Below are positions 1-64,000 of a stretch of 64,000 nucleotides of DNA, in pieces. This DNA is from Kordiimonas pumila (GTDB lineage: Bacteria; Pseudomonadota; Alphaproteobacteria; Sphingomonadales; Kordiimonadaceae). The first letter of the stretch is position 1. The number at the start of each line of letters is the position of its first letter. The stretch is from assembly GCF_015240255.1 (NCBI RefSeq), contig NZ_CP061205.1:1757501-1821500 (forward strand), in the 5' to 3' direction. A model generated the notes under the pieces. That model did not search any database. It was not told the DNA's origin and saw nothing but the letters and a program-made list of their open reading frames with translations. The position numbers and the translations under genes were made by a program.

Positions 1-1
1 T

Positions 2-1393
2 GCGGCGATTAAAGCGGGCCAAACTTTTGGTACACTCGTGGCAGAGCTGCCTTATGAGCGTGCCGATGGCCGTAAATTCAAGCTCAAATCTGGTGTGCCC
101 TTGAAAGCTGATTTGAACTGGGAAGGGGATATTGCACCCATATGGGTGCTTGCGCGGCGACCAAATCATATTCTTTCGGGGTTGCTCGACGGCCAGTTAC
201 ACCTTGAGGGTACACTGGAAGCCCCAGTGTTTGACGGGCAGTTGGAAATGAAAAATGGCCACTATGAATACGAGCCGCTTGGGCTGGTGGCGGACATTGC
301 CCGGTTGGAGGTGAGCGGTAATCAAGAACGTATCAAACTGGCAGCCCTTGAGGCGACGGACGGCGCTAAAGGCACTTTGTCTGGCACAGGGTATGTTGAG
401 TTGGCGGAGAATTTATCTTTCCCCGGCCAGCTTAACTTTACGCTATCTGATTTTCAGGTGGCCCGGCAGGACCATATGAACGGGACCGCATCGGCAGATC
501 TCTCATACGTGCGGGAAAAAGGCGGCGCATCTACACTTAAAGGCAGTGTGGAAACCGGGCGTATTAATGTAGCTATGCCGCGCGAGTTGCCGCGTAGTGT
601 TGTGGAAATCGATGTTACTGAAATGAATGGGTTTGACGATGACGATGCCGCGCTAGACCTGAAAAAGCCCACCAAGCAAGTGCCGGTTGTGCTTGATGTT
701 GCGGTTTCTATTCCGCGTGCTTTTTTCTTTGAAGGACGAGGGCTTACAAGCGAATGGCAGGGAAACTTGCATATGGGTGGTACGTCTGATGATCCACGCC
801 TGCTGGGCAGCATGACCATTCGCGAAGGAAACTTTAAGTTCGGCAGTAAAGATTTTAAAATATCAGATGGGTTGCTGTCGTTTAAAGGCGGGCGCGGGTT
901 TGACCCAGACCTTGCTATAACGGCAGAATATAATGAAGGCAGCCTTGCCGCACGTTTGCAAATAAGCGGCCCGGCATCAGCGCCTGTTATCAAGCTGTCA
1001 TCTGTGCCGCCGCTGCCAGAAGACGAGATAATGTCGCGTATTTTGTTTGGTCGGTCGGTTACGGAAATTTCTGCTTTGCAGGTGGCAGAGGTTGCTGTGG
1101 CAATTGATACACTGCGCGGCGGCAGTAAATTTGATATGGTTGGGCAACTTAGGCGTAAATTAGGGCTTGATACGCTGACGTTTGGCACGAGTGACACTGA
1201 GGAAAGTGCAACCCTTATCAGGGGGGGTAAATATATTAGGGATAATATTTATCTGGAGGTTGAAACCTCTACAGCCAGTAGTGAAACATCAACGAGACTG
1301 AAAATTGATATTACCAAAAACCTGCTTGCAGAAACCGAGGTTGGCCCACGCCAAGGTAGCAGGTTAAGTATAAAATGGTTCTGGGATTATTAA
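2..1393 (+). CDS. tamB: TamB translocation/assembly module, C-terminal part (5' end outside window)
   Basis: The reading frame is open from base 2, so this is the last 463 residues of a longer protein. TamB is an inner-membrane-anchored periplasmic beta-helical protein that works with the Omp85 protein TamA in outer-membrane protein assembly and lipid transport. The visible part has the repetitive beta-strand character of the DUF490/TamB domain (alternating hydrophobic strands, glycine-rich turns such as GNFKFGSKDFKISDG). It ends in the typical family tail with an aromatic C terminus (KWFWDY). A GTG at 38 could be mistaken for a start, but the frame continues upstream without a stop. A tamA gene would be expected to the left. 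No terminator is obvious before the convergent MarR gene. Confidence 0.85.
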   Translation, partial: AAIKAGQTFGTLVAELPYERADGRKFKLKSGVPLKADLNWEGDIAPIWVLARRPNHILSGLLDGQLHLEGTLEAPVFDGQLEMKNGHYEYEPLGLVADIARLEVSGNQERIKLAALEATDGAKGTLSGTGYVELAENLSFPGQLNFTLSDFQVARQDHMNGTASADLSYVREKGGASTLKGSVETGRINVAMPRELPRSVVEIDVTEMNGFDDDDAALDLKKPTKQVPVVLDVAVSIPRAFFFEGRGLTSEWQGNLHMGGTSDDPRLLGSMTIREGNFKFGSKDFKISDGLLSFKGGRGFDPDLAITAEYNEGSLAARLQISGPASAPVIKLSSVPPLPEDEIMSRILFGRSVTEISALQVAEVAVAIDTLRGGSKFDMVGQLRRKLGLDTLTFGTSDTEESATLIRGGKYIRDNIYLEVETSTASSETSTRLKIDITKNLLAETEVGPRQGSRLSIKWFWDY

Positions 1394-1428
1394 ATAGCTA
1401 CCATGTTGGCAGGGTGTTCAGTCAAGCA

Positions 1429-1902
1429 TTACTGTTTTGATAGGTCGCCCGTATCAAGAATGGGGGAAGCGTCTAGCCCCTCTGCATCCATCATGGTTGC
1501 AATACGTTGCAGCGAACTGATGAGCATGGTGCGCTCCCAATCTGGCAGCTTACGATATTCTCTAAGGAAACCAGCCTGCATAAGCTCTGGTGCATCTTTT
1601 AAACGCTGAATGCCTGTTTCTGTGAGAGAAGCATATATGCTGCGTTTGTCAGTAAGACTTCGCTCGCGCTTAACGAGATTAGCTTTTTCCAAGCGGTCCA
1701 GAATAGAGGTTATAGTTGCTTGGCTTAACGACACTGTTTTTGCAATCACTGAAAGTTTGATTTTGCCCTTTTTATGTAGCGTTTGCAGTACCACCAACTG
1801 CGGTGCTGTAAGGCCAGAGGTTTTAGCAAGCTTTTTGGATTGCAGGTCAACCGCACGAATAATGCGCCTAAGCGAGATCAGGATATCATCATAATCAGTC
1901 AT
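1429..1902 (-). CDS. MarR-family transcriptional regulator
   Basis: A 157-residue winged-helix regulator. Helices around residues 30-75 (LTAPQLVVLQTLHKKGKIKL, then LSQATITSILDRLEKANLVK) form the MarR DNA-binding module, followed by the beta-wing RERSLTDKRSIYASLTETG. The start at 1902 (MTDYDD) gives normal family length; the frame stays open upstream to 2133 but that extension looks non-coding. It is divergent from the ATP-grasp/Anbu operon and convergent with tamB. The shared upstream region carries repeated TTTTATGCA elements that could be its operator. The ligand is unknown. Confidence 0.85.
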   Translation of the reverse strand: MTDYDDILISLRRIIRAVDLQSKKLAKTSGLTAPQLVVLQTLHKKGKIKLSVIAKTVSLSQATITSILDRLEKANLVKRERSLTDKRSIYASLTETGIQRLKDAPELMQAGFLREYRKLPDWERTMLISSLQRIATMMDAEGLDASPILDTGDLSKQ

Positions 1903-2000
1903 GTAGATCACAGTGTAATTGAAAGCAGTATTTGGCTTACAGTCAAACACTGGCATATGCAATGCCTGTTGTATCCTTAAGACTTTCTGCTGGTTTTTTA

Positions 2001-2073
2001 CGCATAAAAGACAATAAAATTTTAGCATATGATTATTTTTTATGCAGCTATCATTTTTTATGCATTTTATGCA
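2001..2073. promoter_or_regulatory. Repeated TTTTATGCA elements in MarR/ATP-grasp divergent promoter
   Basis: TTTTATGCA occurs at 2038-2046, 2056-2064 and 2065-2073; the last two are a perfect 9-bp tandem. A near copy in inverted orientation (CGCATAAAA) lies at 2001-2009. Clustered repeats between a MarR gene and a divergent operon are a plausible operator, but this is inference. Confidence 0.4.
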
Positions 2074-2145
2074 GCAAAGTGTGCTGGGGCTTATTGCTAA
2101 AGTGGTTTTGATGGTATCTAATAAAGCTATCAAGGGAGTATCGAT

Positions 2146-3558
2146 TTGACATTATTTGATGAAATGATGATCGGTGATGAAACGGCCCGACGACCCTATA
2201 AAGAATATTATAATTGGTTTCAGGCCCAAGATCCCAGAACGCTCGCTGCAAAATGCCGGGATGCTGAGAGAATATTTCGCCGAACGGGTATTACGTTTGC
2301 CGTGTACGGGCAACAAGACGCCTCTGAACGGCTTATCCCATTTGATATTATTCCCCGGATTATATCTGGCAAGGAATGGCGCAAGCTGGAACAGGGTATT
2401 GAGCAACGTGTTGTGGCGCTGAATGCGTTTCTGGATGACATATACCACAAGCAGGAAATTATCAGGGCAGGGCGTATACCGAAGGAACTGATCACCCAGA
2501 ATGATGCCTTCTTACCGCAAATGATCGGCATGAAGCCGCCGAGCAAGGTTTACACGCATATAACCGGCATTGATATTGTGCGAACTGCAGAAGACCAGTT
2601 CTGTGTACTGGAAGACAATGCCCGCACGCCGTCTGGTGTTTCTTATATGCTGGAAAACCGCGAGACCATGATGCAGATGTTCCCGGAACTATTTGCCCAA
2701 AATCGGGTGCGTCCGGTTGAGAACTATCCAGCCTTGCTGCGTAAAAGCTTGTCTGCTACGGCACCAGCCTGCACAGAAGGCAAACCTACGATTGCAGTGT
2801 TAACGCCGGGTATTTATAATTCGGCTTACTATGAGCATGCCTTTCTTGCGGATCAAATGGGGGTTGAGCTTGTAGAAGGGTCAGACCTGAGGGTGGTTGA
2901 TGGCCGGGTGGCAATGCGCACAACGCAAGGCTATAAGCCCATTGATGTGCTCTACCGCCGTGTTGACGATGACTATTTGGACCCGCTGACATTTAAGCCG
3001 GATTCTGCGCTTGGTGTGCCTGGTATCATGGATGTGTACAGGGCGGGGCGCATTACAATTGCCAATGCGCCCGGCACGGGCATTTGCGATGATAAAGCCA
3101 TCTATTCATATATGCCTGAGATCGTGGAATTTTATACGGGCAGAAAAGCTATTCTTCAAAATGTGCCAACGTGGCGCTGTTCTGAGCCAGATAGTCTTGC
3201 TTATGTGCTTGACCACCTCTCAGAGCTGGTGGTGAAAGAAGTGCATGGCTCTGGCGGGTACGGCATGCTGGTGGGGCCAGCAGCCAGCAAGAAAAACCTA
3301 GCAGAATTTACCCGTAAGCTGAAAGCAAGGCCGGGTAACTATATTGCTCAGCCAACGCTGTCGCTTTCGACTGTTCCTATCTATGTCAAAAAAGGTATCG
3401 CGCCGCGCCATGTCGACCTTAGGCCGTTTGTGCTGGTGTCTGATAAAATAAGTATCATTCCCGGTGGCTTGACCAGGGTTGCCATGAAGGAGGGATCACT
3501 TGTTGTAAACTCCAGTCAGGGTGGGGGCACCAAGGACACATGGGTGCTGGAGGATTGA
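2146..3558 (+). CDS. Circularly permuted type-2 ATP-grasp protein
   Basis: A 470-residue protein of the circularly permuted ATP-grasp family (formerly DUF404/DUF407), thought to catalyse ATP-dependent amide/peptide ligation. Recognisable family stretches include the DNARTPSGVSYMLENR segment near residue 160, KEVHGSGGYGMLVGP near 365 and RHVDLRPFVLVS near the C terminus. TTG is the likely start because AAGGGAG (2132-2138) stands 7 nt upstream; the next in-frame ATGs are only six and seven codons in. It is the first gene of a tight operon with alpha-E, transglutaminase and Anbu peptidase genes. That combination recurs in many proteobacteria and is thought to make and process an unknown peptide-like product. 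Confidence 0.85.
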   Translation: MTLFDEMMIGDETARRPYKEYYNWFQAQDPRTLAAKCRDAERIFRRTGITFAVYGQQDASERLIPFDIIPRIISGKEWRKLEQGIEQRVVALNAFLDDIYHKQEIIRAGRIPKELITQNDAFLPQMIGMKPPSKVYTHITGIDIVRTAEDQFCVLEDNARTPSGVSYMLENRETMMQMFPELFAQNRVRPVENYPALLRKSLSATAPACTEGKPTIAVLTPGIYNSAYYEHAFLADQMGVELVEGSDLRVVDGRVAMRTTQGYKPIDVLYRRVDDDYLDPLTFKPDSALGVPGIMDVYRAGRITIANAPGTGICDDKAIYSYMPEIVEFYTGRKAILQNVPTWRCSEPDSLAYVLDHLSELVVKEVHGSGGYGMLVGPAASKKNLAEFTRKLKARPGNYIAQPTLSLSTVPIYVKKGIAPRHVDLRPFVLVSDKISIIPGGLTRVAMKEGSLVVNSSQGGGTKDTWVLED

Positions 3559-3561
3559 TGT

Positions 3562-4500
3562 ATGTTAGGTAGAACCGCGAATGGCCTATACTGGATGTTC
3601 CGCTATATTGAGCGGGCTGAAAATATTGCCCGCCTGATTGATGCGGGCCTGCATATGGCCCTTACAAGTTATGACACCGCCGATGATGAATGGGCGTCTG
3701 TTTTGAAAAGCGCCGGTGTTGCGGATGCTTATTACCGAAAGCACGAAGAAGCGAGCGAAGCGTATGTGGTGGATTATTTGCTGCGTGACCGCGATAACCT
3801 GTCGAGCGTTATGTGTGTGGTAGAAGCTGCCCGTAATAATGCCCGTATGGTGCGCACGGCGCTTACGCGTGAAGCATGGGAATGCACCAACGAATTCTGG
3901 ATCGATATGAAGCATATATTGGGGCGTGCTGTAAGGGATGCCAGTTTACCTGATGTGCTTAATGCGATTAAGCGGCATGCAGCCCTTATTCGAGGTAGCT
4001 TTCATGGTACCATGCTGCGGAACGAGATTTTTGATTTTTCAAAAATTGGTGTGTATGTGGAACGTGCCGATAACACAGCGCGTATTCTTGATGTAAAATA
4101 TTATGTCCTGCTGCCTTCGGTGTCTTATGTGGGGTCTTCCCTAGATAATGCGCAGTGGGAATCTATTCTTCGTTCTGTATCTGCTCATAAATCATATCGC
4201 TGGATGTATGAAGCCGATCATAGTTCAGCCAATATCGCAGATTACCTTATTTTGAATGCTCGTATGCCGCGGTCACTTTCTTTCTGTTATGATAAAATCA
4301 CGGGCAGCCTGAATAATCTGGCACGGGATTACGGGCAGCGCCATCCTGTGCACGACACTGCAAATGAAATTCAGGCATGGCTTTTTAATAGAGATATTAA
4401 TGATGTTTTTGATGAGGGTTTGCATGAGTTTTTGCAAAAATTTGTGAAACGCAATAACTGCCTTGGAGCAGAAATTGCTGAAGCATATGGGTTTTATTGA
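3562..4500 (+). CDS. Alpha-E domain protein (DUF403)
   Basis: A 312-residue, largely helical protein of the alpha-E family. The opening MLGRTANGLYWMFRYIERAE is diagnostic, as is the internal VYVERADNTARILDVKYYVL repeat of the same motif near residue 170. Its role is unknown, but it consistently travels with the circularly permuted ATP-grasp protein encoded just upstream (3-nt gap). The stop overlaps the transglutaminase start as TGATG, indicating translational coupling. Confidence 0.88.
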   Translation: MLGRTANGLYWMFRYIERAENIARLIDAGLHMALTSYDTADDEWASVLKSAGVADAYYRKHEEASEAYVVDYLLRDRDNLSSVMCVVEAARNNARMVRTALTREAWECTNEFWIDMKHILGRAVRDASLPDVLNAIKRHAALIRGSFHGTMLRNEIFDFSKIGVYVERADNTARILDVKYYVLLPSVSYVGSSLDNAQWESILRSVSAHKSYRWMYEADHSSANIADYLILNARMPRSLSFCYDKITGSLNNLARDYGQRHPVHDTANEIQAWLFNRDINDVFDEGLHEFLQKFVKRNNCLGAEIAEAYGFY

Positions 4501-5294
4501 TGAACTTAAAAATAACCCACACCACAGATTATGTTTATGATGCGCCGCTGCATTATGCTTTGCAACGCCTTCGGCTTACACCGCAGGATGGCTATGGCCA
4601 AAAGGTTTTGTCGTGGCAGCTTGATCTGGAGGGCGCGAACGCAGAAGTGCCTTATGAAGATCATATGGGCAATATTACCACCCTGATCAGTTGTCACGGT
4701 GATAGCCACACAATCCGTATTCGTGTGTCTGGCGAGGTGGAGACGATTGACAGAACAGGGGTTGTAGGGCCGCATGCTGGATTTGTGCCTTTGTGGCTCT
4801 ACCTTAGGCAAACCCCTTTAACTACCCCGGGAAAAGGTATTCATAAGCTGGTTAAGGAAACGCCGCCTGCCGAGTCTCTTCCCATGCTGCATGACTTGAT
4901 GGGTCGAATCCATAAGCAGGTTATTTATAAAATTGGCATAACCACTTCAGAAACTACTGCGGAAGAGGCACTGGAACACGGCGAAGGCGTTTGTCAGGAT
5001 CACAGTCATTTGTTTATATCAGCTGCGCGTGTGTTGGGCATACCGGCGCGTTATGTAAGCGGCTATATGCTGCTTGAAGGCACAGCCGAGCAAGCTGCAA
5101 GCCACGCGTGGGCTGAGGTTCACATCGAGGACTTAGGCTGGGTTGGTTTTGATGTGGCAAATAATCAGGCGCCAGATGCGCGGTATGTGCGTATTGCAAC
5201 CGGGCTGGATTATAGTGATGCAGCACCGATTTCTGGCATTCGTCTTGGAAATGCAGAAGAATCGCTTGCTGTTTCCATTCGGATCGAGCAGTAA
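4500..5294 (+). CDS. Transglutaminase-like cysteine protease/amidase
   Basis: A 264-residue transglutaminase-family protein with the N-terminal bacterial transglutaminase domain (MNLKITHTTDYVYDAPLHYA) and a catalytic core. The nucleophile Cys sits in EHGEGVCQDHSHLFI, the His in ASHAWAEVH and the Asp in GWVGFDVANNQ. All three catalytic positions are present, so the enzyme should be active on amide or peptide bonds. ATG at 4500 is preferred over the in-frame TTG at 4497 and overlaps the preceding stop. It is the third gene of the ATP-grasp/alpha-E/Anbu operon. Confidence 0.88.
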   Translation: MNLKITHTTDYVYDAPLHYALQRLRLTPQDGYGQKVLSWQLDLEGANAEVPYEDHMGNITTLISCHGDSHTIRIRVSGEVETIDRTGVVGPHAGFVPLWLYLRQTPLTTPGKGIHKLVKETPPAESLPMLHDLMGRIHKQVIYKIGITTSETTAEEALEHGEGVCQDHSHLFISAARVLGIPARYVSGYMLLEGTAEQAASHAWAEVHIEDLGWVGFDVANNQAPDARYVRIATGLDYSDAAPISGIRLGNAEESLAVSIRIEQ

Positions 5295-5323
5295 TATGGG
5301 GTTGTTTGACTAAAGGTTTTTAC

Positions 5324-6061
5324 ATGACATACTGTGTTGGTCTTCGCCTCAATCGTGGCCTTGTTTTTATGTCTGATACCCGCACCAATGCCAGTATCGA
5401 CAATATCGCTTCGTTCAAGAAAATGTACACTTGGGAACGCCCTGGCGATCGCATGCTCACACTTTTGTCTGCTGGGAATTTGGCGACAACGCAGGCTGTT
5501 ATTGGCCTTCTTGAAGAGCGCAGTAAAGCCGCAGATAATCGCACGCCTAGTATATATGATGCGCCGTCCCTGTTTCAGGTTGCGCGGCTCATCGGTGATA
5601 CAGTGAAGGAAGTTATTCGTATTAGTGCCGACGGTGGCCAAAAGGGTGAGGCAACTTTTGGGGCCTCCTTCATTCTGGGTGGGCAAATTAAAGGCGGGGA
5701 AACACGGCTTTTTCAAATTTACCCGGAAGGTAACTTTATTGAGGCGACGGTTGATACGCCTTTCTTTCAGATAGGCGAGCATAAATACGGCAAACCTATT
5801 TTGGTGCGTGCGTATGATGCTGATATGAGCTTTGAGGAAGCAGCCAAGCTTTTGCTGGTTTCGTTTGATTCAACGCTGCGGTCCAACCTTTCTGTTGGGT
5901 TACCTCTTGATATGCAGTTTTATGAGGCGGGTAGCTTAAAGCGTGGTTATGAACGCCGAATAGAACAGCATGATCCCTATTTTAGCGCTATATCTGATGG
6001 ATGGTCAGATGCGCTTAAGGTTGCTTTTTTAAGCCTGCCGCCGTTTGATCCAAACGCCTAA
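5324..6061 (+). CDS. Anbu, proteasome-like N-terminal-nucleophile peptidase
   Basis: A 245-residue Anbu (ancestral beta-subunit) protease. Starting at ATG 5324 gives MTYCVGLRLN, which leaves Thr2 as the N-terminal nucleophile after Met removal. A TTG at 5306 would bury it, so the later start is chosen. The proteasome/HslV-like Asp lies in MSDTRTNA and the Lys in SFKKMY. Anbu assembles into an open-ring or helical cytosolic particle with no known ATPase partner. It closes the operon with ATP-grasp, alpha-E and transglutaminase, and its stop overlaps the convergent M20 hydrolase gene by 4 nt. Confidence 0.9.
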   Translation: MTYCVGLRLNRGLVFMSDTRTNASIDNIASFKKMYTWERPGDRMLTLLSAGNLATTQAVIGLLEERSKAADNRTPSIYDAPSLFQVARLIGDTVKEVIRISADGGQKGEATFGASFILGGQIKGGETRLFQIYPEGNFIEATVDTPFFQIGEHKYGKPILVRAYDADMSFEEAAKLLLVSFDSTLRSNLSVGLPLDMQFYEAGSLKRGYERRIEQHDPYFSAISDGWSDALKVAFLSLPPFDPNA

Positions 6062-7290
6062 TCTGTTGCCAGATCAATAAGACAGTCAAGCAGCACATTC
6101 GAGCCGCGCTCAATATCTATCCAGTGGGTCCATTCGTCTGGTGCATGGCTTACACCGCCTACACTGGGGACAAAAATTAGGCCCGTTTCAGTAATTTCTG
6201 TGAAAAACTGGCAATCATGACCAGCGCCAGAGGGCATGCGAATGTAACTATAATCGCGGCTTTTGGTTTTCTGTTCAATCATGTTTACAATATTACTGCT
6301 GCAATATTTTGGCTCCAGCCAGCTCATTTCTTCATATTCGAACATTAGGCGGTGTTTTCGGGCAATGGTGGAAAGTACCCGGCGGCATGCGTTCGCAAGC
6401 CCTTTCATAACATCTTCATCAAGGTCGCGGCCTACAATGGTGAAATCAACTTCGCCGGGAACTGTATGCGGAAAGCCGGGTTTTAGCTCAACGTGGCCTA
6501 TGGTGATGCGAGATTTTTCAGTGCCTTCTTCATCAATGATACGCTGTATTTGGTGTGCAAAATCGGCAAGCCCCAAGAAGGCATCGCTGCGCATATTCAT
6601 AGGGGCAGTGCCTGCATGGTCTGCCTTGCCTATAAGGCGCACAATCCATTTAAACACACCAGAAATACCATCCACTACGCCGATTGTCTTTTTTTCGGCC
6701 TCCAGAACTGGGCCTTGTTCCACATGGAGTTCAAGGAAGGCTTTTAGCTTGTTTCTGTCGTGGTAGGCATGCATTACACCGTGATAGTCAAGCCCGTGGT
6801 CTGCCATGGCATCTTTTAGGAAAATACCGTTCTCATCCTTGGCATTCTCAAGCCATGCAAGGGTAATATTGCCGGTAAGGGCCTGTGATCCTAGCATGCC
6901 GCCAAAGCGGCCTTCCTCTTCGCTGGTGCCAACAATTTCAATGGGATAATCAAGCTGAATATTATTATCTCTAATTGTGCGAACACACTCAAGCCCGCTG
7001 ATAACGCCGAGGGCACCGTCAAAAATGCCCCCTGCTGGCACGCTATCAATGTGTGAACCAGCCATAACAACGGGTTTATCCATGCTGCCATAACGGCCTA
7101 TAACATTGCCTGCGCCGTCCATGCGGGGGGTAAGGCCTTCTTTTTCAAATAGCTCCATTAGCCAGCGCCGTGCGGCCATGTCAGCTTCGGTAAAGCTTTG
7201 TCTGTACACGCCTTTATTGGTTTCGTTGAAGCCGAATCTGGAGAGTTCAAACAAATCCCGTTCAATTCTTTCAACTGAAACATTTGGCAT
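6058..7290 (-). CDS. M20-family Zn-dependent N-carbamoyl/allantoate amidohydrolase
   Basis: A 410-residue member of the hydantoinase/carbamoylase subfamily of M20 metallohydrolases (allantoate amidohydrolase, N-carbamoyl-L-amino-acid hydrolase, beta-ureidopropionase). Metal ligands are visible: His80 in AGSHIDSVPAGG, Asp91 in GIFDGALGV, the EEEGRFG glutamates near 125, LELHVEQGP, and a late His in PSGAGHDCQFF. The family releases CO2 and ammonia from carbamoyl-substituted amines; the exact substrate cannot be read from the sequence. The start at 7290 has AAAGGTAG upstream. It diverges from the symporter/transcarbamylase/asparagine-synthetase operon, which suggests a shared ureido or carbamoyl substrate theme. 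Confidence 0.85.
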   Translation of the reverse strand: MPNVSVERIERDLFELSRFGFNETNKGVYRQSFTEADMAARRWLMELFEKEGLTPRMDGAGNVIGRYGSMDKPVVMAGSHIDSVPAGGIFDGALGVISGLECVRTIRDNNIQLDYPIEIVGTSEEEGRFGGMLGSQALTGNITLAWLENAKDENGIFLKDAMADHGLDYHGVMHAYHDRNKLKAFLELHVEQGPVLEAEKKTIGVVDGISGVFKWIVRLIGKADHAGTAPMNMRSDAFLGLADFAHQIQRIIDEEGTEKSRITIGHVELKPGFPHTVPGEVDFTIVGRDLDEDVMKGLANACRRVLSTIARKHRLMFEYEEMSWLEPKYCSSNIVNMIEQKTKSRDYSYIRMPSGAGHDCQFFTEITETGLIFVPSVGGVSHAPDEWTHWIDIERGSNVLLDCLIDLATD

Positions 7291-7423
7291 GTACGCTACC
7301 TTTAATTGTTAACCTGAGATGACTTTATAGCATCATGACAGAAAAATATTGAGAATAAATAGTTTGAATTCAAAAAATATTTCCCTATGATTGACTGCCA
7401 AACACGACAGGAGGACCCTGTTG

Positions 7424-7480
7424 ATGCAACATAATACAGGTATTATACGGCGGCTGGTAACGGCAATTTTTTTCACATGA
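7424..7480 (+). CDS. Possible 18-residue leader ORF ahead of the Fn3-like membrane protein
   Basis: ATG at 7424 follows a perfect AGGAGG (7409-7414) with 9-nt spacing and encodes 18 residues (MQHNTGIIRRLVTAIFFT) ending in a TGA. That stop overlaps the ATG of the next gene as ATGA at 7477. The next gene has no good ribosome site of its own, so this ORF probably drives coupled translation. It ends in a run of seven T; one extra T would fuse the two frames into a single protein starting at 7424. A sequencing indel or slippage is therefore an alternative. Confidence 0.5.
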   Translation: MQHNTGIIRRLVTAIFFT

Positions 7481-7875
7481 TTATTAGGTTTATTATAGTA
7501 TTGGTGCTTTTTTGCGCGCCAGCGTCATATGCTTTTTCGGCAGACTTATATGTATCTGATGATGGCTCTGCAGCTGGCTACGTAACTCTTGCGTGGCCAG
7601 ATGTTTCTGGTAAGTCCTTTGTTCTCGAAGAGAAAAAAGGCCAGGTGTGGCAAGAAGTTTATGAAGGCCCTGACCGCGCAACAACCCTAAGTGGCTTACC
7701 GAACGGAACCTATGGTTTCAGGCTAACTGCGGATCAGGGTACGCATGCTATCGAGGTTTCCATCCAACATCATTCACTGGCACGGGCATGGCTTTTCTTT
7801 GCTGTTGGGGCAGGTATGTTCCTGCTTCTTGTTGGAATGTTGCTGGTTGGCACCAGAAAAAACACAGAAGCATAA
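7477..7875 (+). CDS. Exported fibronectin-III-like protein with C-terminal membrane anchor
   Basis: A 132-residue protein with an N-terminal signal peptide (residues 1-22, cleavage likely after ASYAFSA). It has a short beta-sandwich resembling a fibronectin type III fold (GYVTLAWPDVSGKSFVLEE ... TTLSGLPNGTYGFRLTA) and a transmembrane helix at about residues 104-125, followed by a basic tail. The topology puts the Fn3-like domain in the periplasm. It sits 21 nt upstream of the symporter gene and probably belongs to the same transport unit as an accessory subunit. The specific function is unknown. Its start appears coupled to the upstream 18-codon ORF. Confidence 0.7.
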   Translation: MIIRFIIVLVLFCAPASYAFSADLYVSDDGSAAGYVTLAWPDVSGKSFVLEEKKGQVWQEVYEGPDRATTLSGLPNGTYGFRLTADQGTHAIEVSIQHHSLARAWLFFAVGAGMFLLLVGMLLVGTRKNTEA

Positions 7876-7896
7876 AGGCATAGAAGGGACCGAACC

Positions 7897-9339
7897 ATGA
7901 ATGCTAATGCTGTTCTCCCAGCGTCTTATGCTTGGGCTATCATTGCCGGTTTTTCCATTTTGTGGATTTGGCTTGGCTGGTGGCTTGGTAAAAAGAATGA
8001 CAGCCTAGAAGACTACATGCTCGCCGGGCGCAAAGTAGGAATGGGTTTTGCAATAGCAACAGCCATGGCGACATGGGTGACAAGCAATACCACCATGACC
8101 GCGCCGCAGCTTGCATACCAGCTTGGTATATGGGGCATGGTTGGCTATTCGCTTGGTGCTGTTGGGCTGCTTTTGTTTGCGCCGCTCGCAAAACGTATCC
8201 GCGAGATGATGCCGCAAGGCTATACCAGTGGCGACTTTATCAGGCTGCGCTACGGCAATGTTGCATGGCGTGTTTTTCTGGGTATTTCATTTTTCTACAG
8301 TCTTGGCTGGCTTGTTAGCCTTGGCATGGCAGGTGGTTTGCTGATTAACGCTCTATCCGGCATTCCCTATGCGTACGGCATGACAGTGATTGTTGCCATT
8401 TGTACCCTTTATACAGTGTTTGGTGGCTTGCGGGCGGTGATAAGTACCGATTTTGTGCAGACCCTTCTTATTCTTATTGGGGTTATTGTACTTGCAATCA
8501 TGGTGATGAATGAAGTGGGTTTTGATACTATTCATGACCGCCTGCAGGAAGAGCGCCCTGAGCTTCTAAACCTGCTGCTGCCTGCCTCAATTATGTTTTT
8601 GTTCAATAACCTGTTTTTTGGTGTGGGTGAAATTTTCCATTCTAACGTTTGGTGGTCTAGGGCTTTTGCTTTTGCACCGGGTGTGGGCTTTCGGGCTTAT
8701 ATTCTGGCGGGTGTGTTTTGGCTTCCTATCCCTATTGTTGCGGGTTTTATTGCTCTGGCGGCACCCGCACTTGGCATTAATGTGCCGTCGCCTGATATGG
8801 TTGCGCCGCTGGTTGCTGGAAAGCTGTTTGGCCTTTTCGGGGCTATTGTGGTGTTCGTTGTAGTGTTTTCAGCGCTTGCCTCCAGCCTCGATAGTGTGCT
8901 TGCGGCCACCAGCGACCTGATTGTTAAAGACATTTATAAGGGGCATATGCGCCCAGATGCAACGAATGCAGAACTGCGGCGTGCCGCTGTCTGGATTATT
9001 CTTGGGCTTGGCGCATTAACATGGGCATTAAGTTTGCCGAAGCTGGCAACCTTGGGCTCGCTTTTGCATTTTACCGGCGCTTTTGTTGCCAGCACCATCT
9101 GGCCTATTGCTATTGGCTTGCTGTTCAGGCGTGGTAACGGCCTGCAGGCAACTGCCGCCATGCTTTTAGGCACAGCTTTGGGGCTTTATGCCTATTTCAC
9201 TATTGGTTTTTATGTGGCGGCACTTGTTTCTGCCGCGGTGTCAATGCTTGTTATGGTAACTGCTTTCTGGACAAAACCATCGTTTGAATGGGCAACGCTT
9301 CAGGGTGCTTCCCGTACTAAAAATGGAGAAACAACATGA
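7897..9339 (+). CDS. Sodium:solute symporter (SSS family)
   Basis: A 480-residue polytopic membrane protein with about 13 hydrophobic segments. The family features are the LEDYMLAGRKVG segment after helix 1, the unwound first core helix ATAMATWVTSNTTM, and the late VFSALASSLDSVLAATSDLI sodium-site helix. The stretch GYTSGDFIRLRYG after helix 3 faintly recalls the urea-transporting DUR3 branch, but the substrate is not determined. The context of an N-carbamoyl hydrolase and a transcarbamylase suggests a ureido or amide solute. The stop overlaps the next small ORF (ATGA). Confidence 0.85.
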   Translation: MNANAVLPASYAWAIIAGFSILWIWLGWWLGKKNDSLEDYMLAGRKVGMGFAIATAMATWVTSNTTMTAPQLAYQLGIWGMVGYSLGAVGLLLFAPLAKRIREMMPQGYTSGDFIRLRYGNVAWRVFLGISFFYSLGWLVSLGMAGGLLINALSGIPYAYGMTVIVAICTLYTVFGGLRAVISTDFVQTLLILIGVIVLAIMVMNEVGFDTIHDRLQEERPELLNLLLPASIMFLFNNLFFGVGEIFHSNVWWSRAFAFAPGVGFRAYILAGVFWLPIPIVAGFIALAAPALGINVPSPDMVAPLVAGKLFGLFGAIVVFVVVFSALASSLDSVLAATSDLIVKDIYKGHMRPDATNAELRRAAVWIILGLGALTWALSLPKLATLGSLLHFTGAFVASTIWPIAIGLLFRRGNGLQATAAMLLGTALGLYAYFTIGFYVAALVSAAVSMLVMVTAFWTKPSFEWATLQGASRTKNGETT

Positions 9340-9455
9340 TTTCTGCCACTGGGCTTGCCTTGTTCGTGGTGCCTGCTTTGGGTCTTACCTGTCTTGCGCC
9401 TGTTGTTTTGGTGTATTTTGTTCTGCGCGATGTTAAGGAGAAAACCCTATGGTAG
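9336..9455 (+). CDS. 39-residue membrane peptide between symporter and transcarbamylase
   Basis: A short ORF that starts at ATG 9336 inside the symporter stop (ATGA) and ends at TAG 9453-9455, seven bases inside the transcarbamylase gene. It has a GGAG ribosome site at 9324-9327. It encodes one hydrophobic helix of about 22 residues (TGLALFVVPALGLTCLAPVV core) followed by a charged tail RDVKEKTLW. The double overlap argues for real, coupled translation. It resembles the tiny accessory subunits seen beside some secondary transporters. No family recognised. Confidence 0.65.
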   Translation: MISATGLALFVVPALGLTCLAPVVLVYFVLRDVKEKTLW

Positions 9456-10546
9456 TTCAGGGGGCTGAAAAGGCCATTGTTGACGGCGCTGGATCGTTTG
9501 AACCGTCACGACCTGATGTATATGGGGCCGCGCACCCAAAAGACATGCTGCGTGCTATCCATGAAGAGCACGAGCACCTTTTGTCGCTTGCAAATAGCCA
9601 TATCGTTTCTGCGGCGCAGTTTAACCGCGACCTGCTGTTGCAGCTTTTCAGGCTTGCCGCAAAATATGAAGCCAACCCGGAACGGTTTTCTACTCCCATG
9701 AAGCCGCTTTCTGGCAAACTGTTGATTAGTGCTTTTTACGAGCCTTCAACACGCACGCGTTTAAGTTTTGAAAGCGCATGGCACCGGCTTGGCGGCGATA
9801 TTATGTCGATCACAGACCGGTCCACCACAGGTATTGCCAAGGGGGAAAGCCTTTCTGACGTTGCTGAAATGTTCAATAACTACGGTGACTGTGTTGTGCT
9901 GCGCGATAATAGTGAAGATTCTGTTGTAGCTATGATGGACACATTGCGTATCCCTATTATAAATGCGGGTAATGGTACAGACGAGCACCCGACACAGGCA
10001 CTGGCAGACCTTTATACCATTTTGAAATGGCGTCCTGATCTGATTGCAGATGAACCGGCTGAGCGTATAAAAATAGGCATTATTGGTGTTCCTAAGCGCA
10101 TGCGTACGGTTAGAAGCCTCTTGATGTTGTTAACGCAGTTTTCAAGCGCGATTGACGAGGTTGTCGTCATTCATGATGGTACAGATACAGACCTTTTTGG
10201 TGCGGGCCAGCGTGAAAAGCTTGAAGCTGGTGGCCTTGTTATCAGCGAAAGTACCAACCTTAATAAAACATTGCCAGAGCTTGATGTGGTTTACATTAAT
10301 GCGATCGCTTGGGTGAAAGATGATTTTGAGGTTATGGGCGGCAGTTTGAAGCTTGATGCCCAGTCGCCTTTAAAGCCAACTGCAATTATTTTGCACCCAC
10401 TTGCACGCGGGGAAGAACTATGCACCTCGCTCGATAATACATTGCACAACTGGTATTTTGCGCAGGCACGCGGTGCAGTCTTTATGCGCATGGCCCTACT
10501 TACTTGTATTGTGCAGCGAACTGATATGGTCATGGATGTGCTTTAG
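9449..10546 (+). CDS. Aspartate-transcarbamylase-like protein with altered second-substrate site
   Basis: A 365-residue carbamoyltransferase with an N-terminal extension of about 60 residues compared with E. coli PyrB. The carbamoyl-phosphate site is intact: STRTR at 100-104, the Lys of AKGESL (131), Arg152 in VVLRD, and His180/Gln183 in DEHPTQALADLY. A PyrB Arg167 equivalent is at 219. In contrast, the PyrB segment that carries the aspartate-binding Arg229 and Gln231 reads INAIAWVK here (283-290), and the HPLPR loop is HPLAR (316-320). The second substrate is therefore probably not aspartate. A strong AAGGAG site (9435-9440) precedes the ATG. It is co-transcribed with an SSS symporter and followed by an asparagine-synthetase paralogue. 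Confidence 0.75.
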   Translation: MVVQGAEKAIVDGAGSFEPSRPDVYGAAHPKDMLRAIHEEHEHLLSLANSHIVSAAQFNRDLLLQLFRLAAKYEANPERFSTPMKPLSGKLLISAFYEPSTRTRLSFESAWHRLGGDIMSITDRSTTGIAKGESLSDVAEMFNNYGDCVVLRDNSEDSVVAMMDTLRIPIINAGNGTDEHPTQALADLYTILKWRPDLIADEPAERIKIGIIGVPKRMRTVRSLLMLLTQFSSAIDEVVVIHDGTDTDLFGAGQREKLEAGGLVISESTNLNKTLPELDVVYINAIAWVKDDFEVMGGSLKLDAQSPLKPTAIILHPLARGEELCTSLDNTLHNWYFAQARGAVFMRMALLTCIVQRTDMVMDVL

Positions 10547-10603
10547 GTCGTTTGCCTTTCACTCCTATCCATTCCCCCAGACTTTAAGAAAGCAGAAAAT
10601 ATT

Positions 10604-12619
10604 ATGTGCGGCATTGCCGGAATTTTTTACAGAGACAAACAACGCCCCGTTGATCAACAGCTTCTCGCTAATATGGCAGCAATACAGTATCACAGGGGCC
10701 CAGATGGTTTTGGTGTGGAAGTTCTGGACGGCAAAGGTGTGGGATTTTCGCATGCCCGGCTTTCAATTATTGATTTGGATGAAAATCGTGCGCGCCAACC
10801 TTTTAAAAGCGCTGATGGCCAAATGTTGCTTGCTCATAACGGCGAGTTTTATGATTATCAGCGTATAAGAACAGACCTCACAAGCAGGGGTGCCCGGTTT
10901 CAAACCAAAAGTGACAGTGAAATTATCCTGCATCTATTTCCGCGTTTTGGTATGGCAGAAACGCTGCGCCGGCTGCGCGGCGAGTTCGCTTTTGCATTGT
11001 ATGATGCAAAAGAAGATGCCTTGCATCTGGTGCGCGACAGGTTTGGCGTGAAGCCGCTGTATTATTACACCACCGATGACGGGGTTGTGTTTGGGTCTGA
11101 AATTAAAGTTGTGATGGCGCACCCCGGTGTACCGCGCGAGTTTGACAGTGAAGGCTTACTCCACCAGTTAATGCAGGTTATGGTGCCGGGCACCACGGCC
11201 TATAAAGGCATTCATCAGGTGAAGCCAGGGCATGTTGTAACCTTCCGCAGGCAAAGCTCTGGTTACGTTATTGAAGATAAACCCTATTGGGATTTTGAAT
11301 TTCCTGATGCCGCTTTTCATAAGGGCGAAAAAAGCGAAGAAGAAAGCATTGAAACTGTTCGCGAAGGCTTAACCGAAGCTGTACGCCTGCGTTTGGAGGC
11401 GGATGTGCCGGTTGGGTGTTATCTCTCAGGCGGGGTGGATAGCTGCTCCATTCTTGGGCTTTCTGCTGCTATGCGCCAAAACCCGGTGAAAGCTTTTACC
11501 ATTGGTTTTACAGATGCCGCATACGATGAAACACCTATTGCACAGGAAATGGCGCAAGCAACCGGGGCTGATCAGGATATTCTACGGCTTGATGCGAACC
11601 AGCTTTATGGCCATTTTGCAGAGACAATCTGGCATACAGAGCGCACGGTTTATAATACGCTTGCCGTCGCCAAGTTTTTAATGAGCCGCCATGTGCGGGG
11701 AGCGGGCTATAAGGTTGTGGTAACAGGCGAAGGTTCAGACGAATTGTTTGCTGGCTATCCGTCTTTCCGCCGAGATCTTTTCCTGCACGGGCTTGATGAT
11801 CTGGACCCAGCGGAGCGTGCACGCTGGGAATCAATGCTGGGTGAAAGCAACAAGCTGTTTAAAGGGGCAATGCTTGCTGAAAATGAGCATAATGACCTGT
11901 ACCTGACCGACCGGATAGGATTTACGCCAAGCTGCTTGCAGCCTTGGCTTAGCTGCGAAGATACGGCTCGCACCCTTTTAAGCGGCGACAGGCGTTCAGC
12001 GCTTGCGGGCTATAAACCGGGCCTTGCCATTGCAGAAAAGCTTGATCGTGCGATGATGGACGGCAGGCACCCGCTAGACCGTGCACAGTATGTTTGGTCT
12101 AAAACCATGCTGGAAGGGCAGATTTTAACATGGGGCGGTGACAGGGTTGATATGGCAAATTCAATGGAGGCTCGCCCAGCGTTCCTTGATCACCATTTGG
12201 CAGAGGCTGCGGTGAAAATTCCACCCCTTCACAGGATTAAGGACCGGAAAGAAAAATATGTCTTGAAAGAGGCTATGAAAGGCCTGCTTCCAAAAACACT
12301 TTACGAACGTGAAAAGTTTGCCTTTATGGCACCGCCTGCTACCACAAATTCAGACAAATGGACTGCTATGATGGAGCTTTCGCGGGAGTATTTGTCAGAC
12401 AGCATGGTTGCGGATGGTGGCTTGCTTGATAAGCAAGGGGTGGCTGATGTGCTAGCAGAAGCGCAAAGCGATGCAACGCCGCGGGCGCGCAAGGTGCAGC
12501 TTGATGCCATGATCAACCATATGCTGGGTGTGCAGATGCTGCATAAGCATTTTATTGCTGAGGATATTCCTGCTCTTGCTGCGGTTCGTGCACAGGCTCT
12601 GGGATGGGTTGTTCACTAG
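10604..12619 (+). CDS. asnB: Asparagine synthase (glutamine-hydrolysing) paralogue
   Basis: A 671-residue two-domain amidotransferase. The class II glutaminase begins at Cys2 (MCGIAGIFYR) with RLSIID near 52, HNGEFYDY near 78 and SDSE near 103. The synthetase domain has the pyrophosphate loop SGGVDS (275-280) and TGEGSDELFAGY. It is longer than E. coli AsnB (about 550 residues), as in the large AsnB subfamilies that amidate other carboxylates. Its position behind a divergent transcarbamylase suggests a dedicated amide-forming role rather than housekeeping asparagine synthesis. A weak terminator hairpin follows at 12643. Confidence 0.8.
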   Translation: MCGIAGIFYRDKQRPVDQQLLANMAAIQYHRGPDGFGVEVLDGKGVGFSHARLSIIDLDENRARQPFKSADGQMLLAHNGEFYDYQRIRTDLTSRGARFQTKSDSEIILHLFPRFGMAETLRRLRGEFAFALYDAKEDALHLVRDRFGVKPLYYYTTDDGVVFGSEIKVVMAHPGVPREFDSEGLLHQLMQVMVPGTTAYKGIHQVKPGHVVTFRRQSSGYVIEDKPYWDFEFPDAAFHKGEKSEEESIETVREGLTEAVRLRLEADVPVGCYLSGGVDSCSILGLSAAMRQNPVKAFTIGFTDAAYDETPIAQEMAQATGADQDILRLDANQLYGHFAETIWHTERTVYNTLAVAKFLMSRHVRGAGYKVVVTGEGSDELFAGYPSFRRDLFLHGLDDLDPAERARWESMLGESNKLFKGAMLAENEHNDLYLTDRIGFTPSCLQPWLSCEDTARTLLSGDRRSALAGYKPGLAIAEKLDRAMMDGRHPLDRAQYVWSKTMLEGQILTWGGDRVDMANSMEARPAFLDHHLAEAAVKIPPLHRIKDRKEKYVLKEAMKGLLPKTLYEREKFAFMAPPATTNSDKWTAMMELSREYLSDSMVADGGLLDKQGVADVLAEAQSDATPRARKVQLDAMINHMLGVQMLHKHFIAEDIPALAAVRAQALGWVVH

Positions 12620-12642
12620 CCTGCGACAATTATACACCTTTT

Positions 12643-12666
12643 AAAAGCCCCCCAAAGCGGGCTTTT
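12643..12666 (+). terminator. Terminator after asparagine-synthase gene
   Basis: Hairpin AAAAGCCC / GGGCTTTT with an 8-nt loop, 23 nt after the asnB stop. The T tract is short (four). Confidence 0.55.
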
Positions 12667-12776
12667 ATGCCAAACACTGCTGTAATTTTGTGAGACTTAA
12701 CGATTAGTAAAGGCTTGTAAGAATACTTTGCCTGTTGCGATTGAAGCAACTGATTAAGCTGTTTAAGGGGTGTCTA

Positions 12777-13307
12777 ATGCTGGAAACTAGCGTTCGTCCA
12801 GTTAATGAAGAACTGCATTTTGTCGAAGATGAGGTCATTGTCTCGAAGACAGACCTTAAAGGGCGCATTACATACGCGAATGATGTTTTTTGTCGTTTGG
12901 CTGAAATGCCCACATCTGCGTTGATTGGAAAACCTCATAGTATTATCCGTCACCCTGATATGCCCCGTACAATATTCCGTTTTTTATGGGAGCGCCTTGA
13001 AGCCGGGCACGAGATTTTTGCTTATGTGAAAAATATGTCAGCGACAGGGCGCTATTACTGGGTGTTTGCACACGTTACCCCAAGCTTTGTTAATGACTCG
13101 GAGATTATAGGGTATCATTCCAATAGAAGGTTCGCGAATAAGGAAACTGTAAAACAGATTGCTGCTCTATACAGGGAAATCCTTACCCGTGAAGCAGACT
13201 TCACAAGCCGTAAAGACGGGATGCAGGCGGGCTATGAGCTGTTTCAGGCAAAGATTGCTGCAACAGGCATGAGCTATGATGAATTTATCTGGTCGTACGG
13301 GGTGTAA
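12777..13307 (+). CDS. Aer-like PAS-domain sensor protein
   Basis: A 176-residue soluble PAS protein. The core reads [20 protein letters not shown] ... [18 protein letters not shown] ... [10 protein letters not shown], closely matching the FAD-binding PAS of the energy-taxis receptor Aer. It has no HAMP, signalling domain or membrane helix. ATG 12777 follows AAGGGG and is preferred to a TTG at 12735. It ends 2 nt before a cytoplasmic methyl-accepting chemotaxis gene, so the two probably form a split Aer: a redox/oxygen sensor subunit acting on a soluble transducer. Confidence 0.85.
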
Positions 13308-13309
13308 TC

Positions 13310-14545
13310 ATGTTTGAAAAGCTAACAGGAAAAAAGGCCCTTCAAGACCGTATTGCCAAGCTCGAAGCTGAATTGGAGGCACAAAAGCAGTATACTGAGC
13401 AATATAAAAAAGCCTTTACCGCACTGGAAGAAATAACACCGCGTATTAAAGCAGGCGACCTTGAAGCCCGTATTACAGACTGGGACACATATGGAGATCT
13501 GTCTGAAGTTTTCTGTGGTATCAACCACATTCTCGATTTGAATGATGCTTTCATTCGGGAAGCAACAGCTTCTTTGAATGCAGCCTCTGCGGGCAAATAT
13601 TATCGACGGTTTTTGACAACAGGCATGGTTGGTGCTTACAGGCAAGGTGCAAAGCTGATCAATGAAACAGTTGACAGAATGCAAGGCATGGAAAAGCAGC
13701 AGACAGAAGACAGAGAACGGATTGCGAGCGGTTTTGAAGCAACTATTATGCATATTGTTACGGAACTGATGGTCGCAGCCACACAGACTAGGGATACCGC
13801 ATCACAGCTAAAACAATATGCCTCTGATAGTCAGGCTATTGCGCATGAAGTTGCGGCAATTGCCGAACTTGCAACACAGAATGTACAAACAGTGGCTGCT
13901 GCCTCGGAAGAACTTTCTGCCTCGGTTGAAGAAATTGCCCGTCAGGTGAGGGTGTCGTCTGAGAAAACATCGTTCGCAGCAACTGAGGCTAAAGGCGCTT
14001 CAACAACCATAGAAGCTTTGCAGGAGGCGTCTGATACAATTGGGCGCGTAGTAAGCTTGATTAATGAGATTGCCGAGCAAACAAACTTGCTTGCCTTGAA
14101 TGCCACGATCGAGGCCGCGCGTGCTGGGGAAGCAGGCAAAGGCTTTGCTGTTGTCGCGAGCGAGGTGAAATCACTGGCACAGCAAACTGCTAAAGCAACA
14201 GGCGAAATTGCCTCGCAGGTGCAGTCTATTCAAAATAATACAGATACAACAGTTGATGCGGTTTCTGGTATATCCACTATTATTAATAGCCTGAATGAAA
14301 TTGCATCAAGTATTGCCAATGCTACTAGAGAGCAGTCTGCCGCGACACTGGAGATTAGCCAGAATATTCAGCAGGCTTCTGAGGGAACGAGTGAGGTTTC
14401 AAATAATATTGCCAAGGTTGGCGCAACCGCTAGCGAAACAATGGTGCGGGCGGAAGAGCTGGATAACGCAGCATCGAGTCTAGAGCAGCAGGTGGGTATC
14501 TTGCAGTCACAGGCTGAAAAGTTTTTGTCGGATATGCGACTTTAG
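13310..14545 (+). CDS. Cytoplasmic methyl-accepting chemotaxis protein
   Basis: A 411-residue chemoreceptor without transmembrane segments. An N-terminal coiled coil ([18 protein letters not shown]) leads into a HAMP-like linker, then the MA signalling domain from about residue 150. The conserved hairpin tip reads [20 protein letters not shown], followed by [15 protein letters not shown]. It should couple to CheA/CheW in a cytoplasmic array. The adjacent PAS protein is the likely sensory partner. No CheB/R-tethering pentapeptide is evident at the C terminus (KFLSDMRL). Confidence 0.88.
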
Positions 14546-14611
14546 TAAATCAAAATCAGGTTATTTTGCCACAGTAGCTGCTTTTTTAGCGCTGTGAGCG
14601 TTTTTTGCTTG

Positions 14612-14637
14612 TAACTAACTGACTGGTTAGTTAGTTA
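14612..14637. promoter_or_regulatory. Inverted-repeat operator upstream of TetR/efflux operon
   Basis: TAACTAAC (14612-14619) is repeated in inverted form as GTTAGTTA at 14626-14633 and again, overlapping, at 14630-14637. The element ends 7 nt before the tetR ATG, the usual place for TetR autoregulation. TAACTAAC-type arms are common in TetR operators of ABC-2 efflux loci. Confidence 0.65.
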
Positions 14638-14643
14638 TGCGGC

Positions 14644-15267
14644 ATGACGAAAAAAAACCAAAGACGCCCGAGTGCGCGACCCGAGGAAATATTAGATGCA
14701 GCCCTTGCTGTTTTTACAGCAAAGGGTTTTGCTGCATCTCGTATGGATGAGATTGCAGAAAAAGCTGGCCTCACCAAAGGTTCGGTTTATCTGTATTTCA
14801 AATCAAAAGAACAGCTGTTCGAAGAGCTGATAACGCGTTTTTCAAAAAATTTCGTTGGCGTGATGGCTGAGCGAGTTGGCGTGATGGCAGAAAAAGACCC
14901 TGAAGAGGCCCTGAGAACGGTGATAAAGACGGGTATTATGATGGCTGCCGACCCTGCCATATCTGCGGCACCGCGTTTGGTGTTGGCGGAAGCGGCACGA
15001 TTTCCTGACATGGCGGCAATGTACCATAAAAAGGTAATTTCGGTTGGTCAGGCGGCTATCGTGTCGCTTTTGCAGGTGGGCGAGCAAAAAGGTGTTTTCC
15101 GTGCGGTGCAGCCCGATGTTGCTAAACGCGTGATCTTTGGACCAGTTTTAACGCATATACTGCTGACCCATACATTTGGCCAAAAAATACAGGATCTAGA
15201 AACCTTGGCAGATAGCATTGCTGAAAACATTTTGTGTGGTTTCAGAATTAAGAAGGATATTTCATGA
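14644..15267 (+). CDS. TetR-family repressor of the efflux operon
   Basis: A 207-residue TetR regulator. The DNA-binding helices lie at residues 14-60 (ILDAALAVFTAKGFAASRMD ... KAGLTKGSVYLYFKSKEQLF). The C-terminal ligand domain resembles the AcrR/CecR type that controls YbhFSR-like exporters. It carries an exact-phase 7-residue tandem duplication (VGVMAER VGVMAEK) encoded at 14854-14895. Its stop overlaps the adaptor gene start (ATGA), and a palindromic operator abuts its start, so it is probably autoregulated along with the exporter. Confidence 0.85.
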   Translation: MTKKNQRRPSARPEEILDAALAVFTAKGFAASRMDEIAEKAGLTKGSVYLYFKSKEQLFEELITRFSKNFVGVMAERVGVMAEKDPEEALRTVIKTGIMMAADPAISAAPRLVLAEAARFPDMAAMYHKKVISVGQAAIVSLLQVGEQKGVFRAVQPDVAKRVIFGPVLTHILLTHTFGQKIQDLETLADSIAENILCGFRIKKDIS

Positions 15268-16205
15268 GGTCTTGGTACGTATTGCTTGTTGTGCCCTTTA
15301 TGCTTTTGGGGTGCGATAAAACGGAAGACGGCGTTTTTTATGGCTATGCTGAAGGGCGCTTTCGCCTTATCGCCCCAGAAGCTGCTGGTCGTATAACTGA
15401 AATCAATGTTCAGGAAGGGCAGGTCGTGGAAAAGGGCCAGATTCTAGCCATGCTTGATAATACCATTGAACTTGCAAGCCTTGCAGAAATGAAAGCTAAA
15501 GCCCGCGCAAGTGAAGCCCGCGTGCAGGACGCATCGCTTGGGGGGCGCGCGCCTGAAATTCAGGCTGCAAAAGATTTGCTAACACAGGCAAAGGCCTCAG
15601 CAAAAGCAGCAAAAGATGACTTTGACAGGGTTAAACCATTGGTCGAGCAGAATGTGTTGCCCCGAGCAAGGCTTGATAGTGCTGAAGCAACCATGTTAGC
15701 TGCAAATGCCCGCGTTGCTGAAATGCGCGAGCGTTTGGCTGTTGTGGAGCTACCTGCCCGCGAGTATGCGATTAAAGCCGCAACAGGCGAGGCGGAAGCA
15801 ACAAATGCATCAATTACAGCGGCAGAGATTGCGCTTGAGCGGCGGGCTATTAAGGCCCCTGCTGGCGGTGTGATCGAGCGTCTGGTACGCCGTGCTGGCG
15901 AAATGGCGGGGCCTTCGCAGCCTGTGGTCCGTTTCCTGCCAGACGGCGATATGGTGGCGGTGTTGTTTACAGAAGAACCACACTTGGCCTCTTTCAGGCA
16001 AGGGCTTGTTTTAGATGCTTCTTGTGATAGTTGCCCGGCAGGGCTTACCGCGACAGTCAGCTATATTGCCAATAGGGCTGAGTTTACAGCGCCGACAATT
16101 TTTTCAGATAAAGAACGAGCAAAACTTGTATACCGAATAGAGGCACGGCTATCAAAAGGGGCCCCGCCGACAGGTACACCCATGACCTTTCGCCGACGCT
16201 CATAG
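15264..16205 (+). CDS. HlyD/MacA-type periplasmic adaptor lipoprotein of ABC efflux pump
   Basis: A 313-residue membrane-fusion protein. It starts with a lipoprotein signal (lipobox LLGC, Cys near residue 18). A biotinyl-lipoyl-like half (PEAAGRITEINVQEGQVVEK) comes next, then a long alpha-helical hairpin (about residues 75-190), then the second half of the lipoyl domain (RRAIKAPAGGVIERLVRRAG) and a beta-barrel. It links an inner-membrane ABC exporter to an outer-membrane channel. The order TetR-adaptor-ATPase-permease matches YbhG-type systems. Confidence 0.85.
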   Translation: MRSWYVLLVVPFMLLGCDKTEDGVFYGYAEGRFRLIAPEAAGRITEINVQEGQVVEKGQILAMLDNTIELASLAEMKAKARASEARVQDASLGGRAPEIQAAKDLLTQAKASAKAAKDDFDRVKPLVEQNVLPRARLDSAEATMLAANARVAEMRERLAVVELPAREYAIKAATGEAEATNASITAAEIALERRAIKAPAGGVIERLVRRAGEMAGPSQPVVRFLPDGDMVAVLFTEEPHLASFRQGLVLDASCDSCPAGLTATVSYIANRAEFTAPTIFSDKERAKLVYRIEARLSKGAPPTGTPMTFRRRS

Positions 16206-16214
16206 CGGAATTTC

Positions 16215-17141
16215 ATGATGGAAAACACCGTTATAGATGTTCAGCACTTAACAAAACGGTTTGGCGATAAAACCGTTGTTGATGATTTTGAGATCAAGGT
16301 GCCAAAGGGCGCGATATATGGCTTTTTGGGGCCAAATGGCTCTGGGAAAACGACAACAATTCGCATGATTTGTGGCCTTCTAAGTGCCGATTCGGCTGAA
16401 GGAACCTGCTTGGGTTTTGATGTGCTGACAGAAAGCGACAAGATCAGGGAACAGGTGGGCTACATGACCCAGAAGTTCTCGCTTTACGGTGACCTGACGA
16501 TCAAAGAAAACCTGATTTTTATGGCTAGGCTGCGGTCCCTTAAAAATTACAGGCAGGTTGTTGATGATGCGCTTGAAGAGTACCAGTTAGCGCCGCGTGC
16601 GAACCAGTTGGCGGACCAGCTCTCTGGTGGCTGGAAGCAGCGGCTTGCACTGGCTGCATGTTCGCTTCATTCACCGGCATTGTTGCTGCTTGACGAGCCA
16701 ACAGCCGGGGTAGACCCTAAAGCCCGACGTGACTTTTGGGACCGTATCCGCAAGCTTGCCAATAGCGGTGTGACTGTACTTGTTTCCACGCACTATATGG
16801 ATGAAGCTGTCCAGTGCGATAATATCGCTTTTATTGCTTATGGTAAAAAACTGATCGATGCCCCGTCAGGTGAACTGGCGTCGCGTGTTGGCCTCACCAC
16901 GTGGCGTGTAGAAGGTAAAAAGCTAAGCCCGCTATACAGCGCCCTTCAAGGTGAGAACGGCATTAACCAGATTGCCCGCTTTGGCTCTGCCTTGCATGTA
17001 AGTGGTATTGATGCAGGCAAGCTGGAGGCAGCGATTGCGCCGTACCGCGACGACAGTGCTTATGACTGGAGCCTTTCAAAAACCGGGCTTGAAGAGACCT
17101 TTATCTATCTTATGACAGGGTCAGAGGATAATTTTCAATGA
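16215..17141 (+). CDS. ABC exporter ATP-binding protein
   Basis: A 308-residue ATPase of the drug/lipid ABC-2 exporter class. The Walker A motif is GPNGSGKTTT (residues about 41-50), the Q-loop lies in GYMTQKFSLYGDLT, the signature is LSGGWKQR, Walker B is LLLDEPTAGVD, and the switch His is in VSTHYMDEA. The extended C-terminal region is typical of this class. It lies 9 nt after the adaptor gene and overlaps the permease gene by 4 nt. Confidence 0.92.
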   Translation: MMENTVIDVQHLTKRFGDKTVVDDFEIKVPKGAIYGFLGPNGSGKTTTIRMICGLLSADSAEGTCLGFDVLTESDKIREQVGYMTQKFSLYGDLTIKENLIFMARLRSLKNYRQVVDDALEEYQLAPRANQLADQLSGGWKQRLALAACSLHSPALLLLDEPTAGVDPKARRDFWDRIRKLANSGVTVLVSTHYMDEAVQCDNIAFIAYGKKLIDAPSGELASRVGLTTWRVEGKKLSPLYSALQGENGINQIARFGSALHVSGIDAGKLEAAIAPYRDDSAYDWSLSKTGLEETFIYLMTGSEDNFQ

Positions 17142-18271
17142 TAGGATCGTTCAGCTTCTCGCGCGCCTTTGCCATTTTTAGCAAAGAAATTATCCAGATG
17201 CGGCGCGACCGGATTACGCTTTCAATGATGCTGGGCATTCCGTTGATGCAGCTTATTATGTTTGGCTTTGCCATTAATACCGACCCGCGCCATTTGCCGA
17301 CATTGGTGGAATTGCATGATAATGGACCTGCGGTACGGTCTATTATTCACGGGCTGGAAGCATCAAGGTATTTTACTGTTAAGGGGATTGTTGCCGGAAA
17401 GCCAGAGGTGGAGACCGCGTTTAAAAAAGGCGAAGCGCTTTTTGTTGTTTCTGTCCCTGAGAATTTTGAACGGGATTTACTGCGGGGCAGCCAGCCGCAA
17501 ATTTTGCTGGATGCTGATGCAACGGACCCGGTTGCCACATCTGCGGCAGCAGGGGCTTTTTCTCAGATTTTAGATACTGCTTTGAAACCTGTTCTTGAAG
17601 GGTCTGGGCTTGAAAGTATGACATCACAGCCTGTAACGCCGGTTATACACAAACGCTATAACCCTGCTGGGCGAACGTCGGTAAATATCGTGCCGGGCTT
17701 GCTGGGTATTATTTTAACCATGACCATGACCCTTATGACATCTATTGCTCTTACGCGTGAAACCGAGCGCGGCACCTTAGAGGCACTGTTGTCTACACCG
17801 GCTAGGCCTGCCGAGGTGATGGTTGGTAAAATCACCCCTTTTGTTGTTGTGGGTTTAATGCAGACAGCCTTAATGCTGGTGTTGGCCCGGTCATTCTTTG
17901 GTGTCCCATTTGTTGGTAGCTTTATAGCGTTTGGCGCTGCAGTAGCCTGCTTTATTCTGGTTAACTTGGCGATTGGTTTTTTCTGTTCCACAGTGGCGCG
18001 CACACAAATGCAGGCCATGCAGATGACATTCTTCTTTTTTCTGCCGTCTATTCTGCTTTCAGGATTTATGTTTCCCTTTGATGGTATGCCCAAATGGGCA
18101 AGAACAATCGGGGAAGGCTTGCCCACAACCCATTTTATCAGGGTTGTGCGGTCGGTTATGTTGAAAGGGGCTGAACTGCGCGAGGTGTTGCCTGAACTTG
18201 GGTCTCTATGCATTATTTTGTCAGTTGTTACCTGTCTTGCAATATTTCGGTATCGGCGCACCCTAGATTAA
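17138..18271 (+). CDS. ABC-2 type exporter permease
   Basis: A 377-residue ABC-2 permease. One N-terminal membrane helix (residues 25-45) precedes a large periplasmic domain (about 45-180), followed by five C-terminal helices with the conserved RETERGTLEALLSTPARPAE coupling region and LPSILLSGFMFPFDGMP. E. coli YbhFSR has two permeases; only one is present here, so a homodimer is likely. Substrate unknown. A hairpin terminator follows. Confidence 0.88.
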   Translation: MIGSFSFSRAFAIFSKEIIQMRRDRITLSMMLGIPLMQLIMFGFAINTDPRHLPTLVELHDNGPAVRSIIHGLEASRYFTVKGIVAGKPEVETAFKKGEALFVVSVPENFERDLLRGSQPQILLDADATDPVATSAAAGAFSQILDTALKPVLEGSGLESMTSQPVTPVIHKRYNPAGRTSVNIVPGLLGIILTMTMTLMTSIALTRETERGTLEALLSTPARPAEVMVGKITPFVVVGLMQTALMLVLARSFFGVPFVGSFIAFGAAVACFILVNLAIGFFCSTVARTQMQAMQMTFFFFLPSILLSGFMFPFDGMPKWARTIGEGLPTTHFIRVVRSVMLKGAELREVLPELGSLCIILSVVTCLAIFRYRRTLD

Positions 18272-18323
18272 ATAGCTTTTAAAAGAATAAGCGTCCCAAA
18301 AGTGTAACGCAAAAATGTCAAAT

Positions 18324-18365
18324 AAAGGCCAGCAGCAAACGGGTTTGTTGTTGGCTTTTATTTTG
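18324..18365 (+). terminator. Terminator of efflux operon
   Basis: AAAGGCCAGCAGCAAAC pairs through G-T wobbles with TTTGTTGTTGGCTTT and is followed by a T-rich stretch. It lies about 50 nt after the permease stop. Confidence 0.55.
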
Positions 18366-18376
18366 AGGTATATTTG

Positions 18377-19522
18377 ATGCGTATAGTGTTTGTTCTATTT
18401 TTGGGTTTTACGGGCTTTATGCACACTCTTGCAGCCTCTGAAACGCAAACTGAAACCGTTATATTGGTAACCATTGACGGTGTGCGGTGGCAGGAAGTGT
18501 TTACGGGGGTTGATCAAGCATTTTTTGATCAGGATGCTTATATTGCCTACAAAAAACATCATGCTGACTTTAAAGAACAATATGGTGCAGAAACACCAAA
18601 TGCGCGCCGCACTGCACTGATGCCGTTTTTATGGGATGTAGTGGCAAAAGAAGGCCAGCTCTACGGTAACCGAAACAAGGGAAGTGTTGGGACGCTCACA
18701 AACCCATACCATTTTTCCTATCCCGGCTACAGCGAGATTTTAACGGGCATAACTGACGACCGGATTAACAGTAATGATAAGGTTTTAAACCCGAATAAAA
18801 CGGTGCTGGAATGGCTGAACGAGAAGCCTGAAAACACAGGTAAGATTGAGGCTTTTGCATCGTGGGATGTGTTCCCCTACATTATTAATTCAGAACGCAG
18901 CCATGTGCCGGTAAATGCAGGGTTTGAACCTTACAAGTTACCGGGTAATAAAAAAGTTGCCTTCCTGAACGAGATGCTGGCGGCAGTGCCAAGCCCATGG
19001 GATACAGTGCGTTTTGACGCATTTACAATGGGCTATGCAAGGGCGGCGCTTGTTAGTAAAAAAATGCGCTTCATTTATATTTCCCTCGGTGAAACAGATG
19101 ATTTTGCCCACGATGGCCACTATGATCAGTATGTGAATGCGCTACATAGAAGTGATGCAATGTTGGCAGACCTGTGGGCATGGTTACAAAAAGACCCACG
19201 TTATAAGGATCATACAACGCTTTTGGTTACAACAGATCATGGCCGCGGGTCTGATAGTTTTGAAACATGGAAACATCACGGCCGGTTCCCTTATGTGAAA
19301 GAAGATGGCACCAAAGCAGTGAGTGACTTTGCGGGCGACGACCAGATATGGATGGCGGTTATTGGCCCTGATACACCAGCGATGGGTGAAGTGACAGGTG
19401 GCCCGCCTGTTGCCTTAAATGAAGTGGCGGCCACAGCTGCGAAGTTTCTGGGCTATAGCTATGAAAGCGACAATCCTGTCATGAAAGCAGGCAAGCCGAT
19501 TGAAAGCATGATGAATAAATAA
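18377..19522 (+). CDS. Exported alkaline-phosphatase-superfamily phosphodiesterase
   Basis: A 381-residue secreted enzyme of the type I phosphodiesterase/nucleotide pyrophosphatase/sulfatase-like superfamily. The signal peptide spans residues 1-20. Metal-site elements follow superfamily order: VTIDGVRWQEVF (first Asp), the FSYPGYSEILTG nucleophile segment, GETDDFAHDGHYDQY (Asp/His ligands) and TTDHGRG, then a late His in WKHHGRFP. ATG 18377 is preferred to the TTG one codon upstream because GAGG lies 8 nt before it. It is convergent with a PhoD-like phosphatase, suggesting organophosphate scavenging. Confidence 0.8.
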   Translation: MRIVFVLFLGFTGFMHTLAASETQTETVILVTIDGVRWQEVFTGVDQAFFDQDAYIAYKKHHADFKEQYGAETPNARRTALMPFLWDVVAKEGQLYGNRNKGSVGTLTNPYHFSYPGYSEILTGITDDRINSNDKVLNPNKTVLEWLNEKPENTGKIEAFASWDVFPYIINSERSHVPVNAGFEPYKLPGNKKVAFLNEMLAAVPSPWDTVRFDAFTMGYARAALVSKKMRFIYISLGETDDFAHDGHYDQYVNALHRSDAMLADLWAWLQKDPRYKDHTTLLVTTDHGRGSDSFETWKHHGRFPYVKEDGTKAVSDFAGDDQIWMAVIGPDTPAMGEVTGGPPVALNEVAATAAKFLGYSYESDNPVMKAGKPIESMMNK

Positions 19523-19550
19523 AGTTAGGCAGCGGTTTTTTGCATGATAA

Positions 19551-19575
19551 AGGCGGGTGAAACCCCGCCTTTTTT
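19551..19575 (+). terminator. Rho-independent terminator
   Basis: AGGCGGG stem (19551-19557), 6-nt loop, CCCGCCT (19564-19570), then a T run. It lies 28 nt after the phosphodiesterase stop and ahead of the convergent PhoD-like gene. Confidence 0.85.
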
Positions 19576-19592
19576 GCCTATAAACTATAGCC

Positions 19593-20687
19593 TTACCTGA
19601 AGGAAAGCTGGCTTAGAAGCAGAGATTTCTCAAAAACAGGCTGACCGTCTACGTTCCGCGCCTGCATCACTATATGAGGGTCCGGTACATGCCAGTCTAT
19701 CTCCAGAATGCCAAAGTTCGCCTTGGTATACATACAGTCGGGCAGGCGGTAGGCATTTGGGCTCATATTGTGCCATGTTTCTGTAAGCCCGCTTGAGGTA
19801 AAGTCATACAAAGGGTAGGGCACATGGTAGCTTTGGCGCGAAATTTCAGCCCAGTGTGTATCGCCGCTGATAAACAGAACGCCTTCTGCACGGGTCTTTG
19901 TAATCAGCTCAATCATACGGGTGCGCTCCCGCGGGAACAGGCTCCATGCTTCCCAGCCCGGAAAAGTGGAAATAAATTGCAAGCTGGAGCCAATGATACG
20001 TAGCTTTGCAGGTTTTTGCAGTTCGCCTTCCAGCCACTTCCACTGTTTTTCGCCCAGCATCGTGCTGTGGGCATCATCTTGCGGCAGGTAAGGGCCAAAG
20101 GCCATTTGGTCACGGCGGCGTGCCTCTTCCTTTGAAACATGAATGAGGCCAGTTCTGTTCCAGCGCAGGTCAAGCATTATGACCTGTACACGCTCATTTG
20201 GTGGGCCGTACATGTAAGATGTGTAAATTCCGTCATCAGGCCTTCTGCGCGGGCTATCTTCTGGCTCATTCCAAAAGTCAAAGAACAGTTCTTTGGATTC
20301 TTTTTTCATGGGGTATTCCATGCCAGCATCATTTTCGCCGAAATCATGGTCGTCCCATGTTGCTATAACAGGTGTTGTGGCTAACAGCTTTTGAAAGCCG
20401 GGTTTGGCCGCAAACTTTTGATATTTAGCGGCGAGTACAGCCATATCACGGGTGTCACCGTATATACTGTCGCCGAGAAAGATAAAAAGTTCGGGGTTTA
20501 GAGCGGTGATAGGTTCCCATATCGGTTGATCTTTGTCTTGGTGGGCGCATGACCCAAATAAAATACGGGATAAGCGTTTGTCTGATACTTGCGCGGTGAC
20601 AGCGGGGGTTGAAAAGGCAGGTAACCCTGCTGCGGCTATGGCACCTGTAGCCCCGATCATTTTGAGGGTTGTGCGGCGGTTGATCAT
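19593..20687 (-). CDS. PhoD-like alkaline phosphatase/phosphodiesterase, Tat-exported
   Basis: A 364-residue metallophosphoesterase of the PhoD family. A twin-arginine signal (NRRTTLKM) opens the protein. Metal-binding segments are GSCAHQDKDQP, IFLGDSIYGDTRD, ATWDDHDFGENDAG and ISGDTHWAE. The family cleaves phosphate mono- or diesters in the periplasm with Fe/Ca or Ca centres. The gene lies 57 nt downstream of the TonB receptor gene on the same strand and likely shares its transcript. Confidence 0.87.
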   Translation of the reverse strand: MINRRTTLKMIGATGAIAAAGLPAFSTPAVTAQVSDKRLSRILFGSCAHQDKDQPIWEPITALNPELFIFLGDSIYGDTRDMAVLAAKYQKFAAKPGFQKLLATTPVIATWDDHDFGENDAGMEYPMKKESKELFFDFWNEPEDSPRRRPDDGIYTSYMYGPPNERVQVIMLDLRWNRTGLIHVSKEEARRRDQMAFGPYLPQDDAHSTMLGEKQWKWLEGELQKPAKLRIIGSSLQFISTFPGWEAWSLFPRERTRMIELITKTRAEGVLFISGDTHWAEISRQSYHVPYPLYDFTSSGLTETWHNMSPNAYRLPDCMYTKANFGILEIDWHVPDPHIVMQARNVDGQPVFEKSLLLSQLSFR

Positions 20688-20711
20688 GTTTCTATCCAGT
20701 ACTGAAAGGGG

Positions 20712-20737
20712 AAACGGGCGGCTGAAGCCACCCGTTT
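20712..20737 (-). other. Hairpin between TonB receptor and PhoD-like gene
   Basis: AAACGGG-C-GGC tgaa GCC-A-CCCGTTT forms a stem of ten pairs with one C/A mismatch. There is no T run in the minus-strand direction, so it may be a partial terminator or an mRNA 3'-end protector rather than a true stop. Confidence 0.45.
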
Positions 20738-20744
20738 GTGTGTT

Positions 20745-23087
20745 TTAGAATGTAAGGGTCAGGTTTGCAGTTGCCTGACGCTCGGAACCGAGGAAATAAG
20801 AACCCGGTGTGCCGCCGCCGAGGTAGCGTTTGTCAGTAAGGTTAGAAACATTGAGGCTAATATCAATGCTACTAATACCTGGAATTGAGCCTTCATCCAG
20901 TGTGTAGCCAACCCACGCATCAACAGTGGTGAAAGCTGGTAGTTCCTGTGTGTTTGCAAAATCGCCGTACCGTTCGCCGACATGTTTTGCAGATACACCC
21001 GCACGCACACCGTCGCGGAAGTAGCTAAGCGTGCCAACAAGCTGGAATTCAGGTGCGAGAGCAACCTTGTTACCTTCTACAACCTCAGCCGTTGTATCAG
21101 AATATTCAGATTTGTTGATCGTTAGGGATGAATAGAGATTCCAGTAGTTTGCAAAATCAGCAGAAATACTGGCTTCAATACCTTTTGATTCAATACCGCC
21201 AACGTTCAGGTATGCGCCTTCACCTTCTTCAAGGTAGTCAACGCCGCCAACCGGGTCACCCGCTGACACGAAAGTAATACGGTTATTAAACTTGATATAA
21301 TACCCCGTAATTGTCGCATGTAACCAGTTATTGCTGTAACGAAGACCAAAGTCAAAGTTGTCTGCGGTTTCGCCCTCAAGATCAGGAATATCAGGGTTTA
21401 CAACAGAAGCAGTACCTTCAATGATCGTATCTTTGATGGCCGCATAGTTCTGCGAGAAACCAGCAAATATCTCAAGGTTTTCTGTTGCTTGATAGAGAGC
21501 ACCAGCCGTGAAGAGGATGTCTGAATCAGACTCTAAGCTTTGGTCTGCTTCATTACCCAAATTGTCACTGCGGTCCAGATCAACCATGAATTTCTTGATG
21601 CCACCACGAAGGCTAAGATCACCAAGTGTAAACGTGTCTTCTGCATACAGCATCAGGGTTTTAGTTGTGAAATTCCGGTCATACTGAACCCAGTAAGGGA
21701 TGTTGTCGAAATTGATGCCGGAGAGTGAATCAATCACTTTATGCCAGTCGCGAGATTCGTCGCGGTCACTGTCTTCCCACCACAAGCCTGCACGGATTGT
21801 GTTACTTTCGCCGATTGTATAGGCCGCATCTGCCGTTACACCAAAGCGCTGCTTTTTATAGTGTGTGTGCCGGTAAGACCCAACAGGAACCGCACCGTCT
21901 GCATAGCAGGCTGGGTTATTGGCTGGGGCGCCGCCGCCGTATGGGAATGTTAGGGTAGCCGTACAGCCTGCGATCGGCGCAAGGGGGGTGCCGTTGCTGT
22001 CTGTATAGGTGTAAGACCCAGCAGCAGAACCACCAAACATAGTGCCGTTCGCGTCAACGTCGCCGCCAGCAGTTGCTACAAGATAAGGCGGTATCCAGTC
22101 ACCACGGCCAGAGTTTTTATGGAAGTATGGCGCAATCGTGAATTCCAGATTGTCACTTTTGTATTCTGCTTTTGTATAAGCAAACCAGTTCTCGCGCAAA
22201 GTCCCCCAACCTGGGCGGTAAACCTGATCAACGTATGGAATGCCAGTGATTGTATCTGTCAGGCGGTCCCAGTCTGGGTTTTCTTCAAACTGAGCTATGG
22301 AAATACGCTGATAGTTGTTTTCCCATGTGTCATCCCATGACAGGCGGCCCGTAAAGGTCCAGTTGTCCTGCTCGGATACGATCTTAGCTGCGAAGTGATC
22401 GCGGTCAGTGCCGCCAGCATTACCAATCCATGCGTCGTTTGTTGTTGTGGAATAGCTAAGGTAGGCTGTTGTGCCTTCAGCAATTTCGCCTGTGTCGTAG
22501 CGGAAGAAATAGCGCTGTGCGTTATTTTCACCAATGCTGAGGCCAGCGCGGAATTGTTGTTCTTGTTCTGGGTTGCTGGTTACAAAATTGATAGTACCAC
22601 CAAGGGCTTCATGGGACGGAGAAGCAATATCAGCCGTGCCTTGTGAAACTTCGGCGCGCAGGAGGTTTTCTGAATCGATATAACGGTTTGCTTTAGCGCC
22701 GCCACCGTAGTTTGAGTTGCCGTTTGGCAGGCCGTCAATGGTCATACCAATTTGTTGCTCTGAAAGGCTAACAGCAAAACCGCGAATGGAAAGTGTTGTT
22801 GACCAGTCGTCAGAACCAAAGGGGCCGCCTTCAGCTACAAAAATGCCAGGCAGGTTATCAATAACAGAAAGAACGCTTGATGCATCTGGTTCTTGCTGGA
22901 GCATAATCGCGTCAGTCGCGTTGTTTGAGAAGGTGGTTTTCTTGGCAGAAACAATAATTTCTTCTACACCTGCATCTGAAGCATAAGCTCCTGCTTCAAT
23001 CGCAGCTTCCTCCGAGATGGCCGCAGCAGATACAGCAAATAGGCTGCATGTTGCCAGTAGCGCTTTGTATGATGTTGTGAATTTCAT
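20745..23087 (-). CDS. TonB-dependent outer-membrane receptor
   Basis: A 780-residue receptor. Signal peptide at residues 1-25; a TonB-box-like EEIIVSAKKT near 42; a plug domain with SSVLSVIDNLPGIFV and LSIRGFAVSLSE; then a 22-strand barrel ending in the characteristic aromatic C terminus (ATANLTLTF). The start at 23087 (MKFTTS) has AAGGG 9 nt upstream and is preferred to the ATG at 23105. Position before the PhoD-like phosphatase and opposite a phosphodiesterase suggests a phosphorylated organic substrate, but specificity is unknown. Confidence 0.9.
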   Translation of the reverse strand: MKFTTSYKALLATCSLFAVSAAAISEEAAIEAGAYASDAGVEEIIVSAKKTTFSNNATDAIMLQQEPDASSVLSVIDNLPGIFVAEGGPFGSDDWSTTLSIRGFAVSLSEQQIGMTIDGLPNGNSNYGGGAKANRYIDSENLLRAEVSQGTADIASPSHEALGGTINFVTSNPEQEQQFRAGLSIGENNAQRYFFRYDTGEIAEGTTAYLSYSTTTNDAWIGNAGGTDRDHFAAKIVSEQDNWTFTGRLSWDDTWENNYQRISIAQFEENPDWDRLTDTITGIPYVDQVYRPGWGTLRENWFAYTKAEYKSDNLEFTIAPYFHKNSGRGDWIPPYLVATAGGDVDANGTMFGGSAAGSYTYTDSNGTPLAPIAGCTATLTFPYGGGAPANNPACYADGAVPVGSYRHTHYKKQRFGVTADAAYTIGESNTIRAGLWWEDSDRDESRDWHKVIDSLSGINFDNIPYWVQYDRNFTTKTLMLYAEDTFTLGDLSLRGGIKKFMVDLDRSDNLGNEADQSLESDSDILFTAGALYQATENLEIFAGFSQNYAAIKDTIIEGTASVVNPDIPDLEGETADNFDFGLRYSNNWLHATITGYYIKFNNRITFVSAGDPVGGVDYLEEGEGAYLNVGGIESKGIEASISADFANYWNLYSSLTINKSEYSDTTAEVVEGNKVALAPEFQLVGTLSYFRDGVRAGVSAKHVGERYGDFANTQELPAFTTVDAWVGYTLDEGSIPGISSIDISLNVSNLTDKRYLGGGTPGSYFLGSERQATANLTLTF

Positions 23088-23400
23088 TTTTGAGCCCTTG
23101 ATCATGGTTGTATCGGGCGCGTAAAAACGCCCGCAAATCCGTTTGACTTGCTGGCAATGTGATGGGCTTCAAATTTTAAGGTTTCTTGACAGATATGTGA
23201 GTGTTTTGAAAACTTTTTAGGTCAGAAGTAAACGGGTTTATAAAAAGGCATGCGGGCCCAGATAATAACAAGTATTCTTGCATGGCTTTTTGATCAAATA
23301 GTCGATAAAATCATCAATTACCGATAAGATGATGCGTTTGCGATCGTGTGTTTTTTGCTTTAAAGCCTAAGTATAATATCGCAAAAATGATGGAATGTTC
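23088..23400. promoter_or_regulatory. Divergent intergenic region, TonB receptor / GntR regulator
   Basis: About 310 bp without a gene. It holds a TTGACA hexamer at 23186-23191 with no convincing -10 partner, a GGGCG/CGCCC inverted repeat near 23115, and AT-rich DNA. It must contain the promoters of both flanking genes. No copy of the GGTGC or TTTCGAAA palindromes was seen here. Confidence 0.4.
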
Positions 23401-24069
23401 ATGACACTAACCAGCAAGATATACGATGATTTAAGTGAAGCTATTCTTGCGGGCCAGTTTAGGCCAGACGAAAAACTGAAGGCAGAACATATCAAAGCGC
23501 GTTTTGGTGTAAGTGCGGCGACAGTACGTGAGGCGCTTAACCGCCTGTTGGCCGATGGTCTTGTGCTTGTGCATGATAGGCGCGGGTTTACTGTTGCACC
23601 TTTTTCCCCCTCTGATCTAGCCGATATTATTAGGTCGCGCCTGTTGATTGAAGTTGAATGTGTTGCTGACTCTATCAAACACGGCGATGATACATGGGAA
23701 ATGAATTTGGTTGCAGCCTATCACCGTTTAGGGAAGGCCGAAGCAAAGGCTGATCTTGGTGATGACGACAGCTTAAAAGCGCAGGAAAGTGCTAACAGGC
23801 ATTTTCACGATTGTTTGGTGTCGGCGTGTCAGTCACCAACCTTGCTGGGGTTTTATAGAAACCTTTTTGCAAGGCACTACCGCTATAGGCGGTTTGCTCT
23901 TCGCAATAAAATAATTGTCTCTCAAGCGGCTGTTGACCATAAAAACCTACTTGAAGCAGCGCTTGAACGCGATATAGACAAGGCGCGATCTATTATCAAT
24001 GATCATATCATGCGGACACAGGTCCATGCCGAAGCTTTGCTGGAAGATTTCGAAAATCAACTTAAATAA
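23401..24069 (+). CDS. GntR-family regulator (FCD subfamily)
   Basis: A 222-residue regulator. The winged helix at residues 1-70 (IYDDLSEAILAGQFRPDEKL ... VSAATVREALNRLLADGLV) precedes an FCD ligand domain whose metal-type residues fall in the NRHFHDCLVSAC and DHKNLLEAAL segments. ATG 23401 is chosen because GGA stands 6 nt upstream; ATG 23395 is an alternative. It is divergent from the TonB receptor and 122 nt upstream of the multicopper oxidase. A second FCD regulator occurs at 60922. Confidence 0.85.
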   Translation: MTLTSKIYDDLSEAILAGQFRPDEKLKAEHIKARFGVSAATVREALNRLLADGLVLVHDRRGFTVAPFSPSDLADIIRSRLLIEVECVADSIKHGDDTWEMNLVAAYHRLGKAEAKADLGDDDSLKAQESANRHFHDCLVSACQSPTLLGFYRNLFARHYRYRRFALRNKIIVSQAAVDHKNLLEAALERDIDKARSIINDHIMRTQVHAEALLEDFENQLK

Positions 24070-24106
24070 ACTATTTCATGACCATGATGATACAATAAAA
24101 TCTTTA

Positions 24107-24120
24107 TAATTTCGAAATTA
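24107..24120. promoter_or_regulatory. TAATTTCGAAATTA palindrome upstream of multicopper oxidase
   Basis: A perfect 14-bp palindrome 72 bp before the oxidase ATG, followed by a partial repeat (TTTGAAATAT). The same element occurs at 60825-60838, with variants at 60751, 63476 and 63569. Confidence 0.55.
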
Positions 24121-24191
24121 TTTGAAATATATTCGCTTTTGCGTATGCTCGGTTTATTGCTGTTTCAGTACTAAAGCCAAGCGGGGAAAGT

Positions 24192-25601
24192 ATGGTAGTT
24201 CATAGGCGGCACATCCTTCAGGGAATAGTAGGGACTATGGCTATGCCGTATGTTAGCAAGCTTGCATTTGCCCAAAGTCCTGACCGGCCCTTCATGCCCA
24301 TCCCTGCCTTGGTAAACGGAAGTGACGGCCCTGTGTCGCTAAAAATGCAAACAGGGTTATGGTCGTTTGACGGCAAAATAAAAACACCAACTTGGGGCTT
24401 GTCGCAGGATTATATGGGGCCAGTGGTACGCACGCGGCGAGGTGCCGAGCTTGCCCTGCATTATGAAAATACTCTTGCTGAAGCTGTTAGTATTCACGGC
24501 CATGGTTTGCATGTGACGGGCGAACTGGACGGTGGTCCACAGCGCGCGATCAGGCCCGGTACAAGCTGGTCACCGATTCTGCCAATTGTGCAGGAGGCTG
24601 CAACGCTTTGGTATCATAGCCATACCCATAAACGCACTGGGCCACATGTCTATAATGGCCTTGCCGGTATGATTGTGATTGATGATGACAACAGTGATAG
24701 CTTGCCTCTGCCGCGCAGGTACGGCATTGATGACTTGCCTTTCATTGTACAAGATAAGGATTTTAACCAAGACGGCACGTTGCTGTATAATAAAGTTGGA
24801 CTTGGCCGTTTTTATGCAGAACACATGACGGTGAATGGCATTATCCAGCCGCGTGTTGAGGTGCCCAAAGGACTTGTTCGCTTGCGGCTGCTCAATGGTT
24901 CAAATGGCCGTTTTTTCAATTTCACTTTTACTGATACGCGCGTTTTTCATGTGATTGCCGGGGATGGTGGTTTCCTTGAAGAACCTGTGGAGGTGACAAC
25001 CCTTTTTGTTGCCCCTGGCGAACGGTATGAGCTGTTAGTTGATTTTTCTGATGGCCTACCAGCGACACTACGCTCCGTACAAGCCGAACGCGGTGAAGGC
25101 ACTTCTCCGGCTTTTAATCCTATTCAGGGTGAGCAGACCATATGCACATTCGAGGTAAACCCCCGTATTGCGCCTGACTTAGATGTTAGAGTTCCGCCGC
25201 GGTTGAATGATATTGCGTGGCTTGACCCAAAGGAAGCTCATATTACCCGGCATTTTACAATGGCGACAATCAACCGCAAAATGGTGATCAACGGCAGGAT
25301 GATGGATATGGCCCGCATTGATCACCGCGTTCAAAAAGGCGCTGTGGAGATATGGGATCTGGACGGCGATGTGCATAATTTCCATGCCCATGGCTGTTCA
25401 TTTCAGGTGTTATCCATCAATGGAAAAACACCCCCAGCCCATATGAAGTGCTGGAAGGATACGGTTATTACAGACGCAAAAGCGTCTTTTATCGTGCGCT
25501 TTGACCATACTGCATCAGATGCATTCCCCTATATGTTCCACTGTCATTTGCTAGAGCACGAAGACATGGGCATGATGGGGCAGTTTACCGTTGAAGCCTG
25601 A
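24192..25601 (+). CDS. Multicopper oxidase, Tat-exported
   Basis: A 469-residue three-cupredoxin oxidase related to CueO/SufI/bilirubin oxidase. A twin-arginine leader (VHRRHILQ) is present. Copper ligands are complete: HGHGLH (102-107), YHSHTH (141-146), HNFHAHG near 393, and the type 1/type 3 signature FHCHLLEHEDMGM at the C terminus. It should oxidise cuprous ions, phenolics or similar substrates in the periplasm with O2. The start has GGGGAAAG upstream. There is no methionine-rich insert, so a primary role in copper tolerance is less certain. Confidence 0.9.
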   Translation: MVVHRRHILQGIVGTMAMPYVSKLAFAQSPDRPFMPIPALVNGSDGPVSLKMQTGLWSFDGKIKTPTWGLSQDYMGPVVRTRRGAELALHYENTLAEAVSIHGHGLHVTGELDGGPQRAIRPGTSWSPILPIVQEAATLWYHSHTHKRTGPHVYNGLAGMIVIDDDNSDSLPLPRRYGIDDLPFIVQDKDFNQDGTLLYNKVGLGRFYAEHMTVNGIIQPRVEVPKGLVRLRLLNGSNGRFFNFTFTDTRVFHVIAGDGGFLEEPVEVTTLFVAPGERYELLVDFSDGLPATLRSVQAERGEGTSPAFNPIQGEQTICTFEVNPRIAPDLDVRVPPRLNDIAWLDPKEAHITRHFTMATINRKMVINGRMMDMARIDHRVQKGAVEIWDLDGDVHNFHAHGCSFQVLSINGKTPPAHMKCWKDTVITDAKASFIVRFDHTASDAFPYMFHCHLLEHEDMGMMGQFTVEA

Positions 25602-25611
25602 GAGGCAGAGA

Positions 25612-27606
25612 TTACTCTGCCTCAAAAACAACACGGCCATCCATAATTGTTTTTAGCACCTTGGTGCCGCCAATCTCGGTTTCCTTGCCAGATTCTGCAA
25701 GGTCTACGATATTGCGGTCTATCACAATAAGGTCTGCAAGTTTGCCAGCCTCTAAGCTGCCGAGCTCGTCTGCACGGGCCATCAAACCAGCGCTATTGAT
25801 TGTGTAGGATGCGATAGCCTCATGAATGTTTAGTTTTTCAGCCGGGTTTAACACCACACCATCATCACCTTCGCGGGTTAGTGCCTGCTGCATGCTTTTA
25901 AAAGGCCTTGGGTCACGGCTTTCAACTGGTGCATCGCTGCCAAACACAGGGATAACACCGTAGTTCATGGCTGTTTTCACGGCATAGGCGCGCTGCATGT
26001 AGCTATGAATGGGGTTATAGAGGTCATCAATACCGTCTACTTTGTCAGTGAACGGAATAACTGTCATTTCATACTGGGGTGTTGGCTTAATCCAGTGGTA
26101 TGTGTAAGCCGCATATACGCCCAGTTTTCCAAGGCGTTTCAGGTCTTCATCTGCTGCTATTTGTACATGGGCAAGGCTCTGTGTAAGGCCCTGTTTGTCA
26201 GCAGATGCCTTGGCTTCTTCAAAGGCTTCGGTGGCTACATGAATAGCCTTTTCTGCAATGGCATGAACATGGACATGGAAGCCTGCATCAGTTGCGCTTT
26301 TGATGTAGGTTTTAATAAGCTCTTCAGAATGCTCAAGAGTGCCAGACCATACAAGGCACTGTTTGGGCAAATATCCGTTTGCTTCTTCAAATGTTTTCTG
26401 AATTTTGCTATCGCTGTATGCAGCCGGGGTGTCTTGCACTTTTCGGCAGGTGTCGCTGTCTGTATTCACATACCCGATAATATCAAGAGCACCGGTTTCT
26501 TCATTTTCGCTAAAAATTGGCTGGTTATATGGCTCTAGCATGGCAGCTACAGGCATGCTTGGTGGGTGGGCGTGTGGGTTTCCTTCCATCACACCGTCAG
26601 CAAATAGCTTGGTTGCGTTTGCTCTAATATAGTGGCTGCCTTCTGTGCTGGCCCGAAGGTCTTTAATATAGTCAATCATTTTAGGCACATTGGCGAGATC
26701 TTCAGCGGTATGGCCATTTTGCAGTGAGTAAAACAGGGCTGTGCGTACCCGGAAGGTCATGTTGGTATTATCATCAAGCCATTTGTAGGCTGCAAGTACG
26801 CCTTTATCAGCTTTTGCTTCCTGGATAGAAGTTAGGCCGCGGCTTGCAAGCATGTGCGCAACCTTGGGCATATGCTCTGAATATTCGCCTATGCTGTCTT
26901 CAAGGCCAAAGCCAGCTCCAACAAGGGATTTTGCACCCTCGTTCAAGCCACCACTTGGTTCGCCTGCCGCATCAACTGGTACTAGGTCAGCATACTCTTT
27001 ATATTCATTAGCAAGGGTTTGGGCATTAAGCGGCGGCGTAATGGCGGAAAGTGCCATGCTATTGGCTGCACCGTGGTGACCATCATTGCCGTACAGAAAA
27101 ACCTTGTGTTTGCTTGATGCAGCGTCAAGTGCTGCTCTGAGCGTTGGGTATTTTTCAGTAGGCTTGTTGCCTTCAAAAGGGTTCCACTGCAATACACCAA
27201 CCGCTTCGCCTTCGGGGATATTGTATTTCACGATGCAGTCCTGAATGAAAGGAACAAGGTCGTCAAGAGAATAGGGCTGGGCATCCAGATCACACATGTC
27301 TGGTGAAACGATACCAAGGGCATGGATATGCATATCATGCAGGCCGGGCATTACCATTTTGCCGTGCAGGTTTTCCGTTGTAGTGTTGGGGCCTGCCAGC
27401 TTTTCAATGTCAGCTGTTGTTCCAACGGCCATAATATGGTTACCCTTTATGGCAATGGCCTCTGCTGTGGAATGGGTTTTATCAGCCGTGTAGATAACAC
27501 CGTTGCTTAAAATTATATCAGCAGTTTCAGTAGGTGTTTCAGGGCTGCAGGATGCCAGGCATATCGCTGCAATACTGGTGGTTAGGTATTTGGAAAGTCT
27601 GGCCAT
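25612..27606 (-). CDS. YtcJ-like metal-dependent amidohydrolase, lipoprotein
   Basis: A 664-residue amidohydrolase-superfamily protein (amidohydrolase_3/YtcJ group). A lipoprotein signal ends in LASC (Cys near 19). The first metal motif is MPGLHDMHIHALG; further ligands lie in VHVHAIAEKAI and PVFGSDAPVESRDP, and the C-terminal strand is SLEAGKLADLIVIDR. Members hydrolyse exocyclic amide or ring bonds; the substrate is unknown. AAGGGG precedes the ATG. It is divergent from a LysR regulator, which probably controls it. Confidence 0.85.
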   Translation of the reverse strand: MARLSKYLTTSIAAICLASCSPETPTETADIILSNGVIYTADKTHSTAEAIAIKGNHIMAVGTTADIEKLAGPNTTTENLHGKMVMPGLHDMHIHALGIVSPDMCDLDAQPYSLDDLVPFIQDCIVKYNIPEGEAVGVLQWNPFEGNKPTEKYPTLRAALDAASSKHKVFLYGNDGHHGAANSMALSAITPPLNAQTLANEYKEYADLVPVDAAGEPSGGLNEGAKSLVGAGFGLEDSIGEYSEHMPKVAHMLASRGLTSIQEAKADKGVLAAYKWLDDNTNMTFRVRTALFYSLQNGHTAEDLANVPKMIDYIKDLRASTEGSHYIRANATKLFADGVMEGNPHAHPPSMPVAAMLEPYNQPIFSENEETGALDIIGYVNTDSDTCRKVQDTPAAYSDSKIQKTFEEANGYLPKQCLVWSGTLEHSEELIKTYIKSATDAGFHVHVHAIAEKAIHVATEAFEEAKASADKQGLTQSLAHVQIAADEDLKRLGKLGVYAAYTYHWIKPTPQYEMTVIPFTDKVDGIDDLYNPIHSYMQRAYAVKTAMNYGVIPVFGSDAPVESRDPRPFKSMQQALTREGDDGVVLNPAEKLNIHEAIASYTINSAGLMARADELGSLEAGKLADLIVIDRNIVDLAESGKETEIGGTKVLKTIMDGRVVFEAE

Positions 27607-27668
27607 GGTTCACCCCTTTAGTAGCCGCATGAATAGTGATTAGAATTGAATGCAAAGCACCCTATCAT

Positions 27669-27684
27669 AAATGTGATCACTTTT
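27669..27684. promoter_or_regulatory. AAATGTGATCACTTTT near-palindrome in LysR/amidohydrolase promoter
   Basis: GTGATCAC (27673-27680) with flanking A/T arms. Similar AAATGTGATCA sequences occur at 28862 and, on the opposite strand, at 55598-55613. It could be a CRP-like or local regulator site; weak evidence. Confidence 0.3.
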
Positions 27685-27882
27685 AAGTAAAAAATATGGC
27701 GTCTATAAAGTGTTGCCTGTTTGCAAGAGGTTAGATGGAACTGTAGACTAGGGCAAGATAAGCCAAGGCTGAAATATGTATTTAGCTTTACTTTAAGGGC
27801 AGGATCACAATACAAAATAGTATGGTAACTCTTTATATCAATTTCAGAATTGCCCTGAAGGGTAATGATAAGGATCAGATAT

Positions 27883-28851
27883 ATGGTTAAGGAGAAATCG
27901 CGAGCAGAAATGTTGGCGCTTAGCTTGCCATCGAGGAAAGCTTTACCTCCTTTTGAAGCGCTAAGGGCCTTTGATGCTGTTGCGCGTTTAGGCGGTGTGC
28001 GCAAAGCGGCGCAAGGTCTGGACCGTGACCATGCAGTGGTGAGTCGTCATCTGCGTGCTATTGAAGCATGGACGGGTACTGTCTTGATTGAGCGGACATC
28101 AACAGGTATTGCCCTTACCGAAGAAGGCCAAAAATATCATCAGGAAATTTCAAAAGCGATAGAAGCTATCGCGAATGCCACTATCGGCCTTATGAAGAGA
28201 AGCGATAACCATAGGCTTTATATATGGTGTGTTCCGGGGTTTGCATTTCATTGGCTTACAGGCCATTTAGGGTCATTTGAAAGCACTAATCCGGGCCTTG
28301 ATATAGACCTGCGACCTACAGATACAAGCCCGGATTTGTTGTCGCATGAAGCGGATGTGGATATCCGTATCATCCCGGAATACGGCGACAAATTTGAGTT
28401 GCAGGCTGGTCTGCGGTCGATTGAATTTGCCAGCACGCCGCTTATCGGCGTTGCCAGCCCTGACTATTTGGCAAGCCATCCTAAAATTACAAAACCATAT
28501 GACCTTTTAGATCATCACTTGCTGCATGAAGAAGATTTTACCAATTGGCGAGAATGGCTTTTAGCCCATGATATTGATGAAGAAGAGCGTTTGGCGGGGC
28601 CGCGTTTGTGGCAGGGGCACTTAACGCTTGATGCAGCCCGACATGGCCGGGGTATTGCGCTTACAAACCATTTGGTTGCTTCGGCTGACCTTAAGACAGG
28701 CAGGCTGGTAGATGTGGCGGCCGGGCTTGAAAGTTTTGGGGGTTATAAGCTTGGTAACTATATCTTCATTGCTCGCATTGACCGGTGGGACGTGCCTTCT
28801 GTCAAGCGCTACCGTGAATGGCTTTTGGCAACTGTTGCAAAAGACCTCTAA
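27883..28851 (+). CDS. LysR-family regulator (GcvA-like)
   Basis: A 322-residue LysR protein. The HTH lies at about residues 25-65 (PPFEALRAFDAVARLGGVRK ... DHAVVSRHLRAIEAWTGT), followed by a periplasmic-binding-like effector domain. ATG 27883 has AAGG 9 nt upstream; ATG 27865 is an alternative. Its divergence from the YtcJ-like amidohydrolase suggests local activation or repression of that gene. Confidence 0.85.
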   Translation: MVKEKSRAEMLALSLPSRKALPPFEALRAFDAVARLGGVRKAAQGLDRDHAVVSRHLRAIEAWTGTVLIERTSTGIALTEEGQKYHQEISKAIEAIANATIGLMKRSDNHRLYIWCVPGFAFHWLTGHLGSFESTNPGLDIDLRPTDTSPDLLSHEADVDIRIIPEYGDKFELQAGLRSIEFASTPLIGVASPDYLASHPKITKPYDLLDHHLLHEEDFTNWREWLLAHDIDEEERLAGPRLWQGHLTLDAARHGRGIALTNHLVASADLKTGRLVDVAAGLESFGGYKLGNYIFIARIDRWDVPSVKRYREWLLATVAKDL

Positions 28852-28879
28852 ACACCCTTCTAAATGTGATCATATGTTG

Positions 28880-28927
28880 TGGCACACGTGCCGGCATAAA
28901 TACGGGTTTGTGCCGGCACGTGTGCCA
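28880..28927. repeat. Perfect 17-bp inverted repeat between convergent genes
   Basis: TGGCACACGTGCCGGCA (28880-28896) and its exact reverse complement (28911-28927) flank a 14-nt spacer, between the LysR and POT stops. There is no T run on either side, so a simple intrinsic terminator is not certain. A bidirectional 3'-end structure is the likeliest role. Confidence 0.8.
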
Positions 28928-28940
28928 TAAAGTGTGCCGC

Positions 28941-30308
28941 CTAAAGTTTGGAGTTTTTTGTTTCCAGTTCCAGAATTTTGGCAAGCGGTTTGCGTATCAG
29001 GAAAATAAAGCCACCAGCACTGGCAACAATGGCGCCGTGCATTATCCAGAAGGTTGTTGCGGGTAAGGTTTCATAAAACCGGCCAAGCCAGCCGCTTGTT
29101 GTGCTCCCCGCAAAAATCGACAGGTAACAGGCGCCGACCATCATGGCGTTTACCGGTGCAGGCGCTGTTTTTGACACCATTGCCATAACGGCTGGCCATG
29201 CGTATAGGAAACCTGCTGCGCAGATAAAATGGAAGATTGCAGGCCAGAAAATAGCCACTTTTCCGTCTGCAGAAAGGGTTTGACCGACGGCAAGCCATAC
29301 ACATGCGGCACCAAAGACCAGAAAGCCTATAATGATTTTTGTGACGTCTTCAGGCTCTGCGCTGCGTTGCCTTTGTTTGTACCACAGGTACATAATAATG
29401 GGCGCAAAGACCAGAACAGCAAAGGAATCGAGCGACTGGAACCATGTTATAGGCATTGAAGTGCCAAATATTTCCAGATCAACATGGTCTTTAATCCAAA
29501 GGGGGTAGGTGTTCCATACCTGTGTTTGCGCGATCCAAAACAGGGCGGTAATGATAAATAGCAGAACCAGCATGCCAATTTTTGCTGTATCGCCTGCCTG
29601 CAAACCATCACTGCCGTCTGGGTTTTTCTCGGTGACAACATCAGGCAAGTATTTTGCGCCTGACACGTAAACGGCAATCCCGATCATCATGCCAATACCT
29701 GCGGCGCCAAAGCCGTAGTGCCAACCATAAAGCTCGCCGAGCGTGCCGCAAATAAGAGGTGCTATTGTTGCCCCGACATTAACGGCAACATTGTAGATTG
29801 AAAATGCGGTATCTCGTCGTTGGTCATTCTTTGTGTAGAGTGTGCCAACCTGTGCCGCAAGGTTGCCTTTTAAGAGGCCAGAGCCGATGATGAGCGACAG
29901 CATGGCAAAAAGAAATGCAGCTTCAAATGCCATAAGGAAATGGCCTATCGCCATGGCAACAGCCCCCGCAAGAACGGCTTTGCGTTGTCCTAGCCACTGG
30001 TCGCCTATCAGGCCGCCAATGACCGGCATAAAATAGATAAAGCCTATGTAGAGGCCAAATGTTTGTGTCGAGAGTGCGCGAATGCTCAGTTCGCCAAAGA
30101 TGCTTTCAATAAAGGCCTTATATTGACTAAAGCCGTATATGCCCTCAATTGTACCATGTTGAAACAGGTATGTTGACATGTAGAGCACCATAAGGGCTTG
30201 CATGCCGTAGAATGAAAAACGCTCCCATGCTTCTGTGAAAACAATATAGCCAAGCCCTTTAGGGTGACCAAGAAAAGCCGTATCCGGGTTCTTTGTGGTA
30301 GCGTTCAT
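28941..30308 (-). CDS. POT/PTR2-family proton-dependent oligopeptide transporter
   Basis: A 455-residue polytopic transporter. The POT signature EAWERFSFYGMQALMVLYM opens the protein (ExxER motif for proton coupling). The second family segment reads VAVNVGATIAPLICGTLGE near residue 155. About 12 hydrophobic helices are visible. It imports di- or tripeptides. GGAGA stands upstream of the ATG. The neighbouring serine hydrolase gene is on the same strand further upstream. Confidence 0.88.
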   Translation of the reverse strand: MNATTKNPDTAFLGHPKGLGYIVFTEAWERFSFYGMQALMVLYMSTYLFQHGTIEGIYGFSQYKAFIESIFGELSIRALSTQTFGLYIGFIYFMPVIGGLIGDQWLGQRKAVLAGAVAMAIGHFLMAFEAAFLFAMLSLIIGSGLLKGNLAAQVGTLYTKNDQRRDTAFSIYNVAVNVGATIAPLICGTLGELYGWHYGFGAAGIGMMIGIAVYVSGAKYLPDVVTEKNPDGSDGLQAGDTAKIGMLVLLFIITALFWIAQTQVWNTYPLWIKDHVDLEIFGTSMPITWFQSLDSFAVLVFAPIIMYLWYKQRQRSAEPEDVTKIIIGFLVFGAACVWLAVGQTLSADGKVAIFWPAIFHFICAAGFLYAWPAVMAMVSKTAPAPVNAMMVGACYLSIFAGSTTSGWLGRFYETLPATTFWIMHGAIVASAGGFIFLIRKPLAKILELETKNSKL

Positions 30309-30349
30309 TCTTGTCTCCCTGACAATATAGTGGCAATTATATGCCTGTA

Positions 30350-31519
30350 TTATGTGTATAAGGCATTCAGTGCTTTAACAGCAGCTAGGAAAAAATCGTT
30401 ATCGGGGATAACTTCAGAGTGCACAGGCTTTGCTCTTGCACTCCATACCACAAGTACGATTTTTTCTTCCGGGTTTATGTATATATATTGCCCAAAAATA
30501 CCGCGCGCCGAAAAGCCGGGGCTATGGTTTAAACCTTCTTGGGCTGGCAAAGGCCACCACATATAGCCATAATTCACAAGGGCACCATCAATCATGCGGG
30601 GTGTTGTGGCTTCTTCAACCCAGCCTTCTGGCAATATACGCTCGCCGTCAATAAGGCCACCATCCATGATGAACATGGCAAAGCGTGCATAATCTCTAAG
30701 GGTTGCACTAATGCCACTTCCCGCAATTTCAAGGCCGCCAGGGGCTTCAAGCCACCACGTTGCATCGCTTTCCATGCCAAGCTTTGACCAGATGCGCCGT
30801 GAAAGATAATCCGCAAGGTTCTTGCCCGTAGCGGCTTTTAAGAGCGCGCCTACCATATGGGTTTCACCGGTACTGTAATTAAAGCGAGTGCCGGGTTTTG
30901 CAACTCGCGGCAAGGCTGCCATGAAGTTAACAATAGCGCCGGGTTCCTGTGCTATTTGCAGATCAAGAACTTTGCGGCGTTCAGAGTTCGGGTTTGTTTG
31001 GTCTTCATTCCATTCGACACCAGATGTCATTTGTAGCAGTTCTTTGATACTAACACCATCATAGCTGGTACTGATCAGTTTTGGTATATAAGCGGTTAGG
31101 GGGTCGTTGACGCTGTGAATGAAACCATCCTGTATAGCGGCACCTACCAACGTCGTGCTGATAGATTTTGCCATCGACATAGACATCCAGCGGGTGCTGG
31201 CGGTATTACCGTATTCATATTGCTCAAGTGCAATTTTACTGTCTTTTAGCATCAAAAGCCCAGTAACACGGTTACGCGCTACATAGTCAAACAAGTCGTA
31301 TGTTTGGCCATTAGAAGAAATAGGCAGATCAAGTATTGGCTTTTGATGCTTTTGTAGTGGCTTCACAGTTCCGCCGCGTTCAATTATGCGGGTTGGGAAC
31401 ATGCGATCAATATTGCGAAAGGTTTCAATTTGTTCTGTTGGAAACAGCTTTCCCGCGTATGCGCGCTGGGTGTGATTTAAAGCTTCCAGATTGGTGTCCT
31501 TGTCGCTGGTTTTGGTCAT
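30350..31519 (-). CDS. Serine hydrolase, class C beta-lactamase/6-aminohexanoate-dimer hydrolase type
   Basis: A 389-residue serine hydrolase. The SxxK nucleophile motif is SMAKS in MSMSMAKSISTTLVG (near residue 132), the second motif is FNYSTGETH, and a late HSPGFSARG segment takes the place of the KTG triad, as in NylB-type amide hydrolases. No signal peptide is seen, so it is probably cytoplasmic. The 41-nt gap to the POT gene start suggests co-transcription, consistent with cleaving an imported amide or peptide. Confidence 0.8.
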   Translation of the reverse strand: MTKTSDKDTNLEALNHTQRAYAGKLFPTEQIETFRNIDRMFPTRIIERGGTVKPLQKHQKPILDLPISSNGQTYDLFDYVARNRVTGLLMLKDSKIALEQYEYGNTASTRWMSMSMAKSISTTLVGAAIQDGFIHSVNDPLTAYIPKLISTSYDGVSIKELLQMTSGVEWNEDQTNPNSERRKVLDLQIAQEPGAIVNFMAALPRVAKPGTRFNYSTGETHMVGALLKAATGKNLADYLSRRIWSKLGMESDATWWLEAPGGLEIAGSGISATLRDYARFAMFIMDGGLIDGERILPEGWVEEATTPRMIDGALVNYGYMWWPLPAQEGLNHSPGFSARGIFGQYIYINPEEKIVLVVWSARAKPVHSEVIPDNDFFLAAVKALNALYT

Positions 31520-31608
31520 TAGGTTATGCTCGGTTTTAGTTTATACTTTGAAAATATAAGCCTATGCCAGCAGATATAATTGTGGAAGGTGCGTAAAGGG
31601 ATTGGTGC

Positions 31609-31625
31609 GGTGCTGATAACGCACC
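31609..31625. promoter_or_regulatory. 17-bp palindromic operator, site 1
   Basis: GGTGCT-GATAA-CGCACC. It lies 90 bp upstream of the serine-hydrolase start and 289 bp upstream of the transaminase start. Confidence 0.55.
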
Positions 31626-31803
31626 GATTATTTTGCATGAGGCACTTTTTTAGATGCAAACATCCAGTTAAAGGGCTTGTGCTATCCTTTCTTGGCCTCT
31701 TTGATGTAAATTTTCTCGAATGAAGATATTGTTTTTATTGTTTTAAAAACAAATAGTTATCTTAATATTAAAGTGAAATAATATCACTATTCTATATACA
31801 TCT

Positions 31804-31820
31804 GGTGCTTATCTCGCACC
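31804..31820. promoter_or_regulatory. 17-bp palindromic operator, site 2
   Basis: GGTGCT-TATCT-CGCACC, 94 bp upstream of the transaminase ATG. Confidence 0.55.
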
Positions 31821-31913
31821 GGGCATGCCGCCGTTAGCACCTTCCGCGCCTCCTGCTTTTTCCTTATCTCTGATTGTAATGTTTATAGTTCTGACTAGAG
31901 AATGGGGAAGCTC

Positions 31914-33284
31914 ATGAGCGAGTTACAAAATAAAAATAGCTGGTACGACGCAGATAAGGCGCATCACATTCATCCATTTATGGACCCAAAGTATTTCGAC
32001 AAAAACCATGTCCGGGTTATTACACGCGGTGAAGGTGTTTACATCTGGGATGCTGAGGGGAACAAGATTCTCGACGGTATGGCCGGCCTTTGGTGTGTGA
32101 ACGTGGGGTACGGCAGGCAAGAACTTATAGATGCCGCCAATGAGCAAATGAAAAACCTAGCTTACTATAACAGTTTTTTCCAAAGTTCGACCCCGACACA
32201 GATTGAGCTTGCTGAAAAACTAGCAACGATTACGCCGCAGGGTATAGACCATTTTTTCTATGCCAACTCTGGCTCGGAAGCGAATGATACGGTTATTCGT
32301 ATGGCCCGCCATTATTGGTCTATTCAAGGTAAGCCAACCAAACGTATCTTCATTGGCCGCCATCTTGGTTATCACGGCAGTACGCTAGCGGCTACTAGCC
32401 TTGGCGGCATGAAAGGCATGCACGATATGGGTGGCAGTTTGTTGCCTGAATTTGAGCATATTATGCAACCCCATTGGTACACGCTTGGTGCAGGCCTTAC
32501 ACCAGAAGAGTTTGGCCTGAAAGCTGCTAAAGCCCTTGAAGATAAAATTTTGGAGCTGGGCGCTGATAATGTGGCGGCTTTTATCGGCGAACCCATTCAG
32601 GGCGCGGGCGGTGTTATTGATCCGCCCTCCACTTACTGGCCAGAAATTCAGCGTATTTGTAAAAAATATAATATTTTGCTGGTTGCGGATGAAGTGATTT
32701 GTGGCTTTGGCCGCACAGGTAACTGGTTTGGGTCTGATACCTATAACATTAAGCCTGATATGATGCCGATGGCAAAAGGTCTGTCATCCGGGTATATACC
32801 GATTGCAGCTGTTGGCTTTAGCAAGGAAGTATACAGTGTATTGGCCGAAGGTGGCCATATTGCACATGGTTATACATATTCTGGGCACCCTGTTGCTTGT
32901 GCGGTTGCGCTTGCCAATATTAACCTGATGGAACGTGACGGCATTGTTGAAATGGTGCGCGATGATACTGGGCCGTATTTCAGAAAATCATTACAACAAT
33001 TGGCGGATACACACCCGATTGTTGGTGAACTGCGCGGTGCTGGCCTTGTTGCCGGGTTGCAGCTTGTTAAAGACAAAGAAAATAAAACAATATTTACCTC
33101 AGAAGAGGGCGCAGGCCTTATCTGCCGTGAACATTGCATTCAGCATAATCTGATTATGCGTATGGTTGACCAAGCAATGGTGGCCAGCCCACCACTGACG
33201 ATTACACGAGATGAGATTGACGAGTTTACAGAGAAAGCCAAAATTGGGCTTGATTTGACTGCACAACATTTTGGTCTTTTATAA
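31914..33284 (+). CDS. Class III aminotransferase, polyamine/omega-amino acid:pyruvate type (SpuC-like)
   Basis: A 456-residue PLP enzyme. Long stretches match the putrescine/spermidine:pyruvate transaminase SpuC pattern: YIWDAEGNKILDGMAGLWCV, SGSEANDTVIRMARHYW, VADEVICGFGRTG and the Schiff-base lysine in MMPMAKGLSSGYIP. It should transfer an omega-amino group to pyruvate. ATG 31914 follows GGGGAAG and is preferred to ATG 31902. Two copies of the 17-bp palindrome precede it. Confidence 0.85.
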   Translation: MSELQNKNSWYDADKAHHIHPFMDPKYFDKNHVRVITRGEGVYIWDAEGNKILDGMAGLWCVNVGYGRQELIDAANEQMKNLAYYNSFFQSSTPTQIELAEKLATITPQGIDHFFYANSGSEANDTVIRMARHYWSIQGKPTKRIFIGRHLGYHGSTLAATSLGGMKGMHDMGGSLLPEFEHIMQPHWYTLGAGLTPEEFGLKAAKALEDKILELGADNVAAFIGEPIQGAGGVIDPPSTYWPEIQRICKKYNILLVADEVICGFGRTGNWFGSDTYNIKPDMMPMAKGLSSGYIPIAAVGFSKEVYSVLAEGGHIAHGYTYSGHPVACAVALANINLMERDGIVEMVRDDTGPYFRKSLQQLADTHPIVGELRGAGLVAGLQLVKDKENKTIFTSEEGAGLICREHCIQHNLIMRMVDQAMVASPPLTITRDEIDEFTEKAKIGLDLTAQHFGLL

Positions 33285-33297
33285 AGGGTATAAGCTT

Positions 33298-34233
33298 GTG
33301 GCTTTGCATAAAATGAAATTAGGAGCGCTTATCGCATCAACAACACTGCTTTCGAGCGTTGCCTGTACCGCGTTCGCCGCTGATATAACTGTTTGCCCTG
33401 AAGGTAGCGGTACTGAAGGCTGTGACTTTATAGGTAATACAGCTATTCAACAGGCAGTTGATGCGGCATCTGATGGTGCAGTTATTAAGGTCATGGCTGG
33501 CGTATACAAGACCGAGGCATATAAGGATGCACCCTTTCAGGAACCATACCCTGATCATATGCGGGATGTGATGGTGCGTGCTGCGGTGCTCGTTGAAAAT
33601 AAGGCTGTAACGATCAAAGGTGAAGGGTTGGTTAGCATTATCGGTAACCCTGAAATGACAACCAGCGCTGTTGTTGTACATGACGGCATGCTGGACCTTG
33701 AAAACATTTCGCTGAGCGGTTTTACAGTATCTGAGCCAGAAGACCCGATATATGATGGTCACGGTATTTTTGTCATCGATAGTGACGTAAGCTTGAAAAA
33801 TGTATCTGTTGATACACTTTTCAAAATGGCACTGGTTATTCGGGGTGATAGTAAGGTTGATGCCCAGAATATTAGTATTTCTACAAGTCATATGGGCTTG
33901 TGGCTCGCTGAAAACGGCACGCTTACGCTCGATCAGGCAGTATTCAGCGGTAACCATACAGGCTTTGGTGCTTATGATAACAGTGTTTCCCATGTTTCCA
34001 ATATTGTCATCAAGGATAGCATCGATGACGGTGTTTATGCTTTAGGCAAGGCGCAGGTGACGATGGAAAATGCGTTGATTATGAACAATAAGCCTTTCGC
34101 GGTACGGGCTTTGGACAGTAGCAAGGTTGATATCAAATCTGGTGGTTTTTATGCTAACGACCAGCTTGTTTCGGTTGCACCAGAGGGCGCAAAGGTCACA
34201 TTAGGGAAAAGTGTTTTCAAAATCCAACCTTAA
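33298..34233 (+). CDS. Exported right-handed parallel beta-helix protein
   Basis: A 311-residue protein starting at a GTG with AAAGGG 9 nt upstream (ATG 33313 is an alternative). A signal peptide ends near TAFAAD. The remainder is a series of short beta-strand repeats (VTIKGEG, LDLENISLSGF, VSLKNVSVDTL, LTLDQAVFSGN, VTMENALIMNN) typical of pectate-lyase-like beta-helices. It has two N-terminal cysteines (CPEGSGTEGCDF). No catalytic residues are recognisable; function unknown. It lies 13 nt downstream of the transaminase gene and is probably co-transcribed. Confidence 0.75.
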   Translation: MALHKMKLGALIASTTLLSSVACTAFAADITVCPEGSGTEGCDFIGNTAIQQAVDAASDGAVIKVMAGVYKTEAYKDAPFQEPYPDHMRDVMVRAAVLVENKAVTIKGEGLVSIIGNPEMTTSAVVVHDGMLDLENISLSGFTVSEPEDPIYDGHGIFVIDSDVSLKNVSVDTLFKMALVIRGDSKVDAQNISISTSHMGLWLAENGTLTLDQAVFSGNHTGFGAYDNSVSHVSNIVIKDSIDDGVYALGKAQVTMENALIMNNKPFAVRALDSSKVDIKSGGFYANDQLVSVAPEGAKVTLGKSVFKIQP

Positions 34234-34263
34234 TTGCTTGCAAAATTATCAATATACAATTTT

Positions 34264-34292
34264 AAAACAGGGCTTTGTGTCCTGTTTTTTTT
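34264..34292 (+). terminator. Rho-independent terminator
   Basis: AAAACAGG, 9-nt loop, CCTGTTTT, then more T. It lies 31 nt after the beta-helix gene. Confidence 0.8.
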
Positions 34293-34362
34293 ATTTTTAT
34301 TCATAGGGTTATGGAAAAATACGCATTCGTGTTTTTACGTTTTTAGCTTTTTCATATAGTGT

Positions 34363-34379
34363 GGTGATACTCGTGCACC
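34363..34379. promoter_or_regulatory. 17-bp palindromic operator, site 3 (weaker)
   Basis: GGTGAT-ACTCG-TGCACC, 93 bp upstream of the TonB receptor start. It matches the family at the outer GGTG/CACC positions and spacing only. Confidence 0.4.
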
Positions 34380-34471
34380 ACCTCAGTCTTTTTTGGCACC
34401 TTCCTGCTAGTGGATGCCATACTGTACTATAAGAATAGGAAAAAAAGCCTATACACAGGGAGTAGATGCTA

Positions 34472-36556
34472 ATGAAAAATGCCTATACAAAAATGTTTGC
34501 TGTTTCAGCTTTTGCACTGATGCCATCAGTTGCGATGCCTGCGGCGCAGGCCGCTGATGGTGAACTTCAGTTTGAAGAAATCATCGTGACAGCACAAAAA
34601 CGCGAGCAGCGTCTGATTGAAGTGCCAATGGCAATTACCGCAATGTCAGGAACAGAACTTGAGCAGCGCGGGATTGATAGTATTCAGGATCTGTCCTTTG
34701 CTGTTCCTGGCCTTACGATGCGTGAAGATGGTCCTGGTAGTTACCAAATATTCTTGCGCGGTATTGCTAACGCATACGGCGGTGGTTCCCTTGTAAGTGT
34801 TTATCAAGATGAAACACCGATGAACCTGACAGGCTATGATGTGCTGCCAACACGCACTATGGACCTCGCGCGTATTGAGGTTCTAAAAGGCCCACAAGGC
34901 ACACTTTATGGCCAGGGTTCTGTGGCTGGTACTGTGCGCTATATTACCAATGATCCGAACCTTAACGATTTTGAAGGCCGTATCGAAGCTGAGCTGACAT
35001 CTGTATCATCTGGTGATCTTGGTACCAAGTTCACGGGTGTTGTGAACGTGCCAGTGGTTGAAGGCAAGTTTGCCTTGCGTCTTGCTACAACGTTTGAAAA
35101 TGGCGGCGGCTGGCAGGATCATCCTGAAGCGGGTATTGAAGACGGTAACGGTGATGATCTGACGAACATTCGCTTGAAAGCACTTTGGAAGCCAACAGAC
35201 GAGCTGTCAGTGCTGGCAACTTTTGTTTCTTACCATGCAGAATATCAGCTTGGTATGGGATATGAGCAACCTGATCACACAATCTATGTGCCAATTAATC
35301 CAACAGAGCCAATGATCCCTAAAGTATGGGATTACGAGCTTTATAACCTTGAAGTAACATATGATTTTGGCTTTGCTGAACTTCTAAGTTCTACATCGTA
35401 TGCTGAAATGGATCACCAGTATCCCTTCACGTATATTGGTGGACCGGAAACTATATATGAGGGTGGCTATTTTGGTAGTGATGACCGCTATAACCCAGGC
35501 AAGCAGTTTACACAGGAAGTACGCTTGACATCAAACGGCGACGGCCCACTGCAGTGGACAGTTGGTGGTTTCTACCGTGACATGGAACGCTCGCTTACTG
35601 CTTACTTTGCTTATGAGTATTTTGGTTTTCTCGTAGAAGATCAGTATTACTACTCTGAAAACAAGAATGAATCATTTGCAGTGTTTGCAAACTCTTCTTA
35701 CAAAATTACGGATAAGCTCGAAGTCGGTGCTGGTATACGGTATTTTGAAGACCACGCTGAAGAAGATGGCCAAACAGCTACCTTTGATACAGTGAACCCT
35801 CGGTTCTATCTTTCTTATGCGCTTAATGACGATGTAAACTTTTATGCAAGTGTAGCAAAAGGTTTCCGTAGTGGTGGCTTTAACTATGTTGGTGCACCTG
35901 ACTTCCAGCCTGAATCTCTCTGGAGTTATGAAGCTGGCTTTAAGGGCAGTCTTCTTGACGGTGCTCTTTATATGGACATTGCAGCATACTATACTGAATA
36001 CAATGACATGCTGCGTCGTGGTTTGGTGTTCGCAGGTGTGGACCTTGGTCTGCAACAGCTCACAAGCAACGTTGGTAAAGGTGAAGTGAAGGGTATCGAG
36101 GCTTCCTTCTCATGGAAAGCTACAGATGCTCTGACAATTAATGCTAACGGTACAATCATTGACGCAGAAGTTGTTGAAGTGAATGCAGAAGACAGTACAA
36201 ATATTGCGGGTGACCCAATTGATTATGTGCCTGATTTCAGCTTTACCGTTGGTGCTAACTACGACTTCAACTGGTCAGACGAAATGCCTGGTTTTGTTCG
36301 TGTAGACTATAGCTACCGTGATGAAATGCCCTATGTTGACCGGTCAAGCTTCCCAGATGAGAATTTACCACAATTCTCTGACGCTGTAGGCTTGCTGGAT
36401 GCGCGCGTTGGTCTAACTGCAGGTAACGTGAATTTTGAAATATTCGCGCAGAACTTGGCAAACGTAAACAAGTATATCGACCCATACCACCAGTGGAATA
36501 ATGCGAACCGCACACGTCCACGCACTATTGGTGTTAAGGTTGGTCTAGACTTCTAG
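34472..36556 (+). CDS. TonB-dependent outer-membrane receptor
   Basis: A 694-residue receptor with a signal peptide ending near AAQAADG, a TonB box EEIIVTAQKREQ, a plug with SIQDLSFAVPGLTMRE and FLRGIANAYGGG, and a barrel ending in aromatic GVKVGLDF. ATG 34472 has GGGAG at proper spacing and is preferred to ATG 34466. Downstream PepSY membrane proteins, which often accompany siderophore receptors as ferric reductase parts, suggest iron or metallophore uptake; this is inference. Confidence 0.9.
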   Translation: MKNAYTKMFAVSAFALMPSVAMPAAQAADGELQFEEIIVTAQKREQRLIEVPMAITAMSGTELEQRGIDSIQDLSFAVPGLTMREDGPGSYQIFLRGIANAYGGGSLVSVYQDETPMNLTGYDVLPTRTMDLARIEVLKGPQGTLYGQGSVAGTVRYITNDPNLNDFEGRIEAELTSVSSGDLGTKFTGVVNVPVVEGKFALRLATTFENGGGWQDHPEAGIEDGNGDDLTNIRLKALWKPTDELSVLATFVSYHAEYQLGMGYEQPDHTIYVPINPTEPMIPKVWDYELYNLEVTYDFGFAELLSSTSYAEMDHQYPFTYIGGPETIYEGGYFGSDDRYNPGKQFTQEVRLTSNGDGPLQWTVGGFYRDMERSLTAYFAYEYFGFLVEDQYYYSENKNESFAVFANSSYKITDKLEVGAGIRYFEDHAEEDGQTATFDTVNPRFYLSYALNDDVNFYASVAKGFRSGGFNYVGAPDFQPESLWSYEAGFKGSLLDGALYMDIAAYYTEYNDMLRRGLVFAGVDLGLQQLTSNVGKGEVKGIEASFSWKATDALTINANGTIIDAEVVEVNAEDSTNIAGDPIDYVPDFSFTVGANYDFNWSDEMPGFVRVDYSYRDEMPYVDRSSFPDENLPQFSDAVGLLDARVGLTAGNVNFEIFAQNLANVNKYIDPYHQWNNANRTRPRTIGVKVGLDF

Positions 36557-36568
36557 AATAACTGTGCC

Positions 36569-36621
36569 AAATTCACCGCTGTGTGCCCCTTGTGTGTCAA
36601 GGGGTGTGCAGCGGTGAATTT
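36569..36621 (+). other. Long two-tier hairpin between TonB receptor and PepSY gene
   Basis: Outer 13-bp stem AAATTCACCGCTG / CAGCGGTGAATTT (36569-36581, 36609-36621), symmetric TGTG/TGTG internal loop, inner 7-bp stem CCCCTTG / CAAGGGG with TGTGT loop. No T run follows, so it may be a processing or attenuation element rather than a terminator. Confidence 0.75.
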
Positions 36622-36665
36622 ATGTCTGGAGCGCTGTTGAAGTGCTGTTTTCAAAGGCGATAGCC

Positions 36666-37727
36666 ATGAAACGTTCTCTTCTTAAAATTCACCGGGTTAT
36701 TAGCCTGTTTGTCGCTGTGTTTTGGCTGGTGCAGGCGGTTACTGGTGTGGCCCTTGTTTTTCACCGCGAGATTGAAAGTGCTATACTTTCAGAGCCAGCA
36801 GGGGACTCTGATTTTGGTGCCATTGATCAGACCATTACTAAGGTTTTAGCTGAACGTGAAGGCAGCCATATCCCCTTTGTCTATGCGGCGAATGAAGCCT
36901 TTAATAGCTATGATGTTTATGTTGCAGATGCGGATGATAATTACAGCGTTATCCGTATGGCCGGTGATGGTACTATTCTGCGCGAGCTACCCTCTAACCC
37001 TGAAGTTCTGGATGCTGGCTTCTTTGAACTTGTGCTGGAACTGCATGCAAAACTGTGGTCCGGGGATACAGGTCATATTATTATTGGTATTAGTGGCATT
37101 ATACTATTGTCTAATATCATCATGGGGATTGCTCTAGCTTGGCCGCAAGGTAGGCGCTGGCGCGGTGCGATTAGAATGCCAAAGAATAAATCTGGCAAGG
37201 CGGGCATGTACGGCCTGCACCGTAGTTTTGGGCTACTGTTTGGTGTGCCAGCGGCGCTTGTTGTACTGGCTGGCACCTTGCTCGCGTGGGAAGATAATAT
37301 TGCAGAAATGCTGGGCACTGAAAGCGTGGTACCTACTGTGCCTGCTATAAGTAAATTACCTGAAAATTATGTGTCTTTAAGCGCGGCAATCAGTTTGGCG
37401 CAGGCTCAGTTCCCTACAGCAGGGATTTCGGTTTTTACTGTCGCTTCCGCAGAAAAGCCTTATTACCGTATTCGTATGGCACAGCCAGAGGAACTGCGCA
37501 CTATCTATGGTAAAACCACCTTATATATCAGTGCGGTGGATGGCAGTATTCTTGCGCTAGACAACCCTATGATAGCGCCCGTGAATAACCGCTTGGTAAA
37601 CGCTTTTTATCCGCTCCATATTGGGGAGGCACTTGGTTTGATCGGGCGTTTTATTGTTTTCATGGTGGGGTGTTGGATCCTTGCTATGATGTTTTTGGGA
37701 GGGCGGCTATGGTGGCTGAGAAGATGA
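36666..37727 (+). CDS. PepSY-associated transmembrane protein
   Basis: A 353-residue inner-membrane protein of the PepSY-TM family. The first helix follows MKRSLLKIHRVISLFVAVFW, a periplasmic PepSY-like domain comes next, then paired helices (IIIGISGIILLSNIIMGIAL, LHRSFGLLFGVPAALVVLAG) and a final helix. The conserved LHRSFGL histidine is present. These proteins are linked to ferric-siderophore reduction. AAGG precedes ATG 36666. It overlaps the next small gene by 4 nt. Confidence 0.82.
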   Translation: MKRSLLKIHRVISLFVAVFWLVQAVTGVALVFHREIESAILSEPAGDSDFGAIDQTITKVLAEREGSHIPFVYAANEAFNSYDVYVADADDNYSVIRMAGDGTILRELPSNPEVLDAGFFELVLELHAKLWSGDTGHIIIGISGIILLSNIIMGIALAWPQGRRWRGAIRMPKNKSGKAGMYGLHRSFGLLFGVPAALVVLAGTLLAWEDNIAEMLGTESVVPTVPAISKLPENYVSLSAAISLAQAQFPTAGISVFTVASAEKPYYRIRMAQPEELRTIYGKTTLYISAVDGSILALDNPMIAPVNNRLVNAFYPLHIGEALGLIGRFIVFMVGCWILAMMFLGGRLWWLRR

Positions 37728-38089
37728 TGAAGCGTTTTTGGGGTGCACAACTGGCCATCCTTGTTGGGGTGTTGGCAGGAACTCCTCTTGCCGCAGAGCA
37801 ATACTGGGCAGCAGATGTGCATATAACGGGTGTTGCCGTGGTAAGCAATGACCACACTTACCCGGCTTTCAATAATGTTATCTGGGTGGGGGTTGATAAA
37901 ACAGATTGGCTTCCTGAAAGCTGTCGTTCAGGGGCGGCTGGGGGCCTTGTGTTCCCGTCAAGTAACAGCGCTCTTTACGATATAGTTATGCGCGCAGCAG
38001 AACAAAAATGGTCGGTAACCATGAAAGTAGACGACACCAGTCGGATCGGTGATTTGTGCGAGTTGTTTCAGGTTACCGTACATTTTTAA
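37724..38089 (+). CDS. Small exported protein of unknown function
   Basis: A 121-residue protein with a signal peptide (MMKRFWGAQLAILVGVLAGT, cleavage near LAAEQ). Two cysteines (PESCRSG and GDLCELF) could form a disulphide. The start at 37724 overlaps the PepSY stop (ATGA); ATG 37709, with GGGAGG upstream, is an alternative that adds five residues. No family recognised. It lies between two PepSY genes and may be an accessory of that redox or iron module. Confidence 0.6.
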   Translation: MMKRFWGAQLAILVGVLAGTPLAAEQYWAADVHITGVAVVSNDHTYPAFNNVIWVGVDKTDWLPESCRSGAAGGLVFPSSNSALYDIVMRAAEQKWSVTMKVDDTSRIGDLCELFQVTVHF

Positions 38090-38092
38090 AGG

Positions 38093-39184
38093 CTAGGGCC
38101 GGGTTAGCTTTTTTGCGGCCCACGTTATCAGTCTAACGGCAAAAAAAGCTGTGAGTAATCCGGCGAGGCATATGGCGATTTGTGACCATATGCCAAGGAT
38201 GCGGCCGCTATGCAAGGGTAGCTGTGTATAGTTTATCAGGTCGCCTGCTGTGCCGCTCGCAGGCGTTTTTTCACCAACGACAGAGCCATCATCACCGCTG
38301 ATATAGAGCCAGTTGTTGCCCATGCCTGATGGGTCGCGATACCCAAACGCCATGCCGTAGAAATTATATGAGCGGCTGTAAAACAGTTCGCCAATTGGTT
38401 TTTGCCAACCGCGCTTTTGGCCGAGCTCAGCCGCTATAGTGTAGGCACCCGTATAGGAAAGGTTGCGGTGGCCAAAGTCAGTTTGGTCTTTCGCGGCATA
38501 TTCTTCATAAATAGTAGGCTTCACAGGTGATAGTGCAGAAACTGCGGGCTTGAAGACTTCTTCAGAAAAATTCATGGCAACACTGCTGATGGCAAGCGGT
38601 AGCATTAGTATGCCCATAACAAGTGCACTACGAGGGCTGAAGCCTACTAAAGTGTGCTTTGAAATACCGCTATATATAAGGGCAAGGCATGTGAGAACCC
38701 ATATGCAGGCAGTTATGCCCATTACCCAAAAGCCGGTTTCCCCAGAATCGGCAAGCGAATGGTGTAATTCGTACGTAAAATTCATCAGGTTGTCATTTTC
38801 AAAGCAGCAAGCGCCCCACGTTCGTGCACCAGTGATGTCGCCGGTTACTGGGTCCATATAAAAGTAGTTCTGGGTGAGGGTGGCATAGGTACCTGTTCTG
38901 TCGTTGTAGCGGGGCGAAGCTGCGAGCATAACAGTTTTACCGGTACTCTTTGGTACTTGCAAATACCAGACCTCTGCTTCGGGTACTTGCGTTTCCAGTG
39001 CCAAAATCAGGTCTGCAGGTGCTTGGGCGAAACCTGTTGAATCTGTGTCATAGAAGGTTGGGTTTAACCAGTAGTCAATCTCATAGTAAAATGCTTGCAT
39101 GCTGCCTGTGATAGATACCATCAGCAGTAAAAGTGCAAATACAGCAACTAGTGATGCCCATAGGCGGGTAAATAGATTTTTCAT
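38093..39184 (-). CDS. PepSY-domain transmembrane protein
   Basis: A 363-residue membrane protein with four main helices. An N-terminal helix (LWASLVAVFALLLLMVSITG) precedes a periplasmic PepSY domain with two cysteines (GACCFEND). Then LHHSLADSGETGFWVMG gives the family histidines, and two further helices plus a second PepSY-like region follow. GGGAGA upstream supports ATG 39184. It is convergent with the small exported protein and divergent from the first TolB-amidohydrolase. Confidence 0.75.
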   Translation of the reverse strand: MKNLFTRLWASLVAVFALLLLMVSITGSMQAFYYEIDYWLNPTFYDTDSTGFAQAPADLILALETQVPEAEVWYLQVPKSTGKTVMLAASPRYNDRTGTYATLTQNYFYMDPVTGDITGARTWGACCFENDNLMNFTYELHHSLADSGETGFWVMGITACIWVLTCLALIYSGISKHTLVGFSPRSALVMGILMLPLAISSVAMNFSEEVFKPAVSALSPVKPTIYEEYAAKDQTDFGHRNLSYTGAYTIAAELGQKRGWQKPIGELFYSRSYNFYGMAFGYRDPSGMGNNWLYISGDDGSVVGEKTPASGTAGDLINYTQLPLHSGRILGIWSQIAICLAGLLTAFFAVRLITWAAKKLTRP

Positions 39185-39291
39185 ATTACGTCTCCCTCTC
39201 CACACAGGTGATAGTATAGGCTTCAGCAGTATAAAGCTGGTGCCAAGCATGTCAGTACTGTTGTGAATTCTGCACCAAAAATATTTACCAT

Positions 39292-39308
39292 GGTGCGTTT
39301 AGCGCACC
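39292..39308. promoter_or_regulatory. 17-bp palindromic operator, site 4
   Basis: GGTGCG-TTTAG-CGCACC, perfect 6-bp arms, 96 bp upstream of the first TolB-amidohydrolase ATG and 108 bp from the divergent PepSY start. Confidence 0.6.
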
Positions 39309-39403
39309 CTGTGCTGCACAATAGGCATCTGTTTTAATTATAGATCTGTATTAGGCTTGTTAGCAAATTCGGGGATATAGTCATGCTTTCAGGGAGAGAA
39401 AAT

Positions 39404-42400
39404 ATGAACTTCAAATGTTTGCACCGTGCAATTCGCAAGTCATTTTTTATGGGGGCCGCACTTGTTTGTAGCGTGTCGCCTATTGTCGTCGCCAGTGATA
39501 CTTGGGATGTGGAAAATACAGGCCAGCCATATAAGGATGTGGAATTCACCCTGACTGAAGGCACATGGATGAGCCTTGATGTAAGCCCAGACGGTAAAAC
39601 AATTGTTTTTGATTTGCTGGGTGATCTGTACCTGATGCCTGCAACGGGCGGTGATGCAAAAGCCCTGACGCAGGGCGCAGCTATTGACCGTACGCCAAGT
39701 TTCAGCCCTGATGGCAGTAAAATTCTTTATATCAGTGACCGGAGCGGCGCTGACAATGCCTGGGTTATAGGTGTGGACGGTACCGATGCCCATATGGTGA
39801 CAACTGAAACGACAAATATGGTGGCAAACCCGGCGTGGAGCGCTGATGGTAATTATATTATCGCATCCACTGTTGATGTGGATTATTCAACCCAGAAGCA
39901 GTCCAAGCTTAGAATGTATCATATCTCTGGTGGGGCTGGCCGTGTGGTGGTGGAAACACCGCCAAATGAACGGGATGTGCAAGAACCTGATTTCTCCGCG
40001 GACGGTAAATATCTTTATTATACACAGCGCCTTGTGGATCACGGCATTTATGTGGATGCAAACCATATCAATTATGCGGTTATGCGCCGTAATCTTGAAA
40101 CTGGTGAAACGAATGAATTAATCGCTGGTTTTGGCGGTGCTCTTTCACCGCAGTCTTCACCAGATGGCAATCACGTCGCTTTTGTGCGCCGTGTGAAAGA
40201 CAAAACAATTCTGTTTGTGTATAATACAAAAACCGGCCAGCAAACGCCAGTTTATGACAACCTTGACCGTGACCAGCAGGCAGATTTTTACTTGCAAGGC
40301 GTTTATTTCCCCCAGTTTGGCTGGTTTCCTGATGGTAAGCATATTGCCATTTGGGGTAAGGGGAAGCTGTTTAACGTCGATATTGAAACTGGTGAATTTG
40401 CTGAAATTCCATTCAAGGCGGTTAGTAAACAGCATATTATTCGGTCACCCAAGTTTTTTGACCCGCTAGAGCCTGATACAATTTCGGTGCGTACAGCACA
40501 AACCATTGCTGTTTCACCAAACGGCAAAGAAGCTGTTTTTCATGCGCTTGGGTATTTGTGGAAAAAGTCACTGCCAGACGGAACACCAAAACGCCTGACA
40601 AAAGCAAGTAATTTTGAATTTGAACCAACATGGTCGGCAGACGGTAAAACAATTGCTTACATTGGTTGGGACGATGAAAAAGGAAGCAGTCTTAATGTTA
40701 TGTCGGCGAACGGTAAAAATATTAAAACTGTTGCTTCAAGCAAGGGGGTAATGCGGACACCAGCATTTTCGCCGAATGGTGCAACACTCGCTTTTTCCAT
40801 TGATGAAGGTAATAAGGGCCTTGGGGGCTACAGGGCGCGGGCTGGTCTTTATGTTGTTACTATTAAGGGCGGCGACCCGGAACGTATTGGGGATGCAGGC
40901 ATTAGCCCGCATTTTTCTGCGGACGGTTCGCGTATCTACTATGCAACAACATCTGGTGATACGGTTTTATCAAGCGTTACAATCGGTGGTTATGATAAAC
41001 GCGACCATGCAAAAGGTGTGGGCGGAGACAGATATGAACTTACCCTAAGTCCAGATGGTAACTGGATTGCTTTCAAGGAAGATCAGCAATATTATGTGAT
41101 GCCTTACCATGAAACAGGCTCTGTTGCTGATGTAAGAGCAAAAGGAGCAGCTGTACCTGTTGCTCAGCTAACAGATATCAGCGGTTATAACATAAGCTGG
41201 TCGGCAGATTCGACCACCCTTTACTGGAACTTGGGCGATGCTTTCTACAGTGTTGCTGTAAAAGATATGTTTAAGAATCAGGCAGGTTTGCCTGAACCTG
41301 TTACAGCACTTGGTCTTACCGTGCCGGTGGATAAACCCAAAGGCCTTGTTGCTTTCACGGGTGGCCGGGTTATCACCATGAAGGGTGAAGAAGTTATTGA
41401 AACAGGCACCGTGGTTGTGGACGGTAATAAAATTATTGCGGTTGGCAAGGTCGGTGATGTTGAGATACCGGACGGTGCCTTTGTCGTTGATACTGCTGGG
41501 AAAACAGTTATGCCGGGCCTTGTCGATATGCATGGCCATATTGACTGCTGTTACTACGGCGGCCTAATGCCACAAAAGCACTCCAGCCACTATGCTGCAG
41601 CGGCATACGGTATTACTACAAACTACGACCCCTACACATCTGAACTGCCATCATATGCAACCACAGAAATGCAGAAGGCCGGTATTCTTGTGGGGCCACG
41701 CTCTATTACGACTGGGCGGGTAATTTATGGCCGTGCTGGCAAGCCTGATACAGCCTATGTCCCGCTTGAAACATACGAAGATGCGGTTAATACCATGAAG
41801 CGTAAACGGGCCCTGAATGGACGGATTATTAAAAGCTACAAGCAACCTATGCGCCGTGCACGCCAGCAATTGGTGAAAGCAGGTAGAGAAAATGGAATAA
41901 TGGTAGATGCCGAGGGCGAAAGCCATTTCTACTATAATTTAAGCATGATTATGGACGGCCATATGGGGCTGGAGCATGTTATTCCTGTTGCGACATATTA
42001 TGATGATATTGTGCAGCTTTTTGCTCACAGCGATTCTGTTAATACCCCAACGCTGAATGTGACATTCGGTGAAATTATGGGGGAAAACTATCTCTATCAA
42101 ACCACCCGTGCATGGGAAGACCCTAAGGTGCAAACTTATGTGCAGGAAACCACCAGCGGATATAGCCCGGTCAATACCCCTTACGGCGCTCCTGTTTATG
42201 CGCGCAATATGACAAGCCTACATGCAGCAGAGGAAATTTGGGATATTGGCTTTCGTGCAGCAAGCCGGTCAACAAAACGGCTGGATGATGCTGGCGTTAC
42301 CATTAATGCAGGGTCGCACGGCCAAGTATACGGCCTCGCAATGCACTGGGAAATGTGGTCCATGGCACAGGGCGGCATGAGCAATTTTCATATTCTAAGG

Positions 42401-42676
42401 GCTGCCACCATGAACGGTGCCAAAACACTGGGCCTTCAGGATGAAATTGGATCGCTTGAAGTCGGCAAACTTGCAGACGTTATTGTGATGGATAAAAACC
42501 CGCTTGAAGACATCAAGAACACCAATTCTGTAAGCTATACCATGATTAATGGCCGTCTGTATGACAGTTACGCTATGGATGAGATTGGAAACTATAACCA
42601 CCCACGTACTAAGTTTTACTGGGAACTGCCTGATTACCACGGCATCGACTGGAACGAAGCATGGGCAGGGCAATAA
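39404..42676 (+). CDS. Exported TolB-propeller/amidohydrolase fusion protein, copy 1
   Basis: A 1090-residue exported enzyme. The signal peptide (about residues 1-30) is followed by WD40-like/TolB beta-propeller repeats (about 45-640; MSLDVSPDGKTIVFDLLGDL, FSPDGSKILYISDRSG and several more SxDGK turns) and a C-terminal amidohydrolase domain (about 650-1080). Metal-site elements are VDMHGHIDCC, the Lys in IIKSYKQP and MGLEH; the region NAGSHGQVYGLAMHWE is a subfamily signature where the usual Asp is replaced. It probably hydrolyses a periplasmic peptide or cyclic amide. ATG 39404 has GGGAG upstream. A second copy follows 2 nt later. Confidence 0.85.
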   Translation: MNFKCLHRAIRKSFFMGAALVCSVSPIVVASDTWDVENTGQPYKDVEFTLTEGTWMSLDVSPDGKTIVFDLLGDLYLMPATGGDAKALTQGAAIDRTPSFSPDGSKILYISDRSGADNAWVIGVDGTDAHMVTTETTNMVANPAWSADGNYIIASTVDVDYSTQKQSKLRMYHISGGAGRVVVETPPNERDVQEPDFSADGKYLYYTQRLVDHGIYVDANHINYAVMRRNLETGETNELIAGFGGALSPQSSPDGNHVAFVRRVKDKTILFVYNTKTGQQTPVYDNLDRDQQADFYLQGVYFPQFGWFPDGKHIAIWGKGKLFNVDIETGEFAEIPFKAVSKQHIIRSPKFFDPLEPDTISVRTAQTIAVSPNGKEAVFHALGYLWKKSLPDGTPKRLTKASNFEFEPTWSADGKTIAYIGWDDEKGSSLNVMSANGKNIKTVASSKGVMRTPAFSPNGATLAFSIDEGNKGLGGYRARAGLYVVTIKGGDPERIGDAGISPHFSADGSRIYYATTSGDTVLSSVTIGGYDKRDHAKGVGGDRYELTLSPDGNWIAFKEDQQYYVMPYHETGSVADVRAKGAAVPVAQLTDISGYNISWSADSTTLYWNLGDAFYSVAVKDMFKNQAGLPEPVTALGLTVPVDKPKGLVAFTGGRVITMKGEEVIETGTVVVDGNKIIAVGKVGDVEIPDGAFVVDTAGKTVMPGLVDMHGHIDCCYYGGLMPQKHSSHYAAAAYGITTNYDPYTSELPSYATTEMQKAGILVGPRSITTGRVIYGRAGKPDTAYVPLETYEDAVNTMKRKRALNGRIIKSYKQPMRRARQQLVKAGRENGIMVDAEGESHFYYNLSMIMDGHMGLEHVIPVATYYDDIVQLFAHSDSVNTPTLNVTFGEIMGENYLYQTTRAWEDPKVQTYVQETTSGYSPVNTPYGAPVYARNMTSLHAAEEIWDIGFRAASRSTKRLDDAGVTINAGSHGQVYGLAMHWEMWSMAQGGMSNFHILRAATMNGAKTLGLQDEIGSLEVGKLADVIVMDKNPLEDIKNTNSVSYTMINGRLYDSYAMDEIGNYNHPRTKFYWELPDYHGIDWNEAWAGQ

Positions 42677-42678
42677 AC

Positions 42679-45600
42679 ATGCGTTTCAGGTTTACTGTTA
42701 GCTGGTTTGTGGGGCTTGCGGCGTTTGCGGCAACATCCCACGCCGACCCGGTATGGGATGTTGAAAATACCGGACTGCCGTATGTAACAAAAACAATCAC
42801 CACCACTGAAGGCACGTGGATGAGTGTGGATGTCAGCCCTGACGGCAAGACAATCCTGTTTGATATGTTGGGCGATATATATAGCATGCCGGCAACAGGC
42901 GGCGATGCTACGTTAATTTTGGGTGGTCCTGCAATTGAGCGGATGGCGCGCTTTAGCCCAGATGGCAGTAAAATACTGTATCTCAGTGATAAAAGCGGTA
43001 GCGATAATGTGTGGGTGGCTGAGCCTGATGGAACAGGTGCCCATGCGATTACATCTGAAACCGTTGATGTGCTTGCAGGCCCTGCGTGGGATGCAAGTGG
43101 CGACTATGTTGTCGCGACACAGCTATCAGCCAAATTTGAAAACATTAACACTTCCTCGCTGCGTCTTTATAATGTTAATGGTGGTAAGGGTGTGGAACTA
43201 GTGCCTTCCCCAAGCCATGGTAGGAATGTTGAGGAAGCGCAGTTTTCGCCTAATGGCCGCTTTTTATACTATACAGAACGTATAGCAGAGCCGCACGTTT
43301 CCCACGTATATGTAGATGCCAACCACACTAATTTTGCCGTTATGCGCCGTGATATGGAAACCGGCGAAACCATTAAGCTTATTGGCGGCTTTGGTAGTGC
43401 ATTAACACCAGAAGTGTCACCAGATGGTCGCTATATTGCTTTTGTGCGCAGGGTTAAAGATAAAACTATATTATTTCGTTTCGATACCGAAACATTAGAG
43501 CAAAGCCCAATTTATGATAATCTTGACCGCGACTTGCAGGCCGAGTTTATAGCCCAAGGCACATTCTACCCGCAGTATAGCTGGTTCCCAGATAACAGGC
43601 ATATAGCTATCTGGGGTAAGGGCAAAATCTTCAAAATTGATATGATGACGGCGGAAGTGGAAGAAATTCCTTTTAAAGCATCGGCTGAACACAAGCTTAC
43701 AAAAGCCTCACGGGTTGCTGATAACCTAAGCCCTGATGTGATAACCGCACATGCAACACGCCAGATTGCAACAGTGCCTGATGATAACAGCATTATTTTT
43801 CATGCTTTTGGCAGGCTATGGCAGCAGGATTTTGATACGAGGAAAGCAACACGGCTCACCACAGGTAGTGCCATGGAGTTTGAGCCGGTGGTATCGAATG
43901 ATGGCACACAAGTCGCTTATATTGAATGGCAAGATGAAACAGGTGCTAAGCTTCAGCTTTTCTCACGTAGGACTGGTAAGGCTAAACTACTGTACGCAAC
44001 GCGTGGTATCTTGCGGGAACCGGCCTTTTCCCCTGATGGAAATTTCCTTCTTTTCAGGATTGAAGAGGGCAGTAAGTGCATGGGGGGGTACGGTATTGAA
44101 ACAGGCCTTTTTATACTTGATATCAAATCTGGTTCTGTCAGGAAGTTTCATGACACAGGTGAAACTCCTCAGTTTTCACCAGACGGCAAGCGAGTGTATT
44201 TTACGGAAAGCCACTGGGGTGAGCACGGCCAAATTAGCCATGTGAATAGCATAACTAGAGAGGGCTATGACCTTCGTACTCATGCTGTTGCTCATGGCGC
44301 TGATATTCTTGATATCAGGTTTAGCCCAGACTTTAACTGGATCACCTTTAAAGAAGACCGGCAATATTATGTGATGCCTTACCATGAAACGGGCACCCCC
44401 ATAACGGTTTCTTCTGCGGGTGGTGGCGCGTGGGCGCGTCAGCTTTCAACGCTGAGTGGCTATGACATCAGGTGGTCAGCGGATAGCAAAAGCCTTTATT
44501 GGGCTTTGGGACAGTCGCTTTACACGGCAAAGGTGGCGGACGAGGGATTGGGCCATACTGCCACCACACTTGTTGCTGAAATGCCAACAGATAAACCGAC
44601 CGGGCTAATGGCCTTTACCAATGCACGGCTTATCACCATGAAAGGCACCGAGGTTATCGAAAACGGTACGGTGCTAATAGATGGTAATAAAATTACGGCC
44701 ATTGGTACGGCGGATACTGTTACGGTACCAGCCTCAGCAAAGGTTGTGGATGCACACGGCAAAACCATTATGCCGGGCTTTGTGAATATGCACGGCCACC
44801 TAGAAGGCTGTTACTATAGCTCTATTGGTTTGATGCCTGAAAAACAGCCAAGTCATTATGCATCACTCGCATTCGGCACTACAACAAATTATGATCCTTA
44901 CGCGACTGAACTACCAAGTTATGAAATGGGAGAAATGCGGGATGTGGGCCTTATGGTTGGGCCGCGTACCATCAGTGTTGGCGGTGTTGTATATGGCCGC
45001 GCAGGCAAGGGGGACCCGGTTTATGAACCTGTTTTCAGCCTTGAGGGTGCCCGCCATGTAATGGACAGGAAACTGGCGCTTGGCGGTACTATCATTAAAA
45101 GCTACCGCCAGCCCATGCGCAGCCAGCGCCAAATGCTGATTAAAGCGGCGCACGAAAAAGGCATCATGGTTGATATTGAAGGTGAAAGCCATTTTTATAA
45201 TAATATCAGCGCAATAATTGATGGCCATACAGCCCTTGAACACAATTTCCCAGTTGCCAATCTGTATGACGATATAATCCAGCTTATGGCGGCAGGGGAT
45301 ACACCAAACACCCCAACTCTTGTTGCGCTGTTCGGCGAATTTATGGGGGAAAACTATTACTACGAGAAAACCCGGGCATGGGAAGATGCACGCATAAATA
45401 GTTATGTGCCACAGGTTACCAGCAGTTATAGCGCGATTGGTATTCCTTATGCGGCACCCATGTATGCACGCGGCATGACAACATTACATGTTGCAGACGA
45501 GCTATGGGATGTCGGTGTCAGGTCCGTTGCGCGGTCAATTAACCGAGCAGATGAGGCTGGGGCACAGATTAATGTTGGCTCGCATGCTCAGGTACAGGGC

Positions 45601-45942
45601 CTTGCTATGCACTGGGAAATGTGGCTGATGGCAGAGGGGGGCATGAAGAACCATCATGTGCTGAAAGCTGCTACATTAAACGGGGCAACGACCATTGGCC
45701 TTGATAAGCAGATAGGCAGTCTTGAGGTGGGTAAACTTGCCGACCTTGTGGTGCTTAACAAAAATCCGCTGGACGACATTAAAAACACCAATACCGTTCA
45801 GTATACTGTTGTGAATGGCCGTGTGTATGAGCCATATAGTATGAACGAGATACTGCGCCGTGAAAAGCCTCGTACTAAATTTTACTGGGAGCTAGGTGAG
45901 CAGTACGGCATAGATTGGAACAGTTCGTCGTCTGGGCAGTAA
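42679..45942 (+). CDS. Exported TolB-propeller/amidohydrolase fusion protein, copy 2
   Basis: A 1087-residue paralogue of the preceding gene, collinear over its whole length and separated by 2 nt. Signal peptide about 1-22 (AAFAATSHAD). Propeller repeats include MSVDVSPDGKTILFDMLGDI and FSPDGSKILYLSDKSG. The amidohydrolase domain has VNMHGHLEGC, IIKSYRQP, TALEH and NVGSHAQVQGLAMHWEMW. The ..GHIDCC of copy 1 is ..GHLEGC here, so the pocket may differ. A tandem duplication with divergence suggests two related substrates. Confidence 0.85.
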   Translation: MRFRFTVSWFVGLAAFAATSHADPVWDVENTGLPYVTKTITTTEGTWMSVDVSPDGKTILFDMLGDIYSMPATGGDATLILGGPAIERMARFSPDGSKILYLSDKSGSDNVWVAEPDGTGAHAITSETVDVLAGPAWDASGDYVVATQLSAKFENINTSSLRLYNVNGGKGVELVPSPSHGRNVEEAQFSPNGRFLYYTERIAEPHVSHVYVDANHTNFAVMRRDMETGETIKLIGGFGSALTPEVSPDGRYIAFVRRVKDKTILFRFDTETLEQSPIYDNLDRDLQAEFIAQGTFYPQYSWFPDNRHIAIWGKGKIFKIDMMTAEVEEIPFKASAEHKLTKASRVADNLSPDVITAHATRQIATVPDDNSIIFHAFGRLWQQDFDTRKATRLTTGSAMEFEPVVSNDGTQVAYIEWQDETGAKLQLFSRRTGKAKLLYATRGILREPAFSPDGNFLLFRIEEGSKCMGGYGIETGLFILDIKSGSVRKFHDTGETPQFSPDGKRVYFTESHWGEHGQISHVNSITREGYDLRTHAVAHGADILDIRFSPDFNWITFKEDRQYYVMPYHETGTPITVSSAGGGAWARQLSTLSGYDIRWSADSKSLYWALGQSLYTAKVADEGLGHTATTLVAEMPTDKPTGLMAFTNARLITMKGTEVIENGTVLIDGNKITAIGTADTVTVPASAKVVDAHGKTIMPGFVNMHGHLEGCYYSSIGLMPEKQPSHYASLAFGTTTNYDPYATELPSYEMGEMRDVGLMVGPRTISVGGVVYGRAGKGDPVYEPVFSLEGARHVMDRKLALGGTIIKSYRQPMRSQRQMLIKAAHEKGIMVDIEGESHFYNNISAIIDGHTALEHNFPVANLYDDIIQLMAAGDTPNTPTLVALFGEFMGENYYYEKTRAWEDARINSYVPQVTSSYSAIGIPYAAPMYARGMTTLHVADELWDVGVRSVARSINRADEAGAQINVGSHAQVQGLAMHWEMWLMAEGGMKNHHVLKAATLNGATTIGLDKQIGSLEVGKLADLVVLNKNPLDDIKNTNTVQYTVVNGRVYEPYSMNEILRREKPRTKFYWELGEQYGIDWNSSSSGQ

Positions 45943-45975
45943 GTATAGTTTGGTAAAAGTTGAGTGGACAAAAAT

Positions 45976-46731
45976 ATGTCAAAAGTTTCATCAATATACC
46001 GGTACCCGGTTAAGGGCCTGAGCGGCGATTTGTTGCCTGAGGTAATGCTTACAGCTGGGAAGGGTGTTCCTCATGACCGGCAATTTGCCATCGCTCTGGG
46101 AGATACACATTTTGATCCTGCAAATCCTGAGTATTTGGGTAAGCGCCATTTTTTAATGCTTATGGTTGATGCCAAGCTTGCCGAGCTTTCGACAGCTTAT
46201 AATGCGTCAGAGAATATACTCACGATTTTAAAAGACAGTGCTGTTGTCTATAGCGGCAGGCTGGATGTTAAAGATGATGCGGATCGCCTTGGTACATTCT
46301 TTGATGATTTCATGAACGGTAAAACCCGCGGTGGTGCCCGGCTCGTGACCGCAGAGGGACATATGTTTGCAGATATTCCTGATCAGAATGTTTCTCTGAT
46401 CAATCTGGCAAGTGTTCGTGATTTTGAAGATAAAACCGGATTGGTGGTGGATCCGATGCGTTTCCGCGGTAATATCTATATAGATGACATGCCTGCATGG
46501 TCAGAGTTTGATCTGGTAGGGAAGAGCTTTAAAATCGGTGAAGCTGAGTTCAAGGGCAAGGAAGTTACAACACGCTGTGCTGCTGTGAATGTAAATCTTG
46601 AAACTGCCGCACGGGATATGAATATACCGCTTACGTTAAAGAAAACATACGGCCATTCTGATATGGGTATATATGCCGATGTTATCAAAGCCGGTGTTAT
46701 AAAACCGGGTGATAAGCTGGAACTGCTTTAA
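45976..46731 (+). CDS. MOSC-domain protein
   Basis: A 251-residue protein with an N-terminal beta-barrel (VSSIYRYPVKGLSGDLLPEV, HDRQFAI) and a C-terminal MOSC domain. The conserved cysteine lies in VTTRCAAVNVNLETA, where molybdenum-cofactor sulfurases and mARC-type enzymes bind persulfide or Moco. The role is probably sulfur transfer or Moco-dependent N-reduction of an unknown substrate. ATG 45976 is preferred to GTG 45964. It follows the second TolB-amidohydrolase by 33 nt and ends in a terminator. Confidence 0.8.
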   Translation: MSKVSSIYRYPVKGLSGDLLPEVMLTAGKGVPHDRQFAIALGDTHFDPANPEYLGKRHFLMLMVDAKLAELSTAYNASENILTILKDSAVVYSGRLDVKDDADRLGTFFDDFMNGKTRGGARLVTAEGHMFADIPDQNVSLINLASVRDFEDKTGLVVDPMRFRGNIYIDDMPAWSEFDLVGKSFKIGEAEFKGKEVTTRCAAVNVNLETAARDMNIPLTLKKTYGHSDMGIYADVIKAGVIKPGDKLELL

Positions 46732-46784
46732 AGCCATAGGGTTTAAATAACCTGAGACATATCAGGGTTTGAGAATGATTTAAA

Positions 46785-46819
46785 AGGCATAGTGCTGATA
46801 GCGCTATGCCTGTTTTTTT
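46785..46819 (+). terminator. Rho-independent terminator
   Basis: AGGCATAGTGC / GCGCTATGCCT stem (one G-T wobble) with TGATA loop, followed by a run of seven T. It closes the TolB-amidohydrolase/MOSC unit. Confidence 0.85.
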
Positions 46820-47005
46820 ATGTCCAAACACACAGCGCTTCGAGCTTCATTGGTGTGCCTCCTGCAAAATGACCAAAAAAAATGCATAAAAACGTTATTT
46901 TAACGATAATAGCAAACTATATGCAGGTTTATATCAACAGTGTGTGCAGTTAAAATCGTCGATATGAGGAGATGGTTCACTCAATTACCAATCAGGAGCG
47001 TTGAA

Positions 47006-48085
47006 ATGTCCAAGTCTAAACTGTGGTTACGGGATGAGTTTCGTGAAACAGAGCGCAGATCACCACTTTTGCCGTCAAGTGCAAAGGAATTGATCGCGGC
47101 AGGCATGGAAGTTGTTGTAGAGCGATCTGAGAAACGCATTTTCCCTGACCATGAATATGAGGCGATGGGCTGCCAGATGGCGGAATCCGGCGCTTGGGTT
47201 GATGCGCCAAAGGGCACAACTGTTCTGGGCTTAAAAGAATTACCAGAAACACCTGCGGAACTGAAAAACAGCCATATCTATTTTGCGCATGCCTACAAGC
47301 AGCAAGCAGGCTGGCAAAAGCTGCTGGGCCGTTTTGTGCGTGGGGGCGGAGAGTTGCTTGACCTTGAATATATGGTCAATGCGGAAGGCCGCCGTGTAGT
47401 GGCTTTTGGTTACTGGGCAGGTTACATGGGGGCAGCACTTGCCCTTATGCAGTGGTACGACAGAGTTGCTGACCGACCATCCGTTTTAGCCGAAGGCCTG
47501 CATTCATTTGAAAATAGCGTAAGTCTTGATGAGAAAATCGAAAGCCTCAAGATAAAAGGTAGCAGGCCAAAGGCACTGGTCCTGGGTGCTCACGGTAGGG
47601 GCGGCAAAGGGGCTGTTGAAATTTTGAAACGCCACGGCGCGATTGTAACAGAATGGGACCGCGAAGAAACCGCAAACCTTGACCGTAAAGCACTGCTGTC
47701 GCACGATATTCTGGTGAACTGTGCCTTTGTGGCGAGTAAGATTCCTGCTTTTGTAAGGTCGGATGATATTGGAGCAGAAGGGTGTAAGCTGAAAGTTATT
47801 ACAGATGTTTCCTGTGACCCATTCAGTGATTTTAACCCGCTCCCCCTTTATAATGCGCCAACAAGTTGGAAAGAGCCTTTTGTGACTGTTGCTAGAAACG
47901 GCGCAGAGCTTAATCTGATTGCGATAGATAACCTGCCTTCTTTATTGCCACGTGAAGCAAGCATGGAGTTTGCAGGCCTCTTGTTGCCATATCTGAAAAC
48001 GCTGGATGCTAACCCAGTTTGGGACGCAACACGCAGTTCTTACCAACATGCGCTGAAAGCCATTGAAAAAAGTAACGCGGCCTGA
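47006..48085 (+). CDS. Saccharopine dehydrogenase (L-lysine-side, LYS1-like)
   Basis: A 359-residue enzyme of the alanine-dehydrogenase/saccharopine-dehydrogenase fold. Family segments are LWLRDEFRETERRSPLLPSS, PKGTTVLGLKELP, YFAHAYKQQAGWQ and the nucleotide-binding LVLGAHGRGGKGAVE. It should condense L-lysine and 2-oxoglutarate to saccharopine in the catabolic direction. ATG 47006 follows AGGAG and fits the known N terminus, unlike upstream starts. It begins an operon with the glutamate-forming saccharopine dehydrogenase and an aldehyde dehydrogenase. Confidence 0.87.
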   Translation: MSKSKLWLRDEFRETERRSPLLPSSAKELIAAGMEVVVERSEKRIFPDHEYEAMGCQMAESGAWVDAPKGTTVLGLKELPETPAELKNSHIYFAHAYKQQAGWQKLLGRFVRGGGELLDLEYMVNAEGRRVVAFGYWAGYMGAALALMQWYDRVADRPSVLAEGLHSFENSVSLDEKIESLKIKGSRPKALVLGAHGRGGKGAVEILKRHGAIVTEWDREETANLDRKALLSHDILVNCAFVASKIPAFVRSDDIGAEGCKLKVITDVSCDPFSDFNPLPLYNAPTSWKEPFVTVARNGAELNLIAIDNLPSLLPREASMEFAGLLLPYLKTLDANPVWDATRSSYQHALKAIEKSNAA

Positions 48086-48138
48086 AACGATATTGGCAGC
48101 TTACTGCGATAAGCAACCCATACAGGGAAGAGTATAGT

Positions 48139-49302
48139 ATGACACATAAAACATCCATTCACTGGGTCGGTGCGGGTTTGGCGTCAGGCCCCGGTATTGT
48201 TTCAATTGCCAAGTCTTACGGTAACTTGACTGTATGGGACATGACATCAGACCGAGCTGAAATGCTTAAAAAGCAGGCTGGCCAAGACGCTGATATGCAG
48301 GTGAAGCTTCTGGACCTTGGTGATGATGCTTCGGTTGCTGGTTTTAAAGCGGCAATCGCTAAAGGCGATATTGTTGTATCCATGCTTCCTGCTGCCTTGC
48401 ATATTCAAATGGCTGAAATAGCCCTTGAAACGGGGGCGCATCTGGTAACGTCAAGTTATGTATCCCCTGAGATGCAGGCTCTTGATAACAGAGCAAAAGA
48501 GGCCGGCATTGCGCTTGTGAACGAGGTAGGGCTGGACCCGGGTATCGACCACCTGTTTACGCATTTACTTGTAGATGCTGCCCAAAAAGCGAGTGTTCTT
48601 GGATGTGGTAATGCTATTGATTTTGTCTCTTACTGTGGCGGCATACCGGCTGTTAAAAATGACTTCACTTACAAATTTGCATGGACACCATACGGTGTTC
48701 TTACAGCCCTTAAAAACCAAGCCCGCTTTATTGAAAATGGTGCTGAAAAAACTGTCACAAAAGCATGGGAAGATGTTTCAGAACTGGCGATCCATGGTGA
48801 AACTTTCGAAGTGTATGCCAACCGCAATAGTGTTCCCTATGTTAAAGAATATGGTCTAGACGGTGAAACAAACCTGCAAAAATTTGTGCGTGGCACCATT
48901 AGGCTTGAAGGCTGGAAAACAGCATGGAAAGATATTTTCAACGAAGTAGATACAGCTGACACTTCAGCGTTGAAAGAGCTTTCCGCGAAGCTGTGGAAAG
49001 ACTATGCTTACGGCGAAAAAGAAGAAGACCGTGTTGTTTTGTATGTGGCCTTAACGGCCCAGAAGTCTGACGGTAGTGTTTGGGAAGGTTCCCTTACACT
49101 TGATGAAAAAGGCAGTGGTTGGAAAACGGCAATGGCGGCAACCGTGTCTCTGACAGTTGCAGAGGCTGTGTTAGCTGTCGCTGGCGGCGATATGGCTGCT
49201 GGTGTGCATGCGGCAATCACAGACGTGGCTAAATGCCGTAAATGGTTAAACGGCCTTATAGGTAACGGCCTTTCGATCAAGGCAGAAAATGTAAGCCTCT
49301 AA
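48139..49302 (+). CDS. Saccharopine dehydrogenase (glutamate-forming)
   Basis: A 387-residue enzyme of the LYS9/saccharopine-reductase family. An N-terminal Rossmann fold (IHWVGAGLASGPGIVSIA) and the substrate-binding segments VNEVGLDPGIDHLFTHLL and FVSYCGGIPAV are diagnostic. It splits saccharopine into 2-aminoadipate 6-semialdehyde and glutamate. It is 53 nt after the lysine-side dehydrogenase, so in this bacterium the two steps are separate proteins rather than the fused plant/animal AASS enzyme. Confidence 0.9.
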   Translation: MTHKTSIHWVGAGLASGPGIVSIAKSYGNLTVWDMTSDRAEMLKKQAGQDADMQVKLLDLGDDASVAGFKAAIAKGDIVVSMLPAALHIQMAEIALETGAHLVTSSYVSPEMQALDNRAKEAGIALVNEVGLDPGIDHLFTHLLVDAAQKASVLGCGNAIDFVSYCGGIPAVKNDFTYKFAWTPYGVLTALKNQARFIENGAEKTVTKAWEDVSELAIHGETFEVYANRNSVPYVKEYGLDGETNLQKFVRGTIRLEGWKTAWKDIFNEVDTADTSALKELSAKLWKDYAYGEKEEDRVVLYVALTAQKSDGSVWEGSLTLDEKGSGWKTAMAATVSLTVAEAVLAVAGGDMAAGVHAAITDVAKCRKWLNGLIGNGLSIKAENVSL

Positions 49303-49345
49303 AGCAGGCGGCTGAATTATTAAAGTATAAGTTTAAGGACAGATA

Positions 49346-50857
49346 ATGGATATTAAAGATATTTTTTCTAAGCTTGGGTTAGACGAAAAAAGCCTGAACT
49401 CAGGCTCGCTTGAAGTTTTTACACCTGTTGATGGCAGTAAGTTTGCAAGCCTGAAAACTGATAGTGCAGCAGATGCAGACACTAAAATTGCGGCGGCTGT
49501 AGAGGCCTTTAAAATATGGCGCACTGTGCCAGGCCCACGTCGGGGCGAATTGGTGCGCTTGCTTGGTGAGCTGCTCCGTAAACACAAGGAAAGCCTTGGT
49601 GCACTTGTAAGCTATGAGTGCGGTAAGATTTACCAAGAAGGTCTCGGCGAAGTGCAGGAAATGATCGATATTTGTGATTTTGCTGTTGGCCTTTCCCGTC
49701 AGCTTTACGGTCTGACGATCGCGTCAGAGCGCCCCGGTCATAAAATGCGGGAATACTGGCAGCCTATTGGCCCCGTTGGCATTATTAGCGCCTTTAACTT
49801 CCCAGTTGCAGTTTGGGCATGGAATGCGGCGCTTGCGCTTGTGTGCGGCGACAGCATTATCTGGAAACCATCAGAAAAAACGCCGGTTACTGCAATTGCC
49901 TGCCAGAAGCTGTTTGAAGAAGCTTGTAAGCAGTTTGGTGCCGATGCGCCTAAAGGACTGTCGCAGCTTCTCATCGGTGAACGCGATATTGGCGAAGTGC
50001 TGGTAAACGACAAACGTGTACCGGTTATCAGTGCAACAGGTAGTACTGCAATGGGCCGTATAGTTGGGCCAAAAGTTGCTGCTCGCTTTGGCCGGACAAT
50101 TCTGGAGCTTGGTGGTAATAACGCTATCATCGTGGCACCGTCGGCTGACCTTAATCTTGCCTTCCAAGGCATCCTTTTTGGTGCTGTTGGCACATGCGGC
50201 CAGCGCTGTACATCTACACGCCGCATATTTGTGCACGATGATGTGTATGATGCGCTCGTGCCGCGCCTGAAAAAAGCGTATGCTGGCCTTTCTATTGGCA
50301 GCCCACTGGATGCAAAAACACTGGTTGGCCCACTGGTTGATAAGCTGGCGTTTGATGCTATGGAAAAAGCCCTTGCAAAAGCGAAAGCCGAAGGCGGTGA
50401 GATTACTGGTGGTGGGCGTGCGCTTGCTGATAAATACACTGAAGGCTACTATGTGAACCCTGCAATCGTGGAGATGAAGGGCGCTGCGGATAACGTGCAG
50501 GAAGAAACTTTTGCCCCTATCCTTTATGTGTTCCGTTACACAGATCTTGAAGAAGCGATTGCCCGTCAAAACGATGTACCACAGGGGTTGTCTTCTTCTA
50601 TCTTTACCCGCGATGTTCTGGAAGCTGAAATTTTCACCTCTGAAGCCGGTAGTGACTGCGGTATTGCGAATATTAATATTGGCACATCTGGTGCTGAAAT
50701 TGGCGGTGCCTTTGGCGGTGAAAAAGAAACAGGTGGTGGGCGCGAGAGTGGCTCAGATGCTTGGAAAGGCTATATGCGCCGTATGACAAGTACGATGAAC
50801 TATTCTAAAGCGCTTCCGCTTGCGCAGGGCATTACATTCGATACATCAGAATCGTAA
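49346..50857 (+). CDS. 2-Aminoadipate 6-semialdehyde dehydrogenase (ALDH7-like)
   Basis: A 503-residue NAD-dependent aldehyde dehydrogenase of the ALDH7 (antiquitin/AmaB) type. Elements seen are the cofactor region PVGIISAFNFPVAVWAWN, ISATGSTAMGR, the general base Glu in LELGGNNAIIV, the catalytic Cys in GTCGQRCTSTRR, and the C-terminal family segment FGGEKETGGGRESGSDAWK. It oxidises the semialdehyde from saccharopine to 2-aminoadipate. It is the third gene of the saccharopine operon, and a terminator follows. Confidence 0.9.
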   Translation: MDIKDIFSKLGLDEKSLNSGSLEVFTPVDGSKFASLKTDSAADADTKIAAAVEAFKIWRTVPGPRRGELVRLLGELLRKHKESLGALVSYECGKIYQEGLGEVQEMIDICDFAVGLSRQLYGLTIASERPGHKMREYWQPIGPVGIISAFNFPVAVWAWNAALALVCGDSIIWKPSEKTPVTAIACQKLFEEACKQFGADAPKGLSQLLIGERDIGEVLVNDKRVPVISATGSTAMGRIVGPKVAARFGRTILELGGNNAIIVAPSADLNLAFQGILFGAVGTCGQRCTSTRRIFVHDDVYDALVPRLKKAYAGLSIGSPLDAKTLVGPLVDKLAFDAMEKALAKAKAEGGEITGGGRALADKYTEGYYVNPAIVEMKGAADNVQEETFAPILYVFRYTDLEEAIARQNDVPQGLSSSIFTRDVLEAEIFTSEAGSDCGIANINIGTSGAEIGGAFGGEKETGGGRESGSDAWKGYMRRMTSTMNYSKALPLAQGITFDTSES

Positions 50858-50878
50858 AACCCACTGTATGATGAACAG

Positions 50879-50917
50879 AAAACACCCCGATAGCGTTATG
50901 CTGCCGGGGTGTTTTTT
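50879..50917. terminator. Bidirectional terminator between convergent lysine-catabolism operons
   Basis: AAAACACCCCG / CGGGGTGTTTT, 11-bp stem with a 15-nt loop; T run on the plus strand and A run at the left edge. It ends the aldehyde-dehydrogenase transcript and the opposing D-2-hydroxyglutarate-dehydrogenase transcript. Confidence 0.85.
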
Positions 50918-50938
50918 ATGGTTTTTCTGGAATGATTG

Positions 50939-52360
50939 TTACCCGAAGTTTACGGTACCAAGTGATGCAGGTGACGTAATGCTTTTAAAGCTTCGCGCCA
51001 TAGCTTTCAGGTTTTCAGAGGTGTAAAGGTCATAAAAATATTGGTTTTTTGGGCCAATAGCGTGTTCGGCGCTGTAGCTGCCGGCAAACTTATTCACAAC
51101 AATATCAAACACCCATGTTCGTAATTCTCTCTCAAACGCAACATCGTTTGCACGCGGATCGTCTTTTGCCAGAACTAGGTTAAAATGTAGTCCGCCGTCG
51201 CCCACATGGCCAAAATTACACATAGTAACGCCAGAAAATATTGTGGGTAGAGCGGTTTCCATGAAGCGGGTGAAACGCATTGCATTTGCCCGCCGAAAAG
51301 AAACGTCAAAAGCAATGAGCTTGCCCATGCTTTTCACGCCTTCTGATATAGCGTGCCGAAGGGCCCACATTTCTTCGGGCCTGCCAATAAGAGCATCAGC
51401 GAGAGGTTCATTTTTATCCTCCCATATTTCAGCAAGCACAGCCTCAAGCATTTCTGGTAAGGGTTGTTCGCCTTCTCGTTCTGGCCAGTCACGGCTCACT
51501 TCAGCAAGAATGATATAGTCTGGCACAGTGCCGCCCGGAAACGGGTTCGTGAGTGATGTTACATGGCTATAGGCCGCTGACACTGCATTTTTTGACATAC
51601 CTTCAAAAGCGCTCAGGCATATGCCAAGCTTTGCTTCCATCAGGCGCATCAGGGGGGCAACTGCCTCTAGGCTGGACGGTATCAGGTAAGCTGTCGCGCT
51701 TTGCATGGGTTTTTGGACAATATTCAATACACATTCTGTTACCACACCAAAAGCACCACTGGTGCCAATGAACATCTGTTTCCAATCTACGCCCGTGTTG
51801 TTTTTACGCAGCGTGTTCGTGAGGTTTAGTACTGTTCCGTTTTCATCGGCAAGTACAACGGTAAGACCAAGCGTGTTAGCACGTACATCGCCGTAACGCA
51901 GGCAGCGTGTGCCGCCCGTGTTGGTGGCTATCATCCCGCCAATGCGAGGATCAGCGCCAAGGTCAATCGGGAAAAAAAGGCTTTCTTTTTCAAGGGCCTC
52001 ATTAAGTGTGGAAAGCCGAATGCCAGCGCTGACATGAACAGATTTATTATCAATATCAAGATCGATAATGGTGTTGATCCGGTCTAGGCTTAAAATGCCC
52101 TGCGTGCCGGTGTCGTTTGGTGTAGATGCCGAAACCAGACCTGTGTTTCCAGACTGTGGCACAAGATGGATATGATGTTGGGCACAGTAAGCAAGAAGTT
52201 TTGACGTTTCTTCTGTGTTTGCTGGGCGGGCTACAAATGCAGCCTTGCCCATGTCATAGCGTGCTCCTGTGACATACGGCACCATATCGGCTTCCGCTGT
52301 TATGAGGCCTTTGTTGCCGAGAAGGCTTAAAAGCGCATCACTATGTATCTGCATGCTCAT
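50939..52360 (-). CDS. FAD-linked D-2-hydroxyglutarate dehydrogenase
   Basis: A 473-residue FAD_binding_4/FAD-oxidase_C enzyme. The flavin-binding half has LVPQSGNTGLVSAST and GGMIATNTGGTRCLRYGD. The C-terminal half has the metal-site motif CNFGHVGDGGLHFN and YSAEHAIGPKN. It oxidises D-2-hydroxyglutarate to 2-oxoglutarate. Start 52360 has AGGAAG 6 nt upstream. It lies 23 nt downstream of hglS, which makes its substrate; that pairing raises confidence over a generic D-lactate dehydrogenase call. Confidence 0.85.
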   Translation of the reverse strand: MSMQIHSDALLSLLGNKGLITAEADMVPYVTGARYDMGKAAFVARPANTEETSKLLAYCAQHHIHLVPQSGNTGLVSASTPNDTGTQGILSLDRINTIIDLDIDNKSVHVSAGIRLSTLNEALEKESLFFPIDLGADPRIGGMIATNTGGTRCLRYGDVRANTLGLTVVLADENGTVLNLTNTLRKNNTGVDWKQMFIGTSGAFGVVTECVLNIVQKPMQSATAYLIPSSLEAVAPLMRLMEAKLGICLSAFEGMSKNAVSAAYSHVTSLTNPFPGGTVPDYIILAEVSRDWPEREGEQPLPEMLEAVLAEIWEDKNEPLADALIGRPEEMWALRHAISEGVKSMGKLIAFDVSFRRANAMRFTRFMETALPTIFSGVTMCNFGHVGDGGLHFNLVLAKDDPRANDVAFERELRTWVFDIVVNKFAGSYSAEHAIGPKNQYFYDLYTSENLKAMARSFKSITSPASLGTVNFG

Positions 52361-52383
52361 CTGTTTCTTCCTGTTCGTCAGCG

Positions 52384-53787
52384 TTAGGCTGCCCGGGCTG
52401 GCTTCAGGGTTTCCTTGCATTTTTGTTTTGATTGTTCTTCAGCGGTTTCATACAGCCCAAATTCGCTGATAACAGGGGCGCCGAGCGCTTCCTCGAATAA
52501 TTTCTGGTTTGGGCTTTCCGCGAAATCATTTGCCGCATTATCACCAAGGTTTGACTGAAAGATGCCCGCCGCACTAACAGGCAAAAAATCTTCATAGGTT
52601 AGAGGGTCAAACCTGACAAGGCCTGCTTTTATAAGGTCATCAAGGGAGCCATCCTCACCGCCAGTATTGGCAATATCCTTGCCTTTGCGTGTTACAGAAT
52701 ACCGGAAAAAAGCAAGACCTTGCTTGCGCATTTCTGCATATGTATCTGGAAACTCTTGGAAAGTTTTTGCCAGAATGCTGCGATACTCTTCTGCGTTAGA
52801 GCCATCGGCTTTGGGTGTTATCAGTGTGCGGGTTTTGGCAAGCAGTTTGTCATAGAGTGCTCGGCCTTTTTGCGTGAGGGCACACCCGCGTTGTTCAATT
52901 TCACCAAAGCGCGCTGTATGATAGCCTTCTTTCCACTGGTTTTCACCTTCAAGGAAAGCAACTTTTTCATTCAGGGCCTTGAACGATGTTTGGCGTAGTA
53001 ATATGGCGCATTTACGCGTTGGTGGCCCTTCCACTACTGCTTTGGGTGTTATGCCTTGCCGTGGCATTTCCTTTTGCACCATATCAATGTCGAGGGTGCA
53101 AGGGGTCAGGTGGTTAATATGGGGGCCTTTAAAGGATACAACATCTGCAATAAGGCGGTGGGCATCATGCAACTGATGATACAGAGCTTCGCTCACATTT
53201 GCTTTTTCGTGCCAGCGAAATGTCTCGAGAGCTTCGGCTATGAAGCTATATGCATCTGTTTCGCTCAGGCCTTTTTGGCGCTCAGCTTTTTCTATCAAGG
53301 CTTTAACCCCAGCTGTGAAAATATCGCGTTGCTCAACGGTCGCAAGGGCGCTTTCACGTAGGTTTTGATCCGGAATAAGGTCAAGCCTAAGGAGCGAGGT
53401 GAAAACACGGAAGGGGTTTTTCTGTAAATCAGCATCGGCAACAGGCCTAAAGGCAGTAGAGTGAACCGGTATGCCTGCAGGGCTAAGGTCGTAATAGCCC
53501 ACTGGCTCCATGCCCATAACAGCGAACAGGCGGCGCATCATGAATAGTTCCTCTGGTTTGCCAAGCCTGATTGCGCCGTGGCGTTCTTCGGAAATGCGGT
53601 CAAGCTGGCCTGTCACCTCCATACTTCTGTGCAAGGCGGCATCGTTTGAAAGCATTTCATGGTTTATACTCGAAACCATATCAAGCAGTGTGCCGTATGT
53701 TGGCACTTCTGTGCGGTACATGGCTGACATTGCCGCAGAAAATTTAGCGCGAATTTCACTGGGGGAGATAAAAGTAACCTGCGTCAT
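52384..53787 (-). CDS. hglS: 2-Oxoadipate dioxygenase/decarboxylase (HglS, D-2-hydroxyglutarate synthase)
   Basis: A 467-residue DUF1338-family protein that matches Pseudomonas putida HglS end to end. The iron ligands align: His70 in ERHGAIRLG, His226 in GPHINHLTP and the Glu of FGEIEQR (296 here); Arg74, which positions the substrate, is also present. HglS converts 2-oxoadipate plus O2 to D-2-hydroxyglutarate plus CO2. It forms an operon with D-2-hydroxyglutarate dehydrogenase and diverges from an Lrp regulator. With the saccharopine operon opposite, it completes lysine breakdown to 2-oxoglutarate apart from the aminoadipate transaminase. Confidence 0.92.
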   Translation of the reverse strand: MTQVTFISPSEIRAKFSAAMSAMYRTEVPTYGTLLDMVSSINHEMLSNDAALHRSMEVTGQLDRISEERHGAIRLGKPEELFMMRRLFAVMGMEPVGYYDLSPAGIPVHSTAFRPVADADLQKNPFRVFTSLLRLDLIPDQNLRESALATVEQRDIFTAGVKALIEKAERQKGLSETDAYSFIAEALETFRWHEKANVSEALYHQLHDAHRLIADVVSFKGPHINHLTPCTLDIDMVQKEMPRQGITPKAVVEGPPTRKCAILLRQTSFKALNEKVAFLEGENQWKEGYHTARFGEIEQRGCALTQKGRALYDKLLAKTRTLITPKADGSNAEEYRSILAKTFQEFPDTYAEMRKQGLAFFRYSVTRKGKDIANTGGEDGSLDDLIKAGLVRFDPLTYEDFLPVSAAGIFQSNLGDNAANDFAESPNQKLFEEALGAPVISEFGLYETAEEQSKQKCKETLKPARAA

Positions 53788-54106
53788 TTAAATGTGCTCC
53801 GTTCAGGTGGGGATGCCCGAAAAAAGGGTTCGTTTCATATCAACACCATACGGTTAGATCTTCCATAGTGAAGTGCTCATTTCGACGGAAATGATATTTT
53901 TAATATACAAAAAACCGTAATTACCGTTGAAGTGATTATTATATCCTTATCGTAAAGGAGTATAAGCTTTATGAATGGGCTATTCTAATACTATTATTTT
54001 GTAAATTATCCGCTCAATCAGCTATCTACGGGCTTATGTGAGTTTTACTTGTATGTATGTATAACTCTATTTGACATAAAAGCGGAAAAACCGTTAAAGT
54101 GATTAT
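53788..54106. promoter_or_regulatory. Divergent hglS/lrp promoter region with repeated ACCGTTRAAGTGATTAT boxes
   Basis: About 320 bp without a gene. A 17-bp direct repeat differing at one base occurs at 53923-53939 (ACCGTTGAAGTGATTAT) and 54090-54106 (ACCGTTAAAGTGATTAT); the second abuts the lrp ATG. A TTGACA hexamer lies at 54071-54076. The boxes are probable Lrp-type sites controlling both directions. Confidence 0.55.
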
Positions 54107-54532
54107 ATGGATAAAGTGGATGAAAAATTATTAGGGCTATTGAGTAATAATGGGCGGGAGCCAACAGCCTCCCTTGCTCGTAAGCTTAAGCTTTCGCGGT
54201 CTACTGTGCAGGATCGTATAGCGCGGCTTGTGGACCGGAAAATTATTTCAGGGTTTACGGTACGTTACCACGACGAATATGCTCTAAAACAGATTATGGC
54301 TCATGTGTTAATTACTATTGATCAGCGTCATGCACAGTTGGCCATTATTGCTATGAAAAAGAACCCGGCAATTAAGGCGCTTCATGTGGTTTCTGGCCCC
54401 TATGATATGATTGCTATCATTAGCGCGCCAACCATAGATGAGGTTGACAGAACGCTTGATGAAATTTGCGCCATTGAAGGTGTGGATAAAACCACCACGG
54501 CCATTGTGCTTTCAACTAAAAAAGACGTTTAA
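54107..54532 (+). CDS. Lrp/AsnC-family transcriptional regulator
   Basis: A 141-residue Lrp/AsnC protein. The HTH is at about residues 5-50 (VDEKLLGLLSNNGREPTASL ... LSRSTVQDRIARLVDRKIIS), followed by the RAM ligand domain (VVSGPYDMIAIISAPTIDEV). Divergence from hglS and the shared repeat boxes suggest it senses lysine or an intermediate and controls the lysine catabolic genes. One of the boxes overlaps its own translation start region. Confidence 0.88.
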   Translation: MDKVDEKLLGLLSNNGREPTASLARKLKLSRSTVQDRIARLVDRKIISGFTVRYHDEYALKQIMAHVLITIDQRHAQLAIIAMKKNPAIKALHVVSGPYDMIAIISAPTIDEVDRTLDEICAIEGVDKTTTAIVLSTKKDV

Positions 54533-54608
54533 TCAATAAGATGACGTTGGGTATGGAAAGTTATTCCGGTTTTTATATCTTCTTGCGGTGATGAAGTTTG
54601 TGATGGGG

Positions 54609-54642
54609 GGCCGCTTTCACGGAGTGGGTAGTAAAAGCGGCC
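54609..54642. terminator. Possible bidirectional hairpin between lrp and surE
   Basis: GGCCGCTTT and AAAGCGGCC, 9-bp arms with a 16-nt loop, between convergent stops. T runs are lacking, so termination strength is uncertain. Confidence 0.4.
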
Positions 54643-54671
54643 ATTATAGTGCTCAGTGTAAGTTGCGAGGC

Positions 54672-55499
54672 TTATTTCCCTGTTTTTAGGTTCCAACTGC
54701 CGAGAGTTTTCAGCATCTCTGCATCTGTATTGTCGAGCTTTAAGGGGGCTATGGTAATATAGCCTTGGGTGAACTCATAAGAATCGCTGCCGGGAATTTT
54801 AGAATCAGGATATGTAATTTGAGGCGTAAACATGCCGTCTTCTGTTATTTCAAAGCTTGAAACCTCGACCACATAGTCGCCCTGCGGTGTTGCTTTCACC
54901 CCTTTTATCGTTGCAGGAATATTTATATTAAGCATTGTACCTTCAGGGATTCCATTTTTGCGAATTTCAGGGACTAGTGTATCAATAAAATGCGCAGCAT
55001 CGCCGTATGACCCTTTGTGGGCGGTATCGCCGTCCAGAGAAACGGCAATAGAGGGGATTTTATAATAAAGGGCCTCCATGGCAGCGCCAATCGTGCCGGA
55101 TAGCTGGCTGGCAGAACCTACATTGTCGCCGCTGTTGATGCCGGAAATAACTAAATCAATTTTTTTCCCAAGTTTGTTTGCCATTAAAATGCCAAACCGG
55201 GCGGCATCAGCGGGCATGCCGTACACTGCGTAACTGTGGCTGGCGCCTGATATCTGCTGGGGTTCAATTTTCATAGGGCCTTCCCATAGGTTGGTGCCGT
55301 GCCCTTTGCCGCCCCACTTTACGGCAGGTGCGGCTACTATAATTTCAGCATTGTCAGAGAGGGCATCAACCAGTGCAATTAAGCCTGCGTCAGTGATGCC
55401 ATCATCATTGGTTATCAATATACGGTATGGTTCATCAGCGTTGGCGCTTATGGAGCCTATGGTTAGTGTGGTTAGGGCGATGAGAATATATTTGATCAC
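54672..55499 (-). CDS. surE: SurE-family 5'/3'-nucleotidase with signal peptide
   Basis: A 275-residue SurE-type phosphatase. The metal-binding motif ILITNDDGITDAG follows an N-terminal signal peptide (YILIALTTLTIGSISANA), and SGINSGDNVGSASQLSGTIG matches the second family motif, with the Asn/Ser ligands in place. Classical SurE is cytosolic; this one looks periplasmic. It may release phosphate or nucleosides from exogenous nucleotides. It is not in the usual surE-pcm stationary-phase locus, so it is probably a specialised paralogue. Confidence 0.85.
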   Translation of the reverse strand: MIKYILIALTTLTIGSISANADEPYRILITNDDGITDAGLIALVDALSDNAEIIVAAPAVKWGGKGHGTNLWEGPMKIEPQQISGASHSYAVYGMPADAARFGILMANKLGKKIDLVISGINSGDNVGSASQLSGTIGAAMEALYYKIPSIAVSLDGDTAHKGSYGDAAHFIDTLVPEIRKNGIPEGTMLNINIPATIKGVKATPQGDYVVEVSSFEITEDGMFTPQITYPDSKIPGSDSYEFTQGYITIAPLKLDNTDAEMLKTLGSWNLKTGK

Positions 55500-55809
55500 A
55501 TTAATCTCCTGACTGGTATTTTTTTGCTAAAAATATTGTGCTATAGATTTTATTTGTACAGTAATCATTATAATATGAACCTTGTACGCCGTTTTCTAAA
55601 TATGATCACATTTTTTAGATTTTAGCGGTTTATCAGTATAAAAGCTATCATGCTTCTGCTATAAGCCGGTGGTGCTTATCACGCGCCGCGCGCTGCATTA
55701 TTGTCAACTTCCCGTTAGGGGAAATGGTACTATTATGTGCCGGTTGGGCAAACCCATATCGGCGATAGAATAAAGCGCGTCGACAATAGAGTTATACAGA
55801 GGAATTAAA
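55500..55809. promoter_or_regulatory. Divergent surE/gabT intergenic region
   Basis: 310 bp. It contains the palindromic operator GGTGCTTATCACGCGCC at 55671-55687 and an AAATATGATCACATTT site at 55598-55613. No ORF is supported. Confidence 0.5.
55671..55687. promoter_or_regulatory. 17-bp palindromic operator, site 5
   Basis: GGTGCT-TATCA-CGCGCC, 123 bp upstream of the gabT ATG; one arm has a single mismatch. It is nearly identical to site 2. Confidence 0.5.
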
Positions 55810-57111
55810 ATGTTGCAGAAAAATACGAATGCAGCACTGCATGCAAGACGTCAAGGTGCTGTTGCAAACGGCGTAGCTAATATTACGCAAGTATATGCCG
55901 ACCGCGCCGAAAATGCGGAAATATGGGATGTTGAAGGCCGTCGCTATATCGACTTTGCTGCGGGCATTGCGGTGGTCAATACCGGCCACTGTCACCCCAA
56001 AATCATTGCTGCTGTTGAAGGTCAGTTAAAGAAATTTACCCATACATGCTTTCATGTAGCACCTTATGGTAGCTATGTTGAGTTGGCTGAGCGCTTGAAC
56101 GAGCTTGTGCCGGGCGATACGCCTAAAAAAACCATGCTGGTGTCCACCGGTGCGGAAGCTGTTGAAAATGCTATTAAAATCGCGCGGGCTTATACTGGCC
56201 GCTCTGGCGTTGTAGCATTCTCTGGCGGCTTCCATGGCCGTACGATGATGGGTATGGCTTTAACGGGTAAAGTTGTGCCGTATAAAGCTGGTTTTGGGCC
56301 TTTCCCTGGGGAAATTTTCCACGCGCATTTCCCGACAGCCTATACAGGCACGACAGCCGCAGACAGCATTGATGATTTGAATACCCTCTTTAAGGATGAT
56401 ATTGAGCCAAGCCGTGTTGCGGCTATCATTATTGAGCCAGTGCAGGGTGAGGGCGGTTTTAATATTGCACCTCCTGCCTTGCTTCAGGCACTACGTACAT
56501 TCTGTGATGAGCACGGCATTCTCTTGATTGCAGATGAAATTCAAACTGGCTATGCCCGCACAGGGAAAATGTTTGCGACAGAATACTCTGGTGTAGAACC
56601 AGACCTTATAACAATGGCAAAAGGCATTGCCGGTGGTTTCCCTCTCTCGGCTGTTACTGGTAAAAAAGAGATCATGGATGCACCTGCTGTTGGCGGTCTT
56701 GGCGGTACATACGGCGGTAACCCTGTTGGCTGTGCTGCAGCGCTTGCTGTTCTTGAGGTGATTGAGGAAGAGAAACTTTGTGAGCGCGCCCTTCATATTG
56801 GCGAGGTTGTGACCAAGCGGCTGCGTACGCTTCAGGCTGCGAACCCTGGTGGTGTGTTTGGGGATATTCGTAATCTGGGAGCGATGATTGCACTCGAGCT
56901 GGTGCATGACGGTGATATCAAAAAGCCAAATGCGGACCTTACCAAGGCATTGGTACAAAAAGCCCAAGAAAGAGGCCTTATTTTGCTTTCCTGTGGCACA
57001 CGCGGGAATGTTATTCGCATGCTTACACCGCTTACCATACCAGATGCCAACCTGAATGAAGGTATGGATATTCTGGAAGCCTGCATGAGAGAGCTGGGCG
57101 CGGTTGCTTAA
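55810..57111 (+). CDS. gabT: 4-Aminobutyrate:2-oxoglutarate transaminase
   Basis: A 433-residue class III PLP transaminase with the GabT pattern: YIDFAAGIAVVNTGHCHPKI, MLVSTGAEAVENAIKIAR, FSGGFHGRTMMGMALTGK, LLIADEIQTGYARTGKMF and the Schiff-base Lys in LITMAKGIAGGFPLSA. It converts GABA (and often 5-aminovalerate) to the semialdehyde. With the lysine block nearby, it could also transaminate 2-aminoadipate, but that is only a guess. A strong terminator follows. Confidence 0.88.
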   Translation: MLQKNTNAALHARRQGAVANGVANITQVYADRAENAEIWDVEGRRYIDFAAGIAVVNTGHCHPKIIAAVEGQLKKFTHTCFHVAPYGSYVELAERLNELVPGDTPKKTMLVSTGAEAVENAIKIARAYTGRSGVVAFSGGFHGRTMMGMALTGKVVPYKAGFGPFPGEIFHAHFPTAYTGTTAADSIDDLNTLFKDDIEPSRVAAIIIEPVQGEGGFNIAPPALLQALRTFCDEHGILLIADEIQTGYARTGKMFATEYSGVEPDLITMAKGIAGGFPLSAVTGKKEIMDAPAVGGLGGTYGGNPVGCAAALAVLEVIEEEKLCERALHIGEVVTKRLRTLQAANPGGVFGDIRNLGAMIALELVHDGDIKKPNADLTKALVQKAQERGLILLSCGTRGNVIRMLTPLTIPDANLNEGMDILEACMRELGAVA

Positions 57112-57131
57112 TTTAGGCTCCGTAATTGATC

Positions 57132-57159
57132 AAAAGCCCGGTTTCTCCGGGCTTTTTTT
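57132..57159 (+). terminator. Rho-independent terminator of gabT
   Basis: AAAAGCCCGG, TTTCT loop, CCGGGCTTTT and further T residues, 20 nt after the stop. Confidence 0.9.
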
Positions 57160-57171
57160 GTGACTCGTCTA

Positions 57172-57188
57172 GGTGCGCAAGGCGCACC
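57172..57188. promoter_or_regulatory. 17-bp palindromic operator, site 6
   Basis: GGTGCG-CAAGG-CGCACC, perfect 6-bp arms, 95 bp upstream of the P1 peptidase ATG. Confidence 0.6.
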
Positions 57189-57282
57189 GGTCGAGACTTT
57201 TTAGTCATCTTTGCAGGGCTTTGTATTATCGGTTAAGCTTCAAGGGATTTTATACCCATCAAATCGGGGGGAACCTGTAACT

Positions 57283-58662
57283 ATGTTGAATAAAAAACTG
57301 GCTTTAAGCCTCAGTAGCTTTGCAATTGCTGCAACATTGACCTTGTCTGGTGCTGCGTCTGATCAGGCAGCTTTAAAACCTGTAGTTAATAAAGGTGAAA
57401 AGTTCCTGTCGTATGATTGGCCTATTTTAAAAATAGGCACGGCAGAATATAGTGAAGGACCAACCGGGGTTACGGTCTTTCACTTTGACAAAAAAGTATA
57501 TTCTGCGATTGATGTGAGGGGCGGCGGACCGGGCACTGTGAATGCGCCCTATATGCAGCTCGGTTATGATATGCCTGAGCTTGATACGGTGGTGCTTTCA
57601 GGTGGATCATGGTACGGATTAGAGGCCGTAACAGCAGTAGCCTCGGCGCTTAAGGACGATGATATCCGCGATGGCGGCGCTTTTACAAACCCGCCTAATA
57701 TTGCCATGTCTGTTGGTTCGATTATTTTTGATTTTGGCGGCAGACGTCTGAACGAAATATACCCTGACAAAAAGCTTGCGCAGGCTGCGTTTCGTGCGGC
57801 AGAACACGGCAAGTTCCCTCTTGGGGCAGAAGGCGCTGGGCGCTTTGCAGTAACCGGTGGCTATGTTGGCTGTAATGCCAAGTCTGGCCAGGGTGCTGCT
57901 TTTCGGCAAATTGGTGATTTGAAAATTATGGCGTTCACGGTTGTAAATGCCCTCGGTATGGTAACAGACCGCGATGGTAGTTTGGTCGCGTGTTACAAGG
58001 GTGAAAGCTGGCCAACGAATTTAAAGACGAGCGAAGTATTGCAGGCTTTCCCTGATAGTAAACGGTCTGACTGGTCTGGTGTTGGTGCCTCTGAAGGTAA
58101 AAAGCGTGAAAACACAACGGTTAGTCTTGTTGTTGTAAACCAGAAAATGGAAGTTGCTGAATTAGAGCGCCTTGCTATGCAGGTGCATACATCCATGGGG
58201 CGGGCATTACAGCCATTTGCCAGTATTTATGACGGCGATGTACTGTATGCTGTGTCAACCGCTGAACTTGAAACCCCTGAATTGCCAGCGATTGATGTAG
58301 GTACAATTGCTTCTGAGGTTATGTGGGATGCGGTCTTGGCTTCTGTGCCAGAGCAACCGAAGGCTGATACGCCTGCTGAGAACCTGAAAATTAAGGCATC
58401 CAAGCTGAAGTCCTATGTGGGCAACTACACATTCAGCCAGTTTGTAAGTGTTAATGTAACGGAAAAAGATGGCGCGCTGTATGCGCAGGCATCAGGCACG
58501 CGGCCTGCTTATGCAATAGGGGTTGAGGAAGCTGTTCCGTTGGTGCCGGTTTCAGAAAACAGCTTTATGGTACCAGGAAGATACCCGCTGACACTTTCTT
58601 TTGCACAAAAGGGTGAGCTTGTTCTAAACCCGGGTCACTGGCAGCAGGTGGGTAAGCGCTAA
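57283..58662 (+). CDS. Exported P1-family (DmpA-like) autoprocessing peptidase with extra C-terminal domain
   Basis: A 459-residue N-terminal-nucleophile peptidase of family S58/P1. The signal peptide spans about residues 1-25. The core runs from about 45 to 330, with GGPGTVNAPYMQ, VLSGGSWYGLEAV and NALGMVTDRDGSL. The probable autocleavage site is Asn277-Thr278 in REN-TTVSLVVVN, which would expose a nucleophile. Residues 375-459 (KLKSYVGNYTFSQFVSVNVT ...) form an added beta-rich domain like those found after serine beta-lactamases. The family cleaves N-terminal residues or beta-peptides. ATG 57283 follows GGGGGGAA. The 17-bp palindrome lies upstream. Confidence 0.8.
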   Translation: MLNKKLALSLSSFAIAATLTLSGAASDQAALKPVVNKGEKFLSYDWPILKIGTAEYSEGPTGVTVFHFDKKVYSAIDVRGGGPGTVNAPYMQLGYDMPELDTVVLSGGSWYGLEAVTAVASALKDDDIRDGGAFTNPPNIAMSVGSIIFDFGGRRLNEIYPDKKLAQAAFRAAEHGKFPLGAEGAGRFAVTGGYVGCNAKSGQGAAFRQIGDLKIMAFTVVNALGMVTDRDGSLVACYKGESWPTNLKTSEVLQAFPDSKRSDWSGVGASEGKKRENTTVSLVVVNQKMEVAELERLAMQVHTSMGRALQPFASIYDGDVLYAVSTAELETPELPAIDVGTIASEVMWDAVLASVPEQPKADTPAENLKIKASKLKSYVGNYTFSQFVSVNVTEKDGALYAQASGTRPAYAIGVEEAVPLVPVSENSFMVPGRYPLTLSFAQKGELVLNPGHWQQVGKR

Positions 58663-58682
58663 CTAAGCCAATTTGGAAACGT

Positions 58683-58711
58683 AAAAGGCCAGCAAGTTTG
58701 CTGGCCTTTTT
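58683..58711. terminator. Bidirectional terminator
   Basis: AAAAGGCCAGCAA / TTGCTGGCCTTTT hairpin with T and A runs on opposite sides, between the convergent P1 peptidase and ferredoxin-reductase genes. Confidence 0.88.
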
Positions 58712-58732
58712 ATGAAGTCTTTGCTGGTTTGC

Positions 58733-59545
58733 TTAGCCTACGAAAGCTTTTTCAACCACAAACTCGGCAGGGCGGGCATTTGAGCCTTCCGTAAGGCCGT
58801 TTTGCAATAGAATATCCCGCACATCGCTAATCATTTGGTTTGAGCCACAAATCATGCCGCGATCTGTTTCCGGGTTGAAAACATCGAGACCAATTGTTTT
58901 TGCAAAATCACCATTTTCAATCAGTGTTGTAATGCGGCCTTGGCGGTAATAGTCCTCACGGGTTGTGCTTTCATAGTAAGAAAGCCGGTTCTTTGCTATC
59001 TCACCTAAAAATTCATGCTCCAGCACTTCATTTACAATCTTGCGGCTATAATCTAACTCTGCCGTATCGCGGCACGTGTGTGTTACGATGATGCGTTCGA
59101 ATTTGTCATAGGTTTCCGGATCCCGGATAACACTGGCGAACGGAGCAAAGCCAGTGCCTGTAGAGAAAAGGAAAAGACTTTTCCCGGGTGTCAGCGCGTC
59201 GTGTACGAGTGTGCCAACTGATTTTCTGTTAAGTAAAATCTTGTCTCCGGGCTGAATTTTTTGAAGGCGCGAGGTTAGCGGGCCGTCTGGAACCTTGATA
59301 GAAAAGAATTCAAGCTCTTCATCCCAGTTTGGGCTGGCTATAGAATAAGCGCGCATAAGCGGTTTGCCACTGTCTGCCTCAAGCCCGATCATTACAAACT
59401 CACCAGAACGGAAACGGAATCCGCTTGGGCGTGTAATTCGAAATGAAAACAGCCTGTCTGTCCAGTGCTCGACCGATAAAACGGTTTCAAGCGTTGGGCC
59501 TGTGGGGGAAGCCTGCTTCGCACTTACATCTACATTCATATTCAT
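58733..59545 (-). CDS. fpr: Ferredoxin/flavodoxin--NADP+ reductase
   Basis: A 270-residue FNR-like flavoenzyme. The FAD-binding RAYSIASP (after MRAYS) and the NADP-binding LFSTGTGFAPFASVIRD are both clear, and MICGSNQMISDVRDIL fits the family. The short C terminus (VVEKAFVG) lacks the terminal Tyr, typical of bacterial subclass Fpr enzymes. It supplies or removes low-potential electrons for ferredoxin, often in oxidative stress. The upstream region contains a 12-bp inverted repeat that may be its operator. Confidence 0.9.
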   Translation of the reverse strand: MNMNVDVSAKQASPTGPTLETVLSVEHWTDRLFSFRITRPSGFRFRSGEFVMIGLEADSGKPLMRAYSIASPNWDEELEFFSIKVPDGPLTSRLQKIQPGDKILLNRKSVGTLVHDALTPGKSLFLFSTGTGFAPFASVIRDPETYDKFERIIVTHTCRDTAELDYSRKIVNEVLEHEFLGEIAKNRLSYYESTTREDYYRQGRITTLIENGDFAKTIGLDVFNPETDRGMICGSNQMISDVRDILLQNGLTEGSNARPAEFVVEKAFVG

Positions 59546-60010
59546 GCTCTAACTCCGTCAAACATATTTGCGCTGCTGCCAACCAAATTATGGGGAGGGT
59601 AACACCGGCTTTTTAGTAATTGATAAACGTCTAATTGAGAGTGGTTATCAATTACTGTCGCATTGCACACTGAGTACATAGAGGAATAAACGTGAAAATG
59701 CATCCGGAAAATTGCATGTTTTGGCTGAAATTGCTGTTTTTTTTTAACCTGACACGTTAGGGGAGCTTAATGATTTAATAGAATTTATTTCTTATAAATA
59801 TCAGTTTTAAATTTATATTTAGAATATTTATATCAAAAATTTGATTTTTGGTAAAAATATTTTTCAATGCAGCTTTTAACCGCAGATGTGCATTCTTCTT
59901 GTGGTTTGTGATTGCGCTGTAGGGTGATGTGGCCATTTTGTATCAGTAATCTGGCCGTTATACGAACTGTATGATCAGTTCAGCTAAGCTAGGTCTGGCT
60001 ATTTGGTGTA
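59546..60010. promoter_or_regulatory. AT-rich intergenic region upstream of fpr
   Basis: 465 bp. A perfect 12-bp inverted repeat, AGTAATTGATAA (59615-59626) and TTATCAATTACT (59645-59656), with an 18-nt spacer lies 70-111 bp upstream of fpr. Bases 59760-59880 are very AT-rich. No gene or structured RNA is supported. Confidence 0.5.
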
Positions 60011-60625
60011 TCAAGCGTCCTCTTGGCTGGCTATATTTATGAGGAATGCATGTACTTTGCGTTGAAGTGTTTTGTAATACTGGCCTTCATCATCGGTTGC
60101 TGTGTGCAAAAGACGTAAAAGTGTGAAATCTATGTTTAATATGAAGGTTGCCAGCAAAAAGCGCTTTTCCTCGGGCATATTAGGAGCTTGGCGCGCAACT
60201 AAGTCAGCCATTCTACTTATGAAGAGGCGCTCATACTTGGAAACAATGGCTTTAAGGCCCGGGTTGCTTTCACTCGCATTCCGCAGTTCTGGGCCAATCT
60301 TTGATGTTAGCCCCTGTTGGCGTGTTGCCTGGTCGTAAGCGGTCATGTTATCACTCAGGGATGATTGGTTCCCTTGTTGCAACATAGTTTTATCGAAAAG
60401 CTCTATTCTGGCTGATAGCCTTTGCTCACAAATGCCTTCAAGCAAGGCTTGCTTATTTGGGAAATAATCATAAATAGAGCCAACCCCTAAACCTGCTTCA
60501 ATAGCTACTTTTCGGATGGTTAGTTTCTGGATTCCATCCCGAAGCATGACGGCGTTTGCGGCACTGATGATTTTATCAAGGGTTTCTTGCGCGCGCGCCT
60601 GCGAGGGCTTTTTCTTTAGTTTCAT
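60011..60625 (-). CDS. TetR-family transcriptional regulator
   Basis: A 204-residue TetR regulator. The HTH lies at about residues 14-60 (TLDKIISAANAVMLRDGIQK ... AIEAGLGVGSIYDYFPNKQA). The C-terminal domain is of generic AcrR-like type. It lies upstream of fpr on the same strand with a long gap and is divergent from the GntR gene; the regulated gene is unclear. It could bind the inverted repeat upstream of fpr. Confidence 0.85.
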   Translation of the reverse strand: MKLKKKPSQARAQETLDKIISAANAVMLRDGIQKLTIRKVAIEAGLGVGSIYDYFPNKQALLEGICEQRLSARIELFDKTMLQQGNQSSLSDNMTAYDQATRQQGLTSKIGPELRNASESNPGLKAIVSKYERLFISRMADLVARQAPNMPEEKRFLLATFILNIDFTLLRLLHTATDDEGQYYKTLQRKVHAFLINIASQEDA

Positions 60626-60750
60626 TCATTAGTCCTAGATTTTCGGTTTGACCCTATCTTGAATAAGGGGCTGGATCAAGTATGAGAATGGTGGGTTATC
60701 TTTTGAATATTTTGAAGTTGCTTACCTGTATATATTTATCGCTAGTAATT

Positions 60751-60768
60751 ATTATTTTCGAAAATAAT
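60751..60768. promoter_or_regulatory. ATTATTTTCGAAAATAAT palindrome
   Basis: A perfect 18-bp palindrome in the TetR/GntR divergent region, a variant of the TAATTTCGAAATTA element. Together with the copy at 60825 it forms a two-site operator upstream of the GntR gene. Confidence 0.5.
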
Positions 60769-60824
60769 CATCATAATGATGAGTTATAACTATTTTAATA
60801 GCTAATGCCATGGTATTCATTCTA

Positions 60825-60838
60825 TAATTTCGAAATTA
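60825..60838. promoter_or_regulatory. TAATTTCGAAATTA palindrome upstream of GntR gene
   Basis: A perfect 14-bp palindrome, identical to the one at 24107. It lies 84 bp upstream of the GntR start, consistent with autoregulation. Confidence 0.55.
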
Positions 60839-60877
60839 ATTTGTGAAATAAAGGAGCTCAAGAAGTAAGGGGGCAGT

Positions 60878-60925
60878 ATGGCTAAGTCGATATGCGGCTT
60901 TTACTGTTTTATCTTAGTTCTATGA
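60878..60925 (+). CDS. Possible 15-residue leader peptide coupled to GntR gene
   Basis: ATG 60878 follows AAGGGGG and encodes 15 residues (MAKSICGFYCFILVL) ending at TGA 60923-60925. This overlaps the GntR ATG at 60922 (ATGA). The GntR start lacks its own ribosome site, so coupled translation is likely. There is no amino-acid bias suggesting classic attenuation, apart from two Cys and a hydrophobic end. Confidence 0.45.
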   Translation: MAKSICGFYCFILVL

Positions 60926-61644
60926 GTGAAATAGAATATATGCAGACATCAGAATCTGAAAAAGTAATGGTTAAAACACTCGCTGATTATGCTTACAAAA
61001 CTATTCGGGCAGATATTATTGCTGGTGCTTTGCCTCCCGGTGAAAAGCTACGCCTTGAGATGCTTTGCAAGCGCTATGATATTGGAATGAGCCCGCTTCG
61101 CGAAGCGCTCGCCAGACTTATTGGTGATAACCTTGTGAAAACAGAAGGGCAAAGAGGTTTTTGGGTTTCTGGGCTATCTGTCGAAGAGCTTGATGATCTA
61201 GTCCGTGTGCGTAACTTGATTGAAACAGAGGCTTTGCAACTTTCTTTGCAACGTGGTGGGGACGCGTGGAAGGCAAAATTAACGGAAGCTTTTGAAAGGC
61301 TTACTGCAGCAGAAGAGCGCCTCGCGAGCGGCGATGAAACTGTCCTGAAGGAATGGGAAGATATGAACCGTATCTTTCATCAGGTTTTAATTTCTGAATG
61401 TGGATCACCCTGGCTCATGCGGATGCTGGCTAACCTTTATCAACAGTCAGAGCGCTATAGAAGAATATCAATTCACCAGAACACGCCTGACCGAGATGTG
61501 CATGAAGAGCACCATGCTATTTATGAAGCCGCGATGGAAAAACAGACCTTGAAAGCAAGCAGGCTGATTGAGCGGCATTTAACCAACACCGCCGATGCTG
61601 TGAAACGTGCTTTTTACGACATGTCTGAAGGTGTGGGTTCTTAA
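60922..61644 (+). CDS. GntR-family regulator (FCD subfamily)
   Basis: A 240-residue regulator when started at ATG 60922. The winged helix (LADYAYKTIRADIIAGALPP ... IGMSPLREALARLIGDNLVK) precedes an FCD domain with NRIFHQVLISEC and EEHHAIYEAAM, where the metal or ligand His residues lie. Two TTTCGAAA-type palindromes stand upstream, and two more precede the divergent genes at 63360/63648, so it is the best candidate to bind this motif. An ATG at 60892 in the same frame would add ten residues but lies inside the leader ORF. Confidence 0.85.
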   Translation: MSEIEYMQTSESEKVMVKTLADYAYKTIRADIIAGALPPGEKLRLEMLCKRYDIGMSPLREALARLIGDNLVKTEGQRGFWVSGLSVEELDDLVRVRNLIETEALQLSLQRGGDAWKAKLTEAFERLTAAEERLASGDETVLKEWEDMNRIFHQVLISECGSPWLMRMLANLYQQSERYRRISIHQNTPDRDVHEEHHAIYEAAMEKQTLKASRLIERHLTNTADAVKRAFYDMSEGVGS

Positions 61645-61694
61645 AGAAATGAACGGTATAAAGTAGCTTCTTATGGATACCCGGGTTGCTATTA

Positions 61695-62603
61695 TTAGTC
61701 GAAATGGTCAAAAACAAATGGAATTGCTCTAATTACGGCGACCCGCCCGGCTAGCATATGGCTAAGGCCATCCAGTTTATGGAATTCAAAAGTATCAAGC
61801 TGTGAATCAAGTTCTGCCGCTAGGTTGATAGTGTTTTGAACCATGGCGAATTCTGCCATTCGTGCTTTTAATTCTTCGGGGTTGTCCCGTGTGGCCAAAA
61901 TTTTGCGATCAGGGGTATCCTCATGCGAGCCAACAGTTAATAAAACTCGAAGGCGTTGATTTTGCTGCACGCGTATTTGATCCTTGAGGGTAAGAATATG
62001 CTTGTTACCAAACCATATAGACGGGCTGGAAATGAGATAGTTTTGAAATTCCGATGTGGCGGTAAAGAGGGTGTAAAGTGCAAACAGCCCTCCATATGAA
62101 TGGCCATAAAGCGACTGATCTTGTTTATTAATTTTATGGTCTTTTTCAATGACTGGCTTTAGGTCATGGGTGATGAAGTTTAGAAAACTTGATGCACCAC
62201 CAGTACCTTCGGGCTGTTTGTTTTCATCAGGAAGAGGGATGGTTAGGTCTACAGCGCGTTCTTTGTTGGCCTCCATCGTCTCAGGGTATCCTATACCAAC
62301 GATGACAGCAGGTGTTTCTTTTACGCCTGCGGCATAGCGTGCAGCGGGGCCGATAATTAAAGGGAACATCTGAGATGAATCCGTTACATAGATAACAGGA
62401 AAGCCTTCCTCAGGAGCTTGCTCTTTAGGAGAATATACAGATATGCGGTAAATACGGCCATTTTCTGTGCCGGTAATATCAAACTGCGAGGTGTTTTCAA
62501 GGGTAAGCGGGGCTGCATTTGTGCTTACATCGGTCAGGGCTAGGCATGCGCATAGTGTAACTAAATAGAGAGAAAAGCGCTTCCAATAGCTGGTGATTGC
62601 CAT
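61695..62603 (-). CDS. Exported alpha/beta-hydrolase, IroE/Fes-like esterase
   Basis: A 302-residue secreted esterase of the putative-esterase (esterase D/IroE) family. Signal peptide about 1-32 (LVTLCACLALTDVSTNAAP). The nucleophile elbow is LYGHSYGGLFALY, preceded by VIYVTDSSQMFPL; a late His occurs in HKLDGLSHMLAG. IroE-type enzymes hydrolyse siderophore or other ester substrates in the periplasm. Start 62603 has AAGG upstream. It follows the exported 216-residue protein on the same strand. Confidence 0.8.
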   Translation of the reverse strand: MAITSYWKRFSLYLVTLCACLALTDVSTNAAPLTLENTSQFDITGTENGRIYRISVYSPKEQAPEEGFPVIYVTDSSQMFPLIIGPAARYAAGVKETPAVIVGIGYPETMEANKERAVDLTIPLPDENKQPEGTGGASSFLNFITHDLKPVIEKDHKINKQDQSLYGHSYGGLFALYTLFTATSEFQNYLISSPSIWFGNKHILTLKDQIRVQQNQRLRVLLTVGSHEDTPDRKILATRDNPEELKARMAEFAMVQNTINLAAELDSQLDTFEFHKLDGLSHMLAGRVAVIRAIPFVFDHFD

Positions 62604-62667
62604 ATGAACTACCTTGTTGCTTGTTTGTATAGATGCTTTGAACAGGGACAAAGCCCTGATGTTTTTT

Positions 62668-62697
62668 AGTTTCCAGGCCTAAGCTGGCCTGGAAACT
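62668..62697. other. Perfect 12-bp hairpin between two minus-strand genes
   Basis: AGTTTCCAGGCC and GGCCTGGAAACT around TAAGCT. The T run lies on the wrong side for minus-strand termination, so an mRNA-stability or attenuation role is possible. Confidence 0.6.
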
Positions 62698-62709
62698 GCT
62701 GGAATAGGT

Positions 62710-63360
62710 TTAGTGTGTCATGCAGGCTTGTGGCATGCTAGCAATCAGTTTCCATGTTTCTTCGAAGCCGTCAATGGCTGCTTTCTCGCCTTTGCCATTT
62801 GCTTCACCTGCAATGAGCGCCCAAATAAGACCACCTTTGCTGTCATAGAATGAAAGAGTACGCGTAAAGCCGTCACCAGCAGGCAGTTTGGCGGCATAAA
62901 TTGCTTTTACATCCGTTGGGTCAACATGAGAATGAATGCCATTGCCATTGTCCGCATATAAATCTGCGAGTGGCCCATCGCCAGGCTGTGTCATGGGTAC
63001 CAAGCTTGGGACAACAAAGGTGTGAACTTTGTTTTCAGTAAAAACCAGCCCAACAGATGTTTCGGCACCCCATGCTTCAACGCTTGCCCACACTTTTTTG
63101 AAAACTTCTGGGCTGCCAAGTGTGCCTACAGTTAAATCACTAGGAAGGCTTGTTGCGACTTTACCCTCAAGTATGTCGAGAGTACGTGCGGCAACTGGTA
63201 AGGGCTTTCCTGGGCGCTTGTTGGTGACAAAATCAGTGACAAGAGCTTTTTCATCGGCTGTTGCACAGAATTGTTGCTCATAATTTGAATGTGCCTTGGC
63301 TACGCCGCTGGAAGCGATCACCATTGCTATAAAGGGTATTGAATACGTAAGTTTTTTCAT
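62710..63360 (-). CDS. Exported protein, possibly distant HemS/ChuX-like
   Basis: A 216-residue protein with a signal peptide (MKKLTYSIPFIAMVIASSGV, cleavage near AKAH). The C-terminal half, HSHVDPTDVKAIYAAKLPAG ... TRTLSFYDSKGGLIWALIAG, recalls the fold repeat of heme-utilisation proteins HemS/ChuX/HutX (His-containing strand, then the dG-x-tSlefFD-x-G pattern). Those proteins are cytosolic, so an exported version is unusual. The resemblance is by eye only. The neighbouring esterase and the nearby TTTCGAAA operators suggest joint regulation. Two cysteines near the ends may pair. Confidence 0.5.
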   Translation of the reverse strand: MKKLTYSIPFIAMVIASSGVAKAHSNYEQQFCATADEKALVTDFVTNKRPGKPLPVAARTLDILEGKVATSLPSDLTVGTLGSPEVFKKVWASVEAWGAETSVGLVFTENKVHTFVVPSLVPMTQPGDGPLADLYADNGNGIHSHVDPTDVKAIYAAKLPAGDGFTRTLSFYDSKGGLIWALIAGEANGKGEKAAIDGFEETWKLIASMPQACMTH

Positions 63361-63475
63361 GTTCTACTCCTGATTATTCTTCGGAAGCTCCGATTTTTAT
63401 TTTGTGTTATTTTTAGGGATGTACCGCAAATTTTAGCTGTACATTAGGGTCGTTTTTGCGAGCCTTACTATTATA

Positions 63476-63489
63476 CAATTTCGAAATTA
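63476..63489. promoter_or_regulatory. CAATTTCGAAATTA near-palindrome
   Basis: One mismatch to the TAATTTCGAAATTA element. It lies 116 bp upstream of the exported protein at 63360 and 159 bp before the TRAP gene. Confidence 0.5.
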
Positions 63490-63568
63490 TTCAAGGTAAA
63501 TACGAAACTTCGATAAAAAAACCTGCAAAAAAATGCAATTTTAAATGTATTTTTTTTGTTTAAATATT

Positions 63569-63582
63569 TTATTTCGAAATTA
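63569..63582. promoter_or_regulatory. TTATTTCGAAATTA near-palindrome
   Basis: One mismatch to the element, 66 bp before the TRAP substrate-binding protein start. Confidence 0.5.
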
Positions 63583-63647
63583 ATTGACGAATGTGAGGTG
63601 GGCTTATAAGTTGATCTTTGGGGATTAATGGGAAGGGAATACTAACC

Positions 63648-64000
63648 GTGCCAAAATGGTTTGTTGGCTGTATTTTTTGTTTTAGCGCGGCGATGACTTC
63701 TTTTTCTGCTGCGAGCGGCAATGGCGATGTTATGAGACTTGGTCTTATTACACCACCACCACATCAATGGACAAAAACAGCGACAGCTATAGCCGCTGAA
63801 CTCGAAAAGGATGGTTTTTCCAAAAAGCTTTCTGTGTTTCCTTCTGGCCAGCTTGGTAATGAGGCACAAATGCTTCAGTTATTACAAACTGGTGCTATGG
63901 ATATTGGCTTCTTTACAACATCAGAGCTTGCTAACCGGCTACCACAGTTTGCAGCTTTCTACACTCCCTATCTTGCAAAGGATGCGGCCCATGCTGCACG
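63648..64000 (+). CDS. TRAP transporter substrate-binding protein (DctP type), 5' part
   Basis: The open frame runs off the window (117 full codons visible). GTG 63648 follows GGAAGGGAA at 9-nt spacing. A signal peptide spans about residues 1-24 (VGCIFCFSAAMTSFSAASG). The mature protein opens with the DctP/TAXI-like pattern MRLGLITPPPHQWTKTATAI, then VFPSGQLGNEAQMLQLLQTG and GAMDIGFFTTSELA. It is the extracytoplasmic binding protein of a tripartite secondary transporter for an organic acid. The membrane subunits would be expected to the right. Two TTTCGAAA-type operators lie upstream. Confidence 0.85.
   Translation, partial: MPKWFVGCIFCFSAAMTSFSAASGNGDVMRLGLITPPPHQWTKTATAIAAELEKDGFSKKLSVFPSGQLGNEAQMLQLLQTGAMDIGFFTTSELANRLPQFAAFYTPYLAKDAAHAA

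What the first reader, a model, noticed from the sequence alone, without database searches (positions are those of the whole stretch)
7424..12619. Candidate undescribed carbamoyl/amide pathway built around a transcarbamylase without its aspartate site
Seen: one operon with an exported Fn3-like membrane protein, SSS symporter, 39-residue membrane peptide, ATCase-like protein and asparagine-synthetase paralogue, opposite an M20 N-carbamoyl hydrolase. The ATCase-like protein keeps the carbamoyl-phosphate residues (STRTR, Lys131, Arg152, His180, Gln183, Arg219), but the PyrB Arg229/Gln231 segment reads INAIAWVK and HPLPR is HPLAR. Known: in PyrB these residues bind aspartate. Inference: the enzyme carbamoylates, or phosphorolyses, a different amine or amide, and AsnB-like amidation and M20 decarbamoylation act on related molecules. 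The system may either import and degrade a ureido compound or make one.
Basis: partly seen in the sequence, partly recalled or inferred. Interest (0 to 1): 0.75.

Follow-up and report, generated by a model that had tools for sequence, protein, structure and literature searches.

The report
Likely operon for orphan osmolyte carbamoylglutamine-amide
[quoted passage not shown] the only bacterium in which it has been found appears to carry the same gene set.

Summary
Window 7477-12619 holds Fn3-like protein, SSS symporter, 39-aa peptide, transcarbamylase (TC) and AsnB-like amidotransferase, divergent from an M20 N-carbamoyl hydrolase. Of 126 orthologues, all keep the carbamoyl-phosphate residues and the Arg equivalent to PyrB R167. 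All aligned members replace R229/Q231 with small residues (motif YIN[AS]I[AS]W) and HPLPR with HPLAR. TC is followed by the AsnB in 80/80 named loci; the symporter is present in 79/80.

Best explanation (inferred; no biochemistry run): TC carbamoylates the alpha-amino group of L-glutamine and the AsnB-like enzyme amidates the alpha-carboxyl. [quoted passage not shown] A genome matching that type strain (35 contigs, 2.6 Mb, 68.6% GC at the locus, 93-94% identical to an E. mobilis-like genome) carries M20, a cysteine hydrolase, TC and AsnB together; TC is its only transcarbamylase besides two housekeeping-like ones. 41/47 genomes of that family carry TC, against 24/366 in the rest of a Gammaproteobacteria draw. 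A MarR/CosR-like palindrome precedes many copies. M20, the cysteine hydrolase and the symporter would recycle and take up CGA. Synthesis is favoured over degradation; the substrate is inferred.

The parts
10604..12619 (+). AsnB-like glutamine-dependent amidotransferase (671 aa); proposed to convert N-carbamoyl-L-glutamine to the 1-amide
   Evidence: TIGR01536 431 bits (cut-off 267); below cut-off for XrtA (394/817) and NAGGN (306/570) amidotransferases; starts MCGI and carries SGGVDS; directly behind TC in 80/80 named loci
9449..10546 (+). ATCase-like transcarbamylase (365 aa); proposed L-glutamine N-alpha-carbamoyltransferase
   Evidence: PF02729 139 bits; below the cut-off of every NCBIfam ATCase/OTCase model; CP residues invariant, R229/Q231 lost in 126 orthologues; AF2 model pLDDT 86, ATCase fold
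9336..9455 (+). 39-aa single-span membrane peptide, start overlapping the SSS stop; probably a symporter accessory subunit
   Evidence: found at the same place in 44/80 named loci
7897..9339 (+). SSS-family sodium:solute symporter; proposed CGA (or ureido amino acid) uptake
   Evidence: PF00474 107 bits; 79/80 named loci
7477..7875 (+). exported Fn3-like protein with signal peptide and C-terminal membrane span
   Evidence: read from the sequence, no Pfam match; 45/80 named loci by tblastn, 73 of 100 by ORF clustering
7424..7480 (+). 18-codon leader ORF behind AGGAGG, overlapping the Fn3 start codon
   Evidence: conservation only glanced at
7363..7374 (.). palindrome TTTGAATTCAAA, possible MarR/CosR-type operator in the divergent intergenic region
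   Evidence: only TTTGANNTCWAA site in 64 kb; the related motif ATTTGNNNNCAAA is enriched upstream of the operon, 11/77 v 14/2872 background windows
6058..7290 (-). M20 N-carbamoyl-L-amino-acid hydrolase (410 aa); proposed CGA/N-carbamoylglutamine turnover
   Evidence: NF006771 516 bits (cut-off 399); next best model is N-carbamyl-L-glutamate amidohydrolase ErtE, 355 bits (cut-off 520); within the locus in 38/80 named genomes and 18/20 loci of the Ectothiorhodospira family

Best explanation
[quoted passage not shown] TC transfers the carbamoyl group of carbamoyl phosphate to the alpha-amino group of L-glutamine: its conserved Arg219 (PyrB R167) holds the alpha-carboxylate, while the pocket that binds the acidic side chain in PyrB is now lined by Ala/Ser and takes the neutral carboxamide. 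The AsnB-like enzyme then amidates the alpha-carboxyl with glutamine and ATP, as the NAGGN amidotransferase does for its dipeptide. Both charges are thus masked and a neutral, osmotically useful molecule results. The SSS symporter with its small partners recovers the solute from outside. M20 (and, in Ectothiorhodospira relatives, a cysteine hydrolase of the biuret / N-carbamoylsarcosine type) breaks it down when salt falls. Shown: gene content, conservation, residue pattern, presence in a genome matching the producer strain, motif enrichment. Inferred: substrate, product, order of steps, transporter cargo, regulation.
For: Two modifying enzymes match exactly the two modifications of CGA (structure stated in PMC1224877). 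CGA is reported from one organism only, E. marismortui. G773 matches E. marismortui DSM 4180 as tabulated in PMC8877833 (35 contigs, 2,624,954 bp, 68.2% GC): exactly 35 contigs, 2.6 Mb, 68.6% GC at the locus and 93-94% identity to G824, which fits E. mobilis. It carries M20, cysteine hydrolase, TC and AsnB in a row and only three transcarbamylases, the other two scoring as the housekeeping pair. Other anchors in that family: G826 HiPIP is identical to PDB 1hpi (E. vacuolata by general knowledge) and G827 contig length 3,550,080 equals strain BSL-9. 41/47 genomes of this family have TC against 27/369 in a Gammaproteobacteria draw that includes three of that family; the other four phototrophs in the draw lack it, and the three of them tested also lack the AsnB orthologue. 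Named carriers are mostly marine or halophilic genera: Idiomarina, Kangiella, Alteromonas, Pseudoalteromonas, Kordiimonas, Nitrosomonas halophila. R229/Q231 lost, R167 kept. M20 scores next to N-carbamoyl-glutamate hydrolase. MarR-type regulator in 31/100 loci and a palindrome close to the CosR consensus TTTGA-NN-TCTAA quoted in PMC8070244.
Against: No enzyme assay, and no metabolite data from any carrier other than E. marismortui. CGA is called a minor solute there, and the papers found for Thioalkalivibrio (a genus probably within this family) describe glycine betaine, not CGA. Because 87% of the family carries TC, its presence in E. marismortui is expected whatever it makes. Residues favour a neutral side chain but do not single out glutamine, and new invariant arginines (R222, R341) could bind an acid. 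TC and ectoine synthase are not positively associated (2 genomes with both; about 3.8 expected).
Confidence: 0.7

Rival explanations
1. Same logic, different product: TC carbamoylates another neutral amino acid or an amine and AsnB amidates it, giving an unknown ureido amide (osmolyte, signal or storage compound).
For: The residue pattern suggests a neutral side chain, not glutamine itself. No other carrier was found reported to contain CGA. The transporter suggests an extracellular role in some.
Against: CGA is the one natural product known to me with exactly these two groups, and its only known producer appears to have the cassette and no other spare transcarbamylase.
Confidence: 0.15
2. Scavenging of ureido compounds: the symporter imports an N-carbamoyl amino acid or related amide, M20 and the cysteine hydrolase release ammonia, TC runs towards carbamoyl phosphate, and AsnB stores the nitrogen as asparagine.
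For: Symporter and two ureido/amide hydrolases are frequent neighbours.
Against: No carbamate kinase or other conserved catabolic gene appears among the gene families that recur in the neighbourhoods. The invariant core is TC plus an ATP-using amidotransferase, and it persists without symporter in L110 and in Ectothiorhodospira loci. In G863, where TC has no AsnB neighbour, the AsnB orthologue is kept elsewhere.
Confidence: 0.07
3. TC is a divergent aspartate transcarbamylase (pyrimidine backup or regulatory paralogue) that happens to sit with a generic asparagine synthetase.
For: Best hits by sequence and fold are ATCases. Several NCBIfam ATCase models score 150-190 bits.
Against: Below every ATCase cut-off; R229, Q231 and K232 lost throughout; separate clade with a long stem; own genome has two further transcarbamylases.
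Confidence: 0.05

Closest known systems
Aspartate transcarbamylase catalytic chain (PyrB, TIGR00670 / NF002032)
   Same: Fold (Foldseek E about 1e-26, TM to target 0.8-0.9), STRTR, K84, R105, H134, Q137, R167
   Different: R229/Q231/K232 become A/A/W-type, S80 becomes G, HPLPR becomes HPLAR, about 45-residue N-terminal extension, next to AsnB
N-acetylglutaminylglutamine amide (NAGGN) pathway, amidotransferase TIGR03104
   Same: Glutamine-based neutral osmolyte finished by an AsnB-type alpha-amidation; a MarR-type regulator (PA3458) is linked to an osmoadaptation cluster in Pseudomonas aeruginosa
   Different: Carbamoyl group from a transcarbamylase in place of N-acetylation and a second glutamine; AsnB scores 306 against a cut-off of 570
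XrtA/PEP-CTERM amidotransferase (TIGR03108)
   Same: Closest named AsnB-type subfamily after generic AsnB, 394 bits
   Different: Below its cut-off of 817; the window's own genome has a true XrtA member elsewhere, L225 with 853 bits
N-carbamoyl-L-amino-acid hydrolases, M20 (NF006771; ErtE NF058540)
   Same: M20 gene passes the NF006771 subfamily cut-off
   Different: Here paired with a transcarbamylase and an amidotransferase, not with a hydantoinase
Putrescine, acetylornithine and YgeW carbamoyltransferases
   Same: Transcarbamylase superfamily, non-aspartate substrates
   Different: Scores 70, 28 and 31-32 bits against cut-offs of 500, 288 and 453-500

Membership tests
Aspartate transcarbamylase (PyrB) | passes the curated ATCase model cut-off | tested here: not met
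   190 bits v 237 (TIGR00670); 186 v 263 (NF002032)
Aspartate transcarbamylase (PyrB) | side-chain carboxylate residues R229 and Q231 | tested here: not met
   A/S/T and A/S/T/V in all aligned orthologues
Aspartate transcarbamylase (PyrB) | carbamoyl-phosphate residues and R167 | tested here: met
   126/126 orthologues, except S80, which is Gly
Transcarbamylase superfamily | OTCace_N domain and fold | tested here: met
   PF02729 139 bits v 29.9; fold match
CGA biosynthesis (proposed) | presence in the known CGA producer | tested here: met
   G773, inferred to be E. marismortui DSM 4180, has TC and AsnB
CGA biosynthesis (proposed) | TC uses glutamine; AsnB amidates N-carbamoylglutamine | not testable with these tools
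   needs enzymes and NMR/LC-MS
NAGGN pathway | amidotransferase passes TIGR03104 | tested here: not met
   306 v 570 bits
Glutamine-dependent asparagine synthetase superfamily | N-terminal Cys, synthetase domain, TIGR01536 cut-off | tested here: met
   MCGI start, SGGVDS, 431 v 267 bits
Catabolic transcarbamylase operon | carbamate kinase in the neighbourhood | tested here: inconclusive
   no such family seen among recurring neighbours of 100 loci, judged from ORF clusters, not from a family scan of every ORF
MarR/CosR-type osmoregulation | cognate regulator bound to the operator | tested here: inconclusive
   palindrome enriched, MarR gene in 31/100 loci but not next to the window's operon; no CosR or EctR model among the NCBIfam matches

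The most novel reading that the evidence does not exclude
A new transcarbamylase specificity (L-glutamine N-alpha-carbamoyltransferase) plus a dedicated amidotransferase makes CGA an unrecognised, widespread osmolyte of marine and haloalkaliphilic proteobacteria, with its own uptake system and recycling hydrolases. It would therefore be a nitrogen-rich solute exchanged in the sea.
Probability: 0.5. Interest if true: 0.82.

Novelty: new variant of a known kind. Interest (0 to 1): 0.73.

Why it matters
CGA has been an orphan metabolite since 1991, described as found in one organism only. A two-gene candidate present in the producer and in at least a hundred other genomes would turn it into a genetically tractable osmolyte, add a substrate to the transcarbamylase superfamily, correct annotations of these proteins as aspartate carbamoyltransferase, and make a testable prediction for well-studied genera such as Idiomarina, Kangiella, Alteromonas and Pseudoalteromonas.

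Tried and rejected
Plasmid records hold no homologue at E 1e-60. The even draw from the window's phylum gave only 2 carriers of 398 and served as a weak background. Ectoine synthase as a marker of salt life was uninformative: 2 genomes with both, 3.8 expected. An ordinary PyrB paralogue was rejected on residues and cut-offs. A catabolic operon was judged unlikely for lack of a recurring carbamate kinase. Literature searches found no paper assigning genes to CGA; the library lacks most subscription journals, so an unseen report is possible. The AlphaFold model confirmed the fold, but its coordinates could not be measured, so the active-site geometry stays untested.
Full report
WHAT IS THERE. 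The window lies in a complete 4.04 Mb genome whose nearest named TC relative is Kordiimonas gwangyangensis (the window's own genus is an inference). Between 6058 and 12619 there is a divergent pair: M20 hydrolase (-), and (+) Fn3-like exported protein, SSS symporter, 39-aa membrane peptide, transcarbamylase (TC) and AsnB-like amidotransferase. One correction: Arg219 is PyrB R167, which by general knowledge of ATCase contacts the alpha-carboxylate of aspartate; it is part of the amino-acid site, not of the carbamoyl-phosphate site.

FAMILY. TC matches the OTCace_N domain clearly but fails every ATCase, OTCase, putrescine, acetylornithine and YgeW cut-off. Over 126 orthologues aligned to E. coli PyrB (sequence checked against PDB 1q95), S52-T53-R54-T55, K84, R105, H134, Q137 and R167 are invariant; R229 is Ala (103), Ser (21) or Thr (1); Q231 is Ala (91), Ser (32), Thr (1) or Val (1); K232 is Trp; S80 is Gly; HPLPR is HPLAR; one row has a gap at the C-terminal positions. 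The AlphaFold model (pLDDT 86) has the ATCase fold. A tree places TC (with two more distant paralogues) as a separate clade with 100/100 support and a long stem; some long branches make its exact neighbour unsure. Two family-invariant arginines not found in E. coli PyrB, R222 and R341, mean that a replacement for R229 is not formally excluded.

NEIGHBOURHOOD. In 80 named loci TC is followed on the same strand by the AsnB orthologue in 80, and the symporter is present in 79; Fn3 45, peptide 44, M20 38 by tblastn (locus by locus). The M20 gene lies in varying orientation and on either side, which suggests a functional link and not mere synteny. No other gene family recurs comparably outside what looks like local synteny. 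The carriers are mostly marine or halophilic genera.

THE PRODUCER. [quoted passage not shown] PMC3857566), and a 2020 genome survey of osmoadaptation in phototrophs mentions it without genes in the passages read (PMC7824335). Two of the six phototrophs, G557 and G773, share a family in which 41 of 47 genomes carry TC; the remaining draw has 24 of 366 (from, after removing the three genomes of that family). Anchors for identity: G826 encodes a HiPIP identical over 71 residues to PDB 1hpi (Ectothiorhodospira vacuolata by general knowledge). G827 contig length 3,550,080 equals Ectothiorhodospira sp. BSL-9 in PMC8877833 Table 1. G773 has exactly 35 contigs, 2.6 Mb and 68.6% GC at the locus, like E. 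marismortui DSM 4180 (35 contigs, 2,624,954 bp, 68.2%), and is 93-94% identical over 17 kb to G824 (2.8 Mb, 68.6% GC at the locus), which fits E. mobilis DSM 237 (2,796,053 bp, 68.3%, ANI 92.6% to E. marismortui). That DSM 4180 is the strain from which CGA was isolated is from memory.

In G773 the order is M20, cysteine hydrolase, TC, AsnB. The cysteine hydrolase is an isochorismatase-fold protein nearest to biuret hydrolase, N-carbamoylsarcosine amidohydrolase and RutB. G773 has three transcarbamylases; the other two have the scores of the housekeeping pair seen in every genome tested. AsnB of the cassette is 66% identical to the window's over 668 residues, while other AsnB-like proteins of the genome are at most 36%. 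G863, where TC has no AsnB neighbour, keeps the AsnB orthologue elsewhere; the three non-carrier phototrophs tested have none.

MECHANISM. Shown: the two-gene core and its neighbours, residue changes, distribution. Inferred: TC binds L-glutamine by its alpha-carboxylate (R219) with a neutral side chain where PyrB reads an acid, giving N-carbamoylglutamine; the AsnB-like enzyme makes the 1-amide. This order is favoured because R219 would otherwise have no carboxylate to bind. M20, whose second-best model is N-carbamyl-L-glutamate hydrolase, and the cysteine hydrolase would reverse the two steps; the symporter would retrieve the solute. The transport module is absent from Ectothiorhodospira loci, so it is optional.

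REGULATION (lead only). The window's divergent promoter region has TTTGAATTCAAA at 7363, the only TTTGANNTCWAA site in 64 kb. It is close to the CosR consensus TTTGA-NN-TCTAA cited in PMC8070244. Upstream of the operon ATTTGNNNNCAAA occurs in 11 of 77 loci against 14 of 2872 background windows (Fisher P 6e-12). The motif was chosen after seeing the sequence, several patterns were tried, the background windows are mostly coding, and loci are related, so the P value overstates the case. A MarR-type regulator lies in 31 of 100 loci but not in the window next to the operon. No such palindrome was found in the Ectothiorhodospira loci.

LIMITS. No biochemistry; strain names are inferred; presence in 87% of the family weakens the producer argument; no other carrier has reported CGA in the papers found; paywalled papers are not held. 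TC in strain BSL-9 looks frameshifted.

VERDICT. A real, conserved and, as far as the held literature shows, unassigned operon. The CGA assignment is specific, fits structure, producer and gene logic, and can be tested with two purified enzymes.

Noticed in passing
window 3562-6061: Alpha-E protein, transglutaminase-like protein and a proteasome-like protein in a row (the known Anbu-type cluster, by general knowledge).
   Followed up: no
window 7424-7480: 18-codon leader ORF behind a perfect AGGAGG, overlapping the Fn3 start codon by ATGA; the relatives inspected do not obviously share it.
   Followed up: partly
L220-L224: A second group of TC paralogues (36-42% identical) without a detected AsnB neighbour; those read through the region lack a normal STRTR carbamoyl-phosphate motif (e.g. 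NSRSHTRLSF in L224), so they may not be transcarbamylases. G698 carries both kinds (L212, L224).
   Followed up: partly
G827:C1:1195169-1195584: TC of the genome matching Ectothiorhodospira sp. BSL-9 is split over two frames: frameshift or sequencing error.
   Followed up: no
L183 (G863): TC beside a pep39-like peptide but with neither symporter nor AsnB adjacent; the AsnB orthologue lies elsewhere in the genome (G863:C4:2304938).
   Followed up: yes
G557 (L180): A 2.0 Mb phototroph, possibly Ectothiorhodosinus mongolicus, carries the cassette; that species is said to lack betaine and ectoine synthesis (PMC7824335), so CGA could be its main solute.
   Followed up: no
L113: The cassette in a contig labelled Cyanobium MAG (TC 64% identical), perhaps a binning error.
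   Followed up: no
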